The position numbers were made by a program, and so were the translations under genes. From an uncultured Draconibacterium sp. (GTDB lineage: Bacteria > Bacteroidota > Bacteroidia > Bacteroidales > Prolixibacteraceae): a DNA stretch of 64,000 nt. Where the stretch lies: the NCBI RefSeq assembly GCF_963675585.1, contig NZ_OY776414.1, positions 3,637,001-3,701,000 of the forward strand. The letters are read 5' to 3'. The notes below the pieces were generated by a model that was given only the letters and a program-made list of their open reading frames with translations, was not told where the DNA came from and searched no databases. Below, one piece after another: positions 1-64,000 of the stretch (positions are counted from its first letter, which is position 1; each line of letters begins with the position of its first letter).

Positions 1-694
1 GATAAATCCATTGTTACCTTACACCATTAAAGGAGCCATTTGGTACCAGGGAGAAAGTAATGCCGGACGTGCATTCCAGTACCGGAAGTTGTTTCAAACC
101 ATGATTACCGACTGGCGTCAACAATGGAATTTAGGCGATTTTCCATTTTATTTTGTTCAGCTGGCCAACTACCAGCCGCGAAATGCACAACCGGTTGACG
201 ATACCTGGGCCGAACTTCGTGAAGCACAAACAATGGCTTTAAGTTTACCAAATACCGGCATGGCAGTGGCCATCGATATCGGCAATCCACTTGACATTCA
301 TCCCGGAAATAAACAAGAAGTTGGCCGACGTTTGGCTTTAAATGCGCTGGCTAAAACCTACGCACAAGAAGTAGCTTATAGTGGCCCCATGTACAAAAGT
401 GTGGAGGTAAAAGACAATACCATCGAAATCAGTTTTTCAGATATCGACGGAGAATTAAGCACCTCGGATGGTAAAAATCCAGAAGGATTTGCCATTGCCG
501 GAGCCGACAAAAAGTTTGTTTGGGCGAATGCTCAGATCAAAGGAAATAAAGTAATTGTATCGTCGCCAAAAATCAAAAATCCGGTGGCCGTTCGTTATGC
601 ATGGTCATCAAATCCGGCCTGTAATTTAATCGACTCATCAAACTTACCGGCCTCTCCTTTCCGCACCGACAGCTGGAAAGGCATAACTGAATAA
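1..694 (+). CDS. Sialate O-acetylesterase family protein, C-terminal part (cut by window start)
   Basis: The reading frame is open to the first base, so the gene begins outside the window; the TTG at 11 is not the real start. The visible part contains the block GAIWYQGESNA, typical of the SASA/sialate O-acetylesterase family (SGNH-like carbohydrate esterases), and DIHPGNK near residue 95, which holds the Asp-His pair of the catalytic triad. The nucleophile serine lies upstream of the window. The family removes acetyl groups from sialic acid or from plant polysaccharides. With a pectinesterase-like gene next door, a plant or algal glycan target is possible (inference). It ends before a strong terminator. 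Confidence 0.85.
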   Translation, partial: INPLLPYTIKGAIWYQGESNAGRAFQYRKLFQTMITDWRQQWNLGDFPFYFVQLANYQPRNAQPVDDTWAELREAQTMALSLPNTGMAVAIDIGNPLDIHPGNKQEVGRRLALNALAKTYAQEVAYSGPMYKSVEVKDNTIEISFSDIDGELSTSDGKNPEGFAIAGADKKFVWANAQIKGNKVIVSSPKIKNPVAVRYAWSSNPACNLIDSSNLPASPFRTDSWKGITE

Positions 695-716
695 AATCAA
701 ATTTGCTGAGATAAAT

Positions 717-764
717 AAAAGACCCGTTTTGTATACTAAGTTTATATAAAACGGGTCTTTTCTT
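717..764 (+). terminator. Intrinsic terminator after the esterase gene
   Basis: A long inverted repeat starts AAAAGACCCGTTTT and closes with AAAACGGGTCTTTT. It has A's on the left and T's on the right, so it could stop transcription from both sides. Confidence 0.85.
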
Positions 765-891
765 ATGATAATTGGGGATTTTTCCAATCGTTAATTTGAT
801 AAAGTTCTGTACTTTTAAGCAGCAAACGAAATCTCTTTTAATATACATTCAAACTTGTTCGGCTTGAAAAGAGAATGAACATCAAATTACA

Positions 892-2442
892 ATGAAAAAA
901 TATGCCACCCTACTTTCCCAATTAACTGTATGCCTGTTTTGTAGTTACTTCATCGTTTCGTGCTCAGAAACGGAGACGATTAAAGGACTCACTCTTTATC
1001 CTTCAAACAAACAGCAGAACGTAAATCCTGACACGCATTTAAAAATTACCTTTAGCAGCAAACCTACAATCGGAAACAAGGGTAAAATTCGCGTTTATGA
1101 CAGTGTCACCGATTCTTTGATTGATTTTCTGGACTTAAGTATTCCTGCCGGGCCAATCAAATCTCAGAGAAATCCGGAGGCGAGCTATACAGCGGAGCCA
1201 TACGAATACAGTTCGGGGCACTTTACCAATGCCAATACCAAACCCGGCACCCCGTCAGGAACAGCATTACCAACGTCCGACACCTTTCAGTTAAACATTA
1301 TTGGCGGATTTACTGATGCATTTCATTTCTACCCAATAATTGTACGCGAAAACACGGCAACCATCTATTTGCATAATAATCTTTTACAATACAACAAAGA
1401 CTATTATGTATTAATTGACAGTACCGTATTAACCACAGTTGAAAATCGATTTAAAGGAATTTACAACAAAAAAACATGGCAATTTAATACGCGTACAACT
1501 GCTCCTGACTTAAAACTCAACAAACTTATTGTTGATGACATGGGCTCCGGCGATTTTAACACAGTACAAGGTGCTATCGATTATATTCCTGATAATTATA
1601 ATGATACCGTTACCGTTTTTATAAAAAATGGTTTGTATGAAGAATTGATTTATTTCAGAAATAAATCGAATATTGTCATTCAAGGTGAAGATCGTGAAAA
1701 AGTAATTGTTCAGTATGCCAACAATGAAGTATTTAATCCTCATCCTTGGAATTTAAAAACCAATGAATGGCCGGGAACATTCCCTTCGCGCAGGGCAGCA
1801 TTTGCAATTGACAATTGTACAAAGATTCAGCTATTAAATTTAACCGTAAAAACCTTGCTGCAAGGGCAGGCCGAAGGGCTGCTTATTAACGGAGATAAAA
1901 TCTTTTTGAAGGGTGTTAATATTGTAGGCTCGGGCGATGCTTTGCAAACAAACGGGCCTGCCTACTTCGAGGATATAAAAATAGATGGTGGCGGAGATAT
2001 GATTCTAGGACGAGGACCGGCCTATTTCAAAAATTGTGAATTTTTCTCGCCGGGTCCCTTTATGTGGATACGAAATACCGATGCAAACCACGGTAATGTT
2101 TTTGTGAATTGCAGTTTTCAAAAATCAAGAAAGGGCCTGACAGTTTTTGCGCGAACATCAGATAACAACGGTAAGGGATATCCTTACTGCGAGGCGGTGT
2201 TACTGAATTGTACTTTAGATGGAATCGATCCTGCTGGCTGGGCAGTTCAGGGAACAAATACGCACAGCATTCATTATTGGGAATACAACAGCACCAATTT
2301 AAGCGATGGAAAACCGGTAGATATAAATCAACGCCATCCAATCTCCAAACAATTAACCATGCCGAAAGATAGTGTAATCATCGGAAAATATTCCGACCCA
2401 TCATTTGTTCTGAATGGCTGGACACCAAAAGCAATTCTGTAA
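892..2442 (+). CDS. Pectinesterase-like lipoprotein with N-terminal Ig-like (Big_5) domain
   Basis: The 516-aa protein starts with a lipoprotein signal (Cys near residue 24 in FIVSCSE). Residues about 30-200 look like a bacterial Ig-like Big_5 domain; residues about 210-510 are a right-handed beta-helix of the pectinesterase (CE8) type. The conserved catalytic positions are present: QAEGL (Gln about 326), GDAL (Asp349) and GGGDMILG (Asp369), spaced as in plant pectin methylesterases, plus an Arg in FARTS. Substrate is probably a methyl-esterified or acylated uronan on the cell surface; the exact substrate is not visible. Confidence 0.8.
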   Translation: MKKYATLLSQLTVCLFCSYFIVSCSETETIKGLTLYPSNKQQNVNPDTHLKITFSSKPTIGNKGKIRVYDSVTDSLIDFLDLSIPAGPIKSQRNPEASYTAEPYEYSSGHFTNANTKPGTPSGTALPTSDTFQLNIIGGFTDAFHFYPIIVRENTATIYLHNNLLQYNKDYYVLIDSTVLTTVENRFKGIYNKKTWQFNTRTTAPDLKLNKLIVDDMGSGDFNTVQGAIDYIPDNYNDTVTVFIKNGLYEELIYFRNKSNIVIQGEDREKVIVQYANNEVFNPHPWNLKTNEWPGTFPSRRAAFAIDNCTKIQLLNLTVKTLLQGQAEGLLINGDKIFLKGVNIVGSGDALQTNGPAYFEDIKIDGGGDMILGRGPAYFKNCEFFSPGPFMWIRNTDANHGNVFVNCSFQKSRKGLTVFARTSDNNGKGYPYCEAVLLNCTLDGIDPAGWAVQGTNTHSIHYWEYNSTNLSDGKPVDINQRHPISKQLTMPKDSVIIGKYSDPSFVLNGWTPKAIL

Positions 2443-2512
2443 AAAGAAGTTTTAATCAAACGATGTATTTACGCATAAATTTTGCATTAGCAACAAAACA
2501 AAAACAAACTGA

Positions 2513-2920
2513 ATGAGAACCTGCGGAATAGAAATAATAAATGATACAGCCCTGCTTCTGTGCCTCGAAAAAACCGGGGATGGCAGCTTAGAGATAAGCA
2601 AACTTTCCACAAAAATAAAGCTGGAAGAGCACGACAATTCGGTTCATGTAAAACAATTTGCTGCCTCAATTTATGCACAGCTCAATATCCTTGATGCAGA
2701 TTCGATTGCCATAATTAAACGCCAATCAAAAGGCCAGTTTTCGGCCGGAGCTGTTTCGTTTAAAATTGAAAGTATTATTCAGTGTTATCCCAATAAAGAC
2801 GTACGCATTGTGGCTCCGGCAACTGTAAAAGCTTTTTTACGCAAAAATCCGGTTCCTACTCAAGCCAAATACAAATACCAAGAAAATGCATTAAATGCAG
2901 CTCATTTTTTATTGGGATAG
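2513..2920 (+). CDS. DUF3010-like protein
   Basis: This 135-aa cytoplasmic protein begins MRTCGIEIINDTALLLCLE, resembling the DUF3010 family, a small RuvC/RNase H-fold-like family of unknown function. No signal peptide or membrane segment is visible. It follows the pectinesterase by 70 bp and precedes two lipoproteins, but the content gives no functional link to them. The family assignment is from recall of the N-terminal pattern, so it is moderate. Confidence 0.6.
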   Translation: MRTCGIEIINDTALLLCLEKTGDGSLEISKLSTKIKLEEHDNSVHVKQFAASIYAQLNILDADSIAIIKRQSKGQFSAGAVSFKIESIIQCYPNKDVRIVAPATVKAFLRKNPVPTQAKYKYQENALNAAHFLLG

Positions 2921-2946
2921 CACTCGTTCTAAAAAAACTACAAATC

Positions 2947-3570
2947 ATGAAAAGCCGAATCTTTGTATGTTTACTTTTCTCCTTACTCTTTTCATGCGAG
3001 AAAGATAATAACTCGCCTGTTTTTGCCGGAATTGTCGATAATAATATGCTCTATCAGGAGTTTAATCCACCCGTGCAGTGTACGATGCAAACTGATTCTA
3101 CTACGAACTCAGTAAGTGGCACCAGTTCAATTGATATAAACTCAGATGGCCTCTATGATCTTATTTTTCACGTTAAACTTCCGATAAGCTGGGATGAAAA
3201 AAACAATGTTGAATATGGAACGTATCACAACATCTTAGAATTAAATAATAATCTGGAAATTGTTTCCTTCAAAGAAACCTACTACATTGGACTTGGCCAA
3301 ACCAGTGAGAAGAGCTGGGCAGGTGCATTAAGCTATGAAGATAAAATTGAAGCTGACAACGATTGGTCAGGAAGCAACATGCATATTTATATGTGGGCTT
3401 TACCAACACCGTCACCCATGTCGAACGGAGTTTGGTATGGCGGAGCAGACAGCGAAAGATATTTGGGTATTCGAATTGCTTCAGATTCGGGGTACAAGTA
3501 TGGCTGGATAAAAATTAACCCAACAGCTGATAACGACTTTACGATTTTAAGTTTTGCAATAGAAAATTAA
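2947..3570 (+). CDS. Lipoprotein of unknown function
   Basis: The 207-aa protein has a clear lipoprotein signal, with LLFSCEK placing the lipid-modified Cys near residue 17. The mature part is rich in Asp, Asn, Ser and Tyr, with the stretch YLGIRIASDSGYKYGWIKI near the C-terminus, a pattern seen in extracellular beta-rich domains. I do not recognise a family. It lies 13 bp upstream of the DUF1080 gene, so the two are probably cotranscribed. Confidence 0.75.
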   Translation: MKSRIFVCLLFSLLFSCEKDNNSPVFAGIVDNNMLYQEFNPPVQCTMQTDSTTNSVSGTSSIDINSDGLYDLIFHVKLPISWDEKNNVEYGTYHNILELNNNLEIVSFKETYYIGLGQTSEKSWAGALSYEDKIEADNDWSGSNMHIYMWALPTPSPMSNGVWYGGADSERYLGIRIASDSGYKYGWIKINPTADNDFTILSFAIEN

Positions 3571-3582
3571 TAAATTACTGAA

Positions 3583-4455
3583 ATGAAAAACCTAATCCTA
3601 CTCATTGTAGCAACACTTATTCTGGGCTCGTGCAAAACCAAAGATGAAGGCAACTGGACTTCGTTGCTCGATAAAGAGTTAACACAATGGGACCGCTATT
3701 TGAGCTACAAACACAAACCGGGTTACGATGGAACAATTCCGAAAGACGAAAACGGAAACGACATTCAGCCCATTGGACTAAATGCGGAAAGTTACGATGT
3801 TTTTACCGTTTCGGAAACGGAGAATGAACCTGTTTTAAAAGTGAGCGGAGAAATTTATGGCTGTGTAATTACCAAACAGGAATATGAAAATTACCATTTC
3901 CGCCTACAGGTAAAATGGGGCGACAAAAAATACGATCCGCGCAAAAACCTGTTAAAGGATTCCGGTATTTTATACCACTCTGTTGGACCATTGGGTGCCG
4001 AATACTGGCGCTCGTGGATGATGGGACAAGAATTTCAGATAATGGAAGGACACATGGGCGATTACTGGAGCCAGGTAACTTCGGCCATCGATATCAGGGC
4101 CTATCTGCCCGAATACATCATGAATCCGGTGGCGCACAAAAGCCAGCCTTTTCTTTCAATGGGTCAGGACGAAGAAATTCAGGGATTTTGCTTACGAAGC
4201 AACAATTACGAAAACAAACACGGTGAATGGAACACCCTCGAATTGGTCTGTTTCGAAAATAAAATTCTGCACATTGTAAACGGGCATGTGGTTATGGTGT
4301 TGCAAAATTCGAGGTACATCAAAAACGGAGAAAGTATACCGCTCAACAAAGGAAAAATACAATTACAGAGCGAAGCTACCGAGGTATTTTACAAGGACAT
4401 TGCCATTCAACCGTTGGATGAACTCCCGTTTAAATATGCTCAGTATTTTGACTAA
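3583..4455 (+). CDS. DUF1080 (3-keto-disaccharide hydrolase type) lipoprotein
   Basis: The 290-aa protein has a lipoprotein signal ending LGSCKT. The rest matches the DUF1080 laminin-G/concanavalin-like fold: WTSLLDKELTQWDRY near the start, YENYHFRLQVKWG, DSGILYHS, and a C-terminal NGHVVMVLQN ... GKIQLQSEA. In Bacteroidota, members of this family hydrolyse 3-keto-glycosides or bind glycans. A paralogue sits at 24814-25608, and oxidoreductases that could make 3-keto sugars lie at 52483 and 56566. That it takes part in such a pathway is inference. Confidence 0.85.
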   Translation: MKNLILLIVATLILGSCKTKDEGNWTSLLDKELTQWDRYLSYKHKPGYDGTIPKDENGNDIQPIGLNAESYDVFTVSETENEPVLKVSGEIYGCVITKQEYENYHFRLQVKWGDKKYDPRKNLLKDSGILYHSVGPLGAEYWRSWMMGQEFQIMEGHMGDYWSQVTSAIDIRAYLPEYIMNPVAHKSQPFLSMGQDEEIQGFCLRSNNYENKHGEWNTLELVCFENKILHIVNGHVVMVLQNSRYIKNGESIPLNKGKIQLQSEATEVFYKDIAIQPLDELPFKYAQYFD

Positions 4456-4552
4456 TATTGTGGGAAAGTAATATAAAACACTATTGTCCTGTAAAAGATT
4501 CGTAGATGATGAGATTCTTCGCTTCTTATATTACGCTCAGAAAAACAAGGTA

Positions 4553-4888
4553 TTATTCTTCAAAAATCATTGAATAAGGACGTGCTATTTCCTGTTGCAG
4601 TTCGCTTATGCCAATATTACGGCTTTTCCGAATGTATTCGCGGCCGTCGAAAAAGATAAGAATGGTAGGTGCAGCAAACACCTGATTCTGGGCGGCAACT
4701 TCGGGCAACATGTCCGACTTGATGTAAACCAGTTTAATTTTGGGAAATTCAGCATTAACAAGCTCTTCTACTTTTGGCTTTAACACCCTACACACATTAC
4801 AGGCATCGGTTGAAAAATAAGCCAACACTGCTTCCTCGTTTTCTTTTAGTTGCAAGAATTCGTCGAATGATTTTATTTCGGTAAACAT
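4553..4888 (-). CDS. Thioredoxin-like protein (CxxC)
   Basis: The 111-aa protein has a thioredoxin fold pattern: AVLAYFSTDACNVC with the redox pair Cys30/Cys33, followed by KLVYIKSDMLPEVAAQNQVFAAPTILIFFDG, which includes the cis-Pro region (APT). It lacks a signal peptide, so it acts in the cytoplasm. The CNVC active site differs from the usual CGPC, suggesting a different redox potential or partner. It stands alone, 113 bp from the CoA-binding gene. Confidence 0.85.
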   Translation of the reverse strand: MFTEIKSFDEFLQLKENEEAVLAYFSTDACNVCRVLKPKVEELVNAEFPKIKLVYIKSDMLPEVAAQNQVFAAPTILIFFDGREYIRKSRNIGISELQQEIARPYSMIFEE

Positions 4889-5001
4889 GATTTTTTGTTT
4901 GCGATTTCTACTTACAAATTTATTTCGAATGCAAGAACAAATCAGATTGATTTGAGTTCACAAGCGTTAATTTTGTCCCAACTCACCAAAGAATAAACCG
5001 C

Positions 5002-5370
5002 TTAGTAGGCACCAATACTTAGCAAAACCAAAGTACAGGCTTCTTCAACGGCAATGTTGCTTTTTGTTAAAAGTGCCGCAAGCTCATCGTTCTCTGTCCC
5101 CGGGTTAAAAATAACCCTGTTTGGTTTCAAATTAACAAGCTGATAGTAATATTCTTCCTGACGGCTAGGCCCCAAATACATACTCACCGTGTCCACCTTT
5201 TCGTTTATTGGAAATTCAGTTTGAATAACAACATCCTCCACTTTACCACTTCGTTTTGCAAGTGCTATTACATCGTGATTATGAAAGCGCAAAGCACGGA
5301 TGGCTTTGTTTGAATAACGCGCCGGATTTTCGCTGGCACCAATAACCAGCGTTTTTTTATTCCCCATCAT
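5002..5370 (-). CDS. CoA-binding domain protein
   Basis: The 122-aa protein is a single Rossmann-like CoA-binding domain (CoA_binding_2 type): KKTLVIGASENPARYSNKAIRAL near the start and VIFNPGTENDEL ... EEACTLVLL near the end. Such small proteins are widespread and their substrates unknown. Its start overlaps the ispF stop by four bases (ATGA), so it is translationally coupled as the last gene of the porV-ispF operon. I see no direct functional link to isoprenoids. Confidence 0.85.
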   Translation of the reverse strand: MMGNKKTLVIGASENPARYSNKAIRALRFHNHDVIALAKRSGKVEDVVIQTEFPINEKVDTVSMYLGPSRQEEYYYQLVNLKPNRVIFNPGTENDELAALLTKSNIAVEEACTLVLLSIGAY

Positions 5371-5846
5371 GATTTTTTAAGAAGTACCACTGCGTTTACC
5401 GACATTCCTTCTTCGCGTCCTTCGAAACCCAGTTTCTCGGTTGTGGTTGCTTTTACCGAAACCTGATCGATATCAATCCCCAAAACTTCGGCCATGGTTT
5501 GTTCCATTTCTGGAATATATGGTTTAAGTTTCGGTTGCTGTGCACTAATTGTTGAATCGATATTTACAATTTCGTATCCTTTCTCCTTTACCAAATCGTA
5601 CGATTTTTTTAACAGGATTTTGCTGTCGATATTTTTAAACTCAGCAGCATTATCGGGGAAATGGGTACCTATATCGCGTAATTTTAAAGCTCCCAGCAGC
5701 GCATCGCAAATGGCATGAATAATAACATCACCATCGGAATGGGCTACAGTTCCTTTACTGTGAGGAACCAGAACACCGCCTAACCACAGGGTTTCTCCCT
5801 CGGCTAAACGGTGTACATCATATCCTTGTCCAATTCTGAAATCCAT
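5367..5846 (-). CDS. ispF: 2-C-methyl-D-erythritol 2,4-cyclodiphosphate synthase
   Basis: IspF converts 4-diphosphocytidyl-methylerythritol 2-phosphate to methylerythritol cyclodiphosphate in the MEP isoprenoid pathway, in the cytoplasm. The 159-aa length is normal. The zinc ligands are visible as Asp10, His12 (GYDVHRL) and His44 (SDGDVIIHAICDALLG), and the C-terminal motif VKATTTEKLGFEGREEG is typical. Its ATG overlaps the porV stop codon, so the two genes are translationally coupled. Confidence 0.97.
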   Translation of the reverse strand: MDFRIGQGYDVHRLAEGETLWLGGVLVPHSKGTVAHSDGDVIIHAICDALLGALKLRDIGTHFPDNAAEFKNIDSKILLKKSYDLVKEKGYEIVNIDSTISAQQPKLKPYIPEMEQTMAEVLGIDIDQVSVKATTTEKLGFEGREEGMSVNAVVLLKKS

Positions 5847-7021
5847 CAGCGTTGGCTACTAAATGCGTCAATATCAAATGATAGTGAAAAACGTAGAGTA
5901 TTTTCCAGTGGGTGGTTGCGTTGTGTTGGCAACAAATAGGCAAAGTCGAGTGCAAATACATTCATTTTTAAACCTGCACCGGCCGTAATAAACTTACGGT
6001 TACCCTTGTTTTCGTGCTCGTAAAAATATCCGGCACGGAGCGCAAATTGTTTATTGTACCAGTATTCAACACCTACCGACCAGGTAATTTCCTGAAACTC
6101 TTCTTTCATTCCGCCCGGCGCATCGCCAAACGATTTAAAAATACCTTCGATAGTACCAATATCTGAGTTAATACCACCGGCCCAAATTACACCATCATCA
6201 CCATAATCGGTTGAATCAACAGGAGGAGTTGGAACCAGTAATTTATTGGCTTCCATCGAAAACGAGAATGAATTGTAATCATCCATTTCCATGGTATAAG
6301 AAGCTCCAAGTTTTAAGGTTGTTGGGATAAAGTCTTTTACTTCACCTTCGGTATATGAAATTTTTGAACCAATATTCTGAATATTAATACCCGCAGAAAA
6401 TGCATTGTCTTTTCTTTGTCTTCTGAATTCGTTGTAATAATAGAAAGCAACGTCGGCAGCAAATGCATTACCTGCATGTGTTTCAACACCATTTACCAAC
6501 TGCCCACCGGTAAGATCGGAACGTATATAACGAATAGCCACTGCTCCCGAAAAAACATCCGACAGTTTACGTGAATAACCTAAATCGATGGCAAACTCAT
6601 TTGGACTTTGTTGTCCGTTAAATTCACCAATATCGCTGGTAAATACAATATCACCTAAAGAAAAATAACGCAACGAAGCACTTACTGCCTGCACATCGTC
6701 GATTTTTTTGTAGCCCGACAAATACGCAAGGTTTATGTCGTCAACTAAATTACGAAGCCATGGAGAATAAGATAATCCTACACCCATGTCGCTCTCCATA
6801 AAAATATATTTTGCAGGATTCCAGTGTTGTGAATTTACATCGGCAGATGTTCCAACACCTGCATCACCCATACCACCGGCTCTCGAATCGGGAGTAATTG
6901 CTAAAAACGGAACCGCAGTAGTAATGGTATTGGCACCAGATAAAGTTCCTTGAGCCATTAAGTTCTCGGTAAGCAAAAAAGTAAGGGCTAAAACAACAAA
7001 AAGTCTAAAAATTTTGATCAT
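5846..7021 (-). CDS. porV: Type IX secretion system outer membrane protein PorV
   Basis: PorV is the outer-membrane beta-barrel that shuttles type IX cargo to the PorU sortase. The protein shows a signal peptide (MIKIFRLFVVLALTFLL ... MAQ) and the family opening AVPFLAITPDSRAGGMGDAGVGTSADVNSQHWNPAKY, then many amphipathic strands and a C-terminal strand ending in SFDID. I chose the start at 7021 (391 aa): a longer frame to 7069 exists but a -7 box TATCTTTG at 7051-7044 lies inside it and the signal peptide begins at 7021. It lies next to porU and gldJ, as in Flavobacterium johnsoniae. Confidence 0.95.
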   Translation of the reverse strand: MIKIFRLFVVLALTFLLTENLMAQGTLSGANTITTAVPFLAITPDSRAGGMGDAGVGTSADVNSQHWNPAKYIFMESDMGVGLSYSPWLRNLVDDINLAYLSGYKKIDDVQAVSASLRYFSLGDIVFTSDIGEFNGQQSPNEFAIDLGYSRKLSDVFSGAVAIRYIRSDLTGGQLVNGVETHAGNAFAADVAFYYYNEFRRQRKDNAFSAGINIQNIGSKISYTEGEVKDFIPTTLKLGASYTMEMDDYNSFSFSMEANKLLVPTPPVDSTDYGDDGVIWAGGINSDIGTIEGIFKSFGDAPGGMKEEFQEITWSVGVEYWYNKQFALRAGYFYEHENKGNRKFITAGAGLKMNVFALDFAYLLPTQRNHPLENTLRFSLSFDIDAFSSQR

Positions 7022-7043
7022 AATAGTACTAAAATTGAACGTG

Positions 7044-7051
7044 CAAAGATA
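7044..7051 (-). promoter_or_regulatory. -7 promoter box for porV-ispF-CoA-binding operon
   Basis: Reading on the minus strand the sequence is TATCTTTG, an exact match to the Bacteroidota -7 consensus TAnnTTTG. It lies 23 bp before the chosen porV ATG. No clear -33 TTTG was found at the ideal distance. Confidence 0.55.
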
Positions 7052-7128
7052 TAATATTTGTTTTTGCAACCATAGTTAATTTCTAAAGAACGGAACTTTT
7101 ACCAAAAAATTTCACTGAAGTTCAAAAA

Positions 7129-10100
7129 TTAACGGGCAATTATCATTTTACCTGATTTCGAAGCAATTACACCATCCGAATTTTGGACAATCGCCCGGTA
7201 GATATAAATTCCGGAAGTAAGCTTCACTCCGGCTTCACTTAAATCCCAGCGAATTGGATTGCTGTTATTTCCATTTGAACCGACATCGGTTTGAAACTGA
7301 TCAACCCGTTGTCCGTTTTGGTTGTAAATATCAAAAATGGCAGTAAACGTAGCATCCGACTGGTTATGAGAGAGTACAAAATAAGTATACTCCGACACCG
7401 GATTTGGATAATTGCTAATTTCGTTGATGATAAAATCACCGGAAACTTCGAACTCTATTTCCACTTCCGAGGAATTATTTGCCACATCCCACGCTTTTAG
7501 TCTAAGAGTGTGCATTCCTTCTGCCAGATCACGAATTGGATATTGCAGACTTCCTTTTGTAAAATCGTCTTTTTCGGCCTGGTAATATTTATTCAGAACA
7601 ATAACATTCGAATAATCGTTGTCGAGAATTGCAGTAATATCATGACCGATTCCTGTTCCCACAGTATTTATACCGTTTTCATCAGACAGAAAAGCGAGCA
7701 AAGTCGGATTTTTACTTGTTTTATCTCCCGACTGAAAATCTTCTGAATCCATAAACAGCTGAATATCCGGTCCCTGATTATCTGTAATATCAGACCCCGA
7801 ACCGCCAAGGTAAAAGTTATCGAAAACACCGTGAGCATCCTCATCGCCATTGTCGGCATAATACACTATTTTTCCAGTTCCAATATTGTACGATATGTCT
7901 TTTGGCACAACAAAGCTGAATGTAAAGTCACCATTTTTCACACTTGCCAATCCTTTGTAAATTACATTTTCCTGAACAGTAAACTGAATTGGATTTTCGC
8001 CTCCGTTTCCAAGGGTTTCCATTTCAACTTCTTTGTCGAAAACGGTTGGTACAATTTCTCCGTTAAAATCGTTCAGTTTTGTTCCGAAGAAGTCGGTTAC
8101 TTGTCCGGTAATCGTAACTTTCTGCAAGGAGCCCAGTGTTTCCGGTTCCTGCGAAGCGTCTTCCTGATTAATTGTACTTGTAACCACACGGTATTTCGGA
8201 TACGACAATTTTAAAGCAGGATCAGAAAACAAACAAAAATTACGTTTATTTGTGGCTGTATTAATATTGGTTTTTGCCAGTCGCATTACATCACCCATTC
8301 GATAATGTTCGCCGTTTTGGTCTTGTTCGAAAATAAAATTGTAAAAGCTTTTGCTGAGTTTAAAGTTGGCCGAAGAAAATACAACGCGGGTAGTTGAAAA
8401 CAAACCTATTCCACCTCCACTCGGATTTAATAATACATATTCACCGGCTGATGTTTCATCGGCATCAAAACGGCTAAATTCGCAGGTGGCAGTAACAAAA
8501 ATTGGCAGTTGGTTTGTATTCGACCACGAATTGATGTCGCTAATGGTAAGTACTTGTTCGTGTGCCAGGTATTTTTCGTTGGCGTGTCCGGTATAATTCA
8601 ATATCAAAACACCATCTTTTACGCGTTTATTAATCGCCGCATTTACATCCGGATATCTTTCTCCCGCAGGTGTTGTTTCCTGAACATAGGCATCAAAATA
8701 TATTTTGTCGGTTATAAATTCGTTGTGATTTTTATTAATCGAATCTGCAATTTCTTCCGATTGCCTCATGTGTAATCCACCATCTTCGTCGTCGCCGATA
8801 AAACACAACACATTTCGCCAATCGCCCAAGGCTTCCGGTTCGTAGTAACGTTTTACTTTGTCAACAACCAATTGAGCTTCGTATGCTGTTGAGGCCGGAA
8901 TCCGTCCAATCCCAAGATCGATGGCTCCATTGTACACACTTTCGTCGGCATCCAGCATTACAAAATAATCATCGGTTACAAACGAATACAAAGGCGATAA
9001 AGAATTACTGGATTGATAGGTAGGAATAAAACTATTGCGCCCGGGATCAATATTTTTATTGTCATAGCTTCCATCGCCCATCAACAACACATATTTTAAA
9101 GTGCTTCCCCGATCGTAAAACATTTTGATAAAATTACGTATCCCTGTGGCATTTTTGCTACCTGAACTAAACTCGTTGTAGACCTGTTCGGCATCAACAA
9201 CCTCAACCAACATTCCATCGTACTCGCGGTGAAAAGCAGCCAGTTCTTCAGCAGAACTCATAAAATTGGCATGCGAAATGATCAGAAACTCGGGAGTGCT
9301 TAAAGCATGCAGGTTTTGATTTTCTACATCCTTAACAAATGTTGGTTCTTTAAAAGTACCATTCGTATTAAATAAAGCATATTCTTTCAGCTCGTCGGCG
9401 GCACACTTTACTGTAAGTGTTGATCCTTCGAGCTTGGCCGGCACTTCTGTCAAATTATTTACATTGGAAACGTCAAAAACTTTTGTTGCCGTGCTTCCAT
9501 TTTCAATCGAAAACTCAACAATATTTCCGGTTCCTGCAGTTTCTTTGTCGCGGAAAAATACAGCGATATCACCTGCTTTTAATATTCTGCGATAGTTTAA
9601 TTCAAAGTAGTCGAACCAGGCCTCGGCACTACTGTTTGATGCATTGTAGAGAACCGATAAACTAAGATTCCCATTTGCAGCGGATAGCGGATAGCGGCTG
9701 TTTTTTTCACTGGCATACAATCCATAGGTATCTTCGGTCGATATTTTGCTAAAAGCCAGAGTACCAACAGTTGTACTTCCACTTGTAATCTGCATATTCG
9801 ATGTCAGATAGGACCGGGCTGCAGCATTTATTTTCAAATAGGCAGATTCTGTATCATCAACATCGTTTATTGTAAAGCTGTAATTGCGTGTACTTCCCTT
9901 CAGGTATTTCTCACCAAACCATTGTTTTCCCGATCCCAGCGGCAATATATTAACGAGTTCGTTTTCAATTAAACTTACTTCGTCGAATGTAGAAGTTGAA
10001 TGCGTTGCAGAAGAAGTAATTTCATCGAGCAAAGGGACAGATTTTTGAGCACTGCCAACTTCGCCTAAAAAGAAATAACCTATTTGCGTGTAGTCGTTTG

Positions 10101-10857
10101 AGCGGTGTTCCAAATAACCTGAGGTACCTAAGTTCCACTCCGTAAATCCCGGAGCATAAAAAAACAAACACTCTTCTCCGCCATTTTGGTTGCTCCAAAC
10201 AGCACATTGCTCCAAATCGTCATAAACAATATTTGCCGGATTTTCGGGCAAAAGCGTACCTCCGCTTCCAAACACACCCACTTGCGACGGATTTGAGAAT
10301 CCCCATTCAGATAATTTTGAGTAGGGTATTTTATATATTCCTTTTCCCGAAGTACTTATTTTTACCCATTTACCTGAACTCAATACAGATTGGCTTTTCC
10401 ATTCCATTTCTGCAGTGGCAGTTTTCTGCACAAGAGGAATTTTTTTCAATTCGAAACTCTTTAAACGGTATATTTTGCCGTCTTGCTGTTTTAATGGAAT
10501 AATTTTTAATTCCACTTTAAACGAATTGGCTGATTTTAACTTGTGTGTTGAAATCTGAATGTCCTCTGCTATTTCATTTCTGTACAATAGCGTTTGACTG
10601 GACTCTAGCTTCTCAAAAACCGGTTTTTCAATTACAAAGCGAAACGATTGTCCACTATTGTCAAGCGGATATAAACGTGTATAAACAGGCAATTCATTGG
10701 GTGAATCAATCAGGTTTGCATTTTCAAAAGATACAAAAGCATCACCTTCGGCAAGTCCTGTACTTTCAGACCATTTGAGGGTAATAATTTCCTTTTGAAC
10801 ATCATCAACCGAAAATCCAACCAGAATTACAAAAAGCAGGAATATATATTTTTTCAT
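7129..10857 (-). CDS. porU: Type IX secretion sortase PorU (C25 peptidase)
   Basis: PorU is the cell-surface cysteine peptidase that removes the C-terminal signal of type IX cargo and attaches it to the surface. The 1242-aa protein has a signal peptide, a long beta-rich N-terminal half, and a gingipain-like C25 domain at about residues 535-900. The catalytic pair is visible as His758 (NYTGHANEKY) and Cys792 (FVTATCEFSRFD). The C-terminus (NYPNPVSEYTYF ... SGIYIYRAIV ... GKMIIAR) is itself a type IX CTD-like Ig fold, as in other PorU proteins. It is transcribed towards porV. Confidence 0.95.
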   Translation of the reverse strand: MKKYIFLLFVILVGFSVDDVQKEIITLKWSESTGLAEGDAFVSFENANLIDSPNELPVYTRLYPLDNSGQSFRFVIEKPVFEKLESSQTLLYRNEIAEDIQISTHKLKSANSFKVELKIIPLKQQDGKIYRLKSFELKKIPLVQKTATAEMEWKSQSVLSSGKWVKISTSGKGIYKIPYSKLSEWGFSNPSQVGVFGSGGTLLPENPANIVYDDLEQCAVWSNQNGGEECLFFYAPGFTEWNLGTSGYLEHRSNDYTQIGYFFLGEVGSAQKSVPLLDEITSSATHSTSTFDEVSLIENELVNILPLGSGKQWFGEKYLKGSTRNYSFTINDVDDTESAYLKINAAARSYLTSNMQITSGSTTVGTLAFSKISTEDTYGLYASEKNSRYPLSAANGNLSLSVLYNASNSSAEAWFDYFELNYRRILKAGDIAVFFRDKETAGTGNIVEFSIENGSTATKVFDVSNVNNLTEVPAKLEGSTLTVKCAADELKEYALFNTNGTFKEPTFVKDVENQNLHALSTPEFLIISHANFMSSAEELAAFHREYDGMLVEVVDAEQVYNEFSSGSKNATGIRNFIKMFYDRGSTLKYVLLMGDGSYDNKNIDPGRNSFIPTYQSSNSLSPLYSFVTDDYFVMLDADESVYNGAIDLGIGRIPASTAYEAQLVVDKVKRYYEPEALGDWRNVLCFIGDDEDGGLHMRQSEEIADSINKNHNEFITDKIYFDAYVQETTPAGERYPDVNAAINKRVKDGVLILNYTGHANEKYLAHEQVLTISDINSWSNTNQLPIFVTATCEFSRFDADETSAGEYVLLNPSGGGIGLFSTTRVVFSSANFKLSKSFYNFIFEQDQNGEHYRMGDVMRLAKTNINTATNKRNFCLFSDPALKLSYPKYRVVTSTINQEDASQEPETLGSLQKVTITGQVTDFFGTKLNDFNGEIVPTVFDKEVEMETLGNGGENPIQFTVQENVIYKGLASVKNGDFTFSFVVPKDISYNIGTGKIVYYADNGDEDAHGVFDNFYLGGSGSDITDNQGPDIQLFMDSEDFQSGDKTSKNPTLLAFLSDENGINTVGTGIGHDITAILDNDYSNVIVLNKYYQAEKDDFTKGSLQYPIRDLAEGMHTLRLKAWDVANNSSEVEIEFEVSGDFIINEISNYPNPVSEYTYFVLSHNQSDATFTAIFDIYNQNGQRVDQFQTDVGSNGNNSNPIRWDLSEAGVKLTSGIYIYRAIVQNSDGVIASKSGKMIIAR

Positions 10858-11034
10858 TCGTTACAAATTGTTTGCAGCCAACATGAGCATAAGTCATAAA
10901 ACAACTAAAAATTTCAGACTTTTGCCAGTTTCATACACTTTCAGTATTAGTAATTCATTTTAAAACGACCACAAAAAACAAATATTGTCGTACTTTGTAT
11001 TTTATAAACGAAGCACAGTTTGTGGCACTGACGG

Positions 11035-11042
11035 CAAAGATA
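11035..11042 (-). promoter_or_regulatory. Possible -7 box upstream of porU
   Basis: The minus strand reads TATCTTTG here, matching TAnnTTTG. It would give a leader of about 170 bases before the porU ATG at 10857. No well-spaced -33 element is visible, so this is tentative. Confidence 0.35.
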
Positions 11043-11112
11043 TCAACATCCTTTTAAATAAAACTTCAATAAATATTAAAAAGGCTAAACAATAAGAATT
11101 GAACAAATTAGT

Positions 11113-11120
11113 TATATTTG
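11113..11120 (+). promoter_or_regulatory. -7 promoter box for gldJ
   Basis: TATATTTG matches the Bacteroidota -7 box and lies 25 bp before the gldJ ATG at 11146. A -33 TTTG is not obvious. Confidence 0.5.
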
Positions 11121-11145
11121 TGACGACGAGAAAATTTATGAGAAT

Positions 11146-12600
11146 ATGAATTTGAATAAACTGAAACCATTATTCATTGTAATTATAGCCGCGCTAGTAT
11201 CGAGCTGCGGTTTATTTGGTAAAGGCGGAGGCGAATCTTCCCGCACAACTGGCTGGGAATACAATGCTGAAGAGACTGGAAACATTCCCAATGTATCGGG
11301 TTACGAACAGGAAACCGGACCTGGATTAGTTTTTGTTCAAGGTGGTACCTTTACCATGGGCCGTGTTGAGCAGGATGTAATGTATCGTAATGATAATTAT
11401 CCACGCAGGGTTACTGTTGCTTCTTTTTATCTGGATGAAACAGAAGTATCGAACCAGGATTACCGCGAGTTCACACACTGGACAAGCAGAGTTTATCCGG
11501 GTGACAATGCAAAAGTAAAAGCAATAACCCCTGATTCCAGTGTTTGGAGAGTAAAATTAGCCTACAACGAACCTTATGTAAACAACTACTTCAGACATCC
11601 GGCATATTCGGAATATCCTGTTGTTGGTGTTACCTGGGAACAGGCTGAAGCATATTGTGCATGGCGTACAGACAGGGTTAATGAACAAGTGCTTGTTGAA
11701 AAAGGTATTCTTGCCCACGACAATACACAAGCCGGGCAAAATGTTTATACCACAACAACTTACCTTACCGGATTATATGAAGGTACAACTGGCGAAAAAC
11801 CGGTTGAAAATCCGGATGGTACAACCAGAAAACCAAAATGGGAAGATGGAATTTTATTACCAAATTATCGTCTACCAACTGAAGCAGAGTGGGAATATGC
11901 TGCATACGGGTTAATTGGCAACGTGGATGGAGAATTGCTTACCGACCGTAAAATTTATCCATGGAATGGTTCTTACTTGCGCGAAGACAGTAAGAAAAAC
12001 AAAGGACGCATGAAAGCGAACTTTGTTCGCGGACGAGGAGATATGATGGGTATTGCAGGCGCATTAAACGATAACGCTGATATTTCTGCACCTGTTTTCT
12101 CATACGAACCAAACGATTATAATTTATATTGTATGTCGGGTAACGTAAACGAATGGGTAGCTGACGTTTATCGACCAATGTCCCTCAACGATGTGGAAGA
12201 ATTTAATCCATTCAGAGGAAACGTAATTACAGAATATCGTCGTGATGCAAACGGATTACTGGTACGCAATGAGTATGGTGAATTAATTAAAGACACACTT
12301 GCTAACATGGACTACAGAAACGTTAGGGATGGAGATTCAGACTCGCAAGTGATTGAAGGAGATGACTGGAATGCAACAAAAAATAACGGAACAGATGGTA
12401 TGTACATTCAGGACGATCGTCCGGGAGCTTACTCTTCGTTAATTAGCGACGAAGTAAGAGTTTACAAAGGAGGTTCGTGGCAAGACCGCCCTTATTGGAT
12501 GGTTCCGGGAACACGCAGATATTTGGAACAGACAAAAGCTCAAAGAGATTTGGGATTCCGTTGTGCAATGACTCGCGTAGGAAGTCCTGAAGGATTTTAA
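11146..12600 (+). CDS. gldJ: GldJ-like gliding/type IX secretion lipoprotein (FGE-sulfatase fold)
   Basis: The 484-aa lipoprotein (LVSSCGLFGKG) carries a formylglycine-generating-enzyme-like SUMF1 domain: FVQGGTFTMGRVEQD, VASFYLDETEVSNQDYREF, YPVVGVTWEQAEAYCAWR, RLPTEAEWEYAA, and a C-terminal VYKGGSWQDRPYWMVPGTRRYLEQ ... LGFRCAM. GldJ and its paralogue GldK have this fold but a structural role in the type IX/gliding apparatus rather than enzyme activity. GldJ is preferred over GldK because of the gene order porV-porU-gldJ-murF, which I recall from F. johnsoniae. It is divergent from porU. Confidence 0.75.
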   Translation: MNLNKLKPLFIVIIAALVSSCGLFGKGGGESSRTTGWEYNAEETGNIPNVSGYEQETGPGLVFVQGGTFTMGRVEQDVMYRNDNYPRRVTVASFYLDETEVSNQDYREFTHWTSRVYPGDNAKVKAITPDSSVWRVKLAYNEPYVNNYFRHPAYSEYPVVGVTWEQAEAYCAWRTDRVNEQVLVEKGILAHDNTQAGQNVYTTTTYLTGLYEGTTGEKPVENPDGTTRKPKWEDGILLPNYRLPTEAEWEYAAYGLIGNVDGELLTDRKIYPWNGSYLREDSKKNKGRMKANFVRGRGDMMGIAGALNDNADISAPVFSYEPNDYNLYCMSGNVNEWVADVYRPMSLNDVEEFNPFRGNVITEYRRDANGLLVRNEYGELIKDTLANMDYRNVRDGDSDSQVIEGDDWNATKNNGTDGMYIQDDRPGAYSSLISDEVRVYKGGSWQDRPYWMVPGTRRYLEQTKAQRDLGFRCAMTRVGSPEGF

Positions 12601-12621
12601 ATAAAAAGAAATTAAATAATG

Positions 12622-12654
12622 AAAGCTTCGTATTGTAGAAACGAAGCTTTTTTT
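12622..12654 (+). terminator. Intrinsic terminator after gldJ
   Basis: AAAGCTTCG pairs with CGAAGCTTT across an 11-base loop, followed by a T-run. Confidence 0.85.
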
Positions 12655-12682
12655 ATGCCAAATTGTATCGTATTTTTGAAGT

Positions 12683-13978
12683 ATGATGAGCACCGAAGAA
12701 CTTTACAAGATATTCCTGAACTACCCGGTTATTTCAACCGACAGCAGAAAAATTGAAAAAGGGAGCCTGTTTTTTGCCCTAAAAGGTGAAAATTTTAATG
12801 GCAACAAATATGCAGCTGACGCCATTTCCAAAGGTGCTGCTTATTCAATAATCGACGAAGAGGATTACCACATTGGAGAAAACACCATTTTGGTAAATAA
12901 TGTACTAAAAGCCTTGCAAAAACTTGCCAACTACCACCGGAAACAATTGCGCATTCCGATTCTTGGAATTACCGGAACAAACGGTAAAACAACCACAAAG
13001 GAACTAATTGCCTCGGTTTTGGCTAAAAAGTTTTTGGTCTCCTTTACGCAGGGAAACCTGAATAACCACATTGGAGTGCCCTTAACATTATTGGCCATGA
13101 ACTCAGAAACAGAGTTTGGAGTGGTGGAAATGGGTGCAAATCATCCGGGAGAAATAGCAGAACTTTGTAAAATTGCAGATCCTGATTATGGCATCATTAC
13201 AAACATCGGGCAAGCTCATTTAGAAGGATTTGGCTCGTTTGATGGTGTGAAAAGAACCAAAAGCGAACTTTATAAATACATCCGTTCAAAAGGTGGAACT
13301 ATTTTTTACAATTCAGATAATCCGATACTCGCTGAATTAAACAAAGAAATTAAAAATAAAATATCGTACGGCAGAAAAGATGCATCGTTTATTGGGGAGC
13401 CAATTCAAAGTCCCCCTTTTATTCATGTTAAAGCCAACTTCGAAAAAGGTGTTTTATACTTAAACAGCAACTTAATTGGCGATTTTAATTTTGAGAACAT
13501 TTTGGCTGCTGCCTGCATCGCAAATTATTTCAAGGTTGATCCGCTAAAAATTCAAATGGCAATTAAAGCTTATCATCCTACAAACAACCGGTCTCAACTG
13601 ATACAAAAAGGCAAATTGAAAATTATTATGGATGCATACAATGCCAATCCTACCAGCATGAGTGCATCGATCGCCAGTTTTTTGAGAAATCTATCGGGAG
13701 ATAATTATATGATTTTGGGCGATATGCTTGAACTTGGCGAATATTCTGCAGCGGAGCACGCAAAAATAATAGAACTGATTCCTGAAAGTATTACAAAAAA
13801 CACTTTCCTGGTTGGAAACGAGTTTTCAAAAGCCGGAGAAAGACACGCAATTAAAACGTTTATGAGCGTTTCCGAACTTAACCTGTACTTAGCCGAAAAT
13901 CCAATAAAAAACGGGAACCTTTTAATAAAAGGCTCCCGCGGTATTCAGCTTGAAAAAATTCTTGAAATCCTTAATTAG
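12683..13978 (+). CDS. murF: UDP-N-acetylmuramoyl-tripeptide--D-alanyl-D-alanine ligase
   Basis: MurF adds D-Ala-D-Ala to the UDP-MurNAc-tripeptide, the last cytoplasmic step of peptidoglycan precursor synthesis. The 431-aa protein has the Mur-ligase N-terminal domain (STDSRKIEKGSLFFALKGENFNG), the ATP loop ITGTNGKTTTK at about residues 95-105, the central motif VVEMGANHPGEI, and DAYNANPTSM with LGDMLELG in the C-terminal domain. ATG at 12683 or 12686 are both possible. Its 3' end overlaps the convergent thioredoxin gene by eight bases. Confidence 0.97.
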   Translation: MMSTEELYKIFLNYPVISTDSRKIEKGSLFFALKGENFNGNKYAADAISKGAAYSIIDEEDYHIGENTILVNNVLKALQKLANYHRKQLRIPILGITGTNGKTTTKELIASVLAKKFLVSFTQGNLNNHIGVPLTLLAMNSETEFGVVEMGANHPGEIAELCKIADPDYGIITNIGQAHLEGFGSFDGVKRTKSELYKYIRSKGGTIFYNSDNPILAELNKEIKNKISYGRKDASFIGEPIQSPPFIHVKANFEKGVLYLNSNLIGDFNFENILAAACIANYFKVDPLKIQMAIKAYHPTNNRSQLIQKGKLKIIMDAYNANPTSMSASIASFLRNLSGDNYMILGDMLELGEYSAAEHAKIIELIPESITKNTFLVGNEFSKAGERHAIKTFMSVSELNLYLAENPIKNGNLLIKGSRGIQLEKILEILN

Positions 13979-14339
13979 CAGGTTTTTCTACTTTTAAAAC
14001 GTCAGCAATGGCTTTTTCAAAAGTTGATTTTGGTAGTGCTCCCATTGCCATTTGTGGTTGTCCATCCTGTGGAACAAACAGTAAAGAAGGAATACTTTGT
14101 ACACCAAACATACCTGCAAGTTCTTGCTGATCTTCGGTATTGATTTTATAAATTACAATGCTGTCGCCGTATTCACTCTGTAACTCTTCCAAAACAGGAG
14201 CTACCATTTTACATGGTCCACACCAATCAGCATAAAAATCAATCAAACAAGGTTTTGTACCTTCGTATTTCCAATCCTTGTTTACCTCAAAATTAAAAAC
14301 TTTCTCTTTAAATGTTTCTTTTGTCAAATGTTCTAACAT
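13971..14339 (-). CDS. trxA: Thioredoxin
   Basis: This is a classic 122-aa thioredoxin: CLIDFYADWCGPCKMVAPVLEEL with the redox Cys40/Cys43, and the cis-Pro loop GVQSIPSLLF. It reduces cytoplasmic protein disulfides. It lacks a signal peptide. It is monocistronic and convergent with murF (eight-base overlap). The symbol is given by family; other thioredoxins probably exist in the genome. Confidence 0.9.
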   Translation of the reverse strand: MLEHLTKETFKEKVFNFEVNKDWKYEGTKPCLIDFYADWCGPCKMVAPVLEELQSEYGDSIVIYKINTEDQQELAGMFGVQSIPSLLFVPQDGQPQMAMGALPKSTFEKAIADVLKVEKPAN

Positions 14340-14450
14340 GATTCTATATTTTTAAATAATTACATATTCATATATCTACATTTGTAGATACCAAAAACAA
14401 TACCACCTTTTTCATTACACAAGTTACTACATATTTCTACTAAATAATTG

Positions 14451-14458
14451 TAATTTTG
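14451..14458 (+). promoter_or_regulatory. Possible -7 box before the nucleotidyltransferase gene
   Basis: TAATTTTG fits TAnnTTTG and lies 57 bp before the ATG at 14516. No -33 match was found at the right distance. Confidence 0.35.
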
Positions 14459-14515
14459 TCACGATTTTTTTCACAATTGGCAGAAAACAACAAAATTGCC
14501 CTACGATTTTGACAG

Positions 14516-15925
14516 ATGAAGAATAACCTGAGACTCAAAATATTTCATGAAATTGCAGCCGTTGCAGACCGCTTACAAATGAAAACATATGTTATTGGTG
14601 GTTACGTGCGTGATCTTCAATTAAAACGTCCCTCTAAAGACATTGATATTGTTACAATTGGCAGTGGTATTGACTTGGCCAATGAAGTGGCAAAAAGTTT
14701 AAACCCACGGCCCAAAGTTAGTATTTTCAAAAACTTTGGTACCGCCATGCTCAAATATAAAGATTTGGAAGTGGAATTTGTTGGTGCCCGCAAAGAATCG
14801 TATCAACGAAACTCCAGGAAACCAATAGTTGAAAACGGCACTCTGGAAGACGACCAAAACCGAAGAGACTTTACCATTAATGCATTGGCACTTAGTCTTA
14901 ACAAATCGAATTTTGGCGAGCTACTCGATCCATTTAATGGAATTGATGATTTGGAAAACAAAATTATTCGAACTCCGCTGGATCCTGACATCACATTTTC
15001 CGATGATCCTTTACGAATAATGCGCGCCATTCGTTTTGCGACTCAACTTAACTTCGGGATTGAAGAAGAAACCCTAAAAGCAATCGCACGAAATAAGGAG
15101 CGAATCAAAATAATTTCAGCCGAAAGAGTTATTGACGAGCTGAACAAGATAATGATGTCGCAAAAGCCATCTAAAGGGTTTAAACTTTTGGAAGAAACAG
15201 GTATATTAGAAATAATCTTCCCCGAATTGCAAAAGATGAAAGGTGTTGAACGTGTTAAAGGTATCGGGCACAAGGATAATTTCTACCATACTCTGGAAGT
15301 ACTCGACCGCATTGTTCCGAACACCGATAACCTCTGGTTGCGTTGGTCGGCTTTGCTCCACGATATTGCAAAACCGGCAACAAAAAAATACATAGAAGGT
15401 CAGGGCTGGACTTTTCACGCGCATAATTTTGTAGGCGTTAAAATGATTCCCAAAATTTTCAGAAGGATGAAATTGCCTTTGAATGAGAAAATGAAATACG
15501 TTCAAAAGATGGTTCAGCTGCACATGCGCCCCATTGTGCTCTCTGAGGATATTGTAACCGACTCTGCCGTACGACGCCTTCTTTTTGAGGCGGGCGACGA
15601 TATTGATGATCTTATGACACTTTGTGAAGCAGATATCACGTCTAAAAATGCGGACAAAGTAAAACGCTACATGAAGAATTTTAAAGTGGTGCGTCAAAAG
15701 TTAAAAGAGATTGAAGAAAAAGATGCCGTGCGGAATTTTCAGCCACCGGTTGACGGCGAATTAATAATGAAAATCTTTGACCTAACTCCGTGTCGTGAAG
15801 TTGGATTAATTAAAGATGCGATAAAAGATGCAATACTGGACGGTGAAATCCACAACAATTACGACGAAGCTTTTGCATTTATGATGAAAAAAGCAGAAGA
15901 ATTGGGACTTGAGAGAAAGGTCTAA
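14516..15925 (+). CDS. CCA tRNA nucleotidyltransferase / poly(A) polymerase family with HD domain
   Basis: The 469-aa protein has the class II nucleotidyltransferase head: [19 protein letters not shown] (GGxVRD and DxD metal site), then DFTINALAL and [12 protein letters not shown], and a C-terminal HD phosphohydrolase domain ([18 protein letters not shown]). The family adds CCA to tRNA 3' ends or poly(A) tails; bacterial members with an HD domain in Bacteroidota are usually CCA-adding enzymes. Its end overlaps the convergent phosphatase gene by four bases. Confidence 0.9.
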
Positions 15926-16947
15926 TGCACCTTTAACTTCAGTTTTACCGGCAGGTGATCACTAAAACCACCGTTGTATTTATAGCCGTTGTACGTACGT
16001 TTTGGTTTTAATCCTCCATTTGATGCGTCCGTTTCCAAAAGAAAAGGCAAGTTGCAGATTTCTGCCCAGGAAGTTTCGGTATATAAACCAGTAGCTGATG
16101 TTAGCAAAGCTCCGGAAACAATTATCTGATCGAAAATAAACCACTGCGATTGGTATTTTAACGTTCCTGTGTTGTTCCCTATCCATTCTCCCGACAGATT
16201 ATACAATTGAGTATTCAGAACTTTATTATCAAGAAATTCTGAATTCAAATACTTTCTGATACTCTCATCGTTGGGCTGATCGTTAAAATCGCCCAAAATG
16301 ATCACCTTTGAATTTATATTTTCATTTAATAACAAATCAATTTTTGATCGTAACAACTGCGCTGCCTCATTTCTCAAGTCTCTTGTTTCCATAACTCCAG
16401 AGTAACGCGAAGGCCAGTGATTTACAAAAACATGCAAGGTGTCAATCCCATCAACTACACCTTCTACATACAATATTTCCCGCGTATTCAATATCTTATT
16501 ATTGTTCTGAACGAATGGATAATACTCGTATTTTAATGGATAAAACAAATCCGATTGATAAAGTAGTGCCACATCAATACCTCTGGAGTCGGGCGACTCT
16601 TTATGTATTATTTTATAATCAGCAGGAGTTAAAGAGGTTTCATTAACGAGCTTTTCAAGCACATATCTGTTCTCTATTTCGCATAAACCGATAAGCACAG
16701 GAAGTTCCCATCCTGATGAACCAACTATTGCTTTAGCCGTATTCTGAAGTTTATTGCTGAGCTTCTTGTAATTCCAATGTCTTTCTCCCTCAAAGGTAAA
16801 TTCGTCGTCATTTGTTAATGAGTCATTCTCAACGTCGAATAAATTTTCAACATTGTAAAATAATACCGAATACTCAAGATCATTTTTTTGTGCCCGGGTA
16901 TTTAGAAAAAGAAAAAGAAGAATAATGAAACTGAAACTAGTTTTCAT
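15922..16947 (-). CDS. Secreted endonuclease/exonuclease/phosphatase family protein
   Basis: The 341-aa protein has a signal peptide ([14 protein letters not shown]) and EEP-fold motifs: [40 protein letters not shown] and [11 protein letters not shown], which carry the Asp, Asn and His metal and catalytic residues. It could be an extracytoplasmic nuclease or phosphodiesterase; the substrate is not visible. Its start overlaps the end of the upstream beta-helix lipoprotein by 11 bases, so the two are coupled. Confidence 0.9.
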
Positions 16948-18388
16948 CTTGTTTTACGATACGTTCGTACGCCCCCAAATCAGGGCCATCATCACCAATG
17001 CGGCTTTTATTTAGAAGATCGATTGGAAATAGTTTTGAATATTCAGTATTTCCAACATTGATCGCCGCTGATAAAGTATCCAAAGCGTAATTAAAATGTT
17101 CATAAGGATCGACAAATCGTGGATTATAATCAGGACCTTTCCAAACATTTACATAATGATCTTTATTGCTTGTATTAAGGGTATCCGGAACCTGAAGTAT
17201 ACAATGATCGAAAAGGTAGTTAAATACATTCTCTCCATTATTTCCCAACTCAAGTTCATTTTCAACATTCCCGTAAATTATGCTGTTTGTAAATGTCGCT
17301 TTTGTCAGGTCTCCGTTAAACGATATTTTACTTCCGTCTGAACCTTCAACAACAAGCACATTCGATAAAACAAGTGAGGCAGAACTCCTAACCTTAGAAC
17401 TGTAATTTCCCCAGTAATTTGCTATCGTGGTATGATAAAATTCGTATTCTCCACCCACCAGAAGTGCTGCTGCATAATACCCACAATTAGCAATAACATT
17501 GTTGTACCCGTATATTTTCGATTTCATGGCAAACACACCTGCGTAGGCCATATTTTCAATCTTCGAATTACTTAACTCCACATTTGCAAATCCATCATTT
17601 TCAATGGTTCCAACCTGCAAACCGATATTCGCATTTTTAATGGTCACGAAGTTCAAAACGTTATCGTGACTACCGGAATACAAAACTACCCCATTCCATT
17701 GATCAGGAATATTTGCGTACGACGGTTCCAATCTGTCGGCCAGAAAATGTATCTGATTTTGAAAATCACCTTCGGCAATTAAAGTTCCACGCACATATAA
17801 ACCTGCGTCTTTGTGAAAGTATACTTTGGTTCCAGGCTCAATGGTTAATGTAGAAGTACTGTCAACATATGCATAATCATACACCAGATAAGGTTTTTCT
17901 GCTGTCCAGGTTGTGGTTTCCAAAACCTCCCCTTTTATCAACTTAAAATCCTGACCGTAGGCAATTAAATTAACTGTTTGAAAATTGGTGTTGGTAGTAA
18001 ACTCAATTGAGTCTTGCACAACCATTGGAGAATTTTGCCCCGTTGGATCGATGGTAACTTCAACAAAAATATAGATACTATCCTTGGCAGGAACTTCCAG
18101 TTCATACACTTCGTTTCCAACTATTCCATTTACATTCAATCTGAAATTTGAGATATCCCCTCCAACAAGTCTGACACGCGAAATCAGAACATCCTCGTCG
18201 TAAGGATTTCGAACAGTAAATCGTTGAGTTGTGGAGCCAATTGTAGTAAAAATTGTATCGAAAGTAATGGTATCTACCGAAAACTGTAATTGGGCATTTG
18301 TGGACGACAAATAGCTTTCATCCTCGCATGAAAACAGCGAGATAAAAATTGCAGCCACCGCCAATATTTGAAGTAGATATTTGTACAA
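16937..18388 (-). CDS. Beta-helix lipoprotein of unknown function
   Basis: The 483-aa protein has a lipoprotein signal (ISLFSCEDE). The first 150 residues look like Ig-like strands (TFDTIFTTIGSTTQRFTVRNP); the rest is a parallel beta-helix with Asn-rich turns (GTKVYFHKDAGLYVRGTLIAEG, NVELSNSKIENMAYAG). It ends with DDGPDLGAYER, a common tail of Bacteroidota surface beta-helix proteins. It may bind or cleave glycans; no catalytic residues can be assigned. It follows the symporter gene by 102 bp. Confidence 0.8.
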   Translation of the reverse strand: MYKYLLQILAVAAIFISLFSCEDESYLSSTNAQLQFSVDTITFDTIFTTIGSTTQRFTVRNPYDEDVLISRVRLVGGDISNFRLNVNGIVGNEVYELEVPAKDSIYIFVEVTIDPTGQNSPMVVQDSIEFTTNTNFQTVNLIAYGQDFKLIKGEVLETTTWTAEKPYLVYDYAYVDSTSTLTIEPGTKVYFHKDAGLYVRGTLIAEGDFQNQIHFLADRLEPSYANIPDQWNGVVLYSGSHDNVLNFVTIKNANIGLQVGTIENDGFANVELSNSKIENMAYAGVFAMKSKIYGYNNVIANCGYYAAALLVGGEYEFYHTTIANYWGNYSSKVRSSASLVLSNVLVVEGSDGSKISFNGDLTKATFTNSIIYGNVENELELGNNGENVFNYLFDHCILQVPDTLNTSNKDHYVNVWKGPDYNPRFVDPYEHFNYALDTLSAAINVGNTEYSKLFPIDLLNKSRIGDDGPDLGAYERIVKQDEN

Positions 18389-18490
18389 CTTAGTATGTTT
18401 TTAAAAATTATAACGTCACATTCCATCCGTTATTTTACAAATATAAAAAATCAATTTACAATTTTTAACATTTATTTACAGTCACAGCTA

Positions 18491-19936
18491 TTATTCAGCA
18501 TGTTTTTTAGAAATAAGTAACAATCCGAGAATGGTAATTAGTCCATTTACGATAAGAAGTTCAAAGCCAAAGCGATATCCGTTAAACAGTATTTCTGAAT
18601 ATTCTGAGATAAAATAACAGATTACAGGTGCTGAAATTCCAATCCATGGAACCCACTTATCATTCACTTTTCGCTTAGTATACATTCCAAAAATGAAAAG
18701 CCCTAAAATAGGTCCGTAAGTATAACCAGCCACTTTAAATACCGCCACTACAATACTCTCGTTATTTATAGCTTTAAAAGCTAAAATCACAACAATCAGC
18801 AGGATTGAAAAAAGCAGGTGCGAGCCCATTTTAATTCGTTGTCGTTTCTTTTCATCAAACCGTTCAATTTTCAGAAAATCGACACTGAATGATGTTGTTA
18901 ATGCCGTTAATGCCGAATCGGCACTGGAATAAGCCGCCGCTGTAATACCCAGCAAAAATGCGACTCCTACGGGCAATCCAAAATGATGCAATGCCAAAAG
19001 CGGATATAAATCATCGGTGCTTTCCGGAATGGCTATGCCGTTTTTTTCAGCAAAAATATAAAGCAGAACGCCCAAACCTAAAAATAAAAATACCGTTACT
19101 AAAAACGAGAGACTAAATACCAGCATATTTTTTTGAGCCTCCTTTTTGTTTTTACAGGTCAGGTTTTTTTGCATCATATCCTGATCCATTCCTACCATTA
19201 CGATGGTAATAAACATCCCGGCTAAAAACTGCTTAAAAAAGTTATTTCCCGAACGCCAGTCCCAAAAGAATATTTGTGAATTCTGATCCTGTGTAATTTC
19301 TTTAACTAAAGCTCCAAAATTTAAATCAAGACTTTTTGCAATGGACACGATTGTAAAAATTACGGCACTTACCAAAAAAAGCGTTTGTAACGTATCTGTC
19401 CAAACTATGGTTTTAATGCCACCCCGGAATGTATACACCCAAATCAGCCCAATGGTAACAATCACAGTTAAATAAAAAGGAATATTAAATGCATCGAAAA
19501 AGGCAATCTGCAAAACACCTGCCACCAAAAACAAACGAAATGCAGCTCCAATTAATTTTGAAATCAGAAAGAAAAAAGAGCCTGTTTTATAAGATCGTGG
19601 GCCAAATCGTTGATCTAAAAAAGAATAAATAGATACAAGATTTAGTTTGTAATACAAGGGAAGCAAAATACCGGCAACCAACCAGTAACCAACAATATTT
19701 CCAAAAACAAATTGCAAATACGAGAAGGCAGAATTACCGACTTCTCCGGGAACCGAAATAAAAGTAACTCCCGACAATGTTGCTCCAACCATTCCGAATG
19801 CCACCAAATACCATGGCGATTTTCGGTTAGCTGTAAAAAAAGCCTGAGTATCGGCGTTTCGCGATGTCAACCACGAAATACCAACCAAAACAAAAAAATA
19901 GCCTAAAACAATTCCTAAAACGAGGTATGGATTCAT
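18491..19936 (-). CDS. Sodium:solute symporter family transporter
   Basis: The 481-aa inner-membrane protein is of the SSS/SLC5 family, with about 13 hydrophobic segments, the N-terminal TSRNADTQAFFTANRKSPWYLVAFGMVGATLSGVTF region cut here only for description, and the QTLFLVSAVIF segment that follows WTDTL. Its start is 8 bp from the end of the NamZ-like gene. That placement suggests import of N-acetylmuramic acid or another peptidoglycan sugar, by analogy with the MurT transporter of Tannerella forsythia (recalled; inference). Confidence 0.9.
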   Translation of the reverse strand: MNPYLVLGIVLGYFFVLVGISWLTSRNADTQAFFTANRKSPWYLVAFGMVGATLSGVTFISVPGEVGNSAFSYLQFVFGNIVGYWLVAGILLPLYYKLNLVSIYSFLDQRFGPRSYKTGSFFFLISKLIGAAFRLFLVAGVLQIAFFDAFNIPFYLTVIVTIGLIWVYTFRGGIKTIVWTDTLQTLFLVSAVIFTIVSIAKSLDLNFGALVKEITQDQNSQIFFWDWRSGNNFFKQFLAGMFITIVMVGMDQDMMQKNLTCKNKKEAQKNMLVFSLSFLVTVFLFLGLGVLLYIFAEKNGIAIPESTDDLYPLLALHHFGLPVGVAFLLGITAAAYSSADSALTALTTSFSVDFLKIERFDEKKRQRIKMGSHLLFSILLIVVILAFKAINNESIVVAVFKVAGYTYGPILGLFIFGMYTKRKVNDKWVPWIGISAPVICYFISEYSEILFNGYRFGFELLIVNGLITILGLLLISKKHAE

Positions 19937-19943
19937 AAGTCAA

Positions 19944-21113
19944 TTATTCAAAATCGGGGTACAACAAATACTTTTTGCGAAGTTGTTTATATTCCAGCAA
20001 CTCAGGCTGCCAGCTTTTTACTATTTCCTTTTCCGTTTTTCCGTCCCTGATTTGTTTGATCAAATCATCCGATCCGGCGAGCAAATTAAGCCAGTTTTCG
20101 CGAGTTAAAAAATCAGCTTCATTTTCGTACTTGTTATAAAAGTCGAGAAAATATTTTAAAGTGAATTTTGGGACATTTTCCAACTCACGCAAATCAAGGC
20201 CATAGCATACTTTATCCTTGTTTAATGGATTTACAGACACTCCGGGAATACTGCGCGGGGTAAATTCGAACGTTCCCAAATCGCTTTTTAATCCGCCGAT
20301 TACCTGAAATGGAAATTCAGTGCCGCGCCCCACACTTGCACTTGTGGCCTCAAAAAAACACAACGACGGATACAAGCGAACGGATAAATCGTTTGGCAGG
20401 TTTGGCGATGGTCGTTCGGGTAAAGAGTACAACATTTTGTGCGTATAATTCTGATTTGGGATAACAGCAAGTTTACATTTTTTATCCCCTTTGTGCCAAC
20501 CTTCTTCATTTATCATTTTAGCCAACTCTCCTACCGTACAACCATGAACAATCGGAATTGGATCAACACCAACAAATGATTCAAATCCTTCTTCCCGGAT
20601 TGGTCCGGCAACATAATCGCCATTTGGATTGGGCCGATCGAATACCACCAGCGGCAAATCATTTTCGGCACAGGCCTCTATTAAATAATGTAAGGTAGAA
20701 ATGTAAGTATAAAAGCGGCAACCTACGTCCTGAATGTCAAAAATCACAACATCGATGCCGGCAAGCTGTTCGGCCGTGGGCTTTTTGTTTTTTCCGTACA
20801 ACGACAACACAGGCAATCCGGTTTTTGTATCTTTTCCATCTTCCACTACTCCACCTGCCGAAACGTCGCCTCTAAAACCATGCTCCGGAGCAAATATTTT
20901 TACAAGTTTTATATCCTTACTCAACAAAAAATCAACCAGATGAACTCCGTTTACCAATGAAGTGTTGTTAACAACCAAGGCTACGTTTTTATCCTTTAAA
21001 AGAGACAAATACAATTCAGTTCGCTCCGCTCCCACCTTAATTTCTGCGGTTTCCTGAGATGTACAGCCGAGAAATAAAAACAGGAAAACAAGTAAAATAT
21101 TTATTCGAATCAT
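19944..21113 (-). CDS. namZ: DUF1343 protein, probable exo-beta-N-acetylmuramidase (NamZ-like)
   Basis: The DUF1343 family includes NamZ, which releases MurNAc from the non-reducing end of peptidoglycan fragments. The protein shows a lipoprotein signal (LFLGCTSQ), KIFAPEHGFRGDVSAGGVVEDG, GLPVLSLYGKNKKP, IDVVIFDIQDVGCRFYTYIST and PNPNGDYVAGPI, the family's conserved blocks with putative catalytic Glu and Asp. I chose ATG at 21113 (389 aa), where the signal peptide begins, not the longer frame to 21173. The neighbours (symporter, NagZ fusion) support peptidoglycan recycling. Confidence 0.88.
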   Translation of the reverse strand: MIRINILLVFLFLFLGCTSQETAEIKVGAERTELYLSLLKDKNVALVVNNTSLVNGVHLVDFLLSKDIKLVKIFAPEHGFRGDVSAGGVVEDGKDTKTGLPVLSLYGKNKKPTAEQLAGIDVVIFDIQDVGCRFYTYISTLHYLIEACAENDLPLVVFDRPNPNGDYVAGPIREEGFESFVGVDPIPIVHGCTVGELAKMINEEGWHKGDKKCKLAVIPNQNYTHKMLYSLPERPSPNLPNDLSVRLYPSLCFFEATSASVGRGTEFPFQVIGGLKSDLGTFEFTPRSIPGVSVNPLNKDKVCYGLDLRELENVPKFTLKYFLDFYNKYENEADFLTRENWLNLLAGSDDLIKQIRDGKTEKEIVKSWQPELLEYKQLRKKYLLYPDFE

Positions 21114-21188
21114 CAGTTTTATTGTATTACATTTGCATGTACGAAGATAGATTTTAAATTTTTTAAAAAGCAATCATTCTACTACAAA

Positions 21189-24128
21189 ATGAAACTGGCA
21201 CACAAGATAAATATTGTCCTCTTCACCTTGTTATTCGTATTCATTACCGAATTACGGGCCGAAGAACCACCCTTTCTGAAATTTACAAACGACATCTGGG
21301 TAAATCAAAAAATGGAGCAATTAACACTCGACGAAAAAATTGCTCAATTGATGATGATCACCGTTTATCCGAAACAAAATGAAGCGAGTAAAAATGCAAT
21401 TCTGAAAAAGATTGAAAGCTATAAACCCGGTGGCATTCTTGTTATGCAGGGCACTCCGGTAAAAACCGCATCGTGGGTAAACGAATTTCAGGAGCAAACC
21501 AAAACACCACTTTTGGTGGCAATTGATGGCGAATGGGGACCGGCAATGCGCATCGACAGCACCATTGTTTATCCGTATGCACAAACACTCGGAGCAATTC
21601 AGGATTCAACCTACATTTACCAAATGGGACGCGATTATGCCTATCAACTAAAAATGCTGGGCATAAACATGAATTTTGCTCCGGTGGCCGACATTAATAC
21701 CAATCCGGCAAATCCGGTAATTAATTTCCGCTCATTTGGCGAAGACAAACAAAATGTGGCAGAAAAAACATGGATGGTTGCAAAAGGAATGCAGGATGCA
21801 GGAGTGATTCCTGTGGCAAAACATTTTCCGGGGCATGGCGACACCAAAACCGATTCGCATAAAACCTTACCGCTTGTGCCACACACAAAACAACGTATCG
21901 ATTCTGTTGAAAGTTACCCCTTTCGTTATTTGTCAGAAAAAGGGATAAGCGGAATTATGTCGGGGCATTTAAATGTGCCCTCGCTCGATAAAAGTGGCAA
22001 AACCTCATCGCTTTCGAAAAAAATTATTACAGACTATTTAAAAAATGAAATTGGTTTTAAAGGTTTTGTTGTAACCGATGCCATAACGATGAAAGGGGTT
22101 CAATCGGCTTCCGGAAGAGCCGAATTTGAAGCGATTCACGCAGGTAACGACATGGTGGAATTTGTTCCCGATCTGGAGAAAGCAATAAGTTCGATAAAAG
22201 AAGCCATTTCTAAAAACCAGATTTCAGAAGAAGAAATCAATAACAAATGCAGAAAAGTTCTGGCTTTAAAACGCTGGGCAGGCTTAAACGAATACCAGCC
22301 GGCCGATTTAACGCATTTAACTGAACGTCTGAATTCGCCCTACTACGAAGTTACCAACCGAAAACTGATAAAAGGCTCGTTCACCATCCTCGCAAACAAT
22401 GCAGCATTGCCTGTTGAGAATCTTGAAAAAACAAAAATTGCATCGGTAATGATTGGTGACGATCAGGTTTCTGATTTTCAGAAAATGCTGGGCAAATACA
22501 CACAGATTGATCATTTTGTTCTGTCGAAAAATGCCAGCGAAAAAGACTGGGCAAACTTGCGTCAAAAACTAAACAACTACACGCAAATAATTGCCGGGAT
22601 AAACGGCATCTACAAATACTCTTCGCAAAAATACGGTACCACCGAAATTCAGCGAAAAGCAGTTTCAGAACTGGTTGAAGGTTCGAAAACAGTATTTGTA
22701 TTTTTTGGGAATGCATACGCACTAAAACATTTTACAAACATTCATCATTCGGCCGCCCTGATTCTGGCACACCAGGACAATACCATTACACAGGAACTTG
22801 CGGCACAACTTGTTTTTGGAGCTTTTAATGCAAACGGCAAATTACCAATTACAGTTGATCAGCGCTTTAAACTGAACGATGGGATTGCGATAAAAAAAAA
22901 TGATACTTTTTCGTACACCATTCCTGAAGAAGCAGGCATAAATTCGAAAAAACTGTACCACCAGATTGATTCCATTGCCGAACTCGGAATTAAAGAAAAA
23001 GCATATCCGGGCTGCCAGGTTTTGGTGGCAAAAGACGGGCAAGTGGTATTTCATAAATGTTACGGATTCCATACCTACGATAGCATTCAAAAAGTAAATG
23101 CCGACAACATATACGACTGGGCATCGGTAACAAAAGTAACCGGTCCGCTACCAGCCATAATGAAATTGGTGGACGAAAAGAAAATTAATGTCGACGACCG
23201 GTTTAGTAAATACTGGCCCGATTTTATCGGGTCGAATAAAGAGAACCTGAAGTTCAGAGAGATTCTTGCACACCAGGCACGTCTGGCATCCTGGATTCCA
23301 TTTTGGTCGACCACGCTAGACGACAAAGGAAACCTCGACAAACATGTTTTTAGCGACCATCCTTCGAATGAATTTTCTGTTCGGATTTCAGAAAAAATGT
23401 ATATGAATGCTGCATTCCGAAAAGTAATGTTTGACACCATTCGCACATCAGAACTGGAAAGGCGTCACAAATATTTATATTCCGGGCTCAGCTTTTATTT
23501 GTATCCCGAAATAATCGAGAATCTGACACATCGCTCCTACGAAGACTATGTAAAAGAAACCTTTTACAAACCATTGGGTGCGTACACAATTACCTACAAT
23601 GCCTACCAGCACTTCCCCATTCAACAAATTATACCCACCGAAAACGACGACTTTTTCAGGATGGAAAAACTACGCGGTTTTGTACACGACGAAGGAGCTT
23701 CGATGATGGGAGGCGTTTCGGGGAATGCAGGTCTGTTTGGCACTACAAACGATTTAGCCAAAGTGTTTCAAATGTATTTACAGAAAGGATATTTTGGCGG
23801 CAGAAGATACATTTCGGAAAAAACAATGAACGAATTTATTCGCATTCAGTACCCCGAAAACGACAACCGACGTGGACTGGGTTTCGACAAGCCACTAATC
23901 GACAATGACCAAAACAAACTTAAAGATGCTTATCCGGCAGTTTCGAGCAGTAAAAACAGTTTTGGACACAGCGGATACACGGGTACCTTTGCCTGGGCAG
24001 ATCCCGACAAAGGATTGTTGTACCTGTTTATGTCGAACCGCGTTCATCCTACACGCAACAATTCTAAACTCTACGATTTAAACATAAGAACTGCCATGCA
24101 CCAGGCCATTTACGATAGTTTTGAATAA
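21189..24128 (+). CDS. NagZ-type GH3 beta-N-acetylglucosaminidase fused to a class C beta-lactamase-like domain
   Basis: The 979-aa secreted protein has a signal peptide (residues 1-24), a GH3 catalytic domain (about 35-370), a GH3 C-terminal domain (about 390-560) and a serine beta-lactamase/esterase domain (about 590-975). The NagZ loop KHFPGHGDTKTDSHKTLP carries the Asp222/His224 dyad that marks NagZ-type N-acetylglucosaminidases. The second domain has SVTK (Ser646, Lys649), YSGLSF and HSGYTG, the three active-site motifs of class C enzymes. It probably trims GlcNAc from muropeptides and hydrolyses an amide or ester. It is divergent from namZ. Confidence 0.93.
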   Translation: MKLAHKINIVLFTLLFVFITELRAEEPPFLKFTNDIWVNQKMEQLTLDEKIAQLMMITVYPKQNEASKNAILKKIESYKPGGILVMQGTPVKTASWVNEFQEQTKTPLLVAIDGEWGPAMRIDSTIVYPYAQTLGAIQDSTYIYQMGRDYAYQLKMLGINMNFAPVADINTNPANPVINFRSFGEDKQNVAEKTWMVAKGMQDAGVIPVAKHFPGHGDTKTDSHKTLPLVPHTKQRIDSVESYPFRYLSEKGISGIMSGHLNVPSLDKSGKTSSLSKKIITDYLKNEIGFKGFVVTDAITMKGVQSASGRAEFEAIHAGNDMVEFVPDLEKAISSIKEAISKNQISEEEINNKCRKVLALKRWAGLNEYQPADLTHLTERLNSPYYEVTNRKLIKGSFTILANNAALPVENLEKTKIASVMIGDDQVSDFQKMLGKYTQIDHFVLSKNASEKDWANLRQKLNNYTQIIAGINGIYKYSSQKYGTTEIQRKAVSELVEGSKTVFVFFGNAYALKHFTNIHHSAALILAHQDNTITQELAAQLVFGAFNANGKLPITVDQRFKLNDGIAIKKNDTFSYTIPEEAGINSKKLYHQIDSIAELGIKEKAYPGCQVLVAKDGQVVFHKCYGFHTYDSIQKVNADNIYDWASVTKVTGPLPAIMKLVDEKKINVDDRFSKYWPDFIGSNKENLKFREILAHQARLASWIPFWSTTLDDKGNLDKHVFSDHPSNEFSVRISEKMYMNAAFRKVMFDTIRTSELERRHKYLYSGLSFYLYPEIIENLTHRSYEDYVKETFYKPLGAYTITYNAYQHFPIQQIIPTENDDFFRMEKLRGFVHDEGASMMGGVSGNAGLFGTTNDLAKVFQMYLQKGYFGGRRYISEKTMNEFIRIQYPENDNRRGLGFDKPLIDNDQNKLKDAYPAVSSSKNSFGHSGYTGTFAWADPDKGLLYLFMSNRVHPTRNNSKLYDLNIRTAMHQAIYDSFE

Positions 24129-24465
24129 TCAGTCGGGCGCCAGGTTCCCACTTCCATCTCCCCAAAACAGCTAATAATCAAAGTTATAATTCAATACAAG
24201 TCAACGGGGCCGTTTTGGCTGACTTAAAAAATGTTAATAATTCTGTTAATTTCTTACTGTTAAACAACATATCCTTAAATACAACACGCTCTAAATCTAT
24301 CTCTTACAAAATAAAACTACCCCGATAATACTCATTATTCATCTTCTATTGTCGTTGAATGAACAATACCTGTTTTTAAAGCTTTTATTATTAAATTATT
24401 AATTCTATTTTTATGACACGTTCTTTTAAATAACCATAATATTAATCATATAATATCACAGCGAT
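24129..24465. other. Intergenic region of 337 bp, no gene seen
   Basis: AT-rich, with no convincing ORF, RNA gene or strong hairpin. It presumably holds the promoter of the small HTH gene, but no exact TAnnTTTG box was recognised. Confidence 0.5.
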
Positions 24466-24720
24466 ATGGAACAAAAAATAACATTTAATGAGCTGCGAAA
24501 AATCAAAGACAGCTTACCTGACGGAGCAATTAGACAAATGGCAAAAGAGTTTGAAGTATCAGTAGCTACCGTCAGGAATTATTTTGGAGGCGCGAATTAC
24601 AGAGAAGGGAAAGCAGTTGGCATACATATGGAACCAGGCCCTAATGGTGGTATTGTTCTTTTAGATGATACAACAATGCTCGAAAGAGCGAAACAATTGA
24701 TTCAGGCAGAAGCAGTGTAA
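24466..24720 (+). CDS. Small helix-turn-helix protein
   Basis: The 84-aa protein contains a putative HTH at residues 10-45: LPDGAIRQMAKEFEVSVATVRNYFGG, with the A-x3-V-x2-ATVRN pattern of recognition helices. The C-terminal part is acidic (VLLDDTTMLERAKQLIQAEA). Similar small DNA-binding proteins are frequent in Bacteroidales. It has its own terminator, so it is monocistronic. Its target is unknown. Confidence 0.65.
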   Translation: MEQKITFNELRKIKDSLPDGAIRQMAKEFEVSVATVRNYFGGANYREGKAVGIHMEPGPNGGIVLLDDTTMLERAKQLIQAEAV

Positions 24721-24751
24721 GAAATTATAACAAGATTTTAAAATAATAAAG

Positions 24752-24787
24752 AAACTGTCCTATATTTATAGGGCAGTTTTTTTTTTG
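24752..24787 (+). terminator. Intrinsic terminator after the HTH gene
   Basis: AAACTGTCCTATA pairs with TATAGGGCAGTTT (one G:T-type mismatch) and is followed by a long T-run. Confidence 0.9.
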
Positions 24788-24813
24788 CATATTTTAATCT
24801 AAACCAAAAAATT

Positions 24814-25608
24814 ATGAAAAAACTTTCCTTCTTTCTTTTAATCACTTCGCTTGCCTTTTTATTCAACGCCTGCGAACAGCCCTGGCAACCTCTTTTTAAC
24901 GGTCAAAACCTCGACGGCTGGGAAACCTACATCGGAACTCCCTTAACCGGATTCGAAGACTTACACAGTGCAGCAACCACCGACAAAGTTTTTCAGGTTG
25001 TTGATGTGGATGGCGAAAAACTGATTCATATTTCGGGCGAAGTAAATGGCTCGCTGGCAACTGTTGATACTTTTGCCAACTATCATTTGCAGCTGGTTTT
25101 TAAATGGGGCGAAACAGTATATACTACCCGCAACAGTGGATTGCTGTACCACAGCTTTGGCGAATTTGGAGAAGCCATTGGAACCTGGATGGTAAACATT
25201 GAGTGCCAGTTAAAACACGACAATCTGGGCGACACCTATTTAATGAACAACACCTGCTGTGAAACTGAGGTGACCAAAACCGATGAACAATTTACGTACA
25301 GCAAAGGCGGCGAGCTTACCCAGTTTGGCAAAGACTACAATGGCCCCGGAATAAAAAAAGCAGTTGATGCCGAAAATCCTCTTGGCGAATGGAACACCGT
25401 TGAACTTTATAGCGTTGGCCGCACAACAGTTCATGTGGTAAACGGAAAAGTTACCATGGTAAATACCAATACCGGCAAAGTGGAAGACGGAAAAATTATT
25501 CCTTTATCTTCGGGAAAAATTCAGTTACAATCCGAAGGGGGCGATTTATTTATAAAATCGGTTCAGGTAAAACCGATAAAGGAAATTCCCGCAGAATTAC
25601 TTCAATAA
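24814..25608 (+). CDS. DUF1080 (3-keto-disaccharide hydrolase type) lipoprotein
   Basis: The 264-aa protein has a lipoprotein signal (FLFNACEQ) and DUF1080 motifs: WQPLFNGQNLDGWETY, YHLQLVFKWG, RNSGLLYHS, EWNTVELYSVG and SGKIQLQSEGGD. It is a paralogue of the protein at 3583-4455. Probable role: extracytoplasmic hydrolysis of 3-keto-glycosides or glycan binding. It stands between the HTH gene and a nucleobase permease; neither neighbour suggests a specific glycan. Confidence 0.87.
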   Translation: MKKLSFFLLITSLAFLFNACEQPWQPLFNGQNLDGWETYIGTPLTGFEDLHSAATTDKVFQVVDVDGEKLIHISGEVNGSLATVDTFANYHLQLVFKWGETVYTTRNSGLLYHSFGEFGEAIGTWMVNIECQLKHDNLGDTYLMNNTCCETEVTKTDEQFTYSKGGELTQFGKDYNGPGIKKAVDAENPLGEWNTVELYSVGRTTVHVVNGKVTMVNTNTGKVEDGKIIPLSSGKIQLQSEGGDLFIKSVQVKPIKEIPAELLQ

Positions 25609-25620
25609 AAAAAATATTTT

Positions 25621-25653
25621 ATACCCATTTTTAAACAAGTGGGTATATTTTTG
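25621..25653 (+). promoter_or_regulatory. Hairpin plus -7 box before the permease gene
   Basis: ATACCCA at 25621-25627 pairs with TGGGTAT at 25640-25646 and is followed by a T-run, which could end the DUF1080 transcript. The same sequence yields TATTTTTG at 25646-25653, a fit to TAnnTTTG 32 bp before the permease ATG. One or both roles are possible. Confidence 0.45.
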
Positions 25654-25684
25654 TCCAAAATTTAAATCAAATAAAAAGAAAAGC

Positions 25685-26884
25685 ATGAGTGGTAAAACTT
25701 TACAAGAGCAATTAACCTTTAAAAACACCATATTGGGTGTACAGTTTTTATTCGTGGCCTTTGGCGCAACCGTTCTGGTTCCGCTTTTGGTTGGCATCGA
25801 CCCGGCTGTGGCATTATTTACCGCAGGTATTGGTACACTACTTTTTCACCTGATTACAAAAGGACAGGTTCCTGTGTTTTTAGGAAGTAGTTTTGCTTTT
25901 ATTGCCCCCATTGTTGAAGCCACAAAATTGTATGGCTGGCCGGGTACCTTATCCGGAATAATTGCTGTTGGTTTAGTTTACGGCATTGTTTCGGCCCTGG
26001 TAAAAGTACGCGGAATTACCTTTGTCGAGCGCCTTTTCCCTGCGGTTGTGGTAGGCCCCATTATTTTGCTTATTGGATTATCGCTGGCTTCAACAGCAGT
26101 TGATATGGCCAAAACCGACTGGACACTTGCCGTAATTACTCTTTTTACCGCCATTATTGTGGTAATTTTTGGTAAAAAAATGATTAAACTGATTCCGATT
26201 TTTATTGCCATTGCAGTGGGATACATTGTGGCAATAATTTGGGGAAAAGTGGAATTTACAGCAGTGCAGGAAGCTGCGTGGATTTCGCTGCCACAGTTCA
26301 CTACCCCAAAATTTAGCTGGCAAGCCATTTTATATATGATACCCGTTGCCATTGCACCCATTATTGAACACGTGGGCGACATGTATGCCATTGGCGGCGT
26401 TTGCGACAAAAATTTTATTGAAAAACCAGGCTTGCACCGTACCTTGCTTGGCGATGGTATTGCAACTGCCCTGGCCGGATTTTTTGGAGGTGTACCCAAC
26501 ACAACCTATTCTGAAGTTACCGGAGCCATTACATTAACCAAAGTAACCAATCCGTTTATTCTGCGAGTTTCGGCAATTACAGCCATTGTTTTTGCCCTTG
26601 TAGGAAAAGTAAGCGGTTTGCTTAAAACCATTCCACAAGCCGTTTTGGGCGGAATTATGCTTTTACTTTTTGGAATGATTGCATCAATTGGTATTAAAAC
26701 CATGGTCGACTCAAAATTGAATATGGGAGAAACCCGCAACCAGGTAATTGTTTCTATCGTTCTTACCGTTGGAATTGGCGGCGCTGTAATCCGATACGGA
26801 ACCTTTTCGCTGGCAGGAATTGGATTGGCTGCTGCAGTTGGTATTGTTTTAAACCTGATTTTACCAAAAACAAAAGCGGAATAG
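25685..26884 (+). CDS. uraA: Uracil/xanthine permease family transporter
   Basis: The 399-aa inner-membrane protein belongs to the NCS2/NAT family of nucleobase:proton symporters. The visible features are about 12-14 hydrophobic segments, GSSFAFIAPI near residue 64, and IIEHVGDMYAIGG with the conserved Glu in the middle, plus GGVPNTTYSE. The family imports uracil, xanthine or uric acid; UraA-type uracil uptake is likely from the EHVGD motif, but I cannot exclude another base. It has its own promoter region and a strong terminator. Confidence 0.88.
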   Translation: MSGKTLQEQLTFKNTILGVQFLFVAFGATVLVPLLVGIDPAVALFTAGIGTLLFHLITKGQVPVFLGSSFAFIAPIVEATKLYGWPGTLSGIIAVGLVYGIVSALVKVRGITFVERLFPAVVVGPIILLIGLSLASTAVDMAKTDWTLAVITLFTAIIVVIFGKKMIKLIPIFIAIAVGYIVAIIWGKVEFTAVQEAAWISLPQFTTPKFSWQAILYMIPVAIAPIIEHVGDMYAIGGVCDKNFIEKPGLHRTLLGDGIATALAGFFGGVPNTTYSEVTGAITLTKVTNPFILRVSAITAIVFALVGKVSGLLKTIPQAVLGGIMLLLFGMIASIGIKTMVDSKLNMGETRNQVIVSIVLTVGIGGAVIRYGTFSLAGIGLAAAVGIVLNLILPKTKAE

Positions 26885-26886
26885 AA

Positions 26887-26914
26887 AGAAGGCAGGAGGC
26901 AGAAGGCAGAAGTT
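26887..26914 (+). repeat. Heptanucleotide tandem repeat (AGAAGGC type)
   Basis: Four in-phase 7-mers, AGAAGGC, AGGAGGC, AGAAGGC and AGAAGTT, begin three bases after the permease stop codon. Confidence 0.8.
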
Positions 26915-26950
26915 GGAAGAATTCTGTTGACTTTGCTTGCAAGTGATAAC

Positions 26951-26989
26951 AAAAAGGATCCGATCTTTTTGAGAGATCGGATCCTTTTT
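26951..26989 (+). terminator. Intrinsic terminator after the permease gene
   Basis: A perfect 16-bp stem (AAAAAGGATCCGATCT and its complement) with a 7-base loop and T-run. It can act on both strands. Confidence 0.92.
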
Positions 26990-27007
26990 GTTTTGAATAT
27001 CAGAGAA

Positions 27008-27038
27008 GACCTTCAAGGTTTTAAAAACCTTAAAGGTC
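27008..27038. repeat. Palindromic repeat of the AACCTTNAAGGTT family
   Basis: GACCTTCAAGGTTTT at 27008-27022 is repeated inverted at 27024-27038 with one mismatch, and each half is itself near-palindromic. Related copies are at 39741 and 45184. Confidence 0.8.
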
Positions 27039-27043
27039 TGAAA

Positions 27044-27090
27044 ACTGTTCACTGCCACTGCTTACTGATCACTGCGACTGATTACTGACT
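27044..27090. repeat. Heptanucleotide tandem repeat (ACTGATC type)
   Basis: ACTG recurs at 27044, 27051, 27057, 27064, 27071, 27077 and 27084, a 7-bp period with two 6-bp steps. It runs into the stop codon of the DUF6261-like gene (27089-27091). Confidence 0.8.
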
Positions 27091-27814
27091 ACTCCTCCGG
27101 GTCGTCATCCTTTTTATTACGTCCGTCGCGCTGGCTAAGGCGCTTGTTGTATTTATTGATTCGTTCGTTCAGTTCAGCAACAAAATCTTCGTATGCTTCG
27201 GGTCCGTCAACCACAATTAAAGCATCGAGCAAACGGATAACATTGCGGAAAGCCGCATCCAGTTGTTTACGGGCAGTTTTCATTTTCACCGGTGTTTTTG
27301 CGCTTTCGTCGGTGTAGCGTTCGCCCACCAAAGTAACCACTGCCTGGTTTTTGGCTTTTAATTCGGGCAGCCAGGGTGTAAGGCCCACCAAAGTCATTTC
27401 GCCCGCAAATTTTGTTTCAAGCAGCTCAATAAGTTTATCGGTAGCTGCGGTTTGCTGGTCGTAAGGTTTTGTGGTAAGGCCGGCAAAACCATCGAAAGCA
27501 ATTTTAAGTTTTCGGGCGGCTTCGCGTACATCTTCGTTAAAATGGCGCAAGGCAGCGTCAATCATATCTTCCATACCCAGTGTTATGGTATCGCGCTCGT
27601 GGTCGGCATCGGCTATGGGGCCGGTAAAAATACTTTTCTGAACCACATCAAGCGCTTCGCCTTCGTTGGCAATTGCGGCTTCGTAGGCCGGATAATACCG
27701 CTGAATTTTTAAAGCCTCAACCGTAAAACGAACAATCAACTCGTTTACTTCGGTGTTAAAATTGTAGTGCTCTTCGTTGCGAAGATGGGTTAAATGCAAA
27801 ATTTTAATTTCCAT
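27089..27814 (-). CDS. DUF6261-like small helical protein of unknown function
   Basis: The 241-aa soluble protein begins MEIKILHLTHLRNEEHYNF and is almost wholly alpha-helical, with EALDVVQKSIFTGPIADADHERD, ELLETKFAGEM, LKAKNQAVVTLVGERY and a C-terminal AAFRNVIRLLDALI ... YEDFVAELNERINKYNKRL followed by a charged tail (KKDDDPEE). The pattern resembles DUF6261, a Bacteroidota family of unknown function (name from recall). No catalytic motif, signal or membrane segment is seen. Its 5' leader carries a striking 42-bp periodic array (27876-28099) with a promoter beyond it, so the array is probably transcribed. Heptad repeats touch its stop codon. Confidence 0.7.
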   Translation of the reverse strand: MEIKILHLTHLRNEEHYNFNTEVNELIVRFTVEALKIQRYYPAYEAAIANEGEALDVVQKSIFTGPIADADHERDTITLGMEDMIDAALRHFNEDVREAARKLKIAFDGFAGLTTKPYDQQTAATDKLIELLETKFAGEMTLVGLTPWLPELKAKNQAVVTLVGERYTDESAKTPVKMKTARKQLDAAFRNVIRLLDALIVVDGPEAYEDFVAELNERINKYNKRLSQRDGRNKKDDDPEE

Positions 27815-27875
27815 AATCGGTTTTAATTTATTGGTTAATACTGATTCTAATTACCATTACTCAAAAAGTAGGGTG

Positions 27876-28099
27876 TCGCGGTTCCGCGAAAATGTGTTTC
27901 AGATTGTTTACAGGATTTCGCCGGTGTGCGACAAGCTGATTTTTATACAAAACAAGGTTTCGCCAACGTGCGACAAGTCCACCGGAATATAAAAGGAAGT
28001 GTCGCGGGGCTGCGAAAGTCTGTTTTCGTTTAATTTGAACCGTTCGCGGGGCTGCGAATACTTGTTTTAATTTGATTTTATTGTTTCGCGCACTTGTAG
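27876..28099. repeat. Exact 42-bp-period array of 14-bp palindromic cores TCGC-N6-GCGA
   Basis: Cores start at 27876, 27918, 27960, 28002, 28044 and 28086, each exactly 42 bp apart. Five are perfect TCGC-N6-GCGA; the sixth keeps only the left half (TCGC). The N6 differ (GGTTCC, CGGTGT, CAACGT, GGGGCT twice) and the 28-bp spacers are unlike each other and AT-rich. The array starts 62 bp before the ATG of the DUF6261-like gene and lies downstream of its likely promoter, so it should be in the mRNA leader, where each core can form a 4-6 bp hairpin. No cas genes are near. Confidence 0.95.
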
Positions 28100-28144
28100 A
28101 GTTATACTTTTATTCATTTTTATTTGTGTTTGTTAGTAATATTT

Positions 28145-28176
28145 CAAAGCTACAACGATAGGGAGATATAAGTCAA
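28145..28176 (-). promoter_or_regulatory. Promoter for the DUF6261-like gene, upstream of the array
   Basis: On the minus strand TTG (28176-28174), 21 bp, then TAGCTTTG (28152-28145) fits the Bacteroidota -33/-7 pattern with correct spacing. Transcription would begin near 28138 and run through the whole array. Confidence 0.6.
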
Positions 28177-28224
28177 GGGGTTAAGAGGGGTTATAGAACT
28201 TATTTTACCTCCGCTGGTGCGCAA

Positions 28225-28273
28225 TTGTATGGCATTCCCGGTTTTAAACTACACGATACAATCGTGCCGGAGC
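28225..28273. repeat. Palindromic repeat, copy 1
   Basis: TTGTATGGCAT and ACACGATACAA form an imperfect stem around TCCCGGTTTTAAACT. It matches copy 2 (29189-29237) at about 43 of 49 positions. The truncated transposase frame runs out of it. Confidence 0.85.
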
Positions 28274-28977
28274 GGGGTTCTTTACTTCATGAGACAGGGA
28301 TAACAATCGACGCCATTAGAGTAGACTCAGCTTCTTACTCCTATGAAATAATTAAAGCCATTGAAATGAATTCAAAACGCTTTTTTGTAAAAGCGAGAAT
28401 GTCAGGTACTTTAGAAAAGGCCATCGGCAATATTCAGCAGTGGAAAGAAGTAAAAGTAGGCGATAAAATACTACTCAGAGGCTCAACTACTATTAAGCCA
28501 TTTGAACGAGCAGCCAGAGATTCTGGAGACACCTCCGAGAATTTAAAAACTTACCGTATAGTAGTAACCAAAGAGCCTCGAAGAGATGGACAGATAAATG
28601 CTTTTACGGGAGAAGCTTGTAATTACAGCCCGATTATGACTAACGATTTTGACCTGACAGATGATGATGTTGTCTTTTTTTATAATGCAAGAGGCATGCA
28701 AGAAAGGGAGTTTGATGTTTTAAAGAACGATTTTGGGTGGGACAAAATGCCCTTTTCTAAACTTGAGCAGAATACTGTGTTTCTACTGATTATGGCCATG
28801 TGTCGGAACTTTTATGCACACATCATTAAAAAGTTCTCAGAAAGGGTAGATTTTTTATCAGCAAACTTTAGAATTAAAAAATTCATATTTCGTTTTATCT
28901 GTATTCCTGCTAAATGGATACGATCGGGGCGAACAATCAAATTGAGAATGTATGGAAAACTTGCGTTTAAAACATAA
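28273..28977 (+). pseudogene. Truncated IS1380-family transposase
   Basis: The remnant encodes the C-terminal half of an IS1380-type DDE transposase: RVDSASYSYEIIKAIE, FFVKARMS, and FDVLKNDFGWDKMPFSKL followed by a QNTVFLLIMAMCRNFYAHII segment, with the basic tail typical of the family. Full proteins are about 430 aa; here about 235 aa remain and the N-terminal part, including early catalytic residues, is missing. The frame has no proper ATG: the first TTG lies in a palindromic repeat. A second copy of that repeat follows it, so a deletion by recombination or nested insertion is likely. It is not expected to be active. Confidence 0.85.
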
Positions 28978-29290
28978 AAACATTTAAAGTTAACCTCTGG
29001 ATACTGATATAGTAAGGAAGAACTAATTTCAATGGGAGTATATTAGCCACCCCGAAAAGATTCAGACATCCTATACTAAAAGAAACAGAAAAAGCCATTT
29101 TTGTAAGCAAAAAATACTCGGATAATTTTAAATTTTGTACATGACAAATAGTTTAACGCACTTGAAGTGGAGACATGCGGATTCTAGGTTGTATCGCGTT
29201 CCCGGTTTTAAACCACGCGATACAATCGCGCGGGAGCAGTGCGACTGACCACTGATCACTGATCACTGATTACTGACCACTGACCACAGC
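28978..29290. other. Intergenic region of 313 bp with repeats
   Basis: It holds the tail of the IS remnant, palindromic repeat copy 2 and heptad repeats. No gene was recognised in the first 200 bp. Confidence 0.6.
29189..29237. repeat. Palindromic repeat, copy 2
   Basis: A perfect 11-bp stem, TTGTATCGCGT and ACGCGATACAA, with a 15-base loop containing CCCGGTTTTAAACC. It is a direct repeat of copy 1 on the other side of the IS1380 remnant. Confidence 0.9.
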
Positions 29291-29299
29291 TCACTGTTT
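29244..29299. repeat. Heptanucleotide tandem repeat (ACTGATC type)
   Basis: Eight in-phase heptads (ACTGACC, ACTGATC twice, ACTGATT, ACTGACC twice, ACAGCTC, ACTGTTT). The last ones run into the coding end of the DUF4130 gene, covering its stop codon at 29291-29293. Confidence 0.88.
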
Positions 29300-30055
29300 C
29301 TCGGGCAAATAGCGCCAAAACCTGCGGGGCATGTGCTGACGTTGCAGCTTTAGGTTTTTTCGTTCTTCAATGTTAATGTGTTTAAAATACGAGCGCCACA
29401 ACTTCTGGTAAAAATCTTCACCCTCATCGAGCAGTGCCTTGTCAACCTGCCCGTTTAGCGTATTAAACTGTTTTTTCGAAATCTCAACCTCTTCCACTTT
29501 GTCTTTATCGTAAAATATTCCATAGTTGCGTTTCAGGTCGTAAATCAGCCATTTTTGGTCGGCAAACCGATTTTTGTAGTGGTCGATAATTAAAGGCAAC
29601 ACATCGTATTTTGGTTCAATACCACAAAAAAACATGCGGTCTTTGGTGCGCTGAAACCGAACAAACTGCAACATGCGCATGGCTTCCTTTTTTACTTTCT
29701 GCGAAGTTTGGGTGAGGTACAACACATCCGAATCGCCAAAATCGGTTTCCAGGTTCAGGTGCCCACTAAACAGCCTGCGCAGGAAGCGATAAATCTTCAT
29801 TTCTATTCCGGTTTCTTCCGACAAAAAAGCATAAAACAACAACTGTTTGTTCTTCCCCGACATTTGCTTCTGAATACCTTTCCAAACCCGTTCGGCTTTC
29901 TCCGGCCGGGTTTGTATATCTATTTTTTCGACAAATAAATACCGCTGCTCCCCCGTTCGCGAGCAAATATCAACCGGAAAATCTTTGCGGCTGTAACAAT
30001 CAAAAACCGCAGTTAAAAGCCCTTCAAATGTATTATCGTATGTATAAATCTTCAT
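29291..30055 (-). CDS. DUF4130 / TIGR03915-type putative DNA repair protein
   Basis: The 254-aa protein matches the family found beside the radical SAM protein TIGR03916: it begins MKIYTYDNTFEGLLTAVFDCY, and ends YFKHINIEERKNLKLQRQHM with PRRFWRYLPE. Members are thought to act with the radical SAM partner in DNA modification or repair, and some are fused to uracil-DNA glycosylases (known of the family). It lies 123 bp downstream of the partner on the same strand, separated by heptad repeats. No biochemical function is established. Confidence 0.88.
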   Translation of the reverse strand: MKIYTYDNTFEGLLTAVFDCYSRKDFPVDICSRTGEQRYLFVEKIDIQTRPEKAERVWKGIQKQMSGKNKQLLFYAFLSEETGIEMKIYRFLRRLFSGHLNLETDFGDSDVLYLTQTSQKVKKEAMRMLQFVRFQRTKDRMFFCGIEPKYDVLPLIIDHYKNRFADQKWLIYDLKRNYGIFYDKDKVEEVEISKKQFNTLNGQVDKALLDEGEDFYQKLWRSYFKHINIEERKNLKLQRQHMPRRFWRYLPEKQ

Positions 30056-30068
30056 TTAATTACAATTA

Positions 30069-30180
30069 AGAAGTTAGAAGTTAGAAGCAAGAATCAAGAT
30101 GCCAAAACTCTAAACACTGAACACTGATCACTGAATACTGAACACTGATCACTAAACTCTAAACACTGAACACTGCCACT
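30069..30180. repeat. Sixteen consecutive heptanucleotide repeats between the repair genes
   Basis: Sixteen 7-mers run in perfect phase: first AGAAGTT (twice), AGAAGCA, AGAATCA, AGATGCC, then the TGAACAC / TGATCAC / TAAACAC type, ending at the stop codon of the radical SAM gene (30179-30181). Confidence 0.92.
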
Positions 30181-31468
30181 AATGCATGGGCGGCAAAACC
30201 GGCCTAAAATCGGCAAACAGCTTTAGCTGTGTATCCAACGATTTTTTGTATTTCGAATCCATTTCGCACAGCAATTTGTGTTTTAATCGTTGCGGTTCCC
30301 AATCCATCCGGTGGGCAGGCAATTCGTTACAGGTAATAAAATACTTGGCGCGTTTCATCACTATTCCAATCTTTTTAAGATGCAATGAATTTAGCCGCCG
30401 GTGTTTTCGTGCCTGAATTATTTTTTGTGCCGACTGCACTCCCACACCCGGAATCCGTAAAATCATTTCGTAATCGGCACGGTTAATATCCACCGGAAAC
30501 AGGTGCATATTTCGCAAAGCAAATCCCAGCTTTGGGTCGATATCCAAATCCAGAAACGGCTGGTCTTCGGTTAAAATTTCTTCGGCCCTGAAACCATAAA
30601 AACGCATCAGCCAATCGCTTTGATACAGGCGGTTTTCGCGCACCAACGGCGGACGGTTAATGGCAGGCAAACGCTGGTCGTAACTGTTTACCGGCAGGTA
30701 ACCCGAAAAATAAACACGCTTTAAATTCTGGCCTTTGTACAAACCCGACGACAACAAAATAATCTGCCGGTCGGTTTCGGGCGAAGCGCCAACAATCAGT
30801 TGTGTACTTTGTCCGGCCGGAGCAAAACGGGGAGCTTTTCGGTACTTTTGGCGTTCTTCCTTGCTCACCAAAATCGAATCTCTGATTTGCCCCATTGGCG
30901 AAATAATATCGGGATAGTTTTTTTCGGGAGCCAGTTTTTTCAAATTCAGTTCGGTCGGAATTTCCATGTTTACACTCAAACGGTCGGCCCAAATACCTGC
31001 CTCGTGAATCAACTCGCGACTGGCTCCGGGAATGGCTTTTAAATGAATGTAGCCATTGTAGTTTTCTTCGCGCCGGAGTTTTTTGGCCACCAGCACCATT
31101 CGTTCCATGGTATAATCCGGATTTTTAATAACACCCGAACTCAAAAACAAACCTTCAATGTAATTGCGGCGGTAAAAACCGATGGTGAGATCCACAATCT
31201 CCTGTGCCGTAAACGTAGCTCGCGGCCGATCGTTGGTACGCCGGTTTACACAGTACGCGCAATCGTAAATACAATTGTTGGTCATTAAAATTTTAAACAA
31301 ACTTACACAACGCCCGTCTTCTGTAAAACTATGGCAAATACCGCACGCCACGCCGCTTCCAATTCCTTTAGAAGTATTTGCACGATTGCTCCCGCTCGAT
31401 GCACACGACACATCATACTTGGCTGCATCGGATAATATTTTTAGTTTTTCATGTACTTTATCATTCAT
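30179..31468 (-). CDS. Putative DNA modification/repair radical SAM protein (TIGR03916 type)
   Basis: The 429-aa protein has the family's extra cysteines (GVACGICHSFTEDGRCVSLF) followed by a radical SAM-like cluster motif (NNCIYDCAYCVNRR, CxxxCxxC) and a C-terminal helix-hairpin-helix (RIPGVGVQSAQKIIQARK) that suggests DNA binding. It works with the DUF4130 protein next door. The function is predicted DNA repair or modification. A LexA-like regulator is divergent from it. On the minus strand a terminator-like hairpin lies about 35 bp before the ATG. Confidence 0.9.
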   Translation of the reverse strand: MNDKVHEKLKILSDAAKYDVSCASSGSNRANTSKGIGSGVACGICHSFTEDGRCVSLFKILMTNNCIYDCAYCVNRRTNDRPRATFTAQEIVDLTIGFYRRNYIEGLFLSSGVIKNPDYTMERMVLVAKKLRREENYNGYIHLKAIPGASRELIHEAGIWADRLSVNMEIPTELNLKKLAPEKNYPDIISPMGQIRDSILVSKEERQKYRKAPRFAPAGQSTQLIVGASPETDRQIILLSSGLYKGQNLKRVYFSGYLPVNSYDQRLPAINRPPLVRENRLYQSDWLMRFYGFRAEEILTEDQPFLDLDIDPKLGFALRNMHLFPVDINRADYEMILRIPGVGVQSAQKIIQARKHRRLNSLHLKKIGIVMKRAKYFITCNELPAHRMDWEPQRLKHKLLCEMDSKYKKSLDTQLKLFADFRPVLPPMH

Positions 31469-31502
31469 ATTTTTGCTTTCTGTTTGTTGCTGTTGCGAAA
31501 AA

Positions 31503-31526
31503 ATCCCCGGTCAACACCGGGGATTC
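31503..31526 (-). terminator. Terminator-like hairpin in the leader of the radical SAM gene
   Basis: AATCCCCGGT pairs perfectly with ACCGGGGATT over a four-base loop. On the minus strand it is followed by TTTTTT, 35 bp before the radical SAM ATG, which is an attenuator-like position. Confidence 0.7.
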
Positions 31527-31588
31527 AGAACCTTCAATTATGGGATTCTCTCCCACAGGAATTTATTAGGAAATGTTTTCATTGTCGT

Positions 31589-31671
31589 GATAATATTATT
31601 ATCATTCTGGCGATAATAAATTAATCATTTATTTTATTTGAGCAATATTATTTTGTAATTTTGACGATAAT
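31589..31671. promoter_or_regulatory. Possible operator region: GATAAT palindrome plus two further CGATAAT sites
   Basis: TGATAAT-ATT-ATTATCA at 31589-31605 is a perfect 7-bp inverted repeat. CGATAAT recurs at 31612-31618 and 31665-31671, the last directly after a -7 box TAATTTTG (31656-31663). The sites lie between the divergent radical SAM and LexA-like genes, where an autoregulated repressor would bind. Confidence 0.5.
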
Positions 31672-31692
31672 TTAGATTCAAATAAAATTAAG

Positions 31693-31745
31693 GGCTAAAG
31701 CCCGGCACAACATAAACTATTTTACTCCGGACTTAAGTCCGGAGT
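31693..31745. repeat. Palindromes GGGCTAAAGCCC and a perfect 22-bp palindrome
   Basis: GGGCTAAAGCCC at 31693-31704 is followed by ACTCCGGACTT and its exact reverse complement at 31724-31745. Both lie in the leader of the LexA-like gene. Confidence 0.85.
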
Positions 31746-31794
31746 TATTAAACAAGCTTACACAAAGGACTTTAGTGATTAAAAAGAATTAGAT

Positions 31795-32592
31795 ATGAAC
31801 TACTTTAGCAGCAACATAAAACTTTTGCGGAACCGTAAAAACCGCACTCAAAACGATGTGGCAGTGGCACTTGAAATTAAGCGAACTACTGTAAATGCCC
31901 TGGAAAATTCCATCAGCCAGCCAACCGTTGTTCATTTACAATCTTTTTCAAACTATTTTGGAATTGCCATCGATACATTAATTAACGTCGACCTGAATCA
32001 ACTTTCCGAAAGTCAGTTCACCGATCTTCAGAATGGATTTGATGTATTTATTCGTGGATCAAAATTGCGTGTAATTGCCACAACTGTTGATGCCGCAAAC
32101 AACGACAACATCGAATTTGTCACCGAAAAAGCCAAAGCCGGTTATGTTACCAGTTTTGCCGATCCCGAATTTATCGGTAATCTTCCGGTGTTTCAATTGC
32201 CCTTTTTGTCGAAAGAAAAAAAGTACCGTGCGTTTTCAATTGAAGGCGATTCCATGTTGCCCATTCCGGATGGTTCGATCGTTGTTGGCGAGTTTATTCA
32301 GAACTTTTACGACCTAAAAACCGGTCAGGCATGTATTGTGGTTACCCGCGACGAGGGCATCGTTTTCAAAATTGCCGATAATAAAATAAAGGAAAATAGG
32401 TCGCTTACTTTAATTTCGTTAAACAGCCAATTTGAATCTTATTCGGTCCCTATTTCCGAAGTAAAGGAAATATGGAGGTTTGTGTGTTACTTAAACACCG
32501 AAATTCCGGAGCCCGAGTCAGACATCAGTAAACTAATAAAACAGATAGAACAAATGAAATCGGACATCAACATGTTGTCGCAGAAAATATAG
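31795..32592 (+). CDS. XRE-type HTH repressor with S24 (LexA-like) protease domain
   Basis: The 265-aa protein has an N-terminal HTH (residues about 5-62, NRTQNDVAVALEIKRTTVNAL) and a C-terminal S24/LexA-like domain. The self-cleavage machinery is complete: Ser153 in IEGDSMLPIPDG, Lys192 in GIVFKIADN, and an Ala-Gly bond in KAKAGYVTSF near residue 118. It ends in a coiled-coil-like helix. It probably represses genes that are released after DNA damage; the divergent radical SAM repair gene is the obvious target (inference). No SOS polymerase genes are in the window. Confidence 0.88.
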   Translation: MNYFSSNIKLLRNRKNRTQNDVAVALEIKRTTVNALENSISQPTVVHLQSFSNYFGIAIDTLINVDLNQLSESQFTDLQNGFDVFIRGSKLRVIATTVDAANNDNIEFVTEKAKAGYVTSFADPEFIGNLPVFQLPFLSKEKKYRAFSIEGDSMLPIPDGSIVVGEFIQNFYDLKTGQACIVVTRDEGIVFKIADNKIKENRSLTLISLNSQFESYSVPISEVKEIWRFVCYLNTEIPEPESDISKLIKQIEQMKSDINMLSQKI

Positions 32593-32740
32593 AAACAACG
32601 CTAATTGAAAAAGTAAGCACAGAATTGCAAAGACACAAAGAAAAAAATGTTGCGCCGATGCGTCTTAGCAGTGAAAAAAACGGCTTATCCTCCATCTACA
32701 CAAAATAGTGACAATGAGTATTTAATTAAAATACATTAAA

Positions 32741-33187
32741 ATGAAATTCAGAGAAATAACATTACAAGATATTCCTGCCATTTTTGAAGTAAGAGTAGCC
32801 ACCGATGAAAATAATTTCACTTACGAAGCGCTGGAAGAGCGCGGAATTTCGGAAGAATCGGTGAAAGAAAAACTAAGAACAACTTACAAAGGCTGGTTGT
32901 GCGAAGACGATCACCAGGTGGTAGGATTTATTATTGCCGATAAAAAAACAGCAGAGATTTGGGTAATTGCAGTTTTACCTGACTACATAAACAAAAGTAT
33001 TGGAAGCAAATTATTGCAACTTGCCGAACACTGGTTAATTTCAAGTGGAAAAAGAAAATTATGGCTTGTTACCGATCCCGACAAAACCTTGCGGGCTTAT
33101 TCGTTTTATATTAAACATGGCTGGAAAGAAACCGAAACAAAAGATGGCATTTTATATATGGAAAAAGATGTTTCTCTTTTGGGATAA
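32741..33187 (+). CDS. GNAT family N-acetyltransferase
   Basis: The 148-aa protein has the GNAT fold: FREITLQDIPAIFEVR at the start, VVGFIIADKKTAEIWVIAVLPDYINKSIG with the acetyl-CoA-binding turn, LLQLAEHWL, and RAYSFYIKHGWKETET at the end. The substrate is unknown. It ends 44 bp before amrS, with which it may be cotranscribed. Confidence 0.88.
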   Translation: MKFREITLQDIPAIFEVRVATDENNFTYEALEERGISEESVKEKLRTTYKGWLCEDDHQVVGFIIADKKTAEIWVIAVLPDYINKSIGSKLLQLAEHWLISSGKRKLWLVTDPDKTLRAYSFYIKHGWKETETKDGILYMEKDVSLLG

Positions 33188-33231
33188 ACTGAGCCTGTAC
33201 TTTTTTGTACCTTTAACTAAAATGAGTTAAA

Positions 33232-34239
33232 ATGCAAGAGGCTCTTTATTACTGGAAATTGGAGGACAACAGAATTCAGTGCGAGTTGTGTCCATGGAAT
33301 TGTATTTTAAGTATTGACCAAACCGGAAATTGCAAAGTAAGAAGCAATAAAAACGGGACGCTGATAACAGTGGTTTACAACAAAGTTGCCGCTTTAGGTT
33401 CCGATCCGATTGAAAAAAAACCACTTTACCATTTTTATCCGGGCTCGACCATTTTATCAATTGGCGAAGTGGGATGCAACCTGCATTGTAACTTCTGCCA
33501 GAACCATCGCATTTCGCAATGCGAGGCCAAACAGTTTTCCGGATTCCACAACATAACATCGAAACGTATTATTAAAGAAGCGCTTAAAACCTGGAACAAC
33601 ATTGGCATTGCTTATACTTACAACGAACCCTTCACTTTTTACGAATTTATGCTTGAAACAGCCGAAAAAGCAGCAGCGGCCGGATTAAAGAATATAGTGG
33701 TCTCCAACGGGTACATCAACCAACAACCACTGCTAAAACTACTTCCTTTTATCGACGCTTTTAACATCGACCTGAAAGCATTTTCGGAAGATTTTTACCA
33801 AACTTACACCAAAGGCAAACTACATGTTGTGTTGGAATCGCTTGAAACCATTGCACAAAGTCAAACGCATTTAGAAATTACAAACCTTGTAATTCCAGGG
33901 CTGAACGATGATTTAGCCGAGTTTGAAAAAATGGTAAAATGGATTGCGGAAAAACTTGGGGCAGAAACTCCGCTTCATCTTTCGCGCTACTATCCGCAAT
34001 TCAAAATGAATATTGCACAAACTCCCCTTGAAACCCTAAACTCGTTGTATAAGATTGCGAAAAAACACCTCCAGCACGTGTATCTGGGAAATGTGAGCGA
34101 CACAGAAAGATCGTCGACGTACTGTCCGGGATGTGGTGCCGTACTGATTGAACGGAACAGGTATAAAACAGAATTGAATAATTTATCGGCTGAAGGAACG
34201 TGCAAAACTTGTGGTTCGCAGGCAAACATCAAGCTTTAG
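33232..34239 (+). CDS. amrS: AmmeMemoRadiSam system radical SAM enzyme AmrS
   Basis: The 335-aa protein has CELCPWNCILS near the N-terminus, GEVGCNLHCNFCQNHRIS with the CxxxCxxC cluster motif, TYNEPFTFYEF and a C-terminal zinc-ribbon-like tail (YCPGCGAVLIERN ... TCKTCGSQA). AmrS normally works with AMMECR1 and Memo proteins; neither is adjacent here. Its exact reaction is not established. The 3' end overlaps the convergent ppx gene by 11 bases. Confidence 0.9.
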   Translation: MQEALYYWKLEDNRIQCELCPWNCILSIDQTGNCKVRSNKNGTLITVVYNKVAALGSDPIEKKPLYHFYPGSTILSIGEVGCNLHCNFCQNHRISQCEAKQFSGFHNITSKRIIKEALKTWNNIGIAYTYNEPFTFYEFMLETAEKAAAAGLKNIVVSNGYINQQPLLKLLPFIDAFNIDLKAFSEDFYQTYTKGKLHVVLESLETIAQSQTHLEITNLVIPGLNDDLAEFEKMVKWIAEKLGAETPLHLSRYYPQFKMNIAQTPLETLNSLYKIAKKHLQHVYLGNVSDTERSSTYCPGCGAVLIERNRYKTELNNLSAEGTCKTCGSQANIKL

Positions 34240-35155
34240 TATTTTTTTGCATCATTTCAAAAAGTACTCCTTCGCGCAAGGCAAAATCAGTTTGTACAAT
34301 TTTTTGAATGCCAATCTCCGAAATCAAACGCTCGATAAGAATCACGGCAGGCACAATCAGATCAACGCGCACCTGATCGATTCCTTTCATTTTAATACGT
34401 TCATCACGTGTCGATTTTAGCAACATTTTGTAAATGCCGTAAAATTCGTCGAGCGAGATGGTTTGCGTTATTCTCGATTTTTCTCCGGGAGCCACGCCGT
34501 CAACCAAATCGGCAACCGTATCGAAAGCTCCCGAACAGCCTACCAGCGTTTTAACACCTTTTTCTTTGCAGTTCAAAATGGCCTTGCTGTGTTGTTCTGT
34601 AAAATATTCATTCAGGATTTTCACCTCATCGTCCGTAATTGGATCGGAAAGATGGAAGTTATTTATGATGCGCGCCATTCCGGTGGGACGGCTTTCTTTC
34701 CAAATAAATTCTTTGTTATGTGCCAGAATGGTTTCGTTACTGCCCCCTCCAATATCGAGGATAATGGAAGGATCCGTCAGGCTTCCGAAAGCAAGTAATA
34801 CTCCTTTAAAAATTAGCTCAGCCTCCCTCTCTCCGTTTACTAACTTTACCAGCCAGCCACTCGATTCACCCAGTTTTTCGAGGTATTCGATTTTATTTTC
34901 CGCAGTTCGAACCGCCGAAGTTGCAATCACTTTAACGTATTCAACATTTAATTGCTCAATTATTTCATTGTGGGCGCAAAACGAATCAATTGTGCGTTGT
35001 GTTGCTGCCGGGCTGATTTCGTTTTGTTTTATTTTGTCATCGCCCAGTTTTACCAACTGTTTACTTTGGTGCAGTATTTCATACCCACCATTTAGCAATT
35101 GAGCTACAAGTAAGTTGCAAGTGTTTGTTCCCAGATCGATTACAGCAATGCGCAT
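34229..35155 (-). CDS. ppx: Ppx/GppA exopolyphosphatase family protein
   Basis: The 308-aa protein has the two phosphate-binding motifs of the actin-like ATPase fold: IAVIDLGTNTCNLLVAQ at the N-terminus and SIILDIGGGSNETIL. The family cleaves polyphosphate or pppGpp. Single-domain length is usual for Bacteroidota. I chose ATG at 35155 rather than 35176, because a -7 box TATATTTG lies at 35181-35174 and the conserved domain begins at once. Confidence 0.9.
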   Translation of the reverse strand: MRIAVIDLGTNTCNLLVAQLLNGGYEILHQSKQLVKLGDDKIKQNEISPAATQRTIDSFCAHNEIIEQLNVEYVKVIATSAVRTAENKIEYLEKLGESSGWLVKLVNGEREAELIFKGVLLAFGSLTDPSIILDIGGGSNETILAHNKEFIWKESRPTGMARIINNFHLSDPITDDEVKILNEYFTEQHSKAILNCKEKGVKTLVGCSGAFDTVADLVDGVAPGEKSRITQTISLDEFYGIYKMLLKSTRDERIKMKGIDQVRVDLIVPAVILIERLISEIGIQKIVQTDFALREGVLFEMMQKNTKA

Positions 35156-35173
35156 AAAATAAGTCTTCCTTAT

Positions 35174-35181
35174 CAAATATA
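35174..35181 (-). promoter_or_regulatory. -7 promoter box for ppx
   Basis: The minus strand reads TATATTTG, matching TAnnTTTG, 19 bp before the chosen ATG. Confidence 0.5.
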
Positions 35182-35231
35182 CTGCGAAGTTAAGAAATAC
35201 GCGTTTGTATTGATTAATAATTTTACAACAA

Positions 35232-35263
35232 AAAAGCTTTTGAACGAAGATCCAAAAGCTTTT
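35232..35263 (-). terminator. Intrinsic terminator after the LruC gene
   Basis: AAAAGCTTTTG pairs perfectly with CAAAAGCTTTT over a 10-base loop; the minus strand continues with T's. Confidence 0.85.
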
Positions 35264-35323
35264 AAATTTTATTCTATAAATGAGTTTTCTAATGCGTACA
35301 TTTTTTACAAATCAGGCTAACCA

Positions 35324-36577
35324 TTATTCTGCAGGAATATCGTACCAGTCCTGAGAATTCTTACCTCCTGATTCGGCCCAGTCTCTGAATTTTGGATACG
35401 ATTTTAATATGGTTTTGTTTTCAGATGAAGGTTTAAATTTCTTCTTCGTAATAAATTCAATTCCCCAGGGATGATTTTCTTTTGTACGATAAAATGCCTC
35501 TTCGTCTTGCAATGGGTATTTAAATTTACTTCCTGCGTTCCACGACCAGGTTCTTGGAGAAGCATCGTCGTAAGTATTAAACATAGCCATTGACTGTGCT
35601 TTTGTTGGTGGTGTTCCAAAAGGTCGAACCTGTTGCTCTGGCTTTGTGGTGCGGAAAAGATAAGGGATGCATACAAACTCTTTAAACTCTTTATCCTTAA
35701 TTTTTAAAGTAAAGGTAACTTCGTTCAGTCCCACATTTTGAACCCTGTTAAAAACAATAAATCCATTTCTTACGGTATTGTCTTCGCTTGCTCCTTCGAT
35801 TTCCGCAATTACATCATCGAGGTAATACAAGTTGGTACCTTTCATTTCGAACAATTCAAAACCCAAACCAAGTTCTAAACCGGCACCTATCCATTCAACA
35901 CTGCAAACTCCGCTTATTTCTTCTACATAATTGCTTTTACCACGCGTCCACGAAAAAGTTGTTTTACTTACCAAATCGTTAAAATCGTAATCACCTTTTG
36001 AAGGCCACAAATCTTCGAAAATTACATACGAAGCAACAGAACTGGCCTGAGCTTGCGCACTTTTTAAATCTCCGCCAAGCTGTTTTGGAGTAATATTAAT
36101 GGCTACGTTTGCATCGCCTGGATTTGAATCGAATGCATCAAAAACACCATCATTGTCTGTGTCGATACGAGCAAATTTCGACGCTTGAACCGAAGGAACA
36201 TTCAATACAACACTATTTTCGTCCGCTGATATTTCCATTGTATAGTCAGCTGCTACCGACTTTAACTTTAAGGTACCGGTAGCCGCAGGAATTCTCACAT
36301 TAAACTCAACCGCCCCGTCAATAACCGCAAGTGCATCCAGTAGCACATCGTCTTCGTCGTACAATTCAATCACTGTATTGTCAAGTGTAGTAGTAGCTGA
36401 ACCTGCAAGTTTGATATCTACAGCAATACCAACTCCTGAGATATTACTCCAACTAAAATCATTCGGAACAGTCAGAACCAGCTGTTCATCTTTTTGCTCT
36501 TCTGTTAATTCAGGAACGCTGTCGTCCAAACAACTCCCCAAAAGGAGTACCAGTAAAATTGCAAGATAATTTTTCAT
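35324..36577 (-). CDS. LruC domain lipoprotein
   Basis: The 417-aa lipoprotein (LLLGSCLDD) has a beta-rich N-terminal region, a calcium-binding-like loop DTDNDGVFDAFDSNPGD near residue 145, and the LruC/DUF4842 domain: VIFEDLWPSKGDYDFNDLV, a recurrent motif of the family, then GAGLELGLGFELFEM. LruC proteins are surface lipoproteins first known from Leptospira; their role is not settled. It is monocistronic. Confidence 0.85.
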   Translation of the reverse strand: MKNYLAILLVLLLGSCLDDSVPELTEEQKDEQLVLTVPNDFSWSNISGVGIAVDIKLAGSATTTLDNTVIELYDEDDVLLDALAVIDGAVEFNVRIPAATGTLKLKSVAADYTMEISADENSVVLNVPSVQASKFARIDTDNDGVFDAFDSNPGDANVAINITPKQLGGDLKSAQAQASSVASYVIFEDLWPSKGDYDFNDLVSKTTFSWTRGKSNYVEEISGVCSVEWIGAGLELGLGFELFEMKGTNLYYLDDVIAEIEGASEDNTVRNGFIVFNRVQNVGLNEVTFTLKIKDKEFKEFVCIPYLFRTTKPEQQVRPFGTPPTKAQSMAMFNTYDDASPRTWSWNAGSKFKYPLQDEEAFYRTKENHPWGIEFITKKKFKPSSENKTILKSYPKFRDWAESGGKNSQDWYDIPAE

Positions 36578-36804
36578 GACATCAAAATTTTATTAAACCC
36601 TTGTGTACAGACCCGAAAAATAAAACAATATTCCCTGCAATCCGCGCCAATCAAGCGGATTCAGCAAACCTTACCCAACATTTCAGCAAATCACCTATTC
36701 GCTTTCAGGATAAAAAGTAAACAATGTGTCAGTTTTTAACCAAGTGCCATAATTTCCACCTTTTAAAATAAAATGTTTAGCTTTAAATTGCACTCAAATC
36801 TGTA

Positions 36805-37749
36805 ATGAGGATGACGCCGGATCAAAACGAAACAGTTAGAAAAATTAAAGAAAAAGCCAGTAGTTTGGGTTTACTGGCATGCGACTGGCTACCTGTAACT
36901 TATCTCAATACCGAAAAAGACTATTTCGATGCCTGGATAAATAATGGCATGAATGGCGAAATGGAATACATGAGCCGCAACACCGACAAACGTTTAGATC
37001 CGCGTTTACTGTTTGAAGGCGCAAAAACCATTTTAATTGTATTGCAGAACTACTACCCCGACAAAGTTCAGGAAGACAAAAATGCTCCGGTACTTTCGAA
37101 ATATGCCTACGGAACGGATTACCACTTTGTATTAAAAGACAAATTACGCCAGCTACATACTTTTATCCGGGAAGAAATTGAACCTTGCACCGGAAGACCT
37201 TTTGTTGATTCGGCCCCCGTTTTGGAGCGGGCCTGGGCAAATCGTGCAGGTTTGGGATGGATTGGAAAAAACAGCAACCTGATTAGCCTGGAACACGGTA
37301 GTTTCTTTTTTATTGGTGAATTAATAATTGATATTGAACTGCCTTACCCGGAGTTGAAACCGGTGCACGACCACTGTGGGAAATGTACAAAATGCATTGA
37401 CGCTTGCCCTACAAAAGCAATTGTTGCCGAACGTGTAGTTGATGCACGAAAATGTATATCGTACCAAACCATTGAACTTCGTGGCGAACTGGATGAACAG
37501 CTGAGCGGACAATTTGAAAACCGTGTTTTTGGCTGCGACATTTGCCAGGATGTGTGCCCGTGGAATTTAAAATCGCAGCCACACAACGAAACAAACTTTC
37601 AGCCTCATCCTAAATTGCTTCAGCTATCTAAAAACGATTGGGAAACAATGGATAAACCGCTGTTTAACGAACTTTTCAGAAATTCGGCAGTAAAACGAAC
37701 CGGTTTTAACGGACTACAGCGTAACCTTAAATTTTTGGGGAATGGCTAA
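36805..37749 (+). CDS. queG: Epoxyqueuosine reductase
   Basis: QueG reduces epoxyqueuosine to queuosine in tRNA, using cobalamin and two 4Fe-4S clusters. The 314-aa protein has EMEYMSRNTDKRLDPR, SAPVLERAWANRAGLGWIGKN, and the two ferredoxin motifs CGKCTKCIDACPTKAI and CDICQDVCPWN. Length fits the family. The stop overlaps the next gene by eight bases, indicating an operon. Confidence 0.96.
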   Translation: MRMTPDQNETVRKIKEKASSLGLLACDWLPVTYLNTEKDYFDAWINNGMNGEMEYMSRNTDKRLDPRLLFEGAKTILIVLQNYYPDKVQEDKNAPVLSKYAYGTDYHFVLKDKLRQLHTFIREEIEPCTGRPFVDSAPVLERAWANRAGLGWIGKNSNLISLEHGSFFFIGELIIDIELPYPELKPVHDHCGKCTKCIDACPTKAIVAERVVDARKCISYQTIELRGELDEQLSGQFENRVFGCDICQDVCPWNLKSQPHNETNFQPHPKLLQLSKNDWETMDKPLFNELFRNSAVKRTGFNGLQRNLKFLGNG

Positions 37750-38212
37750 AAAGTTCGCTTACAAAACCGTACTGGTTAATGGCCCGTTTAAAGGAGTTTA
37801 CGCCGAATTTCCATTCGACAGTGTTGCTGAGTTTGGCACAAAAAAGCATGTTTGGTGCAACGTAAAAGTTGAACACAAAGACTATTCAATGAATTTGCTT
37901 CCCAATGGAGTTGGTGGACACTGGGTTCATCTGAAAAAAGAAATTCTGAACGAACTTGGGAAACAGGAAGGCGACACGATAAACATTGAAGTTGAAAGGA
38001 GTACACAAGCACGAAAGATCGATATTCCTGATTATTTACAATGGTTGTTCGACAACGATCCGCAAATGGAAAAATATTTTGAAAGGATGCCCATTTCGGG
38101 TAAAAAATTCTGGATTCAATTTATAAAAGAACCTAAAAACGATGATACAAAAGCAGAACGAATAAATCGTTTTTTTGAGTATTTGCACAAACATTATGCG
38201 GGTAAAGTGTAA
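37742..38212 (+). CDS. DUF1905 / YdeI (OmdA)-like protein
   Basis: The 156-aa cytoplasmic protein has a DUF1905 N-terminal barrel (FKGVYAEFPFDSVAEFG ... GGHWVHLKKEILNELGKQEGD) and a C-terminal OmdA/YdeI helical part (IPDYLQWLFDNDPQMEKYFERM ... RINRFFEYLHK). The function is unknown. It overlaps queG by eight bases. Confidence 0.85.
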   Translation: MAKKFAYKTVLVNGPFKGVYAEFPFDSVAEFGTKKHVWCNVKVEHKDYSMNLLPNGVGGHWVHLKKEILNELGKQEGDTINIEVERSTQARKIDIPDYLQWLFDNDPQMEKYFERMPISGKKFWIQFIKEPKNDDTKAERINRFFEYLHKHYAGKV

Positions 38213-38269
38213 GCTCCAAAAACAAACAATTATCTTTAATGCGTTGAATTAAAACTAAAACCAACTTAT

Positions 38270-39727
38270 ATGAAACCTAATTTTAGCATATTTTATCTTA
38301 GCATATTTCTACTAATCGCAGGGTGTTCAAGCAACACGGAGCAAAAAACGGCAGAAAAAACACCCAACTTTGTTATTGTATTTATCGACGACATGGGTTA
38401 TGGCGACATCGGAACTCAGGGAGCCACCGGATGGACAACACCCAACCTCGACAAAATGGCTGCTGAAGGAATGCGTTTTACCAACTTCTATTCAGCGCAA
38501 CCGGTATGCAGTGCCTCGCGTGCCGGATTAATGACCGGTTGCTACCCCAACCGAATCGGTTTCTCAGGAGCATTGTTCCCTACAAGCCAGGTTGGACTCA
38601 ACCCACAGGAAACTACCATTGCTGAAATGCTGAAAGAAAAAGGCTATGCCACAGGTATTTTTGGCAAGTGGCATTTGGGACACTTAAAAGAATTCCTTCC
38701 CCTTCAACATGGTTTCGATGAATATTTGGGACTACCTTATTCGAATGACATGTGGCCGCTTAGCGATGTGGGAGAACCGGTTCCGGAAGGACATCACCGC
38801 GGAAGCAATCCCGAACTGCCGCTAATAGAAGGAAATGAAACACTGGAAACCATCACCGACTTAAAAGGACAAGATAAACTAACCACATTATACACCGAAA
38901 AAGCCGTTGATTTTATTAATCGCAATGCACAAAATCCTTTCTTTTTATATGTACCACATTCAATGGGGCACGTTCCCTTGGGTGTATCCGACAAATTCAG
39001 AGGGAAAAGCGAACAGGGATTTTATGGCGATGTAATGATGGAAATTGACTGGAGTGTTGGTGAAATAGAAAAGGCACTTGAAGCCAATGGCATTTCGGGA
39101 AATACGGTTTTTATTTTTACAACCGACAATGGCCCGTGGCTAAACTATGGAAACCACGCCGGTTCGGCAGGTGGCTTGCGCGAAGGCAAAACAACCAGCT
39201 GGGAAGGCGGACAACGGGTACCTTTTATCATTAAATGGCCGGCAAAAACTCCGGCCGGAGCCATCTGCGACAAACTTGGATGTGCCGTTGATATTCTGCC
39301 AAGTTTTGCCAAAATTGCAGGAGCGAATCTTCCTGAATTAAAAATTGACGGGCTCGACATTACTGAACTCTGGGAAGGAAATACCAATGCCCACCTCCGC
39401 GATGAAATTTTGTTTTACTATGGAAAAAACAACCTGAATGGAGTGCGAAAAGGAAACTGGAAACTGGTGCTGCCGCACACCTGGCTATCGTACAACACAG
39501 AACCGGGGAAAGATGGACACGGTGGTAAACGAATTCCAATGACAGTTGAAAAGCCCGAACTTTACAACATGATGCGCGATCCGGGCGAACAGTTTAATGT
39601 TTACGAATCGTACCCTGAAAAAGTGGCAGAACTGATGAAAGTGGTTGAAGCTGCGCGCGCCGAACTGGGCGATTTAAATGTGGGCATAGAAAAAGGATCG
39701 GGTACGCGCGAAATCGGGAGAAAGTAA
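38270..39727 (+). CDS. Sulfatase lipoprotein (formylglycine type)
   Basis: The 485-aa protein has a lipoprotein signal (LLIAGCSSN) and the alkaline-phosphatase-fold sulfatase core: VIVFIDDMGYGDIG (metal Asp pair), and VCSASRAGLMTG with CxSxR, where Cys becomes formylglycine. GIFGKWHLG and FTTDNGPW complete the active site. It probably removes sulfate from a glycan at the cell surface; the target cannot be read from the sequence. A maturase (FGE) must exist elsewhere, since GldJ is not one. Confidence 0.92.
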   Translation: MKPNFSIFYLSIFLLIAGCSSNTEQKTAEKTPNFVIVFIDDMGYGDIGTQGATGWTTPNLDKMAAEGMRFTNFYSAQPVCSASRAGLMTGCYPNRIGFSGALFPTSQVGLNPQETTIAEMLKEKGYATGIFGKWHLGHLKEFLPLQHGFDEYLGLPYSNDMWPLSDVGEPVPEGHHRGSNPELPLIEGNETLETITDLKGQDKLTTLYTEKAVDFINRNAQNPFFLYVPHSMGHVPLGVSDKFRGKSEQGFYGDVMMEIDWSVGEIEKALEANGISGNTVFIFTTDNGPWLNYGNHAGSAGGLREGKTTSWEGGQRVPFIIKWPAKTPAGAICDKLGCAVDILPSFAKIAGANLPELKIDGLDITELWEGNTNAHLRDEILFYYGKNNLNGVRKGNWKLVLPHTWLSYNTEPGKDGHGGKRIPMTVEKPELYNMMRDPGEQFNVYESYPEKVAELMKVVEAARAELGDLNVGIEKGSGTREIGRK

Positions 39728-39740
39728 TTTTCATTTCTGT

Positions 39741-39755
39741 AAACCTTAAAGGTTT
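39741..39755. repeat. Palindrome AAACCTTAAAGGTTT
   Basis: Perfect 15-bp palindrome just after the sulfatase stop; one of three copies of the family in the window. Confidence 0.8.
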
Positions 39756-39830
39756 CACCCATATCATCAGAAACAAATTAGTATCAAGGGTTTTTGCCGT
39801 GGTAAACAGACAAACTCCTTATGTGGATTT

Positions 39831-39907
39831 ATAACAGTATGAAAACTGAATTATATCTAATCAGAGTTTGGTTTTATCATAGAATACATTTACATTTTGT
39901 TAGCGGT
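39831..39907 (-). repeat. attC-like hairpin site after the 148-aa gene
   Basis: Read on the minus strand it opens with CGCTAAC (39906 side) and closes with GTTAT (39831 side). The two arms, ATAACAGTATGAAAACTG and the complement of ATTTACATTTTGTTAGCG, pair imperfectly for about 30 bp (TAACA, ATG, AAA, TG, ATT, TAT and TAA match). This matches integron attC architecture: R'' core, imperfect arms, GTT core, placed right after a gene stop (39915) and in the right orientation. Confidence 0.6.
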
Positions 39908-39914
39908 TCGTGCT

Positions 39915-40361
39915 TTATTCCTTTTCGTTTTTATTTCCATTGTAGTTACGTAATTTTTCAACGATTCTAATGTTAACCTTAAAATCTAAACTATCCGAAA
40001 TGGGATAATCAAAAAGTAATTGTGAACCATTTTCATCAAATACCACCAAAAATTTATCTCCTGTTTTTATTTTTTCTCTTTCTTCTATTGGAGGTAAATT
40101 TTTAATTTCCTTACAATAGGCTACACCTTTGTCATTAAAATAATGATATTGTTTTTGAGCTGAACTAAAATGGTAACGAAAACCATTGCTATTTCCCATT
40201 ATCAATCTCCTTTCAAATTTATCAATATGTCCGATTGCAAAACTTCCTTGTCGAAATCTAATTTCCTCAGATTCATTTGACGATTTAGTCAGCCAAAATA
40301 AGCCAATTACAAGTATAGAAAGTGCAATTATGTCTCGAAATATTTTTGCTTTTTTACTCAT
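39915..40361 (-). CDS. Unknown protein with N-terminal membrane anchor (cassette gene)
   Basis: The 148-aa protein has one hydrophobic segment near residues 12-27 (IIALSILVIGLFWLTK) preceded by a basic end, so it is probably a membrane-anchored protein with an outside domain. No family recognised. It lies 36 bp after the barstar gene on the same strand and is followed by an attC-like hairpin, consistent with being carried in a cassette. It lacks similarity to the other genes here. Low-GC base use resembles the cassette neighbours. Confidence 0.7.
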   Translation of the reverse strand: MSKKAKIFRDIIALSILVIGLFWLTKSSNESEEIRFRQGSFAIGHIDKFERRLIMGNSNGFRYHFSSAQKQYHYFNDKGVAYCKEIKNLPPIEEREKIKTGDKFLVVFDENGSQLLFDYPISDSLDFKVNIRIVEKLRNYNGNKNEKE

Positions 40362-40397
40362 CTGAGATGGTATTCTATTTTGTTAAGGTTTTTTTTA

Positions 40398-40691
40398 TTA
40401 ATCAATAGTTATGAATTCAATATGGTCGTGTCCATTAATTATATCTGTTAATGTTGACATGAGTTCGTCTCCTAAATTATTTTTGCTCTTTGAGAAATTT
40501 GTCCAGATTAATTTTAAAGTTTCATTGTAGTTAAAAACTCCAAAATCTCCACATAAAATATCATTAAATGCGTCGAGATTATGACCTGTTTTTACTCCTA
40601 AATCTTTTGTTAGAACTCTATCAACTTCGTCATAAAATGATTCAAGGTCGTAAAAATTATCGCCATTTATGTTTACCGTAATCTGTTTCAT
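40398..40691 (-). CDS. Barstar-like ribonuclease inhibitor (cassette gene)
   Basis: The start ATG at 40691 (97 aa) is preferred to 40724, because the domain begins MKQITVNINGDNFYDLESFYDEVDRVLTKDL and the longer start lies in the attC-like core. The pattern GHNLDAFNDILCGDFG is typical of the barstar family, which inhibits barnase-type RNases or other toxins. No barnase-like gene is in the window. Orphan immunity genes in cassettes may protect against toxins of neighbours (inference). It lies between the intron-interrupted attC-like site and the 148-aa gene. Confidence 0.85.
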   Translation of the reverse strand: MKQITVNINGDNFYDLESFYDEVDRVLTKDLGVKTGHNLDAFNDILCGDFGVFNYNETLKLIWTNFSKSKNNLGDELMSTLTDIINGHDHIEFITID

Positions 40692-40727
40692 TTTTCTTTT
40701 TTCAGCATGACCGCTAACGGTCACTTG

Positions 40728-40801
40728 GTCGAGTAGGCAAAGGGAGTTTCACCCTAAGCCTCTCACAGAACCGTACGTGACAGTCTCCCGTCATACGGCT
40801 C
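40728..40801 (-). ncRNA. Group II intron domains V and VI
   Basis: Domain V (40801-40768, 34 nt) reads GAGCCGTATGACGGGAGAC then TGTCACGTACGGTTC: a catalytic hairpin with the usual GAGCCGTATG / GTACGGTTC pairing. Domain VI follows (40767-40728) and carries the branch-point region. Confidence 0.9.
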
Positions 40802-40823
40802 TTGTTATACAAATCTATACGCT

Positions 40824-42077
40824 TTATCCACATAATCCTATTTGCCAATGGTAAAACAGCATAGGAAATTGTTTCCTTACAGTTTCGAACCATTTATAGG
40901 CACGGTTTACACTGGTTTTATAACGTTTATACCTTCTTCTAACCCAGCGCACGATGCGCTTTCGCAGTAGTTGAAAGATTGGATTCAATTCGTGTTTCCT
41001 GAACTTACCAAAGTAGTTTATCCAACCCCGAATGTACGGGTTTAAAAACTGGGCGACGCCTACAATGCTTTTGTAAGTTAAACCAACAATATCCAATTCT
41101 TCCATTTTGTCTGCAATACGTTTCTTCGAATTAATACTAATTGCACAATCGTATCCAAGGAACAGTTTTCCTGTCTTAGGTGATTTGGTTGTGCGTGGTT
41201 GAAAAGAATAACCAAGAAAATCGAACTTAACTATCGGATGGTCGCCATGACGGCGATAATCACGACAGTATATAAGTTTTGTCTTTTCAGGGTGCAACTC
41301 CAAACCACAAGCATTAAGCCGTTCACATAATTTTCTTAGCAGCCATTCTGCATGGGCTTTGCTCTTACAGTGAATTATTGCGTCGTCGGCATAGCGAACA
41401 AAACTCACCGCTTTATGCTTTAGTTCAAGCCATTTATCCATGGCGTAATGCAGAAACAAGTTGGCTAATAAAGGGCTTATTACACCTCCCTGTGGCGTTC
41501 CTTTGCCCTGCTTTTGAACCAGTTCTCCTGATTTCTTTAGCACTGGCACATTCAACCATCGTTTAATGTAAAATAAGCACCAATTTTCGCTTGTGTGTTT
41601 CTTTAAGGCAGTCAATAATTTCTCATGGTTGATGTTGTCAAAGAAACCTTTTATATCGAGGTCGATTACCCAGTTTGTCAACCTACAATTCTCACGTACC
41701 ATTGCAAGTGCCTGATGGGCATTACGCTTTGGACGATAACCGTACGAATTATCACTGAATATTGACTCGAATCTCGGCTCTAAGTAATCTTTTACAACCA
41801 TTTGTGCTACCCTGTCGGAGATTGTTGGGATTCCAAGTTTTCGGGTTTTACCGTCTTTCTTAGCTATCTCAACTTCTTTAACAGGAGGAGGGAAATAACT
41901 GCCCGACGCCATGCGGTTCCAAAGTTTGTACAAGTGTTTCGACCTGTCAGCATCAAATTCTTCCATGCTGATTTGGTCAACGCCTGCACTTCCTTTGTTG
42001 GCCTTAACTTTCTTATAAGCTTCCCATACCATGGTTTTGCTTATAGGTACTGATTTTGTCTCATTCCATAAATTCAT
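40824..42077 (-). CDS. ltrA: Group II intron reverse transcriptase/maturase
   Basis: The 417-aa protein has RT domains 0-7: GSAGVDQISMEEF, KLGIPTISDRVAQMVVKDYLEP, SYGYRPKRNAHQAL, VIDLDIKGFFDNINHEKL, GTPQGGVISPLLANLFLHYAMDKW cited in pieces, and the YADD catalytic motif in FVRYADDAIIHC. Domain X follows (INYFGKFRKHELNPIFQLL ... FETVRKQFPMLFYHWQIG). No HNH endonuclease domain is seen, so it is the kind that inserts without second-strand cleavage. It is needed for intron splicing and mobility. Confidence 0.95.
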   Translation of the reverse strand: MNLWNETKSVPISKTMVWEAYKKVKANKGSAGVDQISMEEFDADRSKHLYKLWNRMASGSYFPPPVKEVEIAKKDGKTRKLGIPTISDRVAQMVVKDYLEPRFESIFSDNSYGYRPKRNAHQALAMVRENCRLTNWVIDLDIKGFFDNINHEKLLTALKKHTSENWCLFYIKRWLNVPVLKKSGELVQKQGKGTPQGGVISPLLANLFLHYAMDKWLELKHKAVSFVRYADDAIIHCKSKAHAEWLLRKLCERLNACGLELHPEKTKLIYCRDYRRHGDHPIVKFDFLGYSFQPRTTKSPKTGKLFLGYDCAISINSKKRIADKMEELDIVGLTYKSIVGVAQFLNPYIRGWINYFGKFRKHELNPIFQLLRKRIVRWVRRRYKRYKTSVNRAYKWFETVRKQFPMLFYHWQIGLCG

Positions 42078-42693
42078 CCTCTTACGAGTTGTTAAATGTT
42101 ATGATACTGTATAACCTAACCCCTTTGCTCCATTTCCATTACAGAAACTTCAACACTACTACGGGTTAGTCCGTCCCTGTTCCTGCCCGTCGGTATTCTG
42201 CCTTCAGGTTGTTCCCGTTGTGCGTTTCCTTTTGCATTGCAGGACAGGTTCCCGAGTTCCGTAATTAAGCCCGGATAAAGGTCATGCCGCCTGAATGACG
42301 CCAGCCGAATGGAAAGTAAACAGGTAACTCCCAAACTTAGTGTTGTTGCCAACACTACTTTTCACTCCGTCACATACTTCGTAGCTTTTGACTGGATATG
42401 GCCACTTCTCGACACCTCTTCAGCGGTTACGGTTAGTTCATCTCCTTTATCCATACCTGATAACCTCGTGGGTTACCTTTTCCTATACGCTCAATACCAT
42501 GCCTCTTAAACACAGCACCTTTAGGTGGTTTAAAACCCTTGCCTGTACAACGGTTTTGGTGGGTCGGCTCCACCATCTTAATTACAGCATGCAATGAACT
42601 TTTCTCTGCCGAATCATTGCTTCTCGGCACACTATGTGGTCGGGCGGGATTTCGAAGAGAAATTTTGTCAGACCTGCAGGAAAGTGGGCACGA

Positions 42694-42711
42694 GGTCTGA
42701 CTTGTCAGACC
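42694..42711. repeat. Palindrome GGTCTGAC-TT-GTCAGACC
   Basis: A perfect 8-bp stem with a 2-base loop; a third GTCAGACC lies at 42668-42675. It sits in the loop part of the attC-like site, like the variable middle of integron attC sites. Confidence 0.8.
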
Positions 42712-42755
42712 GCTAAAACCCCCGCCTGCCATATACAATTTGTTATGCACTGGTT

Positions 42756-43757
42756 TTATTCATTATTTATTTCAATTTCTTTTATCCAATATTTTGGCAG
42801 TCTAATTTTCTTTTCTAAATCAGAAAACTTATTATTTGGATATTTTCTAATAGCTAAGAGAATATATTTTTTATGAACCTTTCTAGTATAGAAATGAGTG
42901 TTTTTGATTGCATCGTTCATAACATGTAAAGTATTTTCATTTGGAAATCTTGCTAAAGCTTGATATAGGATTTCCAATATTGGCTCTTGAATACTTCCTT
43001 TTTGTATTTGCTCATCGTGTATTTGAATTAAAAATGGGTAAAACTCTTGATCAGGAAATTCTCTTATTGCTAATAATGTATGATAAAGATTTTTTCGGCT
43101 AAATATGTATGATTTTATCAACTCTTTGTCAATGTCTTTTTGATATTTTGCTAATGCAACTAAACCGTCTACATTCTCTTCTTTATATGCAATTTCTTTG
43201 ATTCTTTCATAATGTTTTTCATTAGGTTTAATACGTTCAAGTAGTTTATTTTTATGCCATGTATGAATATTTTGTCTATATAATAGAAGACTGTCAAGAA
43301 TATTTAATTGATAATCATTTAATTTATAACCACCTTTTGCAGGATAATCATCGGTGGCAATATTTATGAAAATATCCGAAACCAACTCAACTCCAAACAT
43401 GTCAAAATGTAAGGTTTTGATTAACTCATTATCGGATATATGTTTTTTTAAAATATCAAAAATATCAATACTGTCTCTATTAGAAATAGCCCAAAATGAG
43501 TAACAACGAATGATTCCATTGGGATGATTTAATAAAATTGATAATTCCTTTGTTGAAGCTAATTTTTCAAATTTTTCGAAGTTTTTATATTGAGGACTAG
43601 TATAATGTAATAATCCAATCTTTTCACCTGTAAAAGTTTTAAATGCAATAATACTATCAACAATATTGTTAACTTCTTTTGATATTTCATTTGTGAATGA
43701 TTGACCGAAAGTTTGTATAACTAAAGATGAAAAAATTATCATCAAAAATGTTTTCAT
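42756..43757 (-). CDS. Secreted HEAT-repeat-like protein of unknown function (cassette gene)
   Basis: The 333-aa protein has a signal peptide (MIIFSSLVIQTFGQ) and a series of helical pairs with repeating hydrophobic patterns (SILLNHPNGIIRCYSFWAIS, YHTLLAIREFPDQEFYPFLIQI, LEILYQALARFPNENTLHVM, KKYILLAIRKYPNNKFSDLEKK), like HEAT repeats. No enzymatic motif seen. It lies between GTTATGC on its 5' side (43792-43786) and the attC-like site on its 3' side, as an integron cassette gene does. The gene is very AT-rich. Confidence 0.75.
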   Translation of the reverse strand: MKTFLMIIFSSLVIQTFGQSFTNEISKEVNNIVDSIIAFKTFTGEKIGLLHYTSPQYKNFEKFEKLASTKELSILLNHPNGIIRCYSFWAISNRDSIDIFDILKKHISDNELIKTLHFDMFGVELVSDIFINIATDDYPAKGGYKLNDYQLNILDSLLLYRQNIHTWHKNKLLERIKPNEKHYERIKEIAYKEENVDGLVALAKYQKDIDKELIKSYIFSRKNLYHTLLAIREFPDQEFYPFLIQIHDEQIQKGSIQEPILEILYQALARFPNENTLHVMNDAIKNTHFYTRKVHKKYILLAIRKYPNNKFSDLEKKIRLPKYWIKEIEINNE

Positions 43758-43785
43758 TTCTATACTTTATGGAGTTTAAACTTGT

Positions 43786-43792
43786 GCATAAC
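43786..43792 (-). other. GTTATGC core, probable cassette boundary
   Basis: On the minus strand GTTATGC lies 29 bp before the ATG of the 333-aa gene. With the flanking GTGCATAAC it is an inverted copy of the core at 42742-42750, the layout expected of cassette ends. The partner arm of an attC here was not convincingly found. Confidence 0.45.
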
Positions 43793-43987
43793 TAGTATAT
43801 CTGTGCACTAAAAGTAACAGATATTGCAGTATAGGGCATGTATTGTGTACTTTTGCTTGTTTATATTCAGGGTGCGTATTCAATGGTTTATTTTTTTAGT
43901 GCACTAAAGCTAAGTATAATTTTTAGGTTTCAGTTCGTTGGGAGGTGAGAATTATTAACATAAGCTTTCTGTATACACAAAATACCT

Positions 43988-44191
43988 TCCTACTCCGTAA
44001 AAAACATTTTCGCCACCGCCTTTAACCCGTCCTACACCTCCCCAAATGCTCTCCTAGGCAAAAAAAATGCTCCTACGTCAGAAAAACGTCGTCCTGCACC
44101 AAAAAATATGCATCCTACACCGGTAAAACCATTTCCTACACTACACTTGTTTCGTCCTACATATGCAGAACGAGAATTTTGTAATGTAGGA
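43988..44191. repeat. TCCTAC array with about 21-bp period
   Basis: TCCTAC (or one-base variants) starts at 43988, 44030, 44052, 44071, 44092, 44113, 44134 and 44155. Five of the steps at the right side are 21 bp and the first is 42 bp; two are 22 and 19. An inverted copy GTAGGA ends it at 44186-44191. Units share TCCTACnnC followed by A-rich sequence. It lies between the terminator of the 250-aa gene and the cassette, with no cas genes. It resembles the 42-bp array at 27876 in period, since 42 is twice 21. Confidence 0.9.
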
Positions 44192-44245
44192 GCAGAAAAA
44201 ATAGTCAAAAAAATAACATTTTGCTATTTGTGCACCAATTTTTAC

Positions 44246-44279
44246 AAAAAAAACGAGACAACAAATTTGCTGCCTCGTT
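44246..44279 (-). terminator. Intrinsic terminator after the 250-aa gene
   Basis: On the minus strand AACGAGGCAGCAAATTTGTTG pairs with itself (CGAG/CTCG, CAGCAAATTTGTTG) and is followed by T's at 44253-44246. Confidence 0.8.
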
Positions 44280-44302
44280 CTGTTTAATTACTGTACTTAG
44301 CA

Positions 44303-45055
44303 CTATTCCACGGTTTCCGTATTATTATTATTATCAGAGTTATTCTTTTTATACGTTTTATTTCTGTAGATATTCCGATAGCCCTTCAAGCGGGCTTCGT
44401 TTTTCCAGAACACATAGCGGCCACAGTTTTTAATTTCGTCGGCGGCTTGTTTCATATAGGTGTAGGCGCGGTCGCGGGTAATTTTTACGGCGTTGTCGAT
44501 TTCCTTTTCGCCATTGGCCTGTGCCAGTATAACCGCCAGTTCGTCGGCCTCGCTTGAGGCAAAATCGAGTGTAGCAACATCAAAATTAATTTGCTGCAGC
44601 GGTTCCGGGTTTTTCTTGCCTAAAGCAGCCAAATCGCTCAGGTCTTGTATCAGGTCGGCATCGCCGCTTCCTTCGGCAATGGCACTAACGCGGCCCAGTA
44701 AAAGCTCGTTATTGCGGTAGGCATACCTAAAAGTATGTTGTATGCGATCGCGGAGTTCGTACGCTGCCGGCGATCGTTCGGCCCATTCTTTCTGCGCCTC
44801 TTGCGGTGTAAAACGCTCGCTTTTCCACAGGGCTTCGGCAACACGACAGGCTCCGCTGCGCACTGTCAGCGTATCGATGGTGGTTTCGGGTAAACCCGCA
44901 GCCATCAGTTCTGCCTTGTCGGCGAGGCTCCAGAAATAAAGGTTTTCACTTTCCTGCACTGCTGCATCAACAGGAATTTCAGGTGCTTGCACTTCCTCAT
45001 CAGGAAGGGCCATAAATGCATCGTAACATAGATCGTAGTCTTGTTGATCTGACAT
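44303..45055 (-). CDS. Small helical protein of unknown function
   Basis: The 250-aa protein is soluble and helical, with acidic N-terminus, then FRYAYRNNELLLGRVSAIAEG, DADLIQDLSDLAALG, LDFASSEADELAVILAQANG, and RDRAYTYMKQAADEIKNCGRYVFW; the tail is basic then Asn-rich. I recall similar proteins in many Bacteroidota, without a family name or function. Its architecture (long helices, Arg-Asp-Arg-Ala-Tyr motif, charged tail) recalls the DUF6261-like protein at 27089. A 21-bp-period array lies downstream, and a 17-bp palindrome upstream of the ATG. Confidence 0.65.
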   Translation of the reverse strand: MSDQQDYDLCYDAFMALPDEEVQAPEIPVDAAVQESENLYFWSLADKAELMAAGLPETTIDTLTVRSGACRVAEALWKSERFTPQEAQKEWAERSPAAYELRDRIQHTFRYAYRNNELLLGRVSAIAEGSGDADLIQDLSDLAALGKKNPEPLQQINFDVATLDFASSEADELAVILAQANGEKEIDNAVKITRDRAYTYMKQAADEIKNCGRYVFWKNEARLKGYRNIYRNKTYKKNNSDNNNNTETVE

Positions 45056-45072
45056 AACATTTTTGATTTTGT

Positions 45073-45089
45073 TCGTATCGGGGATACGA
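45073..45089. promoter_or_regulatory. Palindrome TCGTATC-GGG-GATACGA before the 250-aa gene
   Basis: A perfect 7-bp inverted repeat 18 bp before the start codon: an operator, or an RNA hairpin near the ribosome landing site. Confidence 0.5.
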
Positions 45090-45183
45090 GGTTAAACATT
45101 AAATTCAGTTCAATTTATGACCTATGATAAACATATGCACAATTAAGTTTGATGTTTTGCAGCAGTTTGAAGGTAAGCATCTG

Positions 45184-45218
45184 TAAACCTTGAAGGTTTT
45201 TGAATCCTTCAAGGTTTA
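45184..45218. repeat. Palindromic repeat TAAACCTTGAAGG ... CCTTCAAGGTTTA
   Basis: A perfect 13-bp inverted repeat with 9-base loop, third copy of the AAACCTTNAAGGTTT family. It lies just past the stop of the GH2 gene and may end its transcript. Confidence 0.85.
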
Positions 45219-45224
45219 ATCCTT

Positions 45225-48200
45225 CTAATAGGGTTTAATGGTTATTTTGTAGTTCCCCACATGCGGCCGTACCCTGAATTTTTGCAACTGTCGAATGGCA
45301 GTTCCTCCAACGCCCGAAACTTCGTAATCTACGTTTAAAATGGTGTTCGAAGCATCTTTCAGTTGATAGGTGTACATGGCCCGGGAAAGGTTATCAGTTG
45401 AGTATTTGTGCAGACTAAAATTAAGCAAATCATCGCTTTTAATCAGTAATCCTTTCCCTTCATTATTCTGAACTTTCAACCAGCGTACATCGCTGCGGTT
45501 TCCATATTCCTGCGGAATAATGTAAGGCACATACATTGCGTCGGCAGTTGACTGGTAAAAGCCAACTTTTGCCCCGGTTTTCCGATCAGGATAGTTCTCG
45601 AAAGGTCCGCGGCCATAATATTCAACCGAGCTAAAAGCCTTTGGAAACTGAAACTGAAATCCAATTTTCTGAAGCATATCGGGCATTGGTCCATGCGGAA
45701 CAATCTCCTGTTCCAACTCAATTGTACCATTTGCCGAGATTGTCCATACTTCATTACGCTCAAATGCCGAAGCATAACCCCCCCAATGCAAACGCCGGTT
45801 GGCCGGCAACGACGAATTAGAATAGGCTTTTATTTTTACGGCAAGACGATTCTCTTTCAACTGAATAATTTCAATATCGTCAACTTCACTAATTAAATCA
45901 CGCATTCCCATGGTCCGAAGCGTGTTATCAATACTTCGTCCGTATCCGGGAGTTCGGTTTTCGAGACTAAACATATAACTTCCCCAGGGATCGATATCGT
46001 TGGCAGTTGGCGCCCGCCACACATTAAAAACAGGCCCTCCTTCCAAATATTCCGTTCCATTGAATTTTAACGAAATAAACTCGCCCGTTTTCTTGTCAAA
46101 AATGTATTGAAAATTATTTCCACTTATCGTTAACTGACTCTCATTTTCCGACGCTTGAATCCGGTTACTGTTTTCAACTTCATCAACAAAATAAAAGTCG
46201 GTAGGCACATCAAATTGTTCCCAGGCTACTTCGTGTCCTTTTTCTGCCCAGTTCAAATCTTCTTTTAACACAAACGAAACCTGCAACAAACATTCTTTGT
46301 CCGATTCAATTCTGGGCCGGCGGTAATCAATTGTAATTTCGCCCGATTGCTGTGCAGGAATATCGCAGGTAAAAAATCCACGTTGCGAAACTTCTCCGTC
46401 AACAGCAATCTCCCAGACTCCTTCTAAATCGTTCAGATTTTTAAAGTGATGACGATTTGTAACTTTCAACAATCCTCTTTCAATGTCGATTGCCTCAATT
46501 TTTACAGGCTGACCCGACTTTTTAATCTGATGTATTTCGGGTTGAACTTCGCGGTTGGGCCAAATTATTCCGTAGGTACGGCCCCCCAAACCAACGGCAT
46601 AAAATTCGCCTTCTTTTGTATCGTTTTCAAAATCGATGTATAATACAGCTCCTTCTTTTGTGCTTTCTATCTCGGAGATTGAAACTGCCTTGTCGAAAAT
46701 TTTCAACTCATCCATCACCATAAGCGACATTCTTCCCGAATGTTCGCCCTGGTCCTGAGTTTCGGCTTCGCGGCCAATACACAAGGGGAAAGGGGTTGAA
46801 CTTATATTTCCGCTAAACGAAGTGCTCGCCACACGTTTGTTATCGATGTATAGCTGCAGCTGACTGCCATTGTATATTCCGGCAATGTAATGCCAGCGTC
46901 CGTAAAAGTCGCTGTTAACTTTTGCTTTTGCCGAAATGCGTTTCCCGCTATGGATGTAAAATTCGAGTGTTTCAGGATCCTCCATCTGAATTCCGTACTG
47001 GTATTTTCCCTTTGCAAGAAATACATTGGCTTGTGGTATTTCCGATGGTAAAACCCAAAAACCGATTGACAGTTGATTACCGGTGATATCCAAACTGCGA
47101 TCGCGATAAAACTCTACCCAATCGTCGTGTCCCGAAAATTCAAGTCCCCACCCGTAAACTCCTTCGGTAAAAACAGGCCGGCCCATAATCTGCCCGTCGT
47201 TTTTTGCTTCCGATAAATCAGGTAAAATCCAGCGCGGTGTTGTTATTCCGGGGCTAATCCAATCCCAAATGGCACCCCCCATTAATCGGGGATACTTCCA
47301 GATTAATTCCCAGTACTCATCCAGTCCGCCCAAGCCGTTTCCGGTGGCGGCCAGGTACTCATCCATAAATGATGCGCGGGTATCGTTTTCAGGTAAAACC
47401 TTTCCCTGTGCCAGATTTTTATAATCAATCGGATTCCAGTAGCGCGGCCCGGTAATGTCTTCAAACGGGATGTAAAAGGTATTTCCACCATACATCCATG
47501 CAGGGCGGCTTGGATCGATCGCTTTGCCGGTTTTTATCACTTCATGAATATTTTCGCCACTCCCCGATTCGTTTCCGGCACTCCAAACAATTACCGACGG
47601 ATGATTTCTGTCGCGGTACACCAGTTTTCTCGAACGGTCGCGGTACATTTCTGTCCACTCCGGATTCTCAGAAAGTTGAATGTTGTTGTGCGCTTCGTCG
47701 CCCACCTCATCAAAAATATACATCCCCAGCTCGTCGGCTAACGCAATGTATTCAGGTGTTGGTGGATAATGACAGGTTCTAACACAATTAATGTTGTGTT
47801 GTTTCATCAACAGCAAATCCGTTTTTAAGGTTTCCAAAGGAACTGCCTGTCCGTTTTCCGGGTGATGCATGTGACTGTTTACGCCATTTAGTTTTACCGG
47901 CACTCCGTTTACCGTTAGGATATTGTTGTTGTATTCCACTTCGCGAAAGCCGATTTTTTGAGTAAAAGCTTCCAGCGTTTTTCCCTCCGCATTTTTTAAC
48001 TGAACGCAAAGAATGTACAGGTTTGGAAACTCAGCCGACCATTTTTCCGGATCGATAACTTCGGTAGTTACATTTACCTTTTGTGCCGAAGCCGAATCAA
48101 CAGTAAAGTGGGTAATTTGCGTTCCTTCCGCTAAAATTGAAAGCCCCTCGCCGGTATACACATCCACCTCAATTGTCCCGGCGAAGCTTTTTTCTGTGTT

Positions 48201-48995
48201 ATTTTTTACATCAACATCAAGGTTTAAGGTGGCATTTTTGTAGTCTTTATCAAAATCGGTACGTACATAAAAATCGTGTACATAGGTTTTGGGTTTGGCA
48301 TACAATTTCACATCTCTGAAAATTCCGGAAAGCTGCCACATGTCCTGATTTTCGAGATACGAACCATCGGAAAAACGAAGAACTTCAACCGCCAGATCAT
48401 TCTCACCCTTTTTTAGAAATGGAGTAATGTTAAATTCGGCCGGTTCGAAACCTCCCTGGTTGTAACCTACTTGTTTGCCGTTAATCCAAATGTAGGAGGC
48501 CGACTTAATCCCCTCAAAACGAAGCATTATTTCCTTGTCGTTCCAGTTTTCGGCCACTTCGAATTTACGCTTGTAACAGCCAACCGGATTATAATAATCA
48601 GGGATATTGGGCGGATCGTTTTCGAAACTTATGGCTACATTTCTGAATTTTGGATGGCCATAACCTTCCATTTGCCAGTTTGCCGGTACTTTTATTTCGT
48701 TCCACTCTGCAACATCGAAGTCAGGTTCCCAAAATTTTTCAGGTACTAAATCAGGCTTTTCTGCCCACATAAATTTCCACTGCCCGTTTAGCAGCATATA
48801 ATTTCCGCTTTTTTTCGGAAGATTCTGAATGGCAGCCTCTTTTGATGAATAGGGAATAAAAAAAGCATGCGGTGCTGTCTGCCCTTTTTCAAATACTGCC
48901 GGATTTTCCCAGTCGTCCGAAAGAAATTCAACTTGTTGCGCCGAAATGATTTGGGCAGCAAAGAGCAATAAAATCAGGTTTATAATTCGGTTCAT
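45225..48995 (-). CDS. GH2 beta-galactosidase with inserted LamG domain
   Basis: The 1256-aa secreted protein is a LacZ-type GH2 enzyme: sugar-binding N-domain (about 60-210), Ig-like domain, TIM barrel with acid/base Glu476 (SAGNESGSG) and nucleophile Glu546 (FMDEYLAATGNG), then a Laminin-G-like insert at about residues 650-810 (LSIGFWVLPSEIPQANVFLA ... IDNKRVASTSFSG), and the C-terminal beta-galactosidase domains (VFNVWRAPTANDID ... EYGNRSDVRWL). Length exceeds LacZ (1024) by the insert. Substrate: a beta-galactoside, perhaps plant or algal. It is divergent from an AraC regulator-flanked cluster. Confidence 0.92.
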   Translation of the reverse strand: MNRIINLILLLFAAQIISAQQVEFLSDDWENPAVFEKGQTAPHAFFIPYSSKEAAIQNLPKKSGNYMLLNGQWKFMWAEKPDLVPEKFWEPDFDVAEWNEIKVPANWQMEGYGHPKFRNVAISFENDPPNIPDYYNPVGCYKRKFEVAENWNDKEIMLRFEGIKSASYIWINGKQVGYNQGGFEPAEFNITPFLKKGENDLAVEVLRFSDGSYLENQDMWQLSGIFRDVKLYAKPKTYVHDFYVRTDFDKDYKNATLNLDVDVKNNTEKSFAGTIEVDVYTGEGLSILAEGTQITHFTVDSASAQKVNVTTEVIDPEKWSAEFPNLYILCVQLKNAEGKTLEAFTQKIGFREVEYNNNILTVNGVPVKLNGVNSHMHHPENGQAVPLETLKTDLLLMKQHNINCVRTCHYPPTPEYIALADELGMYIFDEVGDEAHNNIQLSENPEWTEMYRDRSRKLVYRDRNHPSVIVWSAGNESGSGENIHEVIKTGKAIDPSRPAWMYGGNTFYIPFEDITGPRYWNPIDYKNLAQGKVLPENDTRASFMDEYLAATGNGLGGLDEYWELIWKYPRLMGGAIWDWISPGITTPRWILPDLSEAKNDGQIMGRPVFTEGVYGWGLEFSGHDDWVEFYRDRSLDITGNQLSIGFWVLPSEIPQANVFLAKGKYQYGIQMEDPETLEFYIHSGKRISAKAKVNSDFYGRWHYIAGIYNGSQLQLYIDNKRVASTSFSGNISSTPFPLCIGREAETQDQGEHSGRMSLMVMDELKIFDKAVSISEIESTKEGAVLYIDFENDTKEGEFYAVGLGGRTYGIIWPNREVQPEIHQIKKSGQPVKIEAIDIERGLLKVTNRHHFKNLNDLEGVWEIAVDGEVSQRGFFTCDIPAQQSGEITIDYRRPRIESDKECLLQVSFVLKEDLNWAEKGHEVAWEQFDVPTDFYFVDEVENSNRIQASENESQLTISGNNFQYIFDKKTGEFISLKFNGTEYLEGGPVFNVWRAPTANDIDPWGSYMFSLENRTPGYGRSIDNTLRTMGMRDLISEVDDIEIIQLKENRLAVKIKAYSNSSLPANRRLHWGGYASAFERNEVWTISANGTIELEQEIVPHGPMPDMLQKIGFQFQFPKAFSSVEYYGRGPFENYPDRKTGAKVGFYQSTADAMYVPYIIPQEYGNRSDVRWLKVQNNEGKGLLIKSDDLLNFSLHKYSTDNLSRAMYTYQLKDASNTILNVDYEVSGVGGTAIRQLQKFRVRPHVGNYKITIKPY

Positions 48996-49062
48996 ATTGT
49001 AGTGTAATTATCGATTTGAGTTCGTAAAGATAAAATTAAGAATTGCTTGCCAACGCCGGCAT

Positions 49063-49947
49063 TTAATCTGATTCTGCCACACTTTTATTAAACTCCAGAG
49101 AATACCTTGTTGGCGTAAATCCTGTAAGTTTTTTAAAAATACGATTAAAGTTAGAAAGATTGTTAAAACCACTTTCGTAACAAATTTGCGATACCGATCT
49201 TTTGCCTTCAATAAGAAGGCGGCAGGCATAACTTATCCGCATATCATTTACAAATTCGGATAGCGACTTCCCTGATTTTTCTTTAAAATACCTGCAGAAC
49301 GCCGAAGGATGAAGATTTGCCACATCGGCCACTTTCTCCAGTTCCACTTTTTTAAGATACGACGAATTTAAGTAGTGCATCACTTTGGTCAACCGATCGC
49401 TTATAAAATTATGATTTTCTATCTGGTACAACTCACCGGCCAACAATCTGTAATCCTTCGAGTTTGACAAAAACTGCAAAAGTTCAAGTGTTCGTAAAGC
49501 ACGTTCAAATCCTTTTGAATTTACTACACTCATTATTTTTAGTTTTGCTTTCTCCGAAAAGTCCTTCGAATAACAAATCCCGCGCGATGAGCGTTCCAAT
49601 AATTCTTTTACTAAATGAAATTCAGGATATTCGGAAATGGCTTCCTTAAAAAATTCGTTTGGAAACTGAATGACAACATACTTCATCATTTTTGAATCCA
49701 CATTCTGATAAAAAGAGCTATCACTTTTTAAAAAATGAGGAAGATTGCTCCCGAGAAAAATTAAATCCCCTTCATAAAAAGGTTCTATATTGTCGGCAAC
49801 AAAACGGGTTCCGTATCCTTCCGTTACGTACAACAATTCGTATTCGGAATGAAAATGCCAGGGATAAGTAAAATGAGGTTTTTCCTGTACTTTTACTTTA
49901 ACGGCAGCTCTTCCGGGAAAATCAATTTGCTCGTGCATTATTTTCAT
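49063..49947 (-). CDS. AraC family transcription regulator
   Basis: The 294-aa protein has an N-terminal cupin-like sensor (FTYPWHFHSEYELLYVTEGYGTRFVADN ... YEGDLIFLGSNLPH) and a C-terminal pair of HTH motifs, KKVELEKVADVANLHPSAFCRYFKEKSG and SVSQICYESGFNNLSNFNRIFKKLTGFTP, the AraC signature. It probably senses a sugar and controls the GH2 gene downstream on the same strand or the divergent catabolic genes from 50054. Confidence 0.92.
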   Translation of the reverse strand: MKIMHEQIDFPGRAAVKVKVQEKPHFTYPWHFHSEYELLYVTEGYGTRFVADNIEPFYEGDLIFLGSNLPHFLKSDSSFYQNVDSKMMKYVVIQFPNEFFKEAISEYPEFHLVKELLERSSRGICYSKDFSEKAKLKIMSVVNSKGFERALRTLELLQFLSNSKDYRLLAGELYQIENHNFISDRLTKVMHYLNSSYLKKVELEKVADVANLHPSAFCRYFKEKSGKSLSEFVNDMRISYACRLLIEGKRSVSQICYESGFNNLSNFNRIFKKLTGFTPTRYSLEFNKSVAESD

Positions 49948-50024
49948 ACTCTAAAAATAACAAAAATGTCAATAGAGTATAAAGTATTGCAAATTGAATA
50001 CTGTTACAATATACTTTACACACC

Positions 50025-50032
50025 TATATTTG
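50025..50032 (+). promoter_or_regulatory. -7 promoter box for the UroD-like gene
   Basis: TATATTTG lies 22 bp before the chosen ATG at 50054. It supports that start over one at 49994. Confidence 0.5.
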
Positions 50033-50053
50033 TATGAACTAAAACCAATTATT

Positions 50054-51097
50054 ATGACTAACCAACAATGGGAGCTGCTGCTAAAAACGGTTCGGGGTGA
50101 GACTCCCAAAAATCCTGTATGCGGATTTATTATCGATAGCCCATGGATTCCGGGATGGGCAGGAATTTCAACACTCCAGTATTATTCTTCGGAACAAATA
50201 TGGTTCGAAGCCAATAAAAAAGCCATTGAAACTTTCCCGGACATCATGTTTCTTCCCGGCTTTTGGTCGGAGTTTGGAATGTGTACCGAACCTTCAGCAT
50301 TTGGAGCAAAACTAGTGTGGAATGAGCACAATTTGCCACATGCCCACAAAATTATCAGCGATATTTCGCAGGCCGGAACTTTGGCAAATCCAAATCCCAA
50401 AACCGATGGACTGCTGCCCTTTATTATCCAGCGACTTGTAAATTACCAAAAGCCCATTCAGGAAATGGGACACGAAATAAAGTTTGCCATTGCCCGCGGC
50501 CCACTAAATATTGCCTCCTTTTTAATGGGAACTACCGAACTGATGATGGGTTTTATGATGGATCCCGAAAACAGCCATAAACTTTTGGAAACCATCACAC
50601 AATTTACCATCAACTGGGTGCAATATCAAAAAGAAATGTTTCCAAGTATAGAAGGTATTTTGGTACTGGACGATATTGTTGGTTTTATTGGCGACGATGA
50701 ATGCCAGCAATATGCGGTACCATACATAAAACGAATTTTTAACTCGATCGACTCAAAGATCAACTTCTTTCACAACGATGCTCCGGGGCTAATTTCGTCA
50801 CCTTATTTAAAAGAAATGGGAGTTGATTTATTTAACTTTAGTTTTGAGCACACTATGAAGGAAATTCGCGAATTGGCCGGTCCGGAAGTGGCCTTGATTG
50901 GAAATTTGCCACCACGCGATGTGCTTGCCGCTGCAACACCGGAACAAGTTCGGGAAGAAACAAAAAAAATGGTGGAAGATTTTGGCGATACAAATCGTGT
51001 AGTCTGGTCATGCGGAGGAGGAATGCCACAAGATGTAAGCACCGAAAATATTAATGCATTCAAAGAAACCATCGATACAATTGTACCCACATTATAA
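50054..51097 (+). CDS. Uroporphyrinogen decarboxylase family (methyltransferase-like) protein
   Basis: The 347-aa protein has a UroD-type barrel: GFIIDSPWIPGW, FLPGFWSEFGMCTEPSAFGAKLVW, GLLPFIIQRLVNYQ, MDPENSHKLLETI, GILVLDDIVGFIGDDE, FFHNDAPG, LFNFSFEHTM, IGNLPPRDVL and NRVVWSCGGGMP. Paralogues of UroD outside haem clusters often act as corrinoid methyltransferases. Being followed by glycan genes, it is unlikely to be HemE. The start at 50054 fits the conserved N-terminus. Confidence 0.85.
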   Translation: MTNQQWELLLKTVRGETPKNPVCGFIIDSPWIPGWAGISTLQYYSSEQIWFEANKKAIETFPDIMFLPGFWSEFGMCTEPSAFGAKLVWNEHNLPHAHKIISDISQAGTLANPNPKTDGLLPFIIQRLVNYQKPIQEMGHEIKFAIARGPLNIASFLMGTTELMMGFMMDPENSHKLLETITQFTINWVQYQKEMFPSIEGILVLDDIVGFIGDDECQQYAVPYIKRIFNSIDSKINFFHNDAPGLISSPYLKEMGVDLFNFSFEHTMKEIRELAGPEVALIGNLPPRDVLAAATPEQVREETKKMVEDFGDTNRVVWSCGGGMPQDVSTENINAFKETIDTIVPTL

Positions 51098-51116
51098 ACC
51101 TAAAAAACCGACCGAA

Positions 51117-52358
51117 ATGAAACTAAAATTACTACTATTAGCCATGGTTGTTGCGCATACGGTTTTGGCACAGCCCCTGGCAAAATTCAAAGTAAAAATT
51201 GAAAACGACAGAATTGATGCGCCGGTTTCACTATCGTTGGATGGTATAAATTACAATACAGACAAAGGCAGTCTGGTTTTGTATGAAATTACAAATGAGG
51301 GAGAAAACGCGATCAATTGCCAAATTGAAACAGGACACTCGGCAACACTTTGGTTTATTCTGAAAGGCGACCTTAAAAAAGGAAGCGAAAGAGAATTTGT
51401 TCTAAAGCTGGAAGAAAAATCAAATTCAGCATCAACAGGCGTATCGTTAAAAAAAGACAGCAAAGATTTGAGTTTGATAGCAAACGACAAGCCGGTTTTA
51501 AACTACCGGTTTGCAACTACCTATCCTCCCGACAGGATTGATCCCTTGTACAAACGATCGGGATTTATCCATCCGCTATGGTCGCCCGGCGGTAAAATTT
51601 TAACGCGCATTCAGGCACCCGATCATTATCATCACTACGGAATTTGGGGGCCCTGGACAAAAACCCATATCGACGATCGTGCTGTTGATTTTTGGAACCT
51701 AAAAGAAGGCCAGGGAACTGTACAATTTGCCGGTTTCCTTTCAGAAGCGGAAGGTGCCGTTTACAGCGGATTTAAAGCACTGCAACAACACATCGACTTT
51801 GGAGCAAAAGGCGAAGACCAAATTGCCATGAACGAGATTTTAGACATACGAGCCTGGAATCTGGGAGATGGCATGTGGATGATCGATTACACCACATCGT
51901 TAAACAGCCCGCTTAAAAATGGAATAATGCTGGATGCCTACCGTTATGGCGGAGGTATTGGCTGGCGTGCCACCGAAAGCTGGCACAAAGACAATTGTAC
52001 GGTGTTAACATCGGATGGCAAAACCCGGGTTGATGCGGACGGATCATATGCAAAATGGTGTTTGGTTGAAGGTGAATCAGAAGTTCAGGAAGGTCGTTCG
52101 GGAATATTATTTCTGAGTCATCCGTCGAACCGAATGCACCCTGAACCCATGCGCGTTTGGCCTTTGGATGCCAATAACAACCGCGGCGACATGTATTTCG
52201 AATTTGTTCCGATTCGCCACGATGACTGGAAACTCGAGCCCAAACAAAACTATACTTTAAAATATAGAATGATAGTTTTTGATGGGAATCTTGATGCTGA
52301 AACTGCAGAAAAATACTGGAATAGTTTTGCCAGTAATCCACAGGTTGTTTTTGAATAA
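51117..52358 (+). CDS. DUF6807 (PmoA-like) secreted protein
   Basis: The 413-aa protein has a signal peptide (MKLKLLLLAMVVAHTVLAQ). The body has FIHPLWSPGGKILTR, PDHYHHYGIWGPWT and HPSNRMHPEPMRVW, the histidine-rich patterns of the family named PmoA/DUF6807. Such proteins occur in glycan catabolic clusters in Bacteroidota and Planctomycetes; the activity is not established. The start at 51117 was chosen because the signal peptide begins there. It follows the UroD-like gene by 19 bp. Confidence 0.8.
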   Translation: MKLKLLLLAMVVAHTVLAQPLAKFKVKIENDRIDAPVSLSLDGINYNTDKGSLVLYEITNEGENAINCQIETGHSATLWFILKGDLKKGSEREFVLKLEEKSNSASTGVSLKKDSKDLSLIANDKPVLNYRFATTYPPDRIDPLYKRSGFIHPLWSPGGKILTRIQAPDHYHHYGIWGPWTKTHIDDRAVDFWNLKEGQGTVQFAGFLSEAEGAVYSGFKALQQHIDFGAKGEDQIAMNEILDIRAWNLGDGMWMIDYTTSLNSPLKNGIMLDAYRYGGGIGWRATESWHKDNCTVLTSDGKTRVDADGSYAKWCLVEGESEVQEGRSGILFLSHPSNRMHPEPMRVWPLDANNNRGDMYFEFVPIRHDDWKLEPKQNYTLKYRMIVFDGNLDAETAEKYWNSFASNPQVVFE

Positions 52359-52482
52359 ATAAGCTTGTAATATAGATGGTTGCCAAAAGTAACCAGCTTG
52401 GTATAACGAACAGTTTTAAGTACAACAGGTATAGAAACAACTGAAAAATTGAATAGCTAAACAAAATCTAATAGATCGAATT

Positions 52483-53856
52483 ATGAAAAGAAGAAACTTT
52501 CTAAAAAACACAGTGGCAACTACTGCCGGAGCAATTGTAATCCCTTCCATTGTTCCATCTTCTGTGTTTGGAGCCGGAGCACCCAGCAATAAAATAAATA
52601 TCGGCCAGATTGGCTGCGGACGTATTGCTATTGGGCACGATATGCCCGGCACTATGCAACACGATATTGCCCGAATGATCGCAGTTTCCGATTTGGATAG
52701 CAATAGAATGACCAAAGGGAAAAAATTTGTTGAGGATTTTTACACGAAAAAAACCGGCAGCGATAGTGCTATGGATGTAAAAATGTACGACGATTATCAT
52801 GATATGTTTGCCGATAAGAGCATTGATGCCGTAGTTATTAGCACTCCCGACCACTGGCATTCGCAACCTGCCATTGAAGCAGCTTTAGCCGGAAAGGATA
52901 TCTACCTTCAAAAGCCAACTTCGCTAACCATTACCGAAGGCCGCTTATTGAGCGATATTGTTCATCGGCAGGGAACAATTCTACAAGTTGGAACACAACA
53001 ACGTTCATCGGCACAATTCCGTCGTGCTGCCGAATTGGTTCGCAACGGAAGAATTGGGAAAGTTCATACCGTTAAAGTTGGTTTACCGGGCGATCCTGGC
53101 GGACCTGTTTTTGAAACCGGACCAATTCCTTCTAACCTTAACTTCGATATGTGGATGGGATCTACACCCGAGGTGGAATACAAAGAAAAAATGGTACACC
53201 CGCAAAATGATTACAGTCGTCCGGGATGGTTGCGTCACGAATATTACGGTGCCGGAATGATTACCGGATGGGGACAACACCATTACGACAGCGCAGCCTG
53301 GGGAATGGATACCGAATTTACAGGGCCGATTTCAGTTGAGTCTGTTGCACAATTTCCAAAATCGGGCGACTGGAATGTTCACGGTGATTTTATGGTAAAA
53401 CAAGAATACGAAAACGGAATAACCGTTTATACCAGCGGTGGTTTCCCTAACGGAATTCGTTACGAAGGGGAAGACGGATGGATTTTTGTAACACGTGGAG
53501 CGTATCGCGCTACTGCAAGCGATCCAATTCCTGAAGGAGCAACAAAAGCACTGGATGCCAGCAGTGAGGATATTTTAAAATCAGTAATTGGCGACGATGA
53601 AATTAAACTTTATGTCAGCGAGGAACAGCATGGCAATTGGTTAGATTGTATTCAATCGCGTAAACAGCCCATTTCTCCGGCAGAAATTGGTCACCGCGCG
53701 TGCTCTGTTTGTTTAATCAGTCACATTGCGATGAAAGTTCCCGGAGTTTTAAGATGGAATCCAACTACCGAACGCTTTATCGACAACGATCTGGCGAACT
53801 CAATGCTAAGTCGTCCACAACGTTATCCTTATGGAACAGACTATATTAAACGCTAA
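52483..53856 (+). CDS. Gfo/Idh/MocA family oxidoreductase with Tat-like signal
   Basis: The 457-aa protein begins MKRRNFLKNTVATTAGAIV, a Tat-type signal, and then a Rossmann NAD-binding fold (INIGQIGCGRIAIGHD), DAVVISTPDHWHSQPAIEAALAG, DIYLQKPTSLTITEG (the conserved KP motif) and GQHHYDSAAWGMD. The family oxidises sugars or their derivatives, some at C3 to give 3-keto sugars. It precedes ThuA-like and BNR genes. Extracytoplasmic location is suggested by the signal. Confidence 0.9.
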   Translation: MKRRNFLKNTVATTAGAIVIPSIVPSSVFGAGAPSNKINIGQIGCGRIAIGHDMPGTMQHDIARMIAVSDLDSNRMTKGKKFVEDFYTKKTGSDSAMDVKMYDDYHDMFADKSIDAVVISTPDHWHSQPAIEAALAGKDIYLQKPTSLTITEGRLLSDIVHRQGTILQVGTQQRSSAQFRRAAELVRNGRIGKVHTVKVGLPGDPGGPVFETGPIPSNLNFDMWMGSTPEVEYKEKMVHPQNDYSRPGWLRHEYYGAGMITGWGQHHYDSAAWGMDTEFTGPISVESVAQFPKSGDWNVHGDFMVKQEYENGITVYTSGGFPNGIRYEGEDGWIFVTRGAYRATASDPIPEGATKALDASSEDILKSVIGDDEIKLYVSEEQHGNWLDCIQSRKQPISPAEIGHRACSVCLISHIAMKVPGVLRWNPTTERFIDNDLANSMLSRPQRYPYGTDYIKR

Positions 53857-54146
53857 TTAGCTGGAAAAAGAAAGGAACGCTGATGAAACCGAGAAATCAG
53901 ATAATCGCAGTAGTTGATCTGTGTTAATCCGAGAAATCAGTGTCGTCTGTGTTCCAATGTCAATTAAATAAAACTAAATATCCGGTTTGTGTCATATCAT
54001 TAATCAGAACGTCATGCTGTCCGTTAGCTGATGGATTCAGCATCTCAGCTTCCTTGAAAATAAGTCGATTGAAAACCAGACCCTGAAATGAATTCAGGGT
54101 GACGAGCAAAATTGAGTGAGAATACGGACAATAAACAAAAAGAACC
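53857..54146. repeat. Intergenic dispersed-type repeats
   Basis: Contains GAGAAATCAG twice (about 53900 and 53930), ATGCTG...CAGCAT (54014-54043) and the hairpin CCCTGAA-ATGAA-TTCAGGG (54081-54099). These are of the kind that recur across Bacteroidota intergenic DNA. No gene seen. Confidence 0.55.
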
Positions 54147-55064
54147 ATGATTAAAAAGCTTACAGTAGTTCTGTTGCTAGCTTTTGTAACACATACAACA
54201 AGCGCGCAGGAACAATTTGAATGTACTCCTGAATGGGTGCAAAAAATAGAGAAAATTGCTCCTGCCAAAGCAGAAGTGCAGCCACAAAAAACCAGGAAAA
54301 TATTAATCTTCGATCGGTTTACCGGCTTTGATCATTGGGTAATTCCGCACACCACACAAGTAATAAAAGTACTGGGAGAAAAAACCGGCGCATACGAAGT
54401 TCGAATTACAAAAGATGTGTTCTGTTTCGAAAAGAATAATCTGAAAAACTACGATGCTGTTGTGTTAAACAGTGCATGTTCAATCGGTCCGCGACGCGAT
54501 TTAATTCTTGATTGTCTGGATATAGATACCAGCATGGGTGATGAAGAAAAGAAAGAAAAGGCTGCGCAACTGGAAGCCAATCTGATAAACTATGTAAAAC
54601 AAGGTGGAGGTTTAATGGTTACGCATGGTGCCATTGTTATGCAAAACAATTCGGTGCCTTTTAGCGAAATGGTAGGTGGAAGTTTTGATTATCATCCCAG
54701 ACAACAAGAAGTAGCATTAGAGCTTTGTGAGCCAAACCACCCATTAACAAAAGCGTTTGAAGGAAAAGCGTTTGTTCATACAGACGAACCTTATCTTTTT
54801 AACAAGGCTTACGAGCAAAAAAACTTTCGCCCATTGTTGTACATGGATACCGACAAACTTGAAGGAAAAAATAAACCTATTGAAGACAACATCAGGTATG
54901 TATCGTGGATTAAAAGGCACGGAAAAGGAAAGGTATTTTATGTTTCGCCTTCGCACAATGCACAAAGTTTTGAAGATGTGCGTTTATTAAAATTTTATTT
55001 AGATGGAGCGCAATATGTTTTGGGTGACTTAGATTGTGACGATTCGCCAATGAACCAGCAATAA
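54147..55064 (+). CDS. ThuA-like domain protein
   Basis: The 305-aa secreted protein (signal: LLLAFVTHTTSAQ) has a ThuA/class I glutamine amidotransferase-like fold: KILIFDRFTGFDHWVIPH at the start, YDAVVLNSACSIG, GGGLMVTHGAIVMQN, FSEMVGGSFDYHP and GKGKVFYVSPSHNAQSFED. ThuA proteins are known from trehalose/maltose metabolism clusters; no reaction is firmly established for most. It lies between the Gfo/Idh/MocA and BNR genes and is probably part of their operon. Confidence 0.87.
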   Translation: MIKKLTVVLLLAFVTHTTSAQEQFECTPEWVQKIEKIAPAKAEVQPQKTRKILIFDRFTGFDHWVIPHTTQVIKVLGEKTGAYEVRITKDVFCFEKNNLKNYDAVVLNSACSIGPRRDLILDCLDIDTSMGDEEKKEKAAQLEANLINYVKQGGGLMVTHGAIVMQNNSVPFSEMVGGSFDYHPRQQEVALELCEPNHPLTKAFEGKAFVHTDEPYLFNKAYEQKNFRPLLYMDTDKLEGKNKPIEDNIRYVSWIKRHGKGKVFYVSPSHNAQSFEDVRLLKFYLDGAQYVLGDLDCDDSPMNQQ

Positions 55065-55124
55065 ATATTGGTGATTCATAAAACCTTGTATACTTTCGTA
55101 ATTAAAATCAATTACACTCAATAC

Positions 55125-56465
55125 ATGATAAACAAGACGCTCCTTATTTCAATTTTAACTTTGTCAGTCCTGCTTTTTACAAACTGCCAACCAACAAAAA
55201 AACAAAACTCAGATCAATCAATCCATCAAATTCAAACTTTAAGCGACGACGGCGCCTGGTGCTGGTTTTCTGATCCCAGGGCAATTTATACTTCCGAAAA
55301 CGAAATTATTACAGGTTGGGTAAAAAAAGACGGTTCAATTGAAATAGCCAAACTAAACATTTCAAACAATAACAAAGAGTTTGAAACTATTTTTCCCCAA
55401 CTGGAGGTTGACGACCATGACAATCCGGCATTCGCAGTTCTTTCCGACGGAAACCTGCTAACCATGTACGCCTGGCATGCAACCGAAAATGGAGTTATAT
55501 CGAACACAACAAATGATGGCTCCAACATTCATACCTTTCAGGAGAATACCATTTTTAAACCGAAAACCGAAAAGTTACTTGAAGCGTTTCCGCGCGAAAC
55601 CTATACCTACGCCAATCCTTATGTATTAAAGGCAGAAAACAACAAAGTATTTTCGTTGGGAAGATGGATCGGATTTAAACCAAACCTGATTATTTCGAGC
55701 GATAATGCAAAAACATGGAATGAAAAATATGTTGTTATCAGCAACGAGCCTTTTGATGCCAACAACCGGCCTTATGCAAAATATTACTCCGATGGCAATT
55801 CAAAAATCCATATGATTTATACCAACGGCCACCCGCGAAACGAGCCGCTCAACTCGGTTTACTATTGTTATTACGAAAACCGCGCATTCTGGCGTGCCGA
55901 CGGAACAAAAATTAGCGATTTGGAAAAGCTCCCTTTTAATGTGGAAGATGGTTCGCTGGTGTATCAGGCAAGCAACACAACAGGGCGGGCCTGGATTGCC
56001 GACATTGCGGTAAAAGATGATAAACCATATATTCTGTATTCGCGCCATCCCGAAGAAACCGACCACCGATATTTTTATGCATGGTACAATGCCAAAACAA
56101 AAAGCTGGAACGACTACGAAATTTGCAAGGCCGGAAAATGGTTCCCGCAAACACCGGAAGGAGAAACTGAGCGGGAGCCACATTATATGGGAAACATGAC
56201 TGTAAACCCCAATAAACCAAACGAAATTTATGTGTCGCGAGAAGTAAATAATGTATTTGAAATTGAAAAATATACCACTCCCAACGAAGGTGGCACATGG
56301 GAAATCACTCCTGTAACTCAAAATTCTGAACACGACAATGTTCGGCCATACATTCCCCGTTATCAGATGCCAAATGCCAAAACAGTGGTTTTATGGATGG
56401 AAAACAAAAAGTACATTCATTACACCGATTTCGACAGTAGGATAAAATACATTACAGAAGATTAA
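55125..56465 (+). CDS. BNR_4 beta-propeller lipoprotein
   Basis: The 446-aa lipoprotein (LLFTNCQPT) has the opening SDDGAWCWFSDPRAIYTSENEIITGW of BNR_4 family proteins, with repeated propeller blades (NLIISSDNAKTWNEKYVVIS, RYFYAWYNAKTKSWNDYEIC, HDNVRPYIPRYQ). Family members are found among polysaccharide lyases and glycosidases. No catalytic residues can be assigned. I chose ATG at 55125, where the signal begins, rather than 55068. Confidence 0.82.
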   Translation: MINKTLLISILTLSVLLFTNCQPTKKQNSDQSIHQIQTLSDDGAWCWFSDPRAIYTSENEIITGWVKKDGSIEIAKLNISNNNKEFETIFPQLEVDDHDNPAFAVLSDGNLLTMYAWHATENGVISNTTNDGSNIHTFQENTIFKPKTEKLLEAFPRETYTYANPYVLKAENNKVFSLGRWIGFKPNLIISSDNAKTWNEKYVVISNEPFDANNRPYAKYYSDGNSKIHMIYTNGHPRNEPLNSVYYCYYENRAFWRADGTKISDLEKLPFNVEDGSLVYQASNTTGRAWIADIAVKDDKPYILYSRHPEETDHRYFYAWYNAKTKSWNDYEICKAGKWFPQTPEGETEREPHYMGNMTVNPNKPNEIYVSREVNNVFEIEKYTTPNEGGTWEITPVTQNSEHDNVRPYIPRYQMPNAKTVVLWMENKKYIHYTDFDSRIKYITED

Positions 56466-56565
56466 TCCGGCAGAATAAATTGGACGGAAGAGTAAAAAAC
56501 ATTCAACAAAACTGAATAAAATCGTAATTTTACAACAATACCAATCCTATTTTAAATCAACCAAA

Positions 56566-57972
56566 ATGAAGTATTTATCAAGCTTAGCACTTTCCGCACT
56601 TGTTGTTTTATCCGCATGTTCGGGAGGTGGAAAAAAATCAGACAAAACTCAAAATGAGCCAACTACTATGTTTTCAGGAGCGAAAGGAGAAGTAAAACTT
56701 ATGACACTCGATCCGGGGCATTTCCATTCTGCGCTTGTACAAAAAACCATGTACGATCAGGTAGATCCGGTGGTTTATGTATTTGCCCCCGATGGAGAAG
56801 ATGTGAAAGATCATTTGAAACGAATTGAAGGATTTAATACACGTGCCGAAAATCCAACTTCGTGGGAAGAGAAAGTGTATACCGGCGACGATTTTTTTGA
56901 AAAAATGATTTCGGAGAAGCCCGGAAATGTGATGATGACAGCCGGAAACAACGCAAAAAAAACCGACTACATTTATAAAACCATCGAAGCCGGAATAAAT
57001 GTGCTGGCCGATAAACCCATGGTAATTACTCCCGATAAATTTCCGATGCTCGAAAAAGCATTTCAGCTGGCCGACGAAAAAGGCGTAATGTTGTACGATG
57101 TAATGACCGAACGTCATGAAATTACAACCATGCTTCAGCGCGAATTATCGCAAATCCCCGAAGTTTTTGGAAAACTTTTGGTGGGAACGGAAGAAAATCC
57201 GGCAATTACAAAAGAAAGTGTGCATCACTTTTTTAAATATGTTTCGGGCAGTGCCTTAAAACGTCCGGCATGGTTTTTCGATACCGAACAACAGGGAGAA
57301 GGAATTGTAGATGTAAATACACACCTGGTTGATTTAATTCAGTGGGAAGCATTCCCCGAGGTTATTCTTTCGAAAAGCGACGTTGAAATTGTTTCGGCTA
57401 AACGCTGGACAACTGACTTAACTCCCGTGATGTTTAAAAAAGTGACTTACCTCGATGAATATCCGGAATACCTGCAAAAAGACGTTGACAACAATGTTTT
57501 AAAAGTGTATTGCAACGGTGAAATTAACTACAAACTAAAAGGTATTTATGCCAAAGCATCGGTAATCTGGAACTTTCAGGCTCCTGAAGGTGCTGCCGAC
57601 ACGCACTACTCAATTATGCGCGGTGAAAAGTGCAACCTGGTTATTCAACAGGGAGAAAAAGAAGGGTACAAACCCAAACTTTATATCGAATCCACCTCGG
57701 GCGATATCCAGGAATTTGCGGGCAGCCTTTACAATGCGGTAGAAGGTTTAAGCGCCAAATATCCGGGCATTTCAGTTGAAAAAATCGGAGATAAAAAATG
57801 GGCTTTAAACATACCGGCAGAATACAATGTGGGACATGAAGCCCATTTTGGACAGGTTACTGAAAAATACCTTAAATATTTGGCTGAAGGAAAATTACCG
57901 GAGTGGGAAGTTCCAAATATGCTTGTAAAATATTACACTACTACTGAAGGTATGAAGGCAGCCATGAAGTAG
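56566..57972 (+). CDS. Gfo/Idh/MocA-like oxidoreductase lipoprotein with C-terminal oxidoreductase domain
   Basis: The 468-aa lipoprotein (LSACSGGG) has an NAD-binding-like region (LMTLDPGHFHSALVQKTMYD, VMMTAGNNAKKTDYIYKTIEAG, VLADKPMVITPDKF with the KP motif) and the C-terminal domain of this group (EGIVDVNTHLVDLIQWEAFP, TDLTPVMFKKVT). It probably oxidises a sugar in the periplasm. It is the second such enzyme in the cluster. It is followed by a 15-bp-stem terminator shared with the convergent M28 gene. Confidence 0.87.
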   Translation: MKYLSSLALSALVVLSACSGGGKKSDKTQNEPTTMFSGAKGEVKLMTLDPGHFHSALVQKTMYDQVDPVVYVFAPDGEDVKDHLKRIEGFNTRAENPTSWEEKVYTGDDFFEKMISEKPGNVMMTAGNNAKKTDYIYKTIEAGINVLADKPMVITPDKFPMLEKAFQLADEKGVMLYDVMTERHEITTMLQRELSQIPEVFGKLLVGTEENPAITKESVHHFFKYVSGSALKRPAWFFDTEQQGEGIVDVNTHLVDLIQWEAFPEVILSKSDVEIVSAKRWTTDLTPVMFKKVTYLDEYPEYLQKDVDNNVLKVYCNGEINYKLKGIYAKASVIWNFQAPEGAADTHYSIMRGEKCNLVIQQGEKEGYKPKLYIESTSGDIQEFAGSLYNAVEGLSAKYPGISVEKIGDKKWALNIPAEYNVGHEAHFGQVTEKYLKYLAEGKLPEWEVPNMLVKYYTTTEGMKAAMK

Positions 57973-58000
57973 CAATAGCACTAAATAGATGAGTTAAAAG

Positions 58001-58035
58001 AATTGAGGATTTCACTTCATGTGAAATCCTCAATT
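58001..58035. terminator. Bidirectional hairpin between convergent genes
   Basis: A perfect 15-bp stem, AATTGAGGATTTCAC and its complement, with loop TTCAT, between the stops at 57972 and 58051. The T-runs are weak. Confidence 0.75.
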
Positions 58036-58050
58036 CTGCGTTTGCACCAA

Positions 58051-59622
58051 TTATTCTTCCGGATTATCAACAGTTATTCTATTTTTCTGATTGGCTACTT
58101 GATAAGCCACAAGAAAACTGTACTGCGCCACACGTTTCATTTTTGTGAAATCAATTTTTTCGATCTCATCGGTGGTTTTGTGGTAATCGTCGTGCATGCC
58201 TGTTGAAAGACCAAGAATTGGCACACCGTTTTTATAAAAATGAAAATAGTCGCTGCGTGTTAAAAATTCCTTTGTTAAATCATCACTCGGCACAAGTCCC
58301 AGTTCCTTACAAACCTCATCGCTAATTTTCATCAATTCCGAACTTTGTTTCCCCGATACAATGTACAAACCATTTGGCCCAGCCAGTTGTTTGCTCATTT
58401 CATCGCCCTTTTCGGGTTCATTTTCCGCCGAGCGCCCAACCATATCCAGGTTAATATCGGCAAGTGTATTTGCAAGTGGAATTACCGGATGCTGCGAATA
58501 ATAATTGGAACCAAACAATCCTTTTTCTTCGGCAGTTACCCAAACAAAAACAATGCTGCGTTTGGGTTTCGTTTTCATTCCCTGAAAAGCTTCTGCAATT
58601 TCGAGCAATGCAACTGTACCCGTTCCATTATCGTCGGCACCATTGTACACTTCTCCATTCTCGTTCATTCCAATATGATCGTAATGTGCCGAAATAACCA
58701 CGCATTCGTTTTTTAAAACCGGATCGCTGCCTTCAACTATTGCAATTACATTCTTACCATCAATCGAAATTGTTTCCTTTGCCAGTTGAATTTGTGCCTT
58801 ACACTCCTTTACTTCAAAGGATTTTGGCGATCCGCTCTCGTTTATCTCTTTTTGCAAATCAGCCAGGGTTTTACCCGTTTCTTTTAAAATTTCGTTGGCC
58901 AGTTGCTCTGTTCCAAAAATCATCTGCATCGGAACAGACAGGCGTGATTTATCATCCTTTAAATGAAACATTCCACCGCTTGAATATTTTTTAATTTCCT
59001 TTAAAATACTGGCGTTGTCGTTCATCGGATCGGGAACCAAAATGATAGCTTTTGCTCCCCCCATCATGGCCTTTTGCATTTTCCTCATTTCGGTATTTGC
59101 CTCAATCTTTCCTCCTTCTTTCACCGATTCAAGGTTTCGTGTCATTACCAACACCACTTTCCCTTTCAAATTCATCCCTTCAGTATCGTTGTATTTTGTT
59201 TTGTCGTTGTACCAGCCATAGCCTGCAAAAACAACATCTCCCGTAATTGTGTCCAACTTTTCCGATCCGCCAAGAGAAAAAATATCACTGTCAGAATACA
59301 GCTCATTACGATCTGCGTCAAGCAATTTGCAAAAAGTATTTTTAAAATCGGGAAGTACTGATACCATTTCCACATGCTGAAAATAACCCTCAACACCTGG
59401 CTTAAGACCCATTTTCATACATTGTGCTTTCAGATAATTCGCTGTAATTTCCAGACCCGGCACTTCTGAATTAAAATCGCGCCCCTGCAAATAATCGCTA
59501 GATACAAACTCCAGATGAGCTCTTAAATCGTTTTCTGTAATGGTTTTTAATTCATTTTTTTGAGCCCGAACAAGCAGGTTAAACGAAAGGAAAAGTAAAA
59601 TCAAACTAATTTTTGTGTTCAT
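58051..59622 (-). CDS. M28 family metallopeptidase
   Basis: The 523-aa protein has a signal peptide and a PA domain insert, then the M28 zinc core: VVISAHYDHIGMNENG (His313 in HYDH), NGADDNGTGTVALLEIAEAF (bridging Asp), and VTAEEKGLFGS (Glu-Glu). The family are zinc aminopeptidases, here probably extracellular. It is a paralogue of the next gene (59693-61267), and the two are separated by about 70 bp on the same strand. Confidence 0.92.
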   Translation of the reverse strand: MNTKISLILLFLSFNLLVRAQKNELKTITENDLRAHLEFVSSDYLQGRDFNSEVPGLEITANYLKAQCMKMGLKPGVEGYFQHVEMVSVLPDFKNTFCKLLDADRNELYSDSDIFSLGGSEKLDTITGDVVFAGYGWYNDKTKYNDTEGMNLKGKVVLVMTRNLESVKEGGKIEANTEMRKMQKAMMGGAKAIILVPDPMNDNASILKEIKKYSSGGMFHLKDDKSRLSVPMQMIFGTEQLANEILKETGKTLADLQKEINESGSPKSFEVKECKAQIQLAKETISIDGKNVIAIVEGSDPVLKNECVVISAHYDHIGMNENGEVYNGADDNGTGTVALLEIAEAFQGMKTKPKRSIVFVWVTAEEKGLFGSNYYSQHPVIPLANTLADINLDMVGRSAENEPEKGDEMSKQLAGPNGLYIVSGKQSSELMKISDEVCKELGLVPSDDLTKEFLTRSDYFHFYKNGVPILGLSTGMHDDYHKTTDEIEKIDFTKMKRVAQYSFLVAYQVANQKNRITVDNPEE

Positions 59623-59692
59623 TGATTGTTTTATTTGGTTTGTTATTTCAGAAAGCGCAATCCATCAATATGTACTTAAAATCTTTTATCCA

Positions 59693-61267
59693 TTACAGGT
59701 CGGTGCCAACTTCATTTTTCACATTCTGTTCTTTTAAAAATTCGATGTGATTTTTGTTGGCGACTTCTAAACCTACCAGAAAGCACAGATCAGCAACCCT
59801 TTTTATCTTTTCAAAATTAATTTTCGAAACTTCATCGCCCACCTTGTGGTAATCGGCATGATAACCGGTGGCATAATTTAAAATCGGCACACCGTTTTTA
59901 TGGAAATTATAATGGTCGCTGGCACGTAAAAAAGGATTTTTTGGCAACGAAGTGTCGGGAACCAATCCCAGCTCCTTGCATTTTGCAGCACTAATGTTTG
60001 CAAGCTCGGGCCACACATCGTTTGTGAGGGTGTACAATCCATCAAAGTCTTTCACCTTTTTAGGCGAGTCTTTCCAAACATCATCTTGTGGCCCGTTGTA
60101 AACCCTCCCCACCATGTCGAGGTTGATAGCTGCAACCGTTTTCGCAAGGGGAAAAACCGGATGATCGCAATAAAATCCGGAACCAAAGTGACCCAACTCT
60201 TCGCAGGTGACCCACAAAAATACAATGCTGCGTTTTGGTTTTTTATCAAGGCTCATAAAAGCTTCGGCAACTTCCAGCAGTGCAACTGTACCCGATCCGT
60301 TATCGTCAGCGCCATTGTACACATCACCATCTTTCCCAATTCCAAGATGATCGTAATGCGCCATAAAAACCACATATTCGTTTTTGAGTATCGGATCAGA
60401 TCCTTCCACAACACCAATTACATTCTTACTCTCAAAAAAATTGGTTTGCTTTTCTATTTTAACTTTTAACGTTTTTCTGATATCAGGTAGTTCTGTTTTT
60501 TTGCCGGTGGCAACTTCTGTCAGGTACTTTTTAAAACTTCCTTTCGCCCCCAACAACTTATCTGCAAAATCGGCTTTGGTTAAAACAACAGAAAGTGCAT
60601 TATTCGGGGTTTCTGAAGCCAGACTGAATCTTTCGCGCTTAAACCATGTATTAATCTGATTGTAAGTTTTGTTTTCCTTGTCGTTGGGATTGGCAACAAT
60701 TAGTATCGCTTTTGGTTTTTTTTTTGAAATGGCGGCGATTTTATTCTGTTCCAAACGTCGGTCCCACCTGTAAAACTCATCCTTTAAAAACGATTCTGCA
60801 TTTCCCTGTGCAAGCACTACAACTTTCTCTTCAATGTCGTCTGTTATTTCATCTCCGAAACCGACAAACACCAGCTGATCAGTTTCAAATTCGCTTGATT
60901 CGGATGAACTGTTTAAAGCCACCAGCGAATTGGTTCTAAAAACCAACTTCCCTTTTTTATTTTGAATTTCAATAAAATTGTTTTGTTGTGGTTTTGTTCC
61001 CAGAATATTTACAGGCTGAAAATAGTTCTCAACCGCCGGTTTTAATCCAATTCGTTGAGCATTTTCGGCCAAAAAATCAGCACAAATCCCCAAACCGTCA
61101 ACCTCTGTTCCTAACTTTCTGCCTTGTAATTCGTCAGACGCAATAAACGTTAGATTTCGTTTTAAATCATCGATATCAATTTTATCGAGCGGACCGGACT
61201 GCGCTAAAAGCAAAAAATTAAAACAAAATAAAAACAGACTACTAAGTACAGTTTTTCGTTGAAACAT
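59693..61267 (-). CDS. M28 family metallopeptidase (paralogue)
   Basis: The 524-aa protein has a signal peptide (SSLFLFCFNFLLLAQ) beginning at the chosen start 61267, a PA-like insert, and the M28 core: FMAHYDHLGIGKDG (His304), NGADDNGSGTVALLEVAEAF and VTCEELGHFGSGFY. The order of ligands matches the upstream paralogue, so both should bind two zinc ions. It is the first gene of a tandem pair, likely after duplication. Confidence 0.92.
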   Translation of the reverse strand: MFQRKTVLSSLFLFCFNFLLLAQSGPLDKIDIDDLKRNLTFIASDELQGRKLGTEVDGLGICADFLAENAQRIGLKPAVENYFQPVNILGTKPQQNNFIEIQNKKGKLVFRTNSLVALNSSSESSEFETDQLVFVGFGDEITDDIEEKVVVLAQGNAESFLKDEFYRWDRRLEQNKIAAISKKKPKAILIVANPNDKENKTYNQINTWFKRERFSLASETPNNALSVVLTKADFADKLLGAKGSFKKYLTEVATGKKTELPDIRKTLKVKIEKQTNFFESKNVIGVVEGSDPILKNEYVVFMAHYDHLGIGKDGDVYNGADDNGSGTVALLEVAEAFMSLDKKPKRSIVFLWVTCEELGHFGSGFYCDHPVFPLAKTVAAINLDMVGRVYNGPQDDVWKDSPKKVKDFDGLYTLTNDVWPELANISAAKCKELGLVPDTSLPKNPFLRASDHYNFHKNGVPILNYATGYHADYHKVGDEVSKINFEKIKRVADLCFLVGLEVANKNHIEFLKEQNVKNEVGTDL

Positions 61268-61409
61268 ATGGAGAGAATTAAATATTTTTAGATATTTAGA
61301 TTTGCTTAGAGTTAAAATTAACAATTAAGAAGAAAGCGACAAGAAACAACATAGGCAATTTGTTCGTAATTACTGTTTTGTTTCAGTTTTAGATTAAAAA
61401 CAACCAAAT

Positions 61410-62876
61410 ATGAAAACTTTAAAACCCATCTCAATTTTTGTTCTCATCGTTTCACTTGTGCTGCTGATTCCATCGTGCGCTGTAAATCCGGTAACCGGAA
61501 AAAGCCAGTTAATGTTTATGTCGGAGGACCAGGAAATTGCACTTGGTGCGCAATACGATCCATCTGTAGTGTCTACTTTTGGAATTTACGAAGATGAAGC
61601 CTTGTTGAATTTTATCACAGAAAAAGGCAACGAAATGGGCAAAATATCGCACCGCCCCGACTTACAATATCATTTTAAAGTGCTCGATTCGCCGGTGGTA
61701 AATGCTTTTGCAGTGCCCGGTGGGTACATTTACCTTACCCGTGGAATTCTGGCGCAATTTAACAACGAAGCTGAATTAATGGGAGTACTAGGGCACGAGA
61801 TGGGACACGTTACTGCCCGACACACAGCGCAACAACAAACACGCCAGCAACTGGGGCAGGTAGCACTTGCCGCCGGGATGATTGCATCAAAAGAAGTAGC
61901 CCAGTTTGCAAATGAAGCCATGCAGGCCATGCAACTTTTGTTTTTAAGTTTTAGCCGTGCCAACGAACGCGAAGCCGACAGACTGGGTGTTGAATACTCG
62001 TCAAAAATTGGTTACGACGCACACAAAATGGCCGACTTTTTTGATGTGCTGAACAAAATGCAAATGGCCAGCAGCCATGCAGGAGTACCAACCTGGATGT
62101 CGACTCACCCCGATCCGGGAGATAGAAATGTTGCTGTAAATAAAACCACAGAAGAATGGCAGGCCAAACTTCCGGGAAAAACATTTGCCATTAACACGGA
62201 TAGTTATTTAAACATGATTGACGGTATTGTTTATGGTGAAGATCCGCGGCAAGGTTTTGTTGAAAACAATATGTTTTACCACCCGGCTTTAAAATTCCAG
62301 TTCCAGATTCCGGACAAGTGGCAACTGATTAATTCACCTTTACAGGTTCAAATTGTTCCGGAAGACCAAAATGCAGCCATAATTTTTATGCTGTCGGAAG
62401 AAAAAGAAGCAGGAACTGCTGCACAAAAAACCATAAGCGATTTACAACTTAGCTTAATCGACAGTAAACCTGCTACAGTTAACGGGTTGAACGCAACAGT
62501 GACACTGTCGCAACAAGTATCGCAAACACAGGACGGGCAGCAACAAACACTTAAAGTATTATCGTACTTCATCGAAAAAGAGGGCACTGTCTTCTGTTTT
62601 CACGGTTTAACTACCGATAATTTATTCGACGGTTACAAAGCTTCGTTTGAAACTACAATGAAGAATTTTGCACGTTTGACAGATAGTTCAAAACTAAACG
62701 TTCAGCCCGACCGGATTAAAATAAAAACCATACGAAGCGCCTCAGTTTCGCTAAGCGAAGCATTCAAATATTACCAGGTACCCGAATCGAAATACGCCGA
62801 ACTGGCTTTGCTGAACAATTTAGATATTGACCACACTTTAAGCAAAGGAGATATGATAAAGATTATTGAAAAATAA
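61410..62876 (+). CDS. M48 family metalloprotease lipoprotein
   Basis: The 488-aa lipoprotein (IPSCAVNPVTGK) has an M48 catalytic domain: the zinc motif HEMGH at residues 129-133 and the third ligand Glu188 in ANEREADRLG. It resembles the periplasmic quality-control protease BepA/YggG type. The C-terminal part has a DUF-like beta domain and a LysM-like end (SLSEAFKYYQVPESKYAELALLNN ... LSKGDMIKII), which may bind peptidoglycan. Its end lies six bases from the convergent GH5 gene. Confidence 0.92.
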   Translation: MKTLKPISIFVLIVSLVLLIPSCAVNPVTGKSQLMFMSEDQEIALGAQYDPSVVSTFGIYEDEALLNFITEKGNEMGKISHRPDLQYHFKVLDSPVVNAFAVPGGYIYLTRGILAQFNNEAELMGVLGHEMGHVTARHTAQQQTRQQLGQVALAAGMIASKEVAQFANEAMQAMQLLFLSFSRANEREADRLGVEYSSKIGYDAHKMADFFDVLNKMQMASSHAGVPTWMSTHPDPGDRNVAVNKTTEEWQAKLPGKTFAINTDSYLNMIDGIVYGEDPRQGFVENNMFYHPALKFQFQIPDKWQLINSPLQVQIVPEDQNAAIIFMLSEEKEAGTAAQKTISDLQLSLIDSKPATVNGLNATVTLSQQVSQTQDGQQQTLKVLSYFIEKEGTVFCFHGLTTDNLFDGYKASFETTMKNFARLTDSSKLNVQPDRIKIKTIRSASVSLSEAFKYYQVPESKYAELALLNNLDIDHTLSKGDMIKIIEK

Positions 62877-62882
62877 TCTTTA

Positions 62883-64000
62883 TCATGGATTCAATCCAAT
62901 GGCTTTCACATACGAAGGATTTTTAGTACAGTTCCCGAATTTACAATTCTCGAGCAACTGTAAAAGTGCTTCCTTTGCCATTTTTTGGTCGGGACGCGCT
63001 TTTCTGATTTCATCGTAGTTTAAACGCGGACTTTCCACAAACTCAACAATTTTATCCCAGTTTTCGGGGGCTTCAATGCTTACCAGGCAACTGGTTTTTG
63101 TCATCTTTTTATACGGCCAATAGTGGTAACCAATGTTATTTTTAATCATTAAACGTGTCCAGGCCGAAATCCACTCGTCCGTATTTTCGCCGGTTTCGCC
63201 CATATAAATCGGAAGATTTACAGAATCGCGAAAATCCACAAAATCCTGAATGTTGGCTTGCATTGTATCGCACCAGTAACGATGACAGGTGTACATTATT
63301 TTATCGTCGAATTTCGAATCGGTAAAAACAGTAAAGTTGCTGTTCCACTGCGCTCCTCCCAACAATACAATGTGGTTCGAGTCTACCTCGCGAATGGCTT
63401 TTACAGCGCGCATATAAAGTGGTTCGAGCTGTTTGTTTAATTCCGGAATTTCATCACCAAAATGTGTCGCAATGGGTTCATTTAATAAATCGTAGCCTAA
63501 AATCAAAGGTTCATTTTTATAATAATCAGCTATTTTTTTCCAGATTTCCACAAACAAATCCTGGCTCTCTTTGCTTGTTATCAACCACGGGTAACCGTAA
63601 CTATCATCTATGTTATCGCCGGTTTGCCCGCCTGGCGCATCGTGCATATCCAAAATAATGTACAATTCCGATTCGCGACACCAGGCCAGCAATGTATCGA
63701 TACGCTGAAAACCATCCTGCGCACTTGTTAGCCCCATATAATCTTCATCGGTAAATAATTTATAATGAAAAGGAAGACGAATGGAATTGGCACCTGTACT
63801 TTTTATGTACTGAATATCTTCTTTCGTAATGTAGTTGTCTTTAAATTTTTTCCAGAACTGATTGGTAAAATCGGGTCCCACCATTTCGCGAAAAGCCTGA
63901 TCGATACGCTGTGCTGAGTTAATTCTTCGAAATCCAAACATATAACCTTCCGGATTTAACCAATTTCCCAGGTTGGTTCCCTGAATAAAGAACTTGCTTC
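62883..64000 (-). CDS. GH5-type glycoside hydrolase, cut by the right window edge
   Basis: The frame stays open to the last base, with the typical opening GTNLGNWLNPEGYMFGF, so the ATG at 63941 is internal. The GH5 cellulase-like pattern follows: ANSIRLPFHYKLFTDEDY, LYIILDMHDAPGGQTGDN, LGYDLLNEPIATHF with the acid/base Glu after Asn, YTCHRYWCDT and YMGETGENTDEW with the nucleophile Glu. Substrate could be a beta-glucan or mannan. The signal peptide is outside the window. Confidence 0.92.
   Translation of the reverse strand, partial: SKFFIQGTNLGNWLNPEGYMFGFRRINSAQRIDQAFREMVGPDFTNQFWKKFKDNYITKEDIQYIKSTGANSIRLPFHYKLFTDEDYMGLTSAQDGFQRIDTLLAWCRESELYIILDMHDAPGGQTGDNIDDSYGYPWLITSKESQDLFVEIWKKIADYYKNEPLILGYDLLNEPIATHFGDEIPELNKQLEPLYMRAVKAIREVDSNHIVLLGGAQWNSNFTVFTDSKFDDKIMYTCHRYWCDTMQANIQDFVDFRDSVNLPIYMGETGENTDEWISAWTRLMIKNNIGYHYWPYKKMTKTSCLVSIEAPENWDKIVEFVESPRLNYDEIRKARPDQKMAKEALLQLLENCKFGNCTKNPSYVKAIGLNP

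Follow-up and report, generated by a model that had tools for sequence, protein, structure and literature searches.

Most DUF6261 genes examined are accompanied by helically phased arrays of palindromes that may be read by the DUF6261 protein itself

In an uncultured Draconibacterium, the region in front of a DUF6261 gene carries a row of short palindromes placed at a strictly constant step, and the question raised by this locus is what could read such a row, in which form it would be read, and which role falls to the adjacent gene. The locus lies in a window of 64 kb (the whole stretch of DNA that was analysed), itself part of a 6.03-Mb genome, and its features are collected in Table 1. The assignment of the gene to DUF6261 in the original prediction agrees with the match of its protein to PF19775 (E 3.8e-38, 131 bits, with a gathering cut-off of 27); the protein is 80% identical to one from Draconibacterium orientale, and its closest named relatives are found in D. 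orientale, D. aestuarii, D. mangrovi and Maribellus. The cores begin about 60 bp upstream of the gene, and the exact pattern TCGCN6GCGA occurs five times in the window, each time within the array (cores 1 to 5). The predicted 42-bp row with five intact TCGC-N6-GCGA cores was thus recovered, the pitch being exactly 42 bp and the 28-bp spacers mutually different, as had also been stated. The array had been drawn from 27876 to 28152; it is real, and the right-hand end had been placed slightly too far, as unit similarity delimits it to the interval in Table 1. A -33/-7 match that had been placed beyond the array was not found near it in a strict scan for TTTG-N17-22-TAnnTTTG. The windowed autocorrelation at lag 42 (0.57) is the maximum of the window over lags 20-90. 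Genome-wide, pairs of cores 42 bp apart with 0 mismatches are confined to this array and two isolated places; when one mismatch is allowed there are 21+10 matches, versus 2+2 for the reversed pattern, and the places listed outside the array form no row.

Table 1. Coordinates in the window of the DUF6261 gene, the array and its cores
Feature	Position	Strand	Evidence or remark
DUF6261 gene, 241 aa, array-associated	27089..27814	-	Pfam PF19775, 131 bits
54-bp gap, array to start codon	27815..27868	-	without strict -33/-7 promoter match
Array, six 42-bp units	27869..28120		unit detection; autocorrelation 0.57-0.58 at lag 42
Core 1, TCGCGGTTCCGCGA	27876..27889		
Core 2, TCGCCGGTGTGCGA	27918..27931		
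Core 3, TCGCCAACGTGCGA	27960..27973		
Core 4, TCGCGGGGCTGCGA	28002..28015		
Core 5, TCGCGGGGCTGCGA	28044..28057		
Core 6, degenerate	28086..28099		left half only (TCGC...GTAG)

The surroundings contain further repeated elements. Beyond the array lies the C-terminal remnant of an IS1380-family transposase (window 28225-28977), near which two similar stretches (window 28205-28285 and 29188-29240) carry a CGATACAATCG-like sequence, exact sites for CGATACAATCG numbering two in an 800-kb sample of the same genome. Seven-bp repeats of the ACTGATC type occur in gene gaps (window 27044-27093, 29244-29296 and 30113-30175), and such repeats are able to imitate lag-42 signals.

Of 61 genomes scanned with the DUF6261 model, 27 were positive, as were 12 of 395 genomes drawn from the phylum. 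From the profile matches, a sample of 122 loci and not every listed place was taken; 121 contained a DUF6261 ORF, and removal of four duplicates left 117. Arrays were called at lags of 40-43 with a score of at least 0.5. By this measure, 100 of the 117 loci carry an array within 1.3 kb upstream and six carry one downstream, the latter all belonging to one clade and being represented in the window's own genome by an array that sits where two convergent genes meet at their 3' ends; no locus has arrays on both sides at threshold. The pitch of the upstream arrays is 42 bp in 54 cases, 41 bp in 43, 40 bp in two and 43 bp in one. Among the remaining 11 loci, six have their best lag at 42 or 43 bp below threshold and five give no signal, including one truncated gene call and one contig end. 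In control chunks of the window, 94 of 96 stayed below 0.5 at every lag, and the other two had their best lag at 28 bp. The predicted tie between array and family thus extends to the flanks of homologues, and the objection that homologous loci lack such arrays falls away. The association reaches distant families of the phylum: the DUF6261 gene of a Prevotella nigrescens megaplasmid has an array (0.84 at lag 41) that lies just upstream of the homologous start and overlaps the annotated one, and a faecal contig filed as phage has an array at its DUF6261 gene (0.52 at 41, 0.51 at 42 and 0.60 at 83). Each array comprises 4-19 near-palindromic sites, and the cores differ from locus to locus. A coding repeat was ruled out, as a 41-bp unit is not divisible by three, and a second array at locus L239 was dismissed as a simple repeat. 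The gene and its phased array form a widespread module.

The form in which the arrays are read was approached through conservation between units, computed without a chosen centre and with column shuffles as the null. Conservation peaks at 42 and 10.5 bp in the 42-bp arrays and at 41 and 10.25 bp in the 41-bp arrays, with harmonics 3 and 5 far lower; the fourth harmonic (10.5 bp) reaches z=14.5 in 56 42-bp arrays and z=9.3 in 20 divergent ones, and the 10.25-bp rhythm z=12.4 in 37 41-bp arrays and z=9.9 in 12. Because two palindrome arms 10 bp apart would by themselves yield part of a 10.5-bp signal, the region outside the core was tested, using arrays with arms of at least 4 bp (n=75, 38 and 26 by redundancy cut). 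A second hump of conservation is present one turn outside the palindrome: conservation at positions 12.5-18.5 from the dyad is higher than at 9-11.5 and 19.5-21, and the hump exceeds both troughs at p<=0.004 even in the 26 divergent arrays. Of 531 core-to-core gaps measured, 498 are 41 or 42 bp long, detection itself favouring regular arrays. The palindrome centre is even in 39 of 42 42-bp arrays and odd in 20 of 38 41-bp arrays, a difference between pitches that has p 1e-5 in the full set and p 0.04 among the most divergent arrays. Between arrays of related loci, identity is 0.79 in the core versus 0.71 in the spacer, over 69 non-independent pairs still alignable above 0.58, many of them identical. 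The predicted phasing at about four turns, with one face of the DNA being read, finds support in the helical rhythm, the outer hump and the core spacing, and selection on half-sites is likewise supported.

The same measurements bear on a very different possibility, in which transcription of the array would yield repeated hairpin RNAs as ligands of the protein encoded downstream, as in type III toxin-antitoxin systems. The sections of PMC8860590 drawn on here describe such operons as tandem repeats directly upstream of a protein gene, a plan that ToxIN, CptIN and TenpIN share with the DUF6261 loci, where one small protein gene follows the repeats; in some loci the array comes within 3 bp of the start codon and may lie in the transcript. 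However, departures from pairing in the stems of 106 arrays, read on the gene strand, comprise 118 G-U and 132 A-C pairs, without a G-U excess, and RNA folding has only a slight advantage over shuffled sequence (z of -1.7 for the gene strand and -2.1 for the opposite one). A search of Rfam returned one match, far below the gathering score. Promoter-like TTG-N18-22-TAnnTTTG motifs precede the array in 4 of 100 loci, versus about 1.0 expected matches, follow it in 2 of 100, versus about 0.6, and are absent inside arrays, versus 0.7 expected. Arrays that lie downstream of the gene, in the six loci of one clade, or that have no gene at all do not fit such an operon either, and DUF6261 displays no homology to ToxN, CptN or TenpN: toxin families gave no match in Pfam or NCBIfam at E 0.001, and PADLOC at E 0.1 gave weak matches only, the best at E 0.0024. 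A toxin-antitoxin arrangement is therefore very unlikely, and the row of transcribed hairpins in the original prediction is not supported, although the array could still be transcribed; the window array itself has no match to the strict promoter pattern. Double-stranded DNA read on one face is favoured over RNA hairpins because of the 10.5-bp rhythm, the outer hump and the absence of a G-U excess: the arrays behave as double-stranded DNA does, their conservation rising along one face with roughly every turn of the helix and being strongest at the palindromic core.

If the arrays are read as DNA, the protein encoded beside them is the first candidate reader. Once overall identity is removed, core similarity is predicted best by identity in residues 6-20 of DUF6261 (partial r 0.36, 0 of 2000 permutations, 486 protein pairs). 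For residues 1-20 the relation to core similarity is +0.39 for amino acids and +0.04 for synonymous codons (302 pairs), synonymous values elsewhere in the gene rising to +0.24; since the signal lies at the level of amino acids and not of synonymous codons, mere linkage between the array and the neighbouring 5' end is disfavoured. The signal disappears after thinning below 80% identity (P 0.39), is positive in three of six clades (0.67, 0.38 and 0.74), null in two and negative in one (-0.44), and positions 182 and 61, taken singly, reach the scores of N-terminal ones. Comparison with PDB sequences revealed no relative (none below E 0.16), Pfam gave no DNA-binding family and nothing except DUF6261 in the window protein, and PHROGs gave weak matches only (best E 0.0038).

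The reader could instead be a third protein, or the arrays could be dispersed, satellite-like DNA, with DUF6261 as a frequent passenger. All eight DUF6261 paralogues of the window's genome are acidic, their net charges ranging from -6 to -14, an unusual trait among DNA binders that speaks for such a view, and arrays do exist apart from the gene. In 464 kb of this genome, window included, lags 41/42 reached at least 0.5 in the window array, in a stand-alone array (L161), in a 21-bp-period array (L146) and in a stretch periodic at many lags (L155); a further 400 kb yielded the array of another DUF6261 gene (L195), a stand-alone array (L179), a many-lag stretch (L191) and a masked run of N. The 864 kb thus hold two arrays of DUF6261 genes, two clear gene-less arrays and one of 21-bp period. 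The objection that arrays might also occur at places without the gene family thus holds in part, yet the three stand-alone arrays found in this genome share cores with arrays of its own DUF6261 paralogues. One of them, C4:3942k, upstream of an ECF sigma gene, has the core GCTTA-N3-TAAGC in common with the array of paralogue L080; another, C4:46k, upstream of an XhoI-type restriction-modification pair, has TTRCA-N4-TGCA in common with that of paralogue L002; the third, found by its core, stands before a DUF488 gene (C1:83k). No DUF6261 remnant was detected beside any of the three.

The TTRCAN4TGCA type allows gene and array to be compared across the genus. It is present in 15 of the 26 genomes with DUF6261, a count that includes leader arrays (14 of the 15 have it at a non-leader place), and in 0 of 11 negative ones, relatedness not being controlled. 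This distribution stands against a passenger role, together with the association of gene and array in 106 of 117 loci and the co-variation of residues 1-20 with the core at the protein level. Furthermore, the arrays of the eight paralogues all differ in sequence, so that one third-party reader for all of them is hardly possible. On the other side, for six of the 15 array-bearing genomes the loci examined include no DUF6261 from the matching clade (G013, with a partial gene 95% identical to a clade member, being counted as having it), and of the 37 non-leader places of this core pair outside the window's genome, from which three single matches were left out, 34 were retrieved and 33 are array-like, a partly circular count as they were selected by the core pattern. 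Copy number, moreover, changes by approximately whole units: just after the ribosomal L17 gene, four species have a common stand-alone array (L272, L280, L289, L298) whose length varies through gaps of 42, 42 and 124 bp, together with single bases. In stand-alone arrays, once those of 21 bp are removed, the 10.5-bp harmonic (0.088) rises above its neighbours, but the 7-bp harmonic (0.094) is as strong. In 309 kb of a DUF6261-free genome (G019), too little to be decisive, the sole lag-41/42 match (0.52, L314) is also periodic at 21 and 35 bp, and its lags suggest a 7-bp pattern. Taken with both sides of this evidence, a third reader or satellite-like DNA is considered unlikely.

Mobility could also explain copies with and without a gene. 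REP/RAYT systems are described, in the parts of PMC3733652 drawn on here, as palindromes in intergenic regions that are linked to a gene family and also occur as stand-alone copies, features that recur in the DUF6261 system; gene and array would then form the full element, moved by DUF6261 or by a transposase, and stand-alone arrays its gene-less derivatives. The RAYT protein is an HUH tyrosine transposase, whereas Pfam finds no transposase family in the window protein, and DUF6261 arrays have a fixed, near-helical pitch and alter their copy number by about whole units. The genes that flank the window copy are absent beside its ten nearest relatives, as expected of a mobile element, and ORFs of an IS200-like transposase family, presumably of the REP-associated type, occur near six DUF6261 loci (among them L167, L168 at about 1881-2653 and L239 at 6354-6905, the last with Y1_Tnp). 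In L288 (3498-4059), a DUF6261 fragment with a 73-aa match adjoins a stand-alone array, which is perhaps a decaying module. Against these points, the arrays are one-sided, and transposon ends need no fixed internal pitch. A mobile repeat of this kind is accordingly rated quite improbable.

Recognition by DUF6261 itself thus appears as the likeliest mechanism on the sequence evidence, and it is on balance probable, by a modest degree, that the protein recognises its own array and builds a phased complex on it. Most DUF6261 genes bear an array of their own in cis, with a pitch of 41 or 42 bp that corresponds to about four turns of the helix; in this mechanism, the protein would read it chiefly through its first ~20 residues, presumably as a symmetric oligomer lined up along the array. 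In leader arrays, the resulting nucleoprotein row may further control expression of the gene itself, and it may also form on arrays with the same core elsewhere in the chromosome; because six loci bear the array downstream, leader autoregulation would not be universal.

The closest parallel is ParR/parC of type II plasmid partition, for which the portions of PMC5016525 drawn on here describe repeated sites beside the gene of the binder, an ordered protein superstructure, an N-terminal DNA-binding domain and repression of the binder's own promoter. DUF6261 arrays are likewise repeated sites beside the gene of a proposed binder, but their pitch is 41-42 bp, in contrast to the 10-bp parC repeats of that account. 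A motor gene is required by ParR/parC, whereas no recurring partner was found beside DUF6261: in 35 clusters, the best neighbour family, mostly within about 1.3 kb, occurs in four, and 19 proteins near the eight paralogous genes (small ORFs left out) belong to unrelated families without a motor partner. The plasmid binder is a ribbon-helix-helix protein, for which the DUF6261 N-terminus has no Pfam or PDB sequence match, and as many as 10 DUF6261 matches occur in one chromosome, their arrays being unlike.

The whole looks like a hitherto undescribed protein-DNA system. Searches of open-licence papers in PubMed Central, one of which mentions DUF6261, revealed no description of 41- or 42-bp repeats, of phased inverted repeats in Bacteroidetes or of iterated operators of this kind, nor of such palindromes in Draconibacterium, an absence that is no proof. 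A family of unknown function is hereby tied to a precise DNA target in cis, which provides the first testable function for DUF6261; if binding is confirmed, the paralogues would constitute a naturally occurring collection of separate protein-DNA pairs and offer a route to the study of helical phasing in the assembly of large complexes. More tentatively, and with a rather low expectation of being correct, the modules could represent a new class of self-specific DNA scaffolds, in which many mutually distinct protein-array pairs of one chromosome place an oligomer every two turns on one face, stand-alone arrays with the same core serve as remote addresses, and separate codes address or organise the chromosome.

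One core type also occurs at 21-bp steps, half the usual pitch. Four species have 21-bp-period TTRCA-N4-TGCA arrays (L276, L281, L290 and L296, at about 3.9-4.6 kb in each) near a 491-aa gene, which we take to be IlvC, and a gene of 224-226 aa, with an extra small ORF nearby in L276. In the window's genome, copies resembling TGCGAGTTA are followed at 21-bp steps by copies resembling TAACTCGCA, forming half arrays that face each other (L240 / L146 1180-1380, G000:C4 about 641.2 kb). In three cases, genes of defence type lie near arrays (L231 5583-7851, L232 6442-9213 and L238 4724-5515), encoding an XhoI-type restriction-modification pair, an MmeI-type enzyme and a HamA domain protein.
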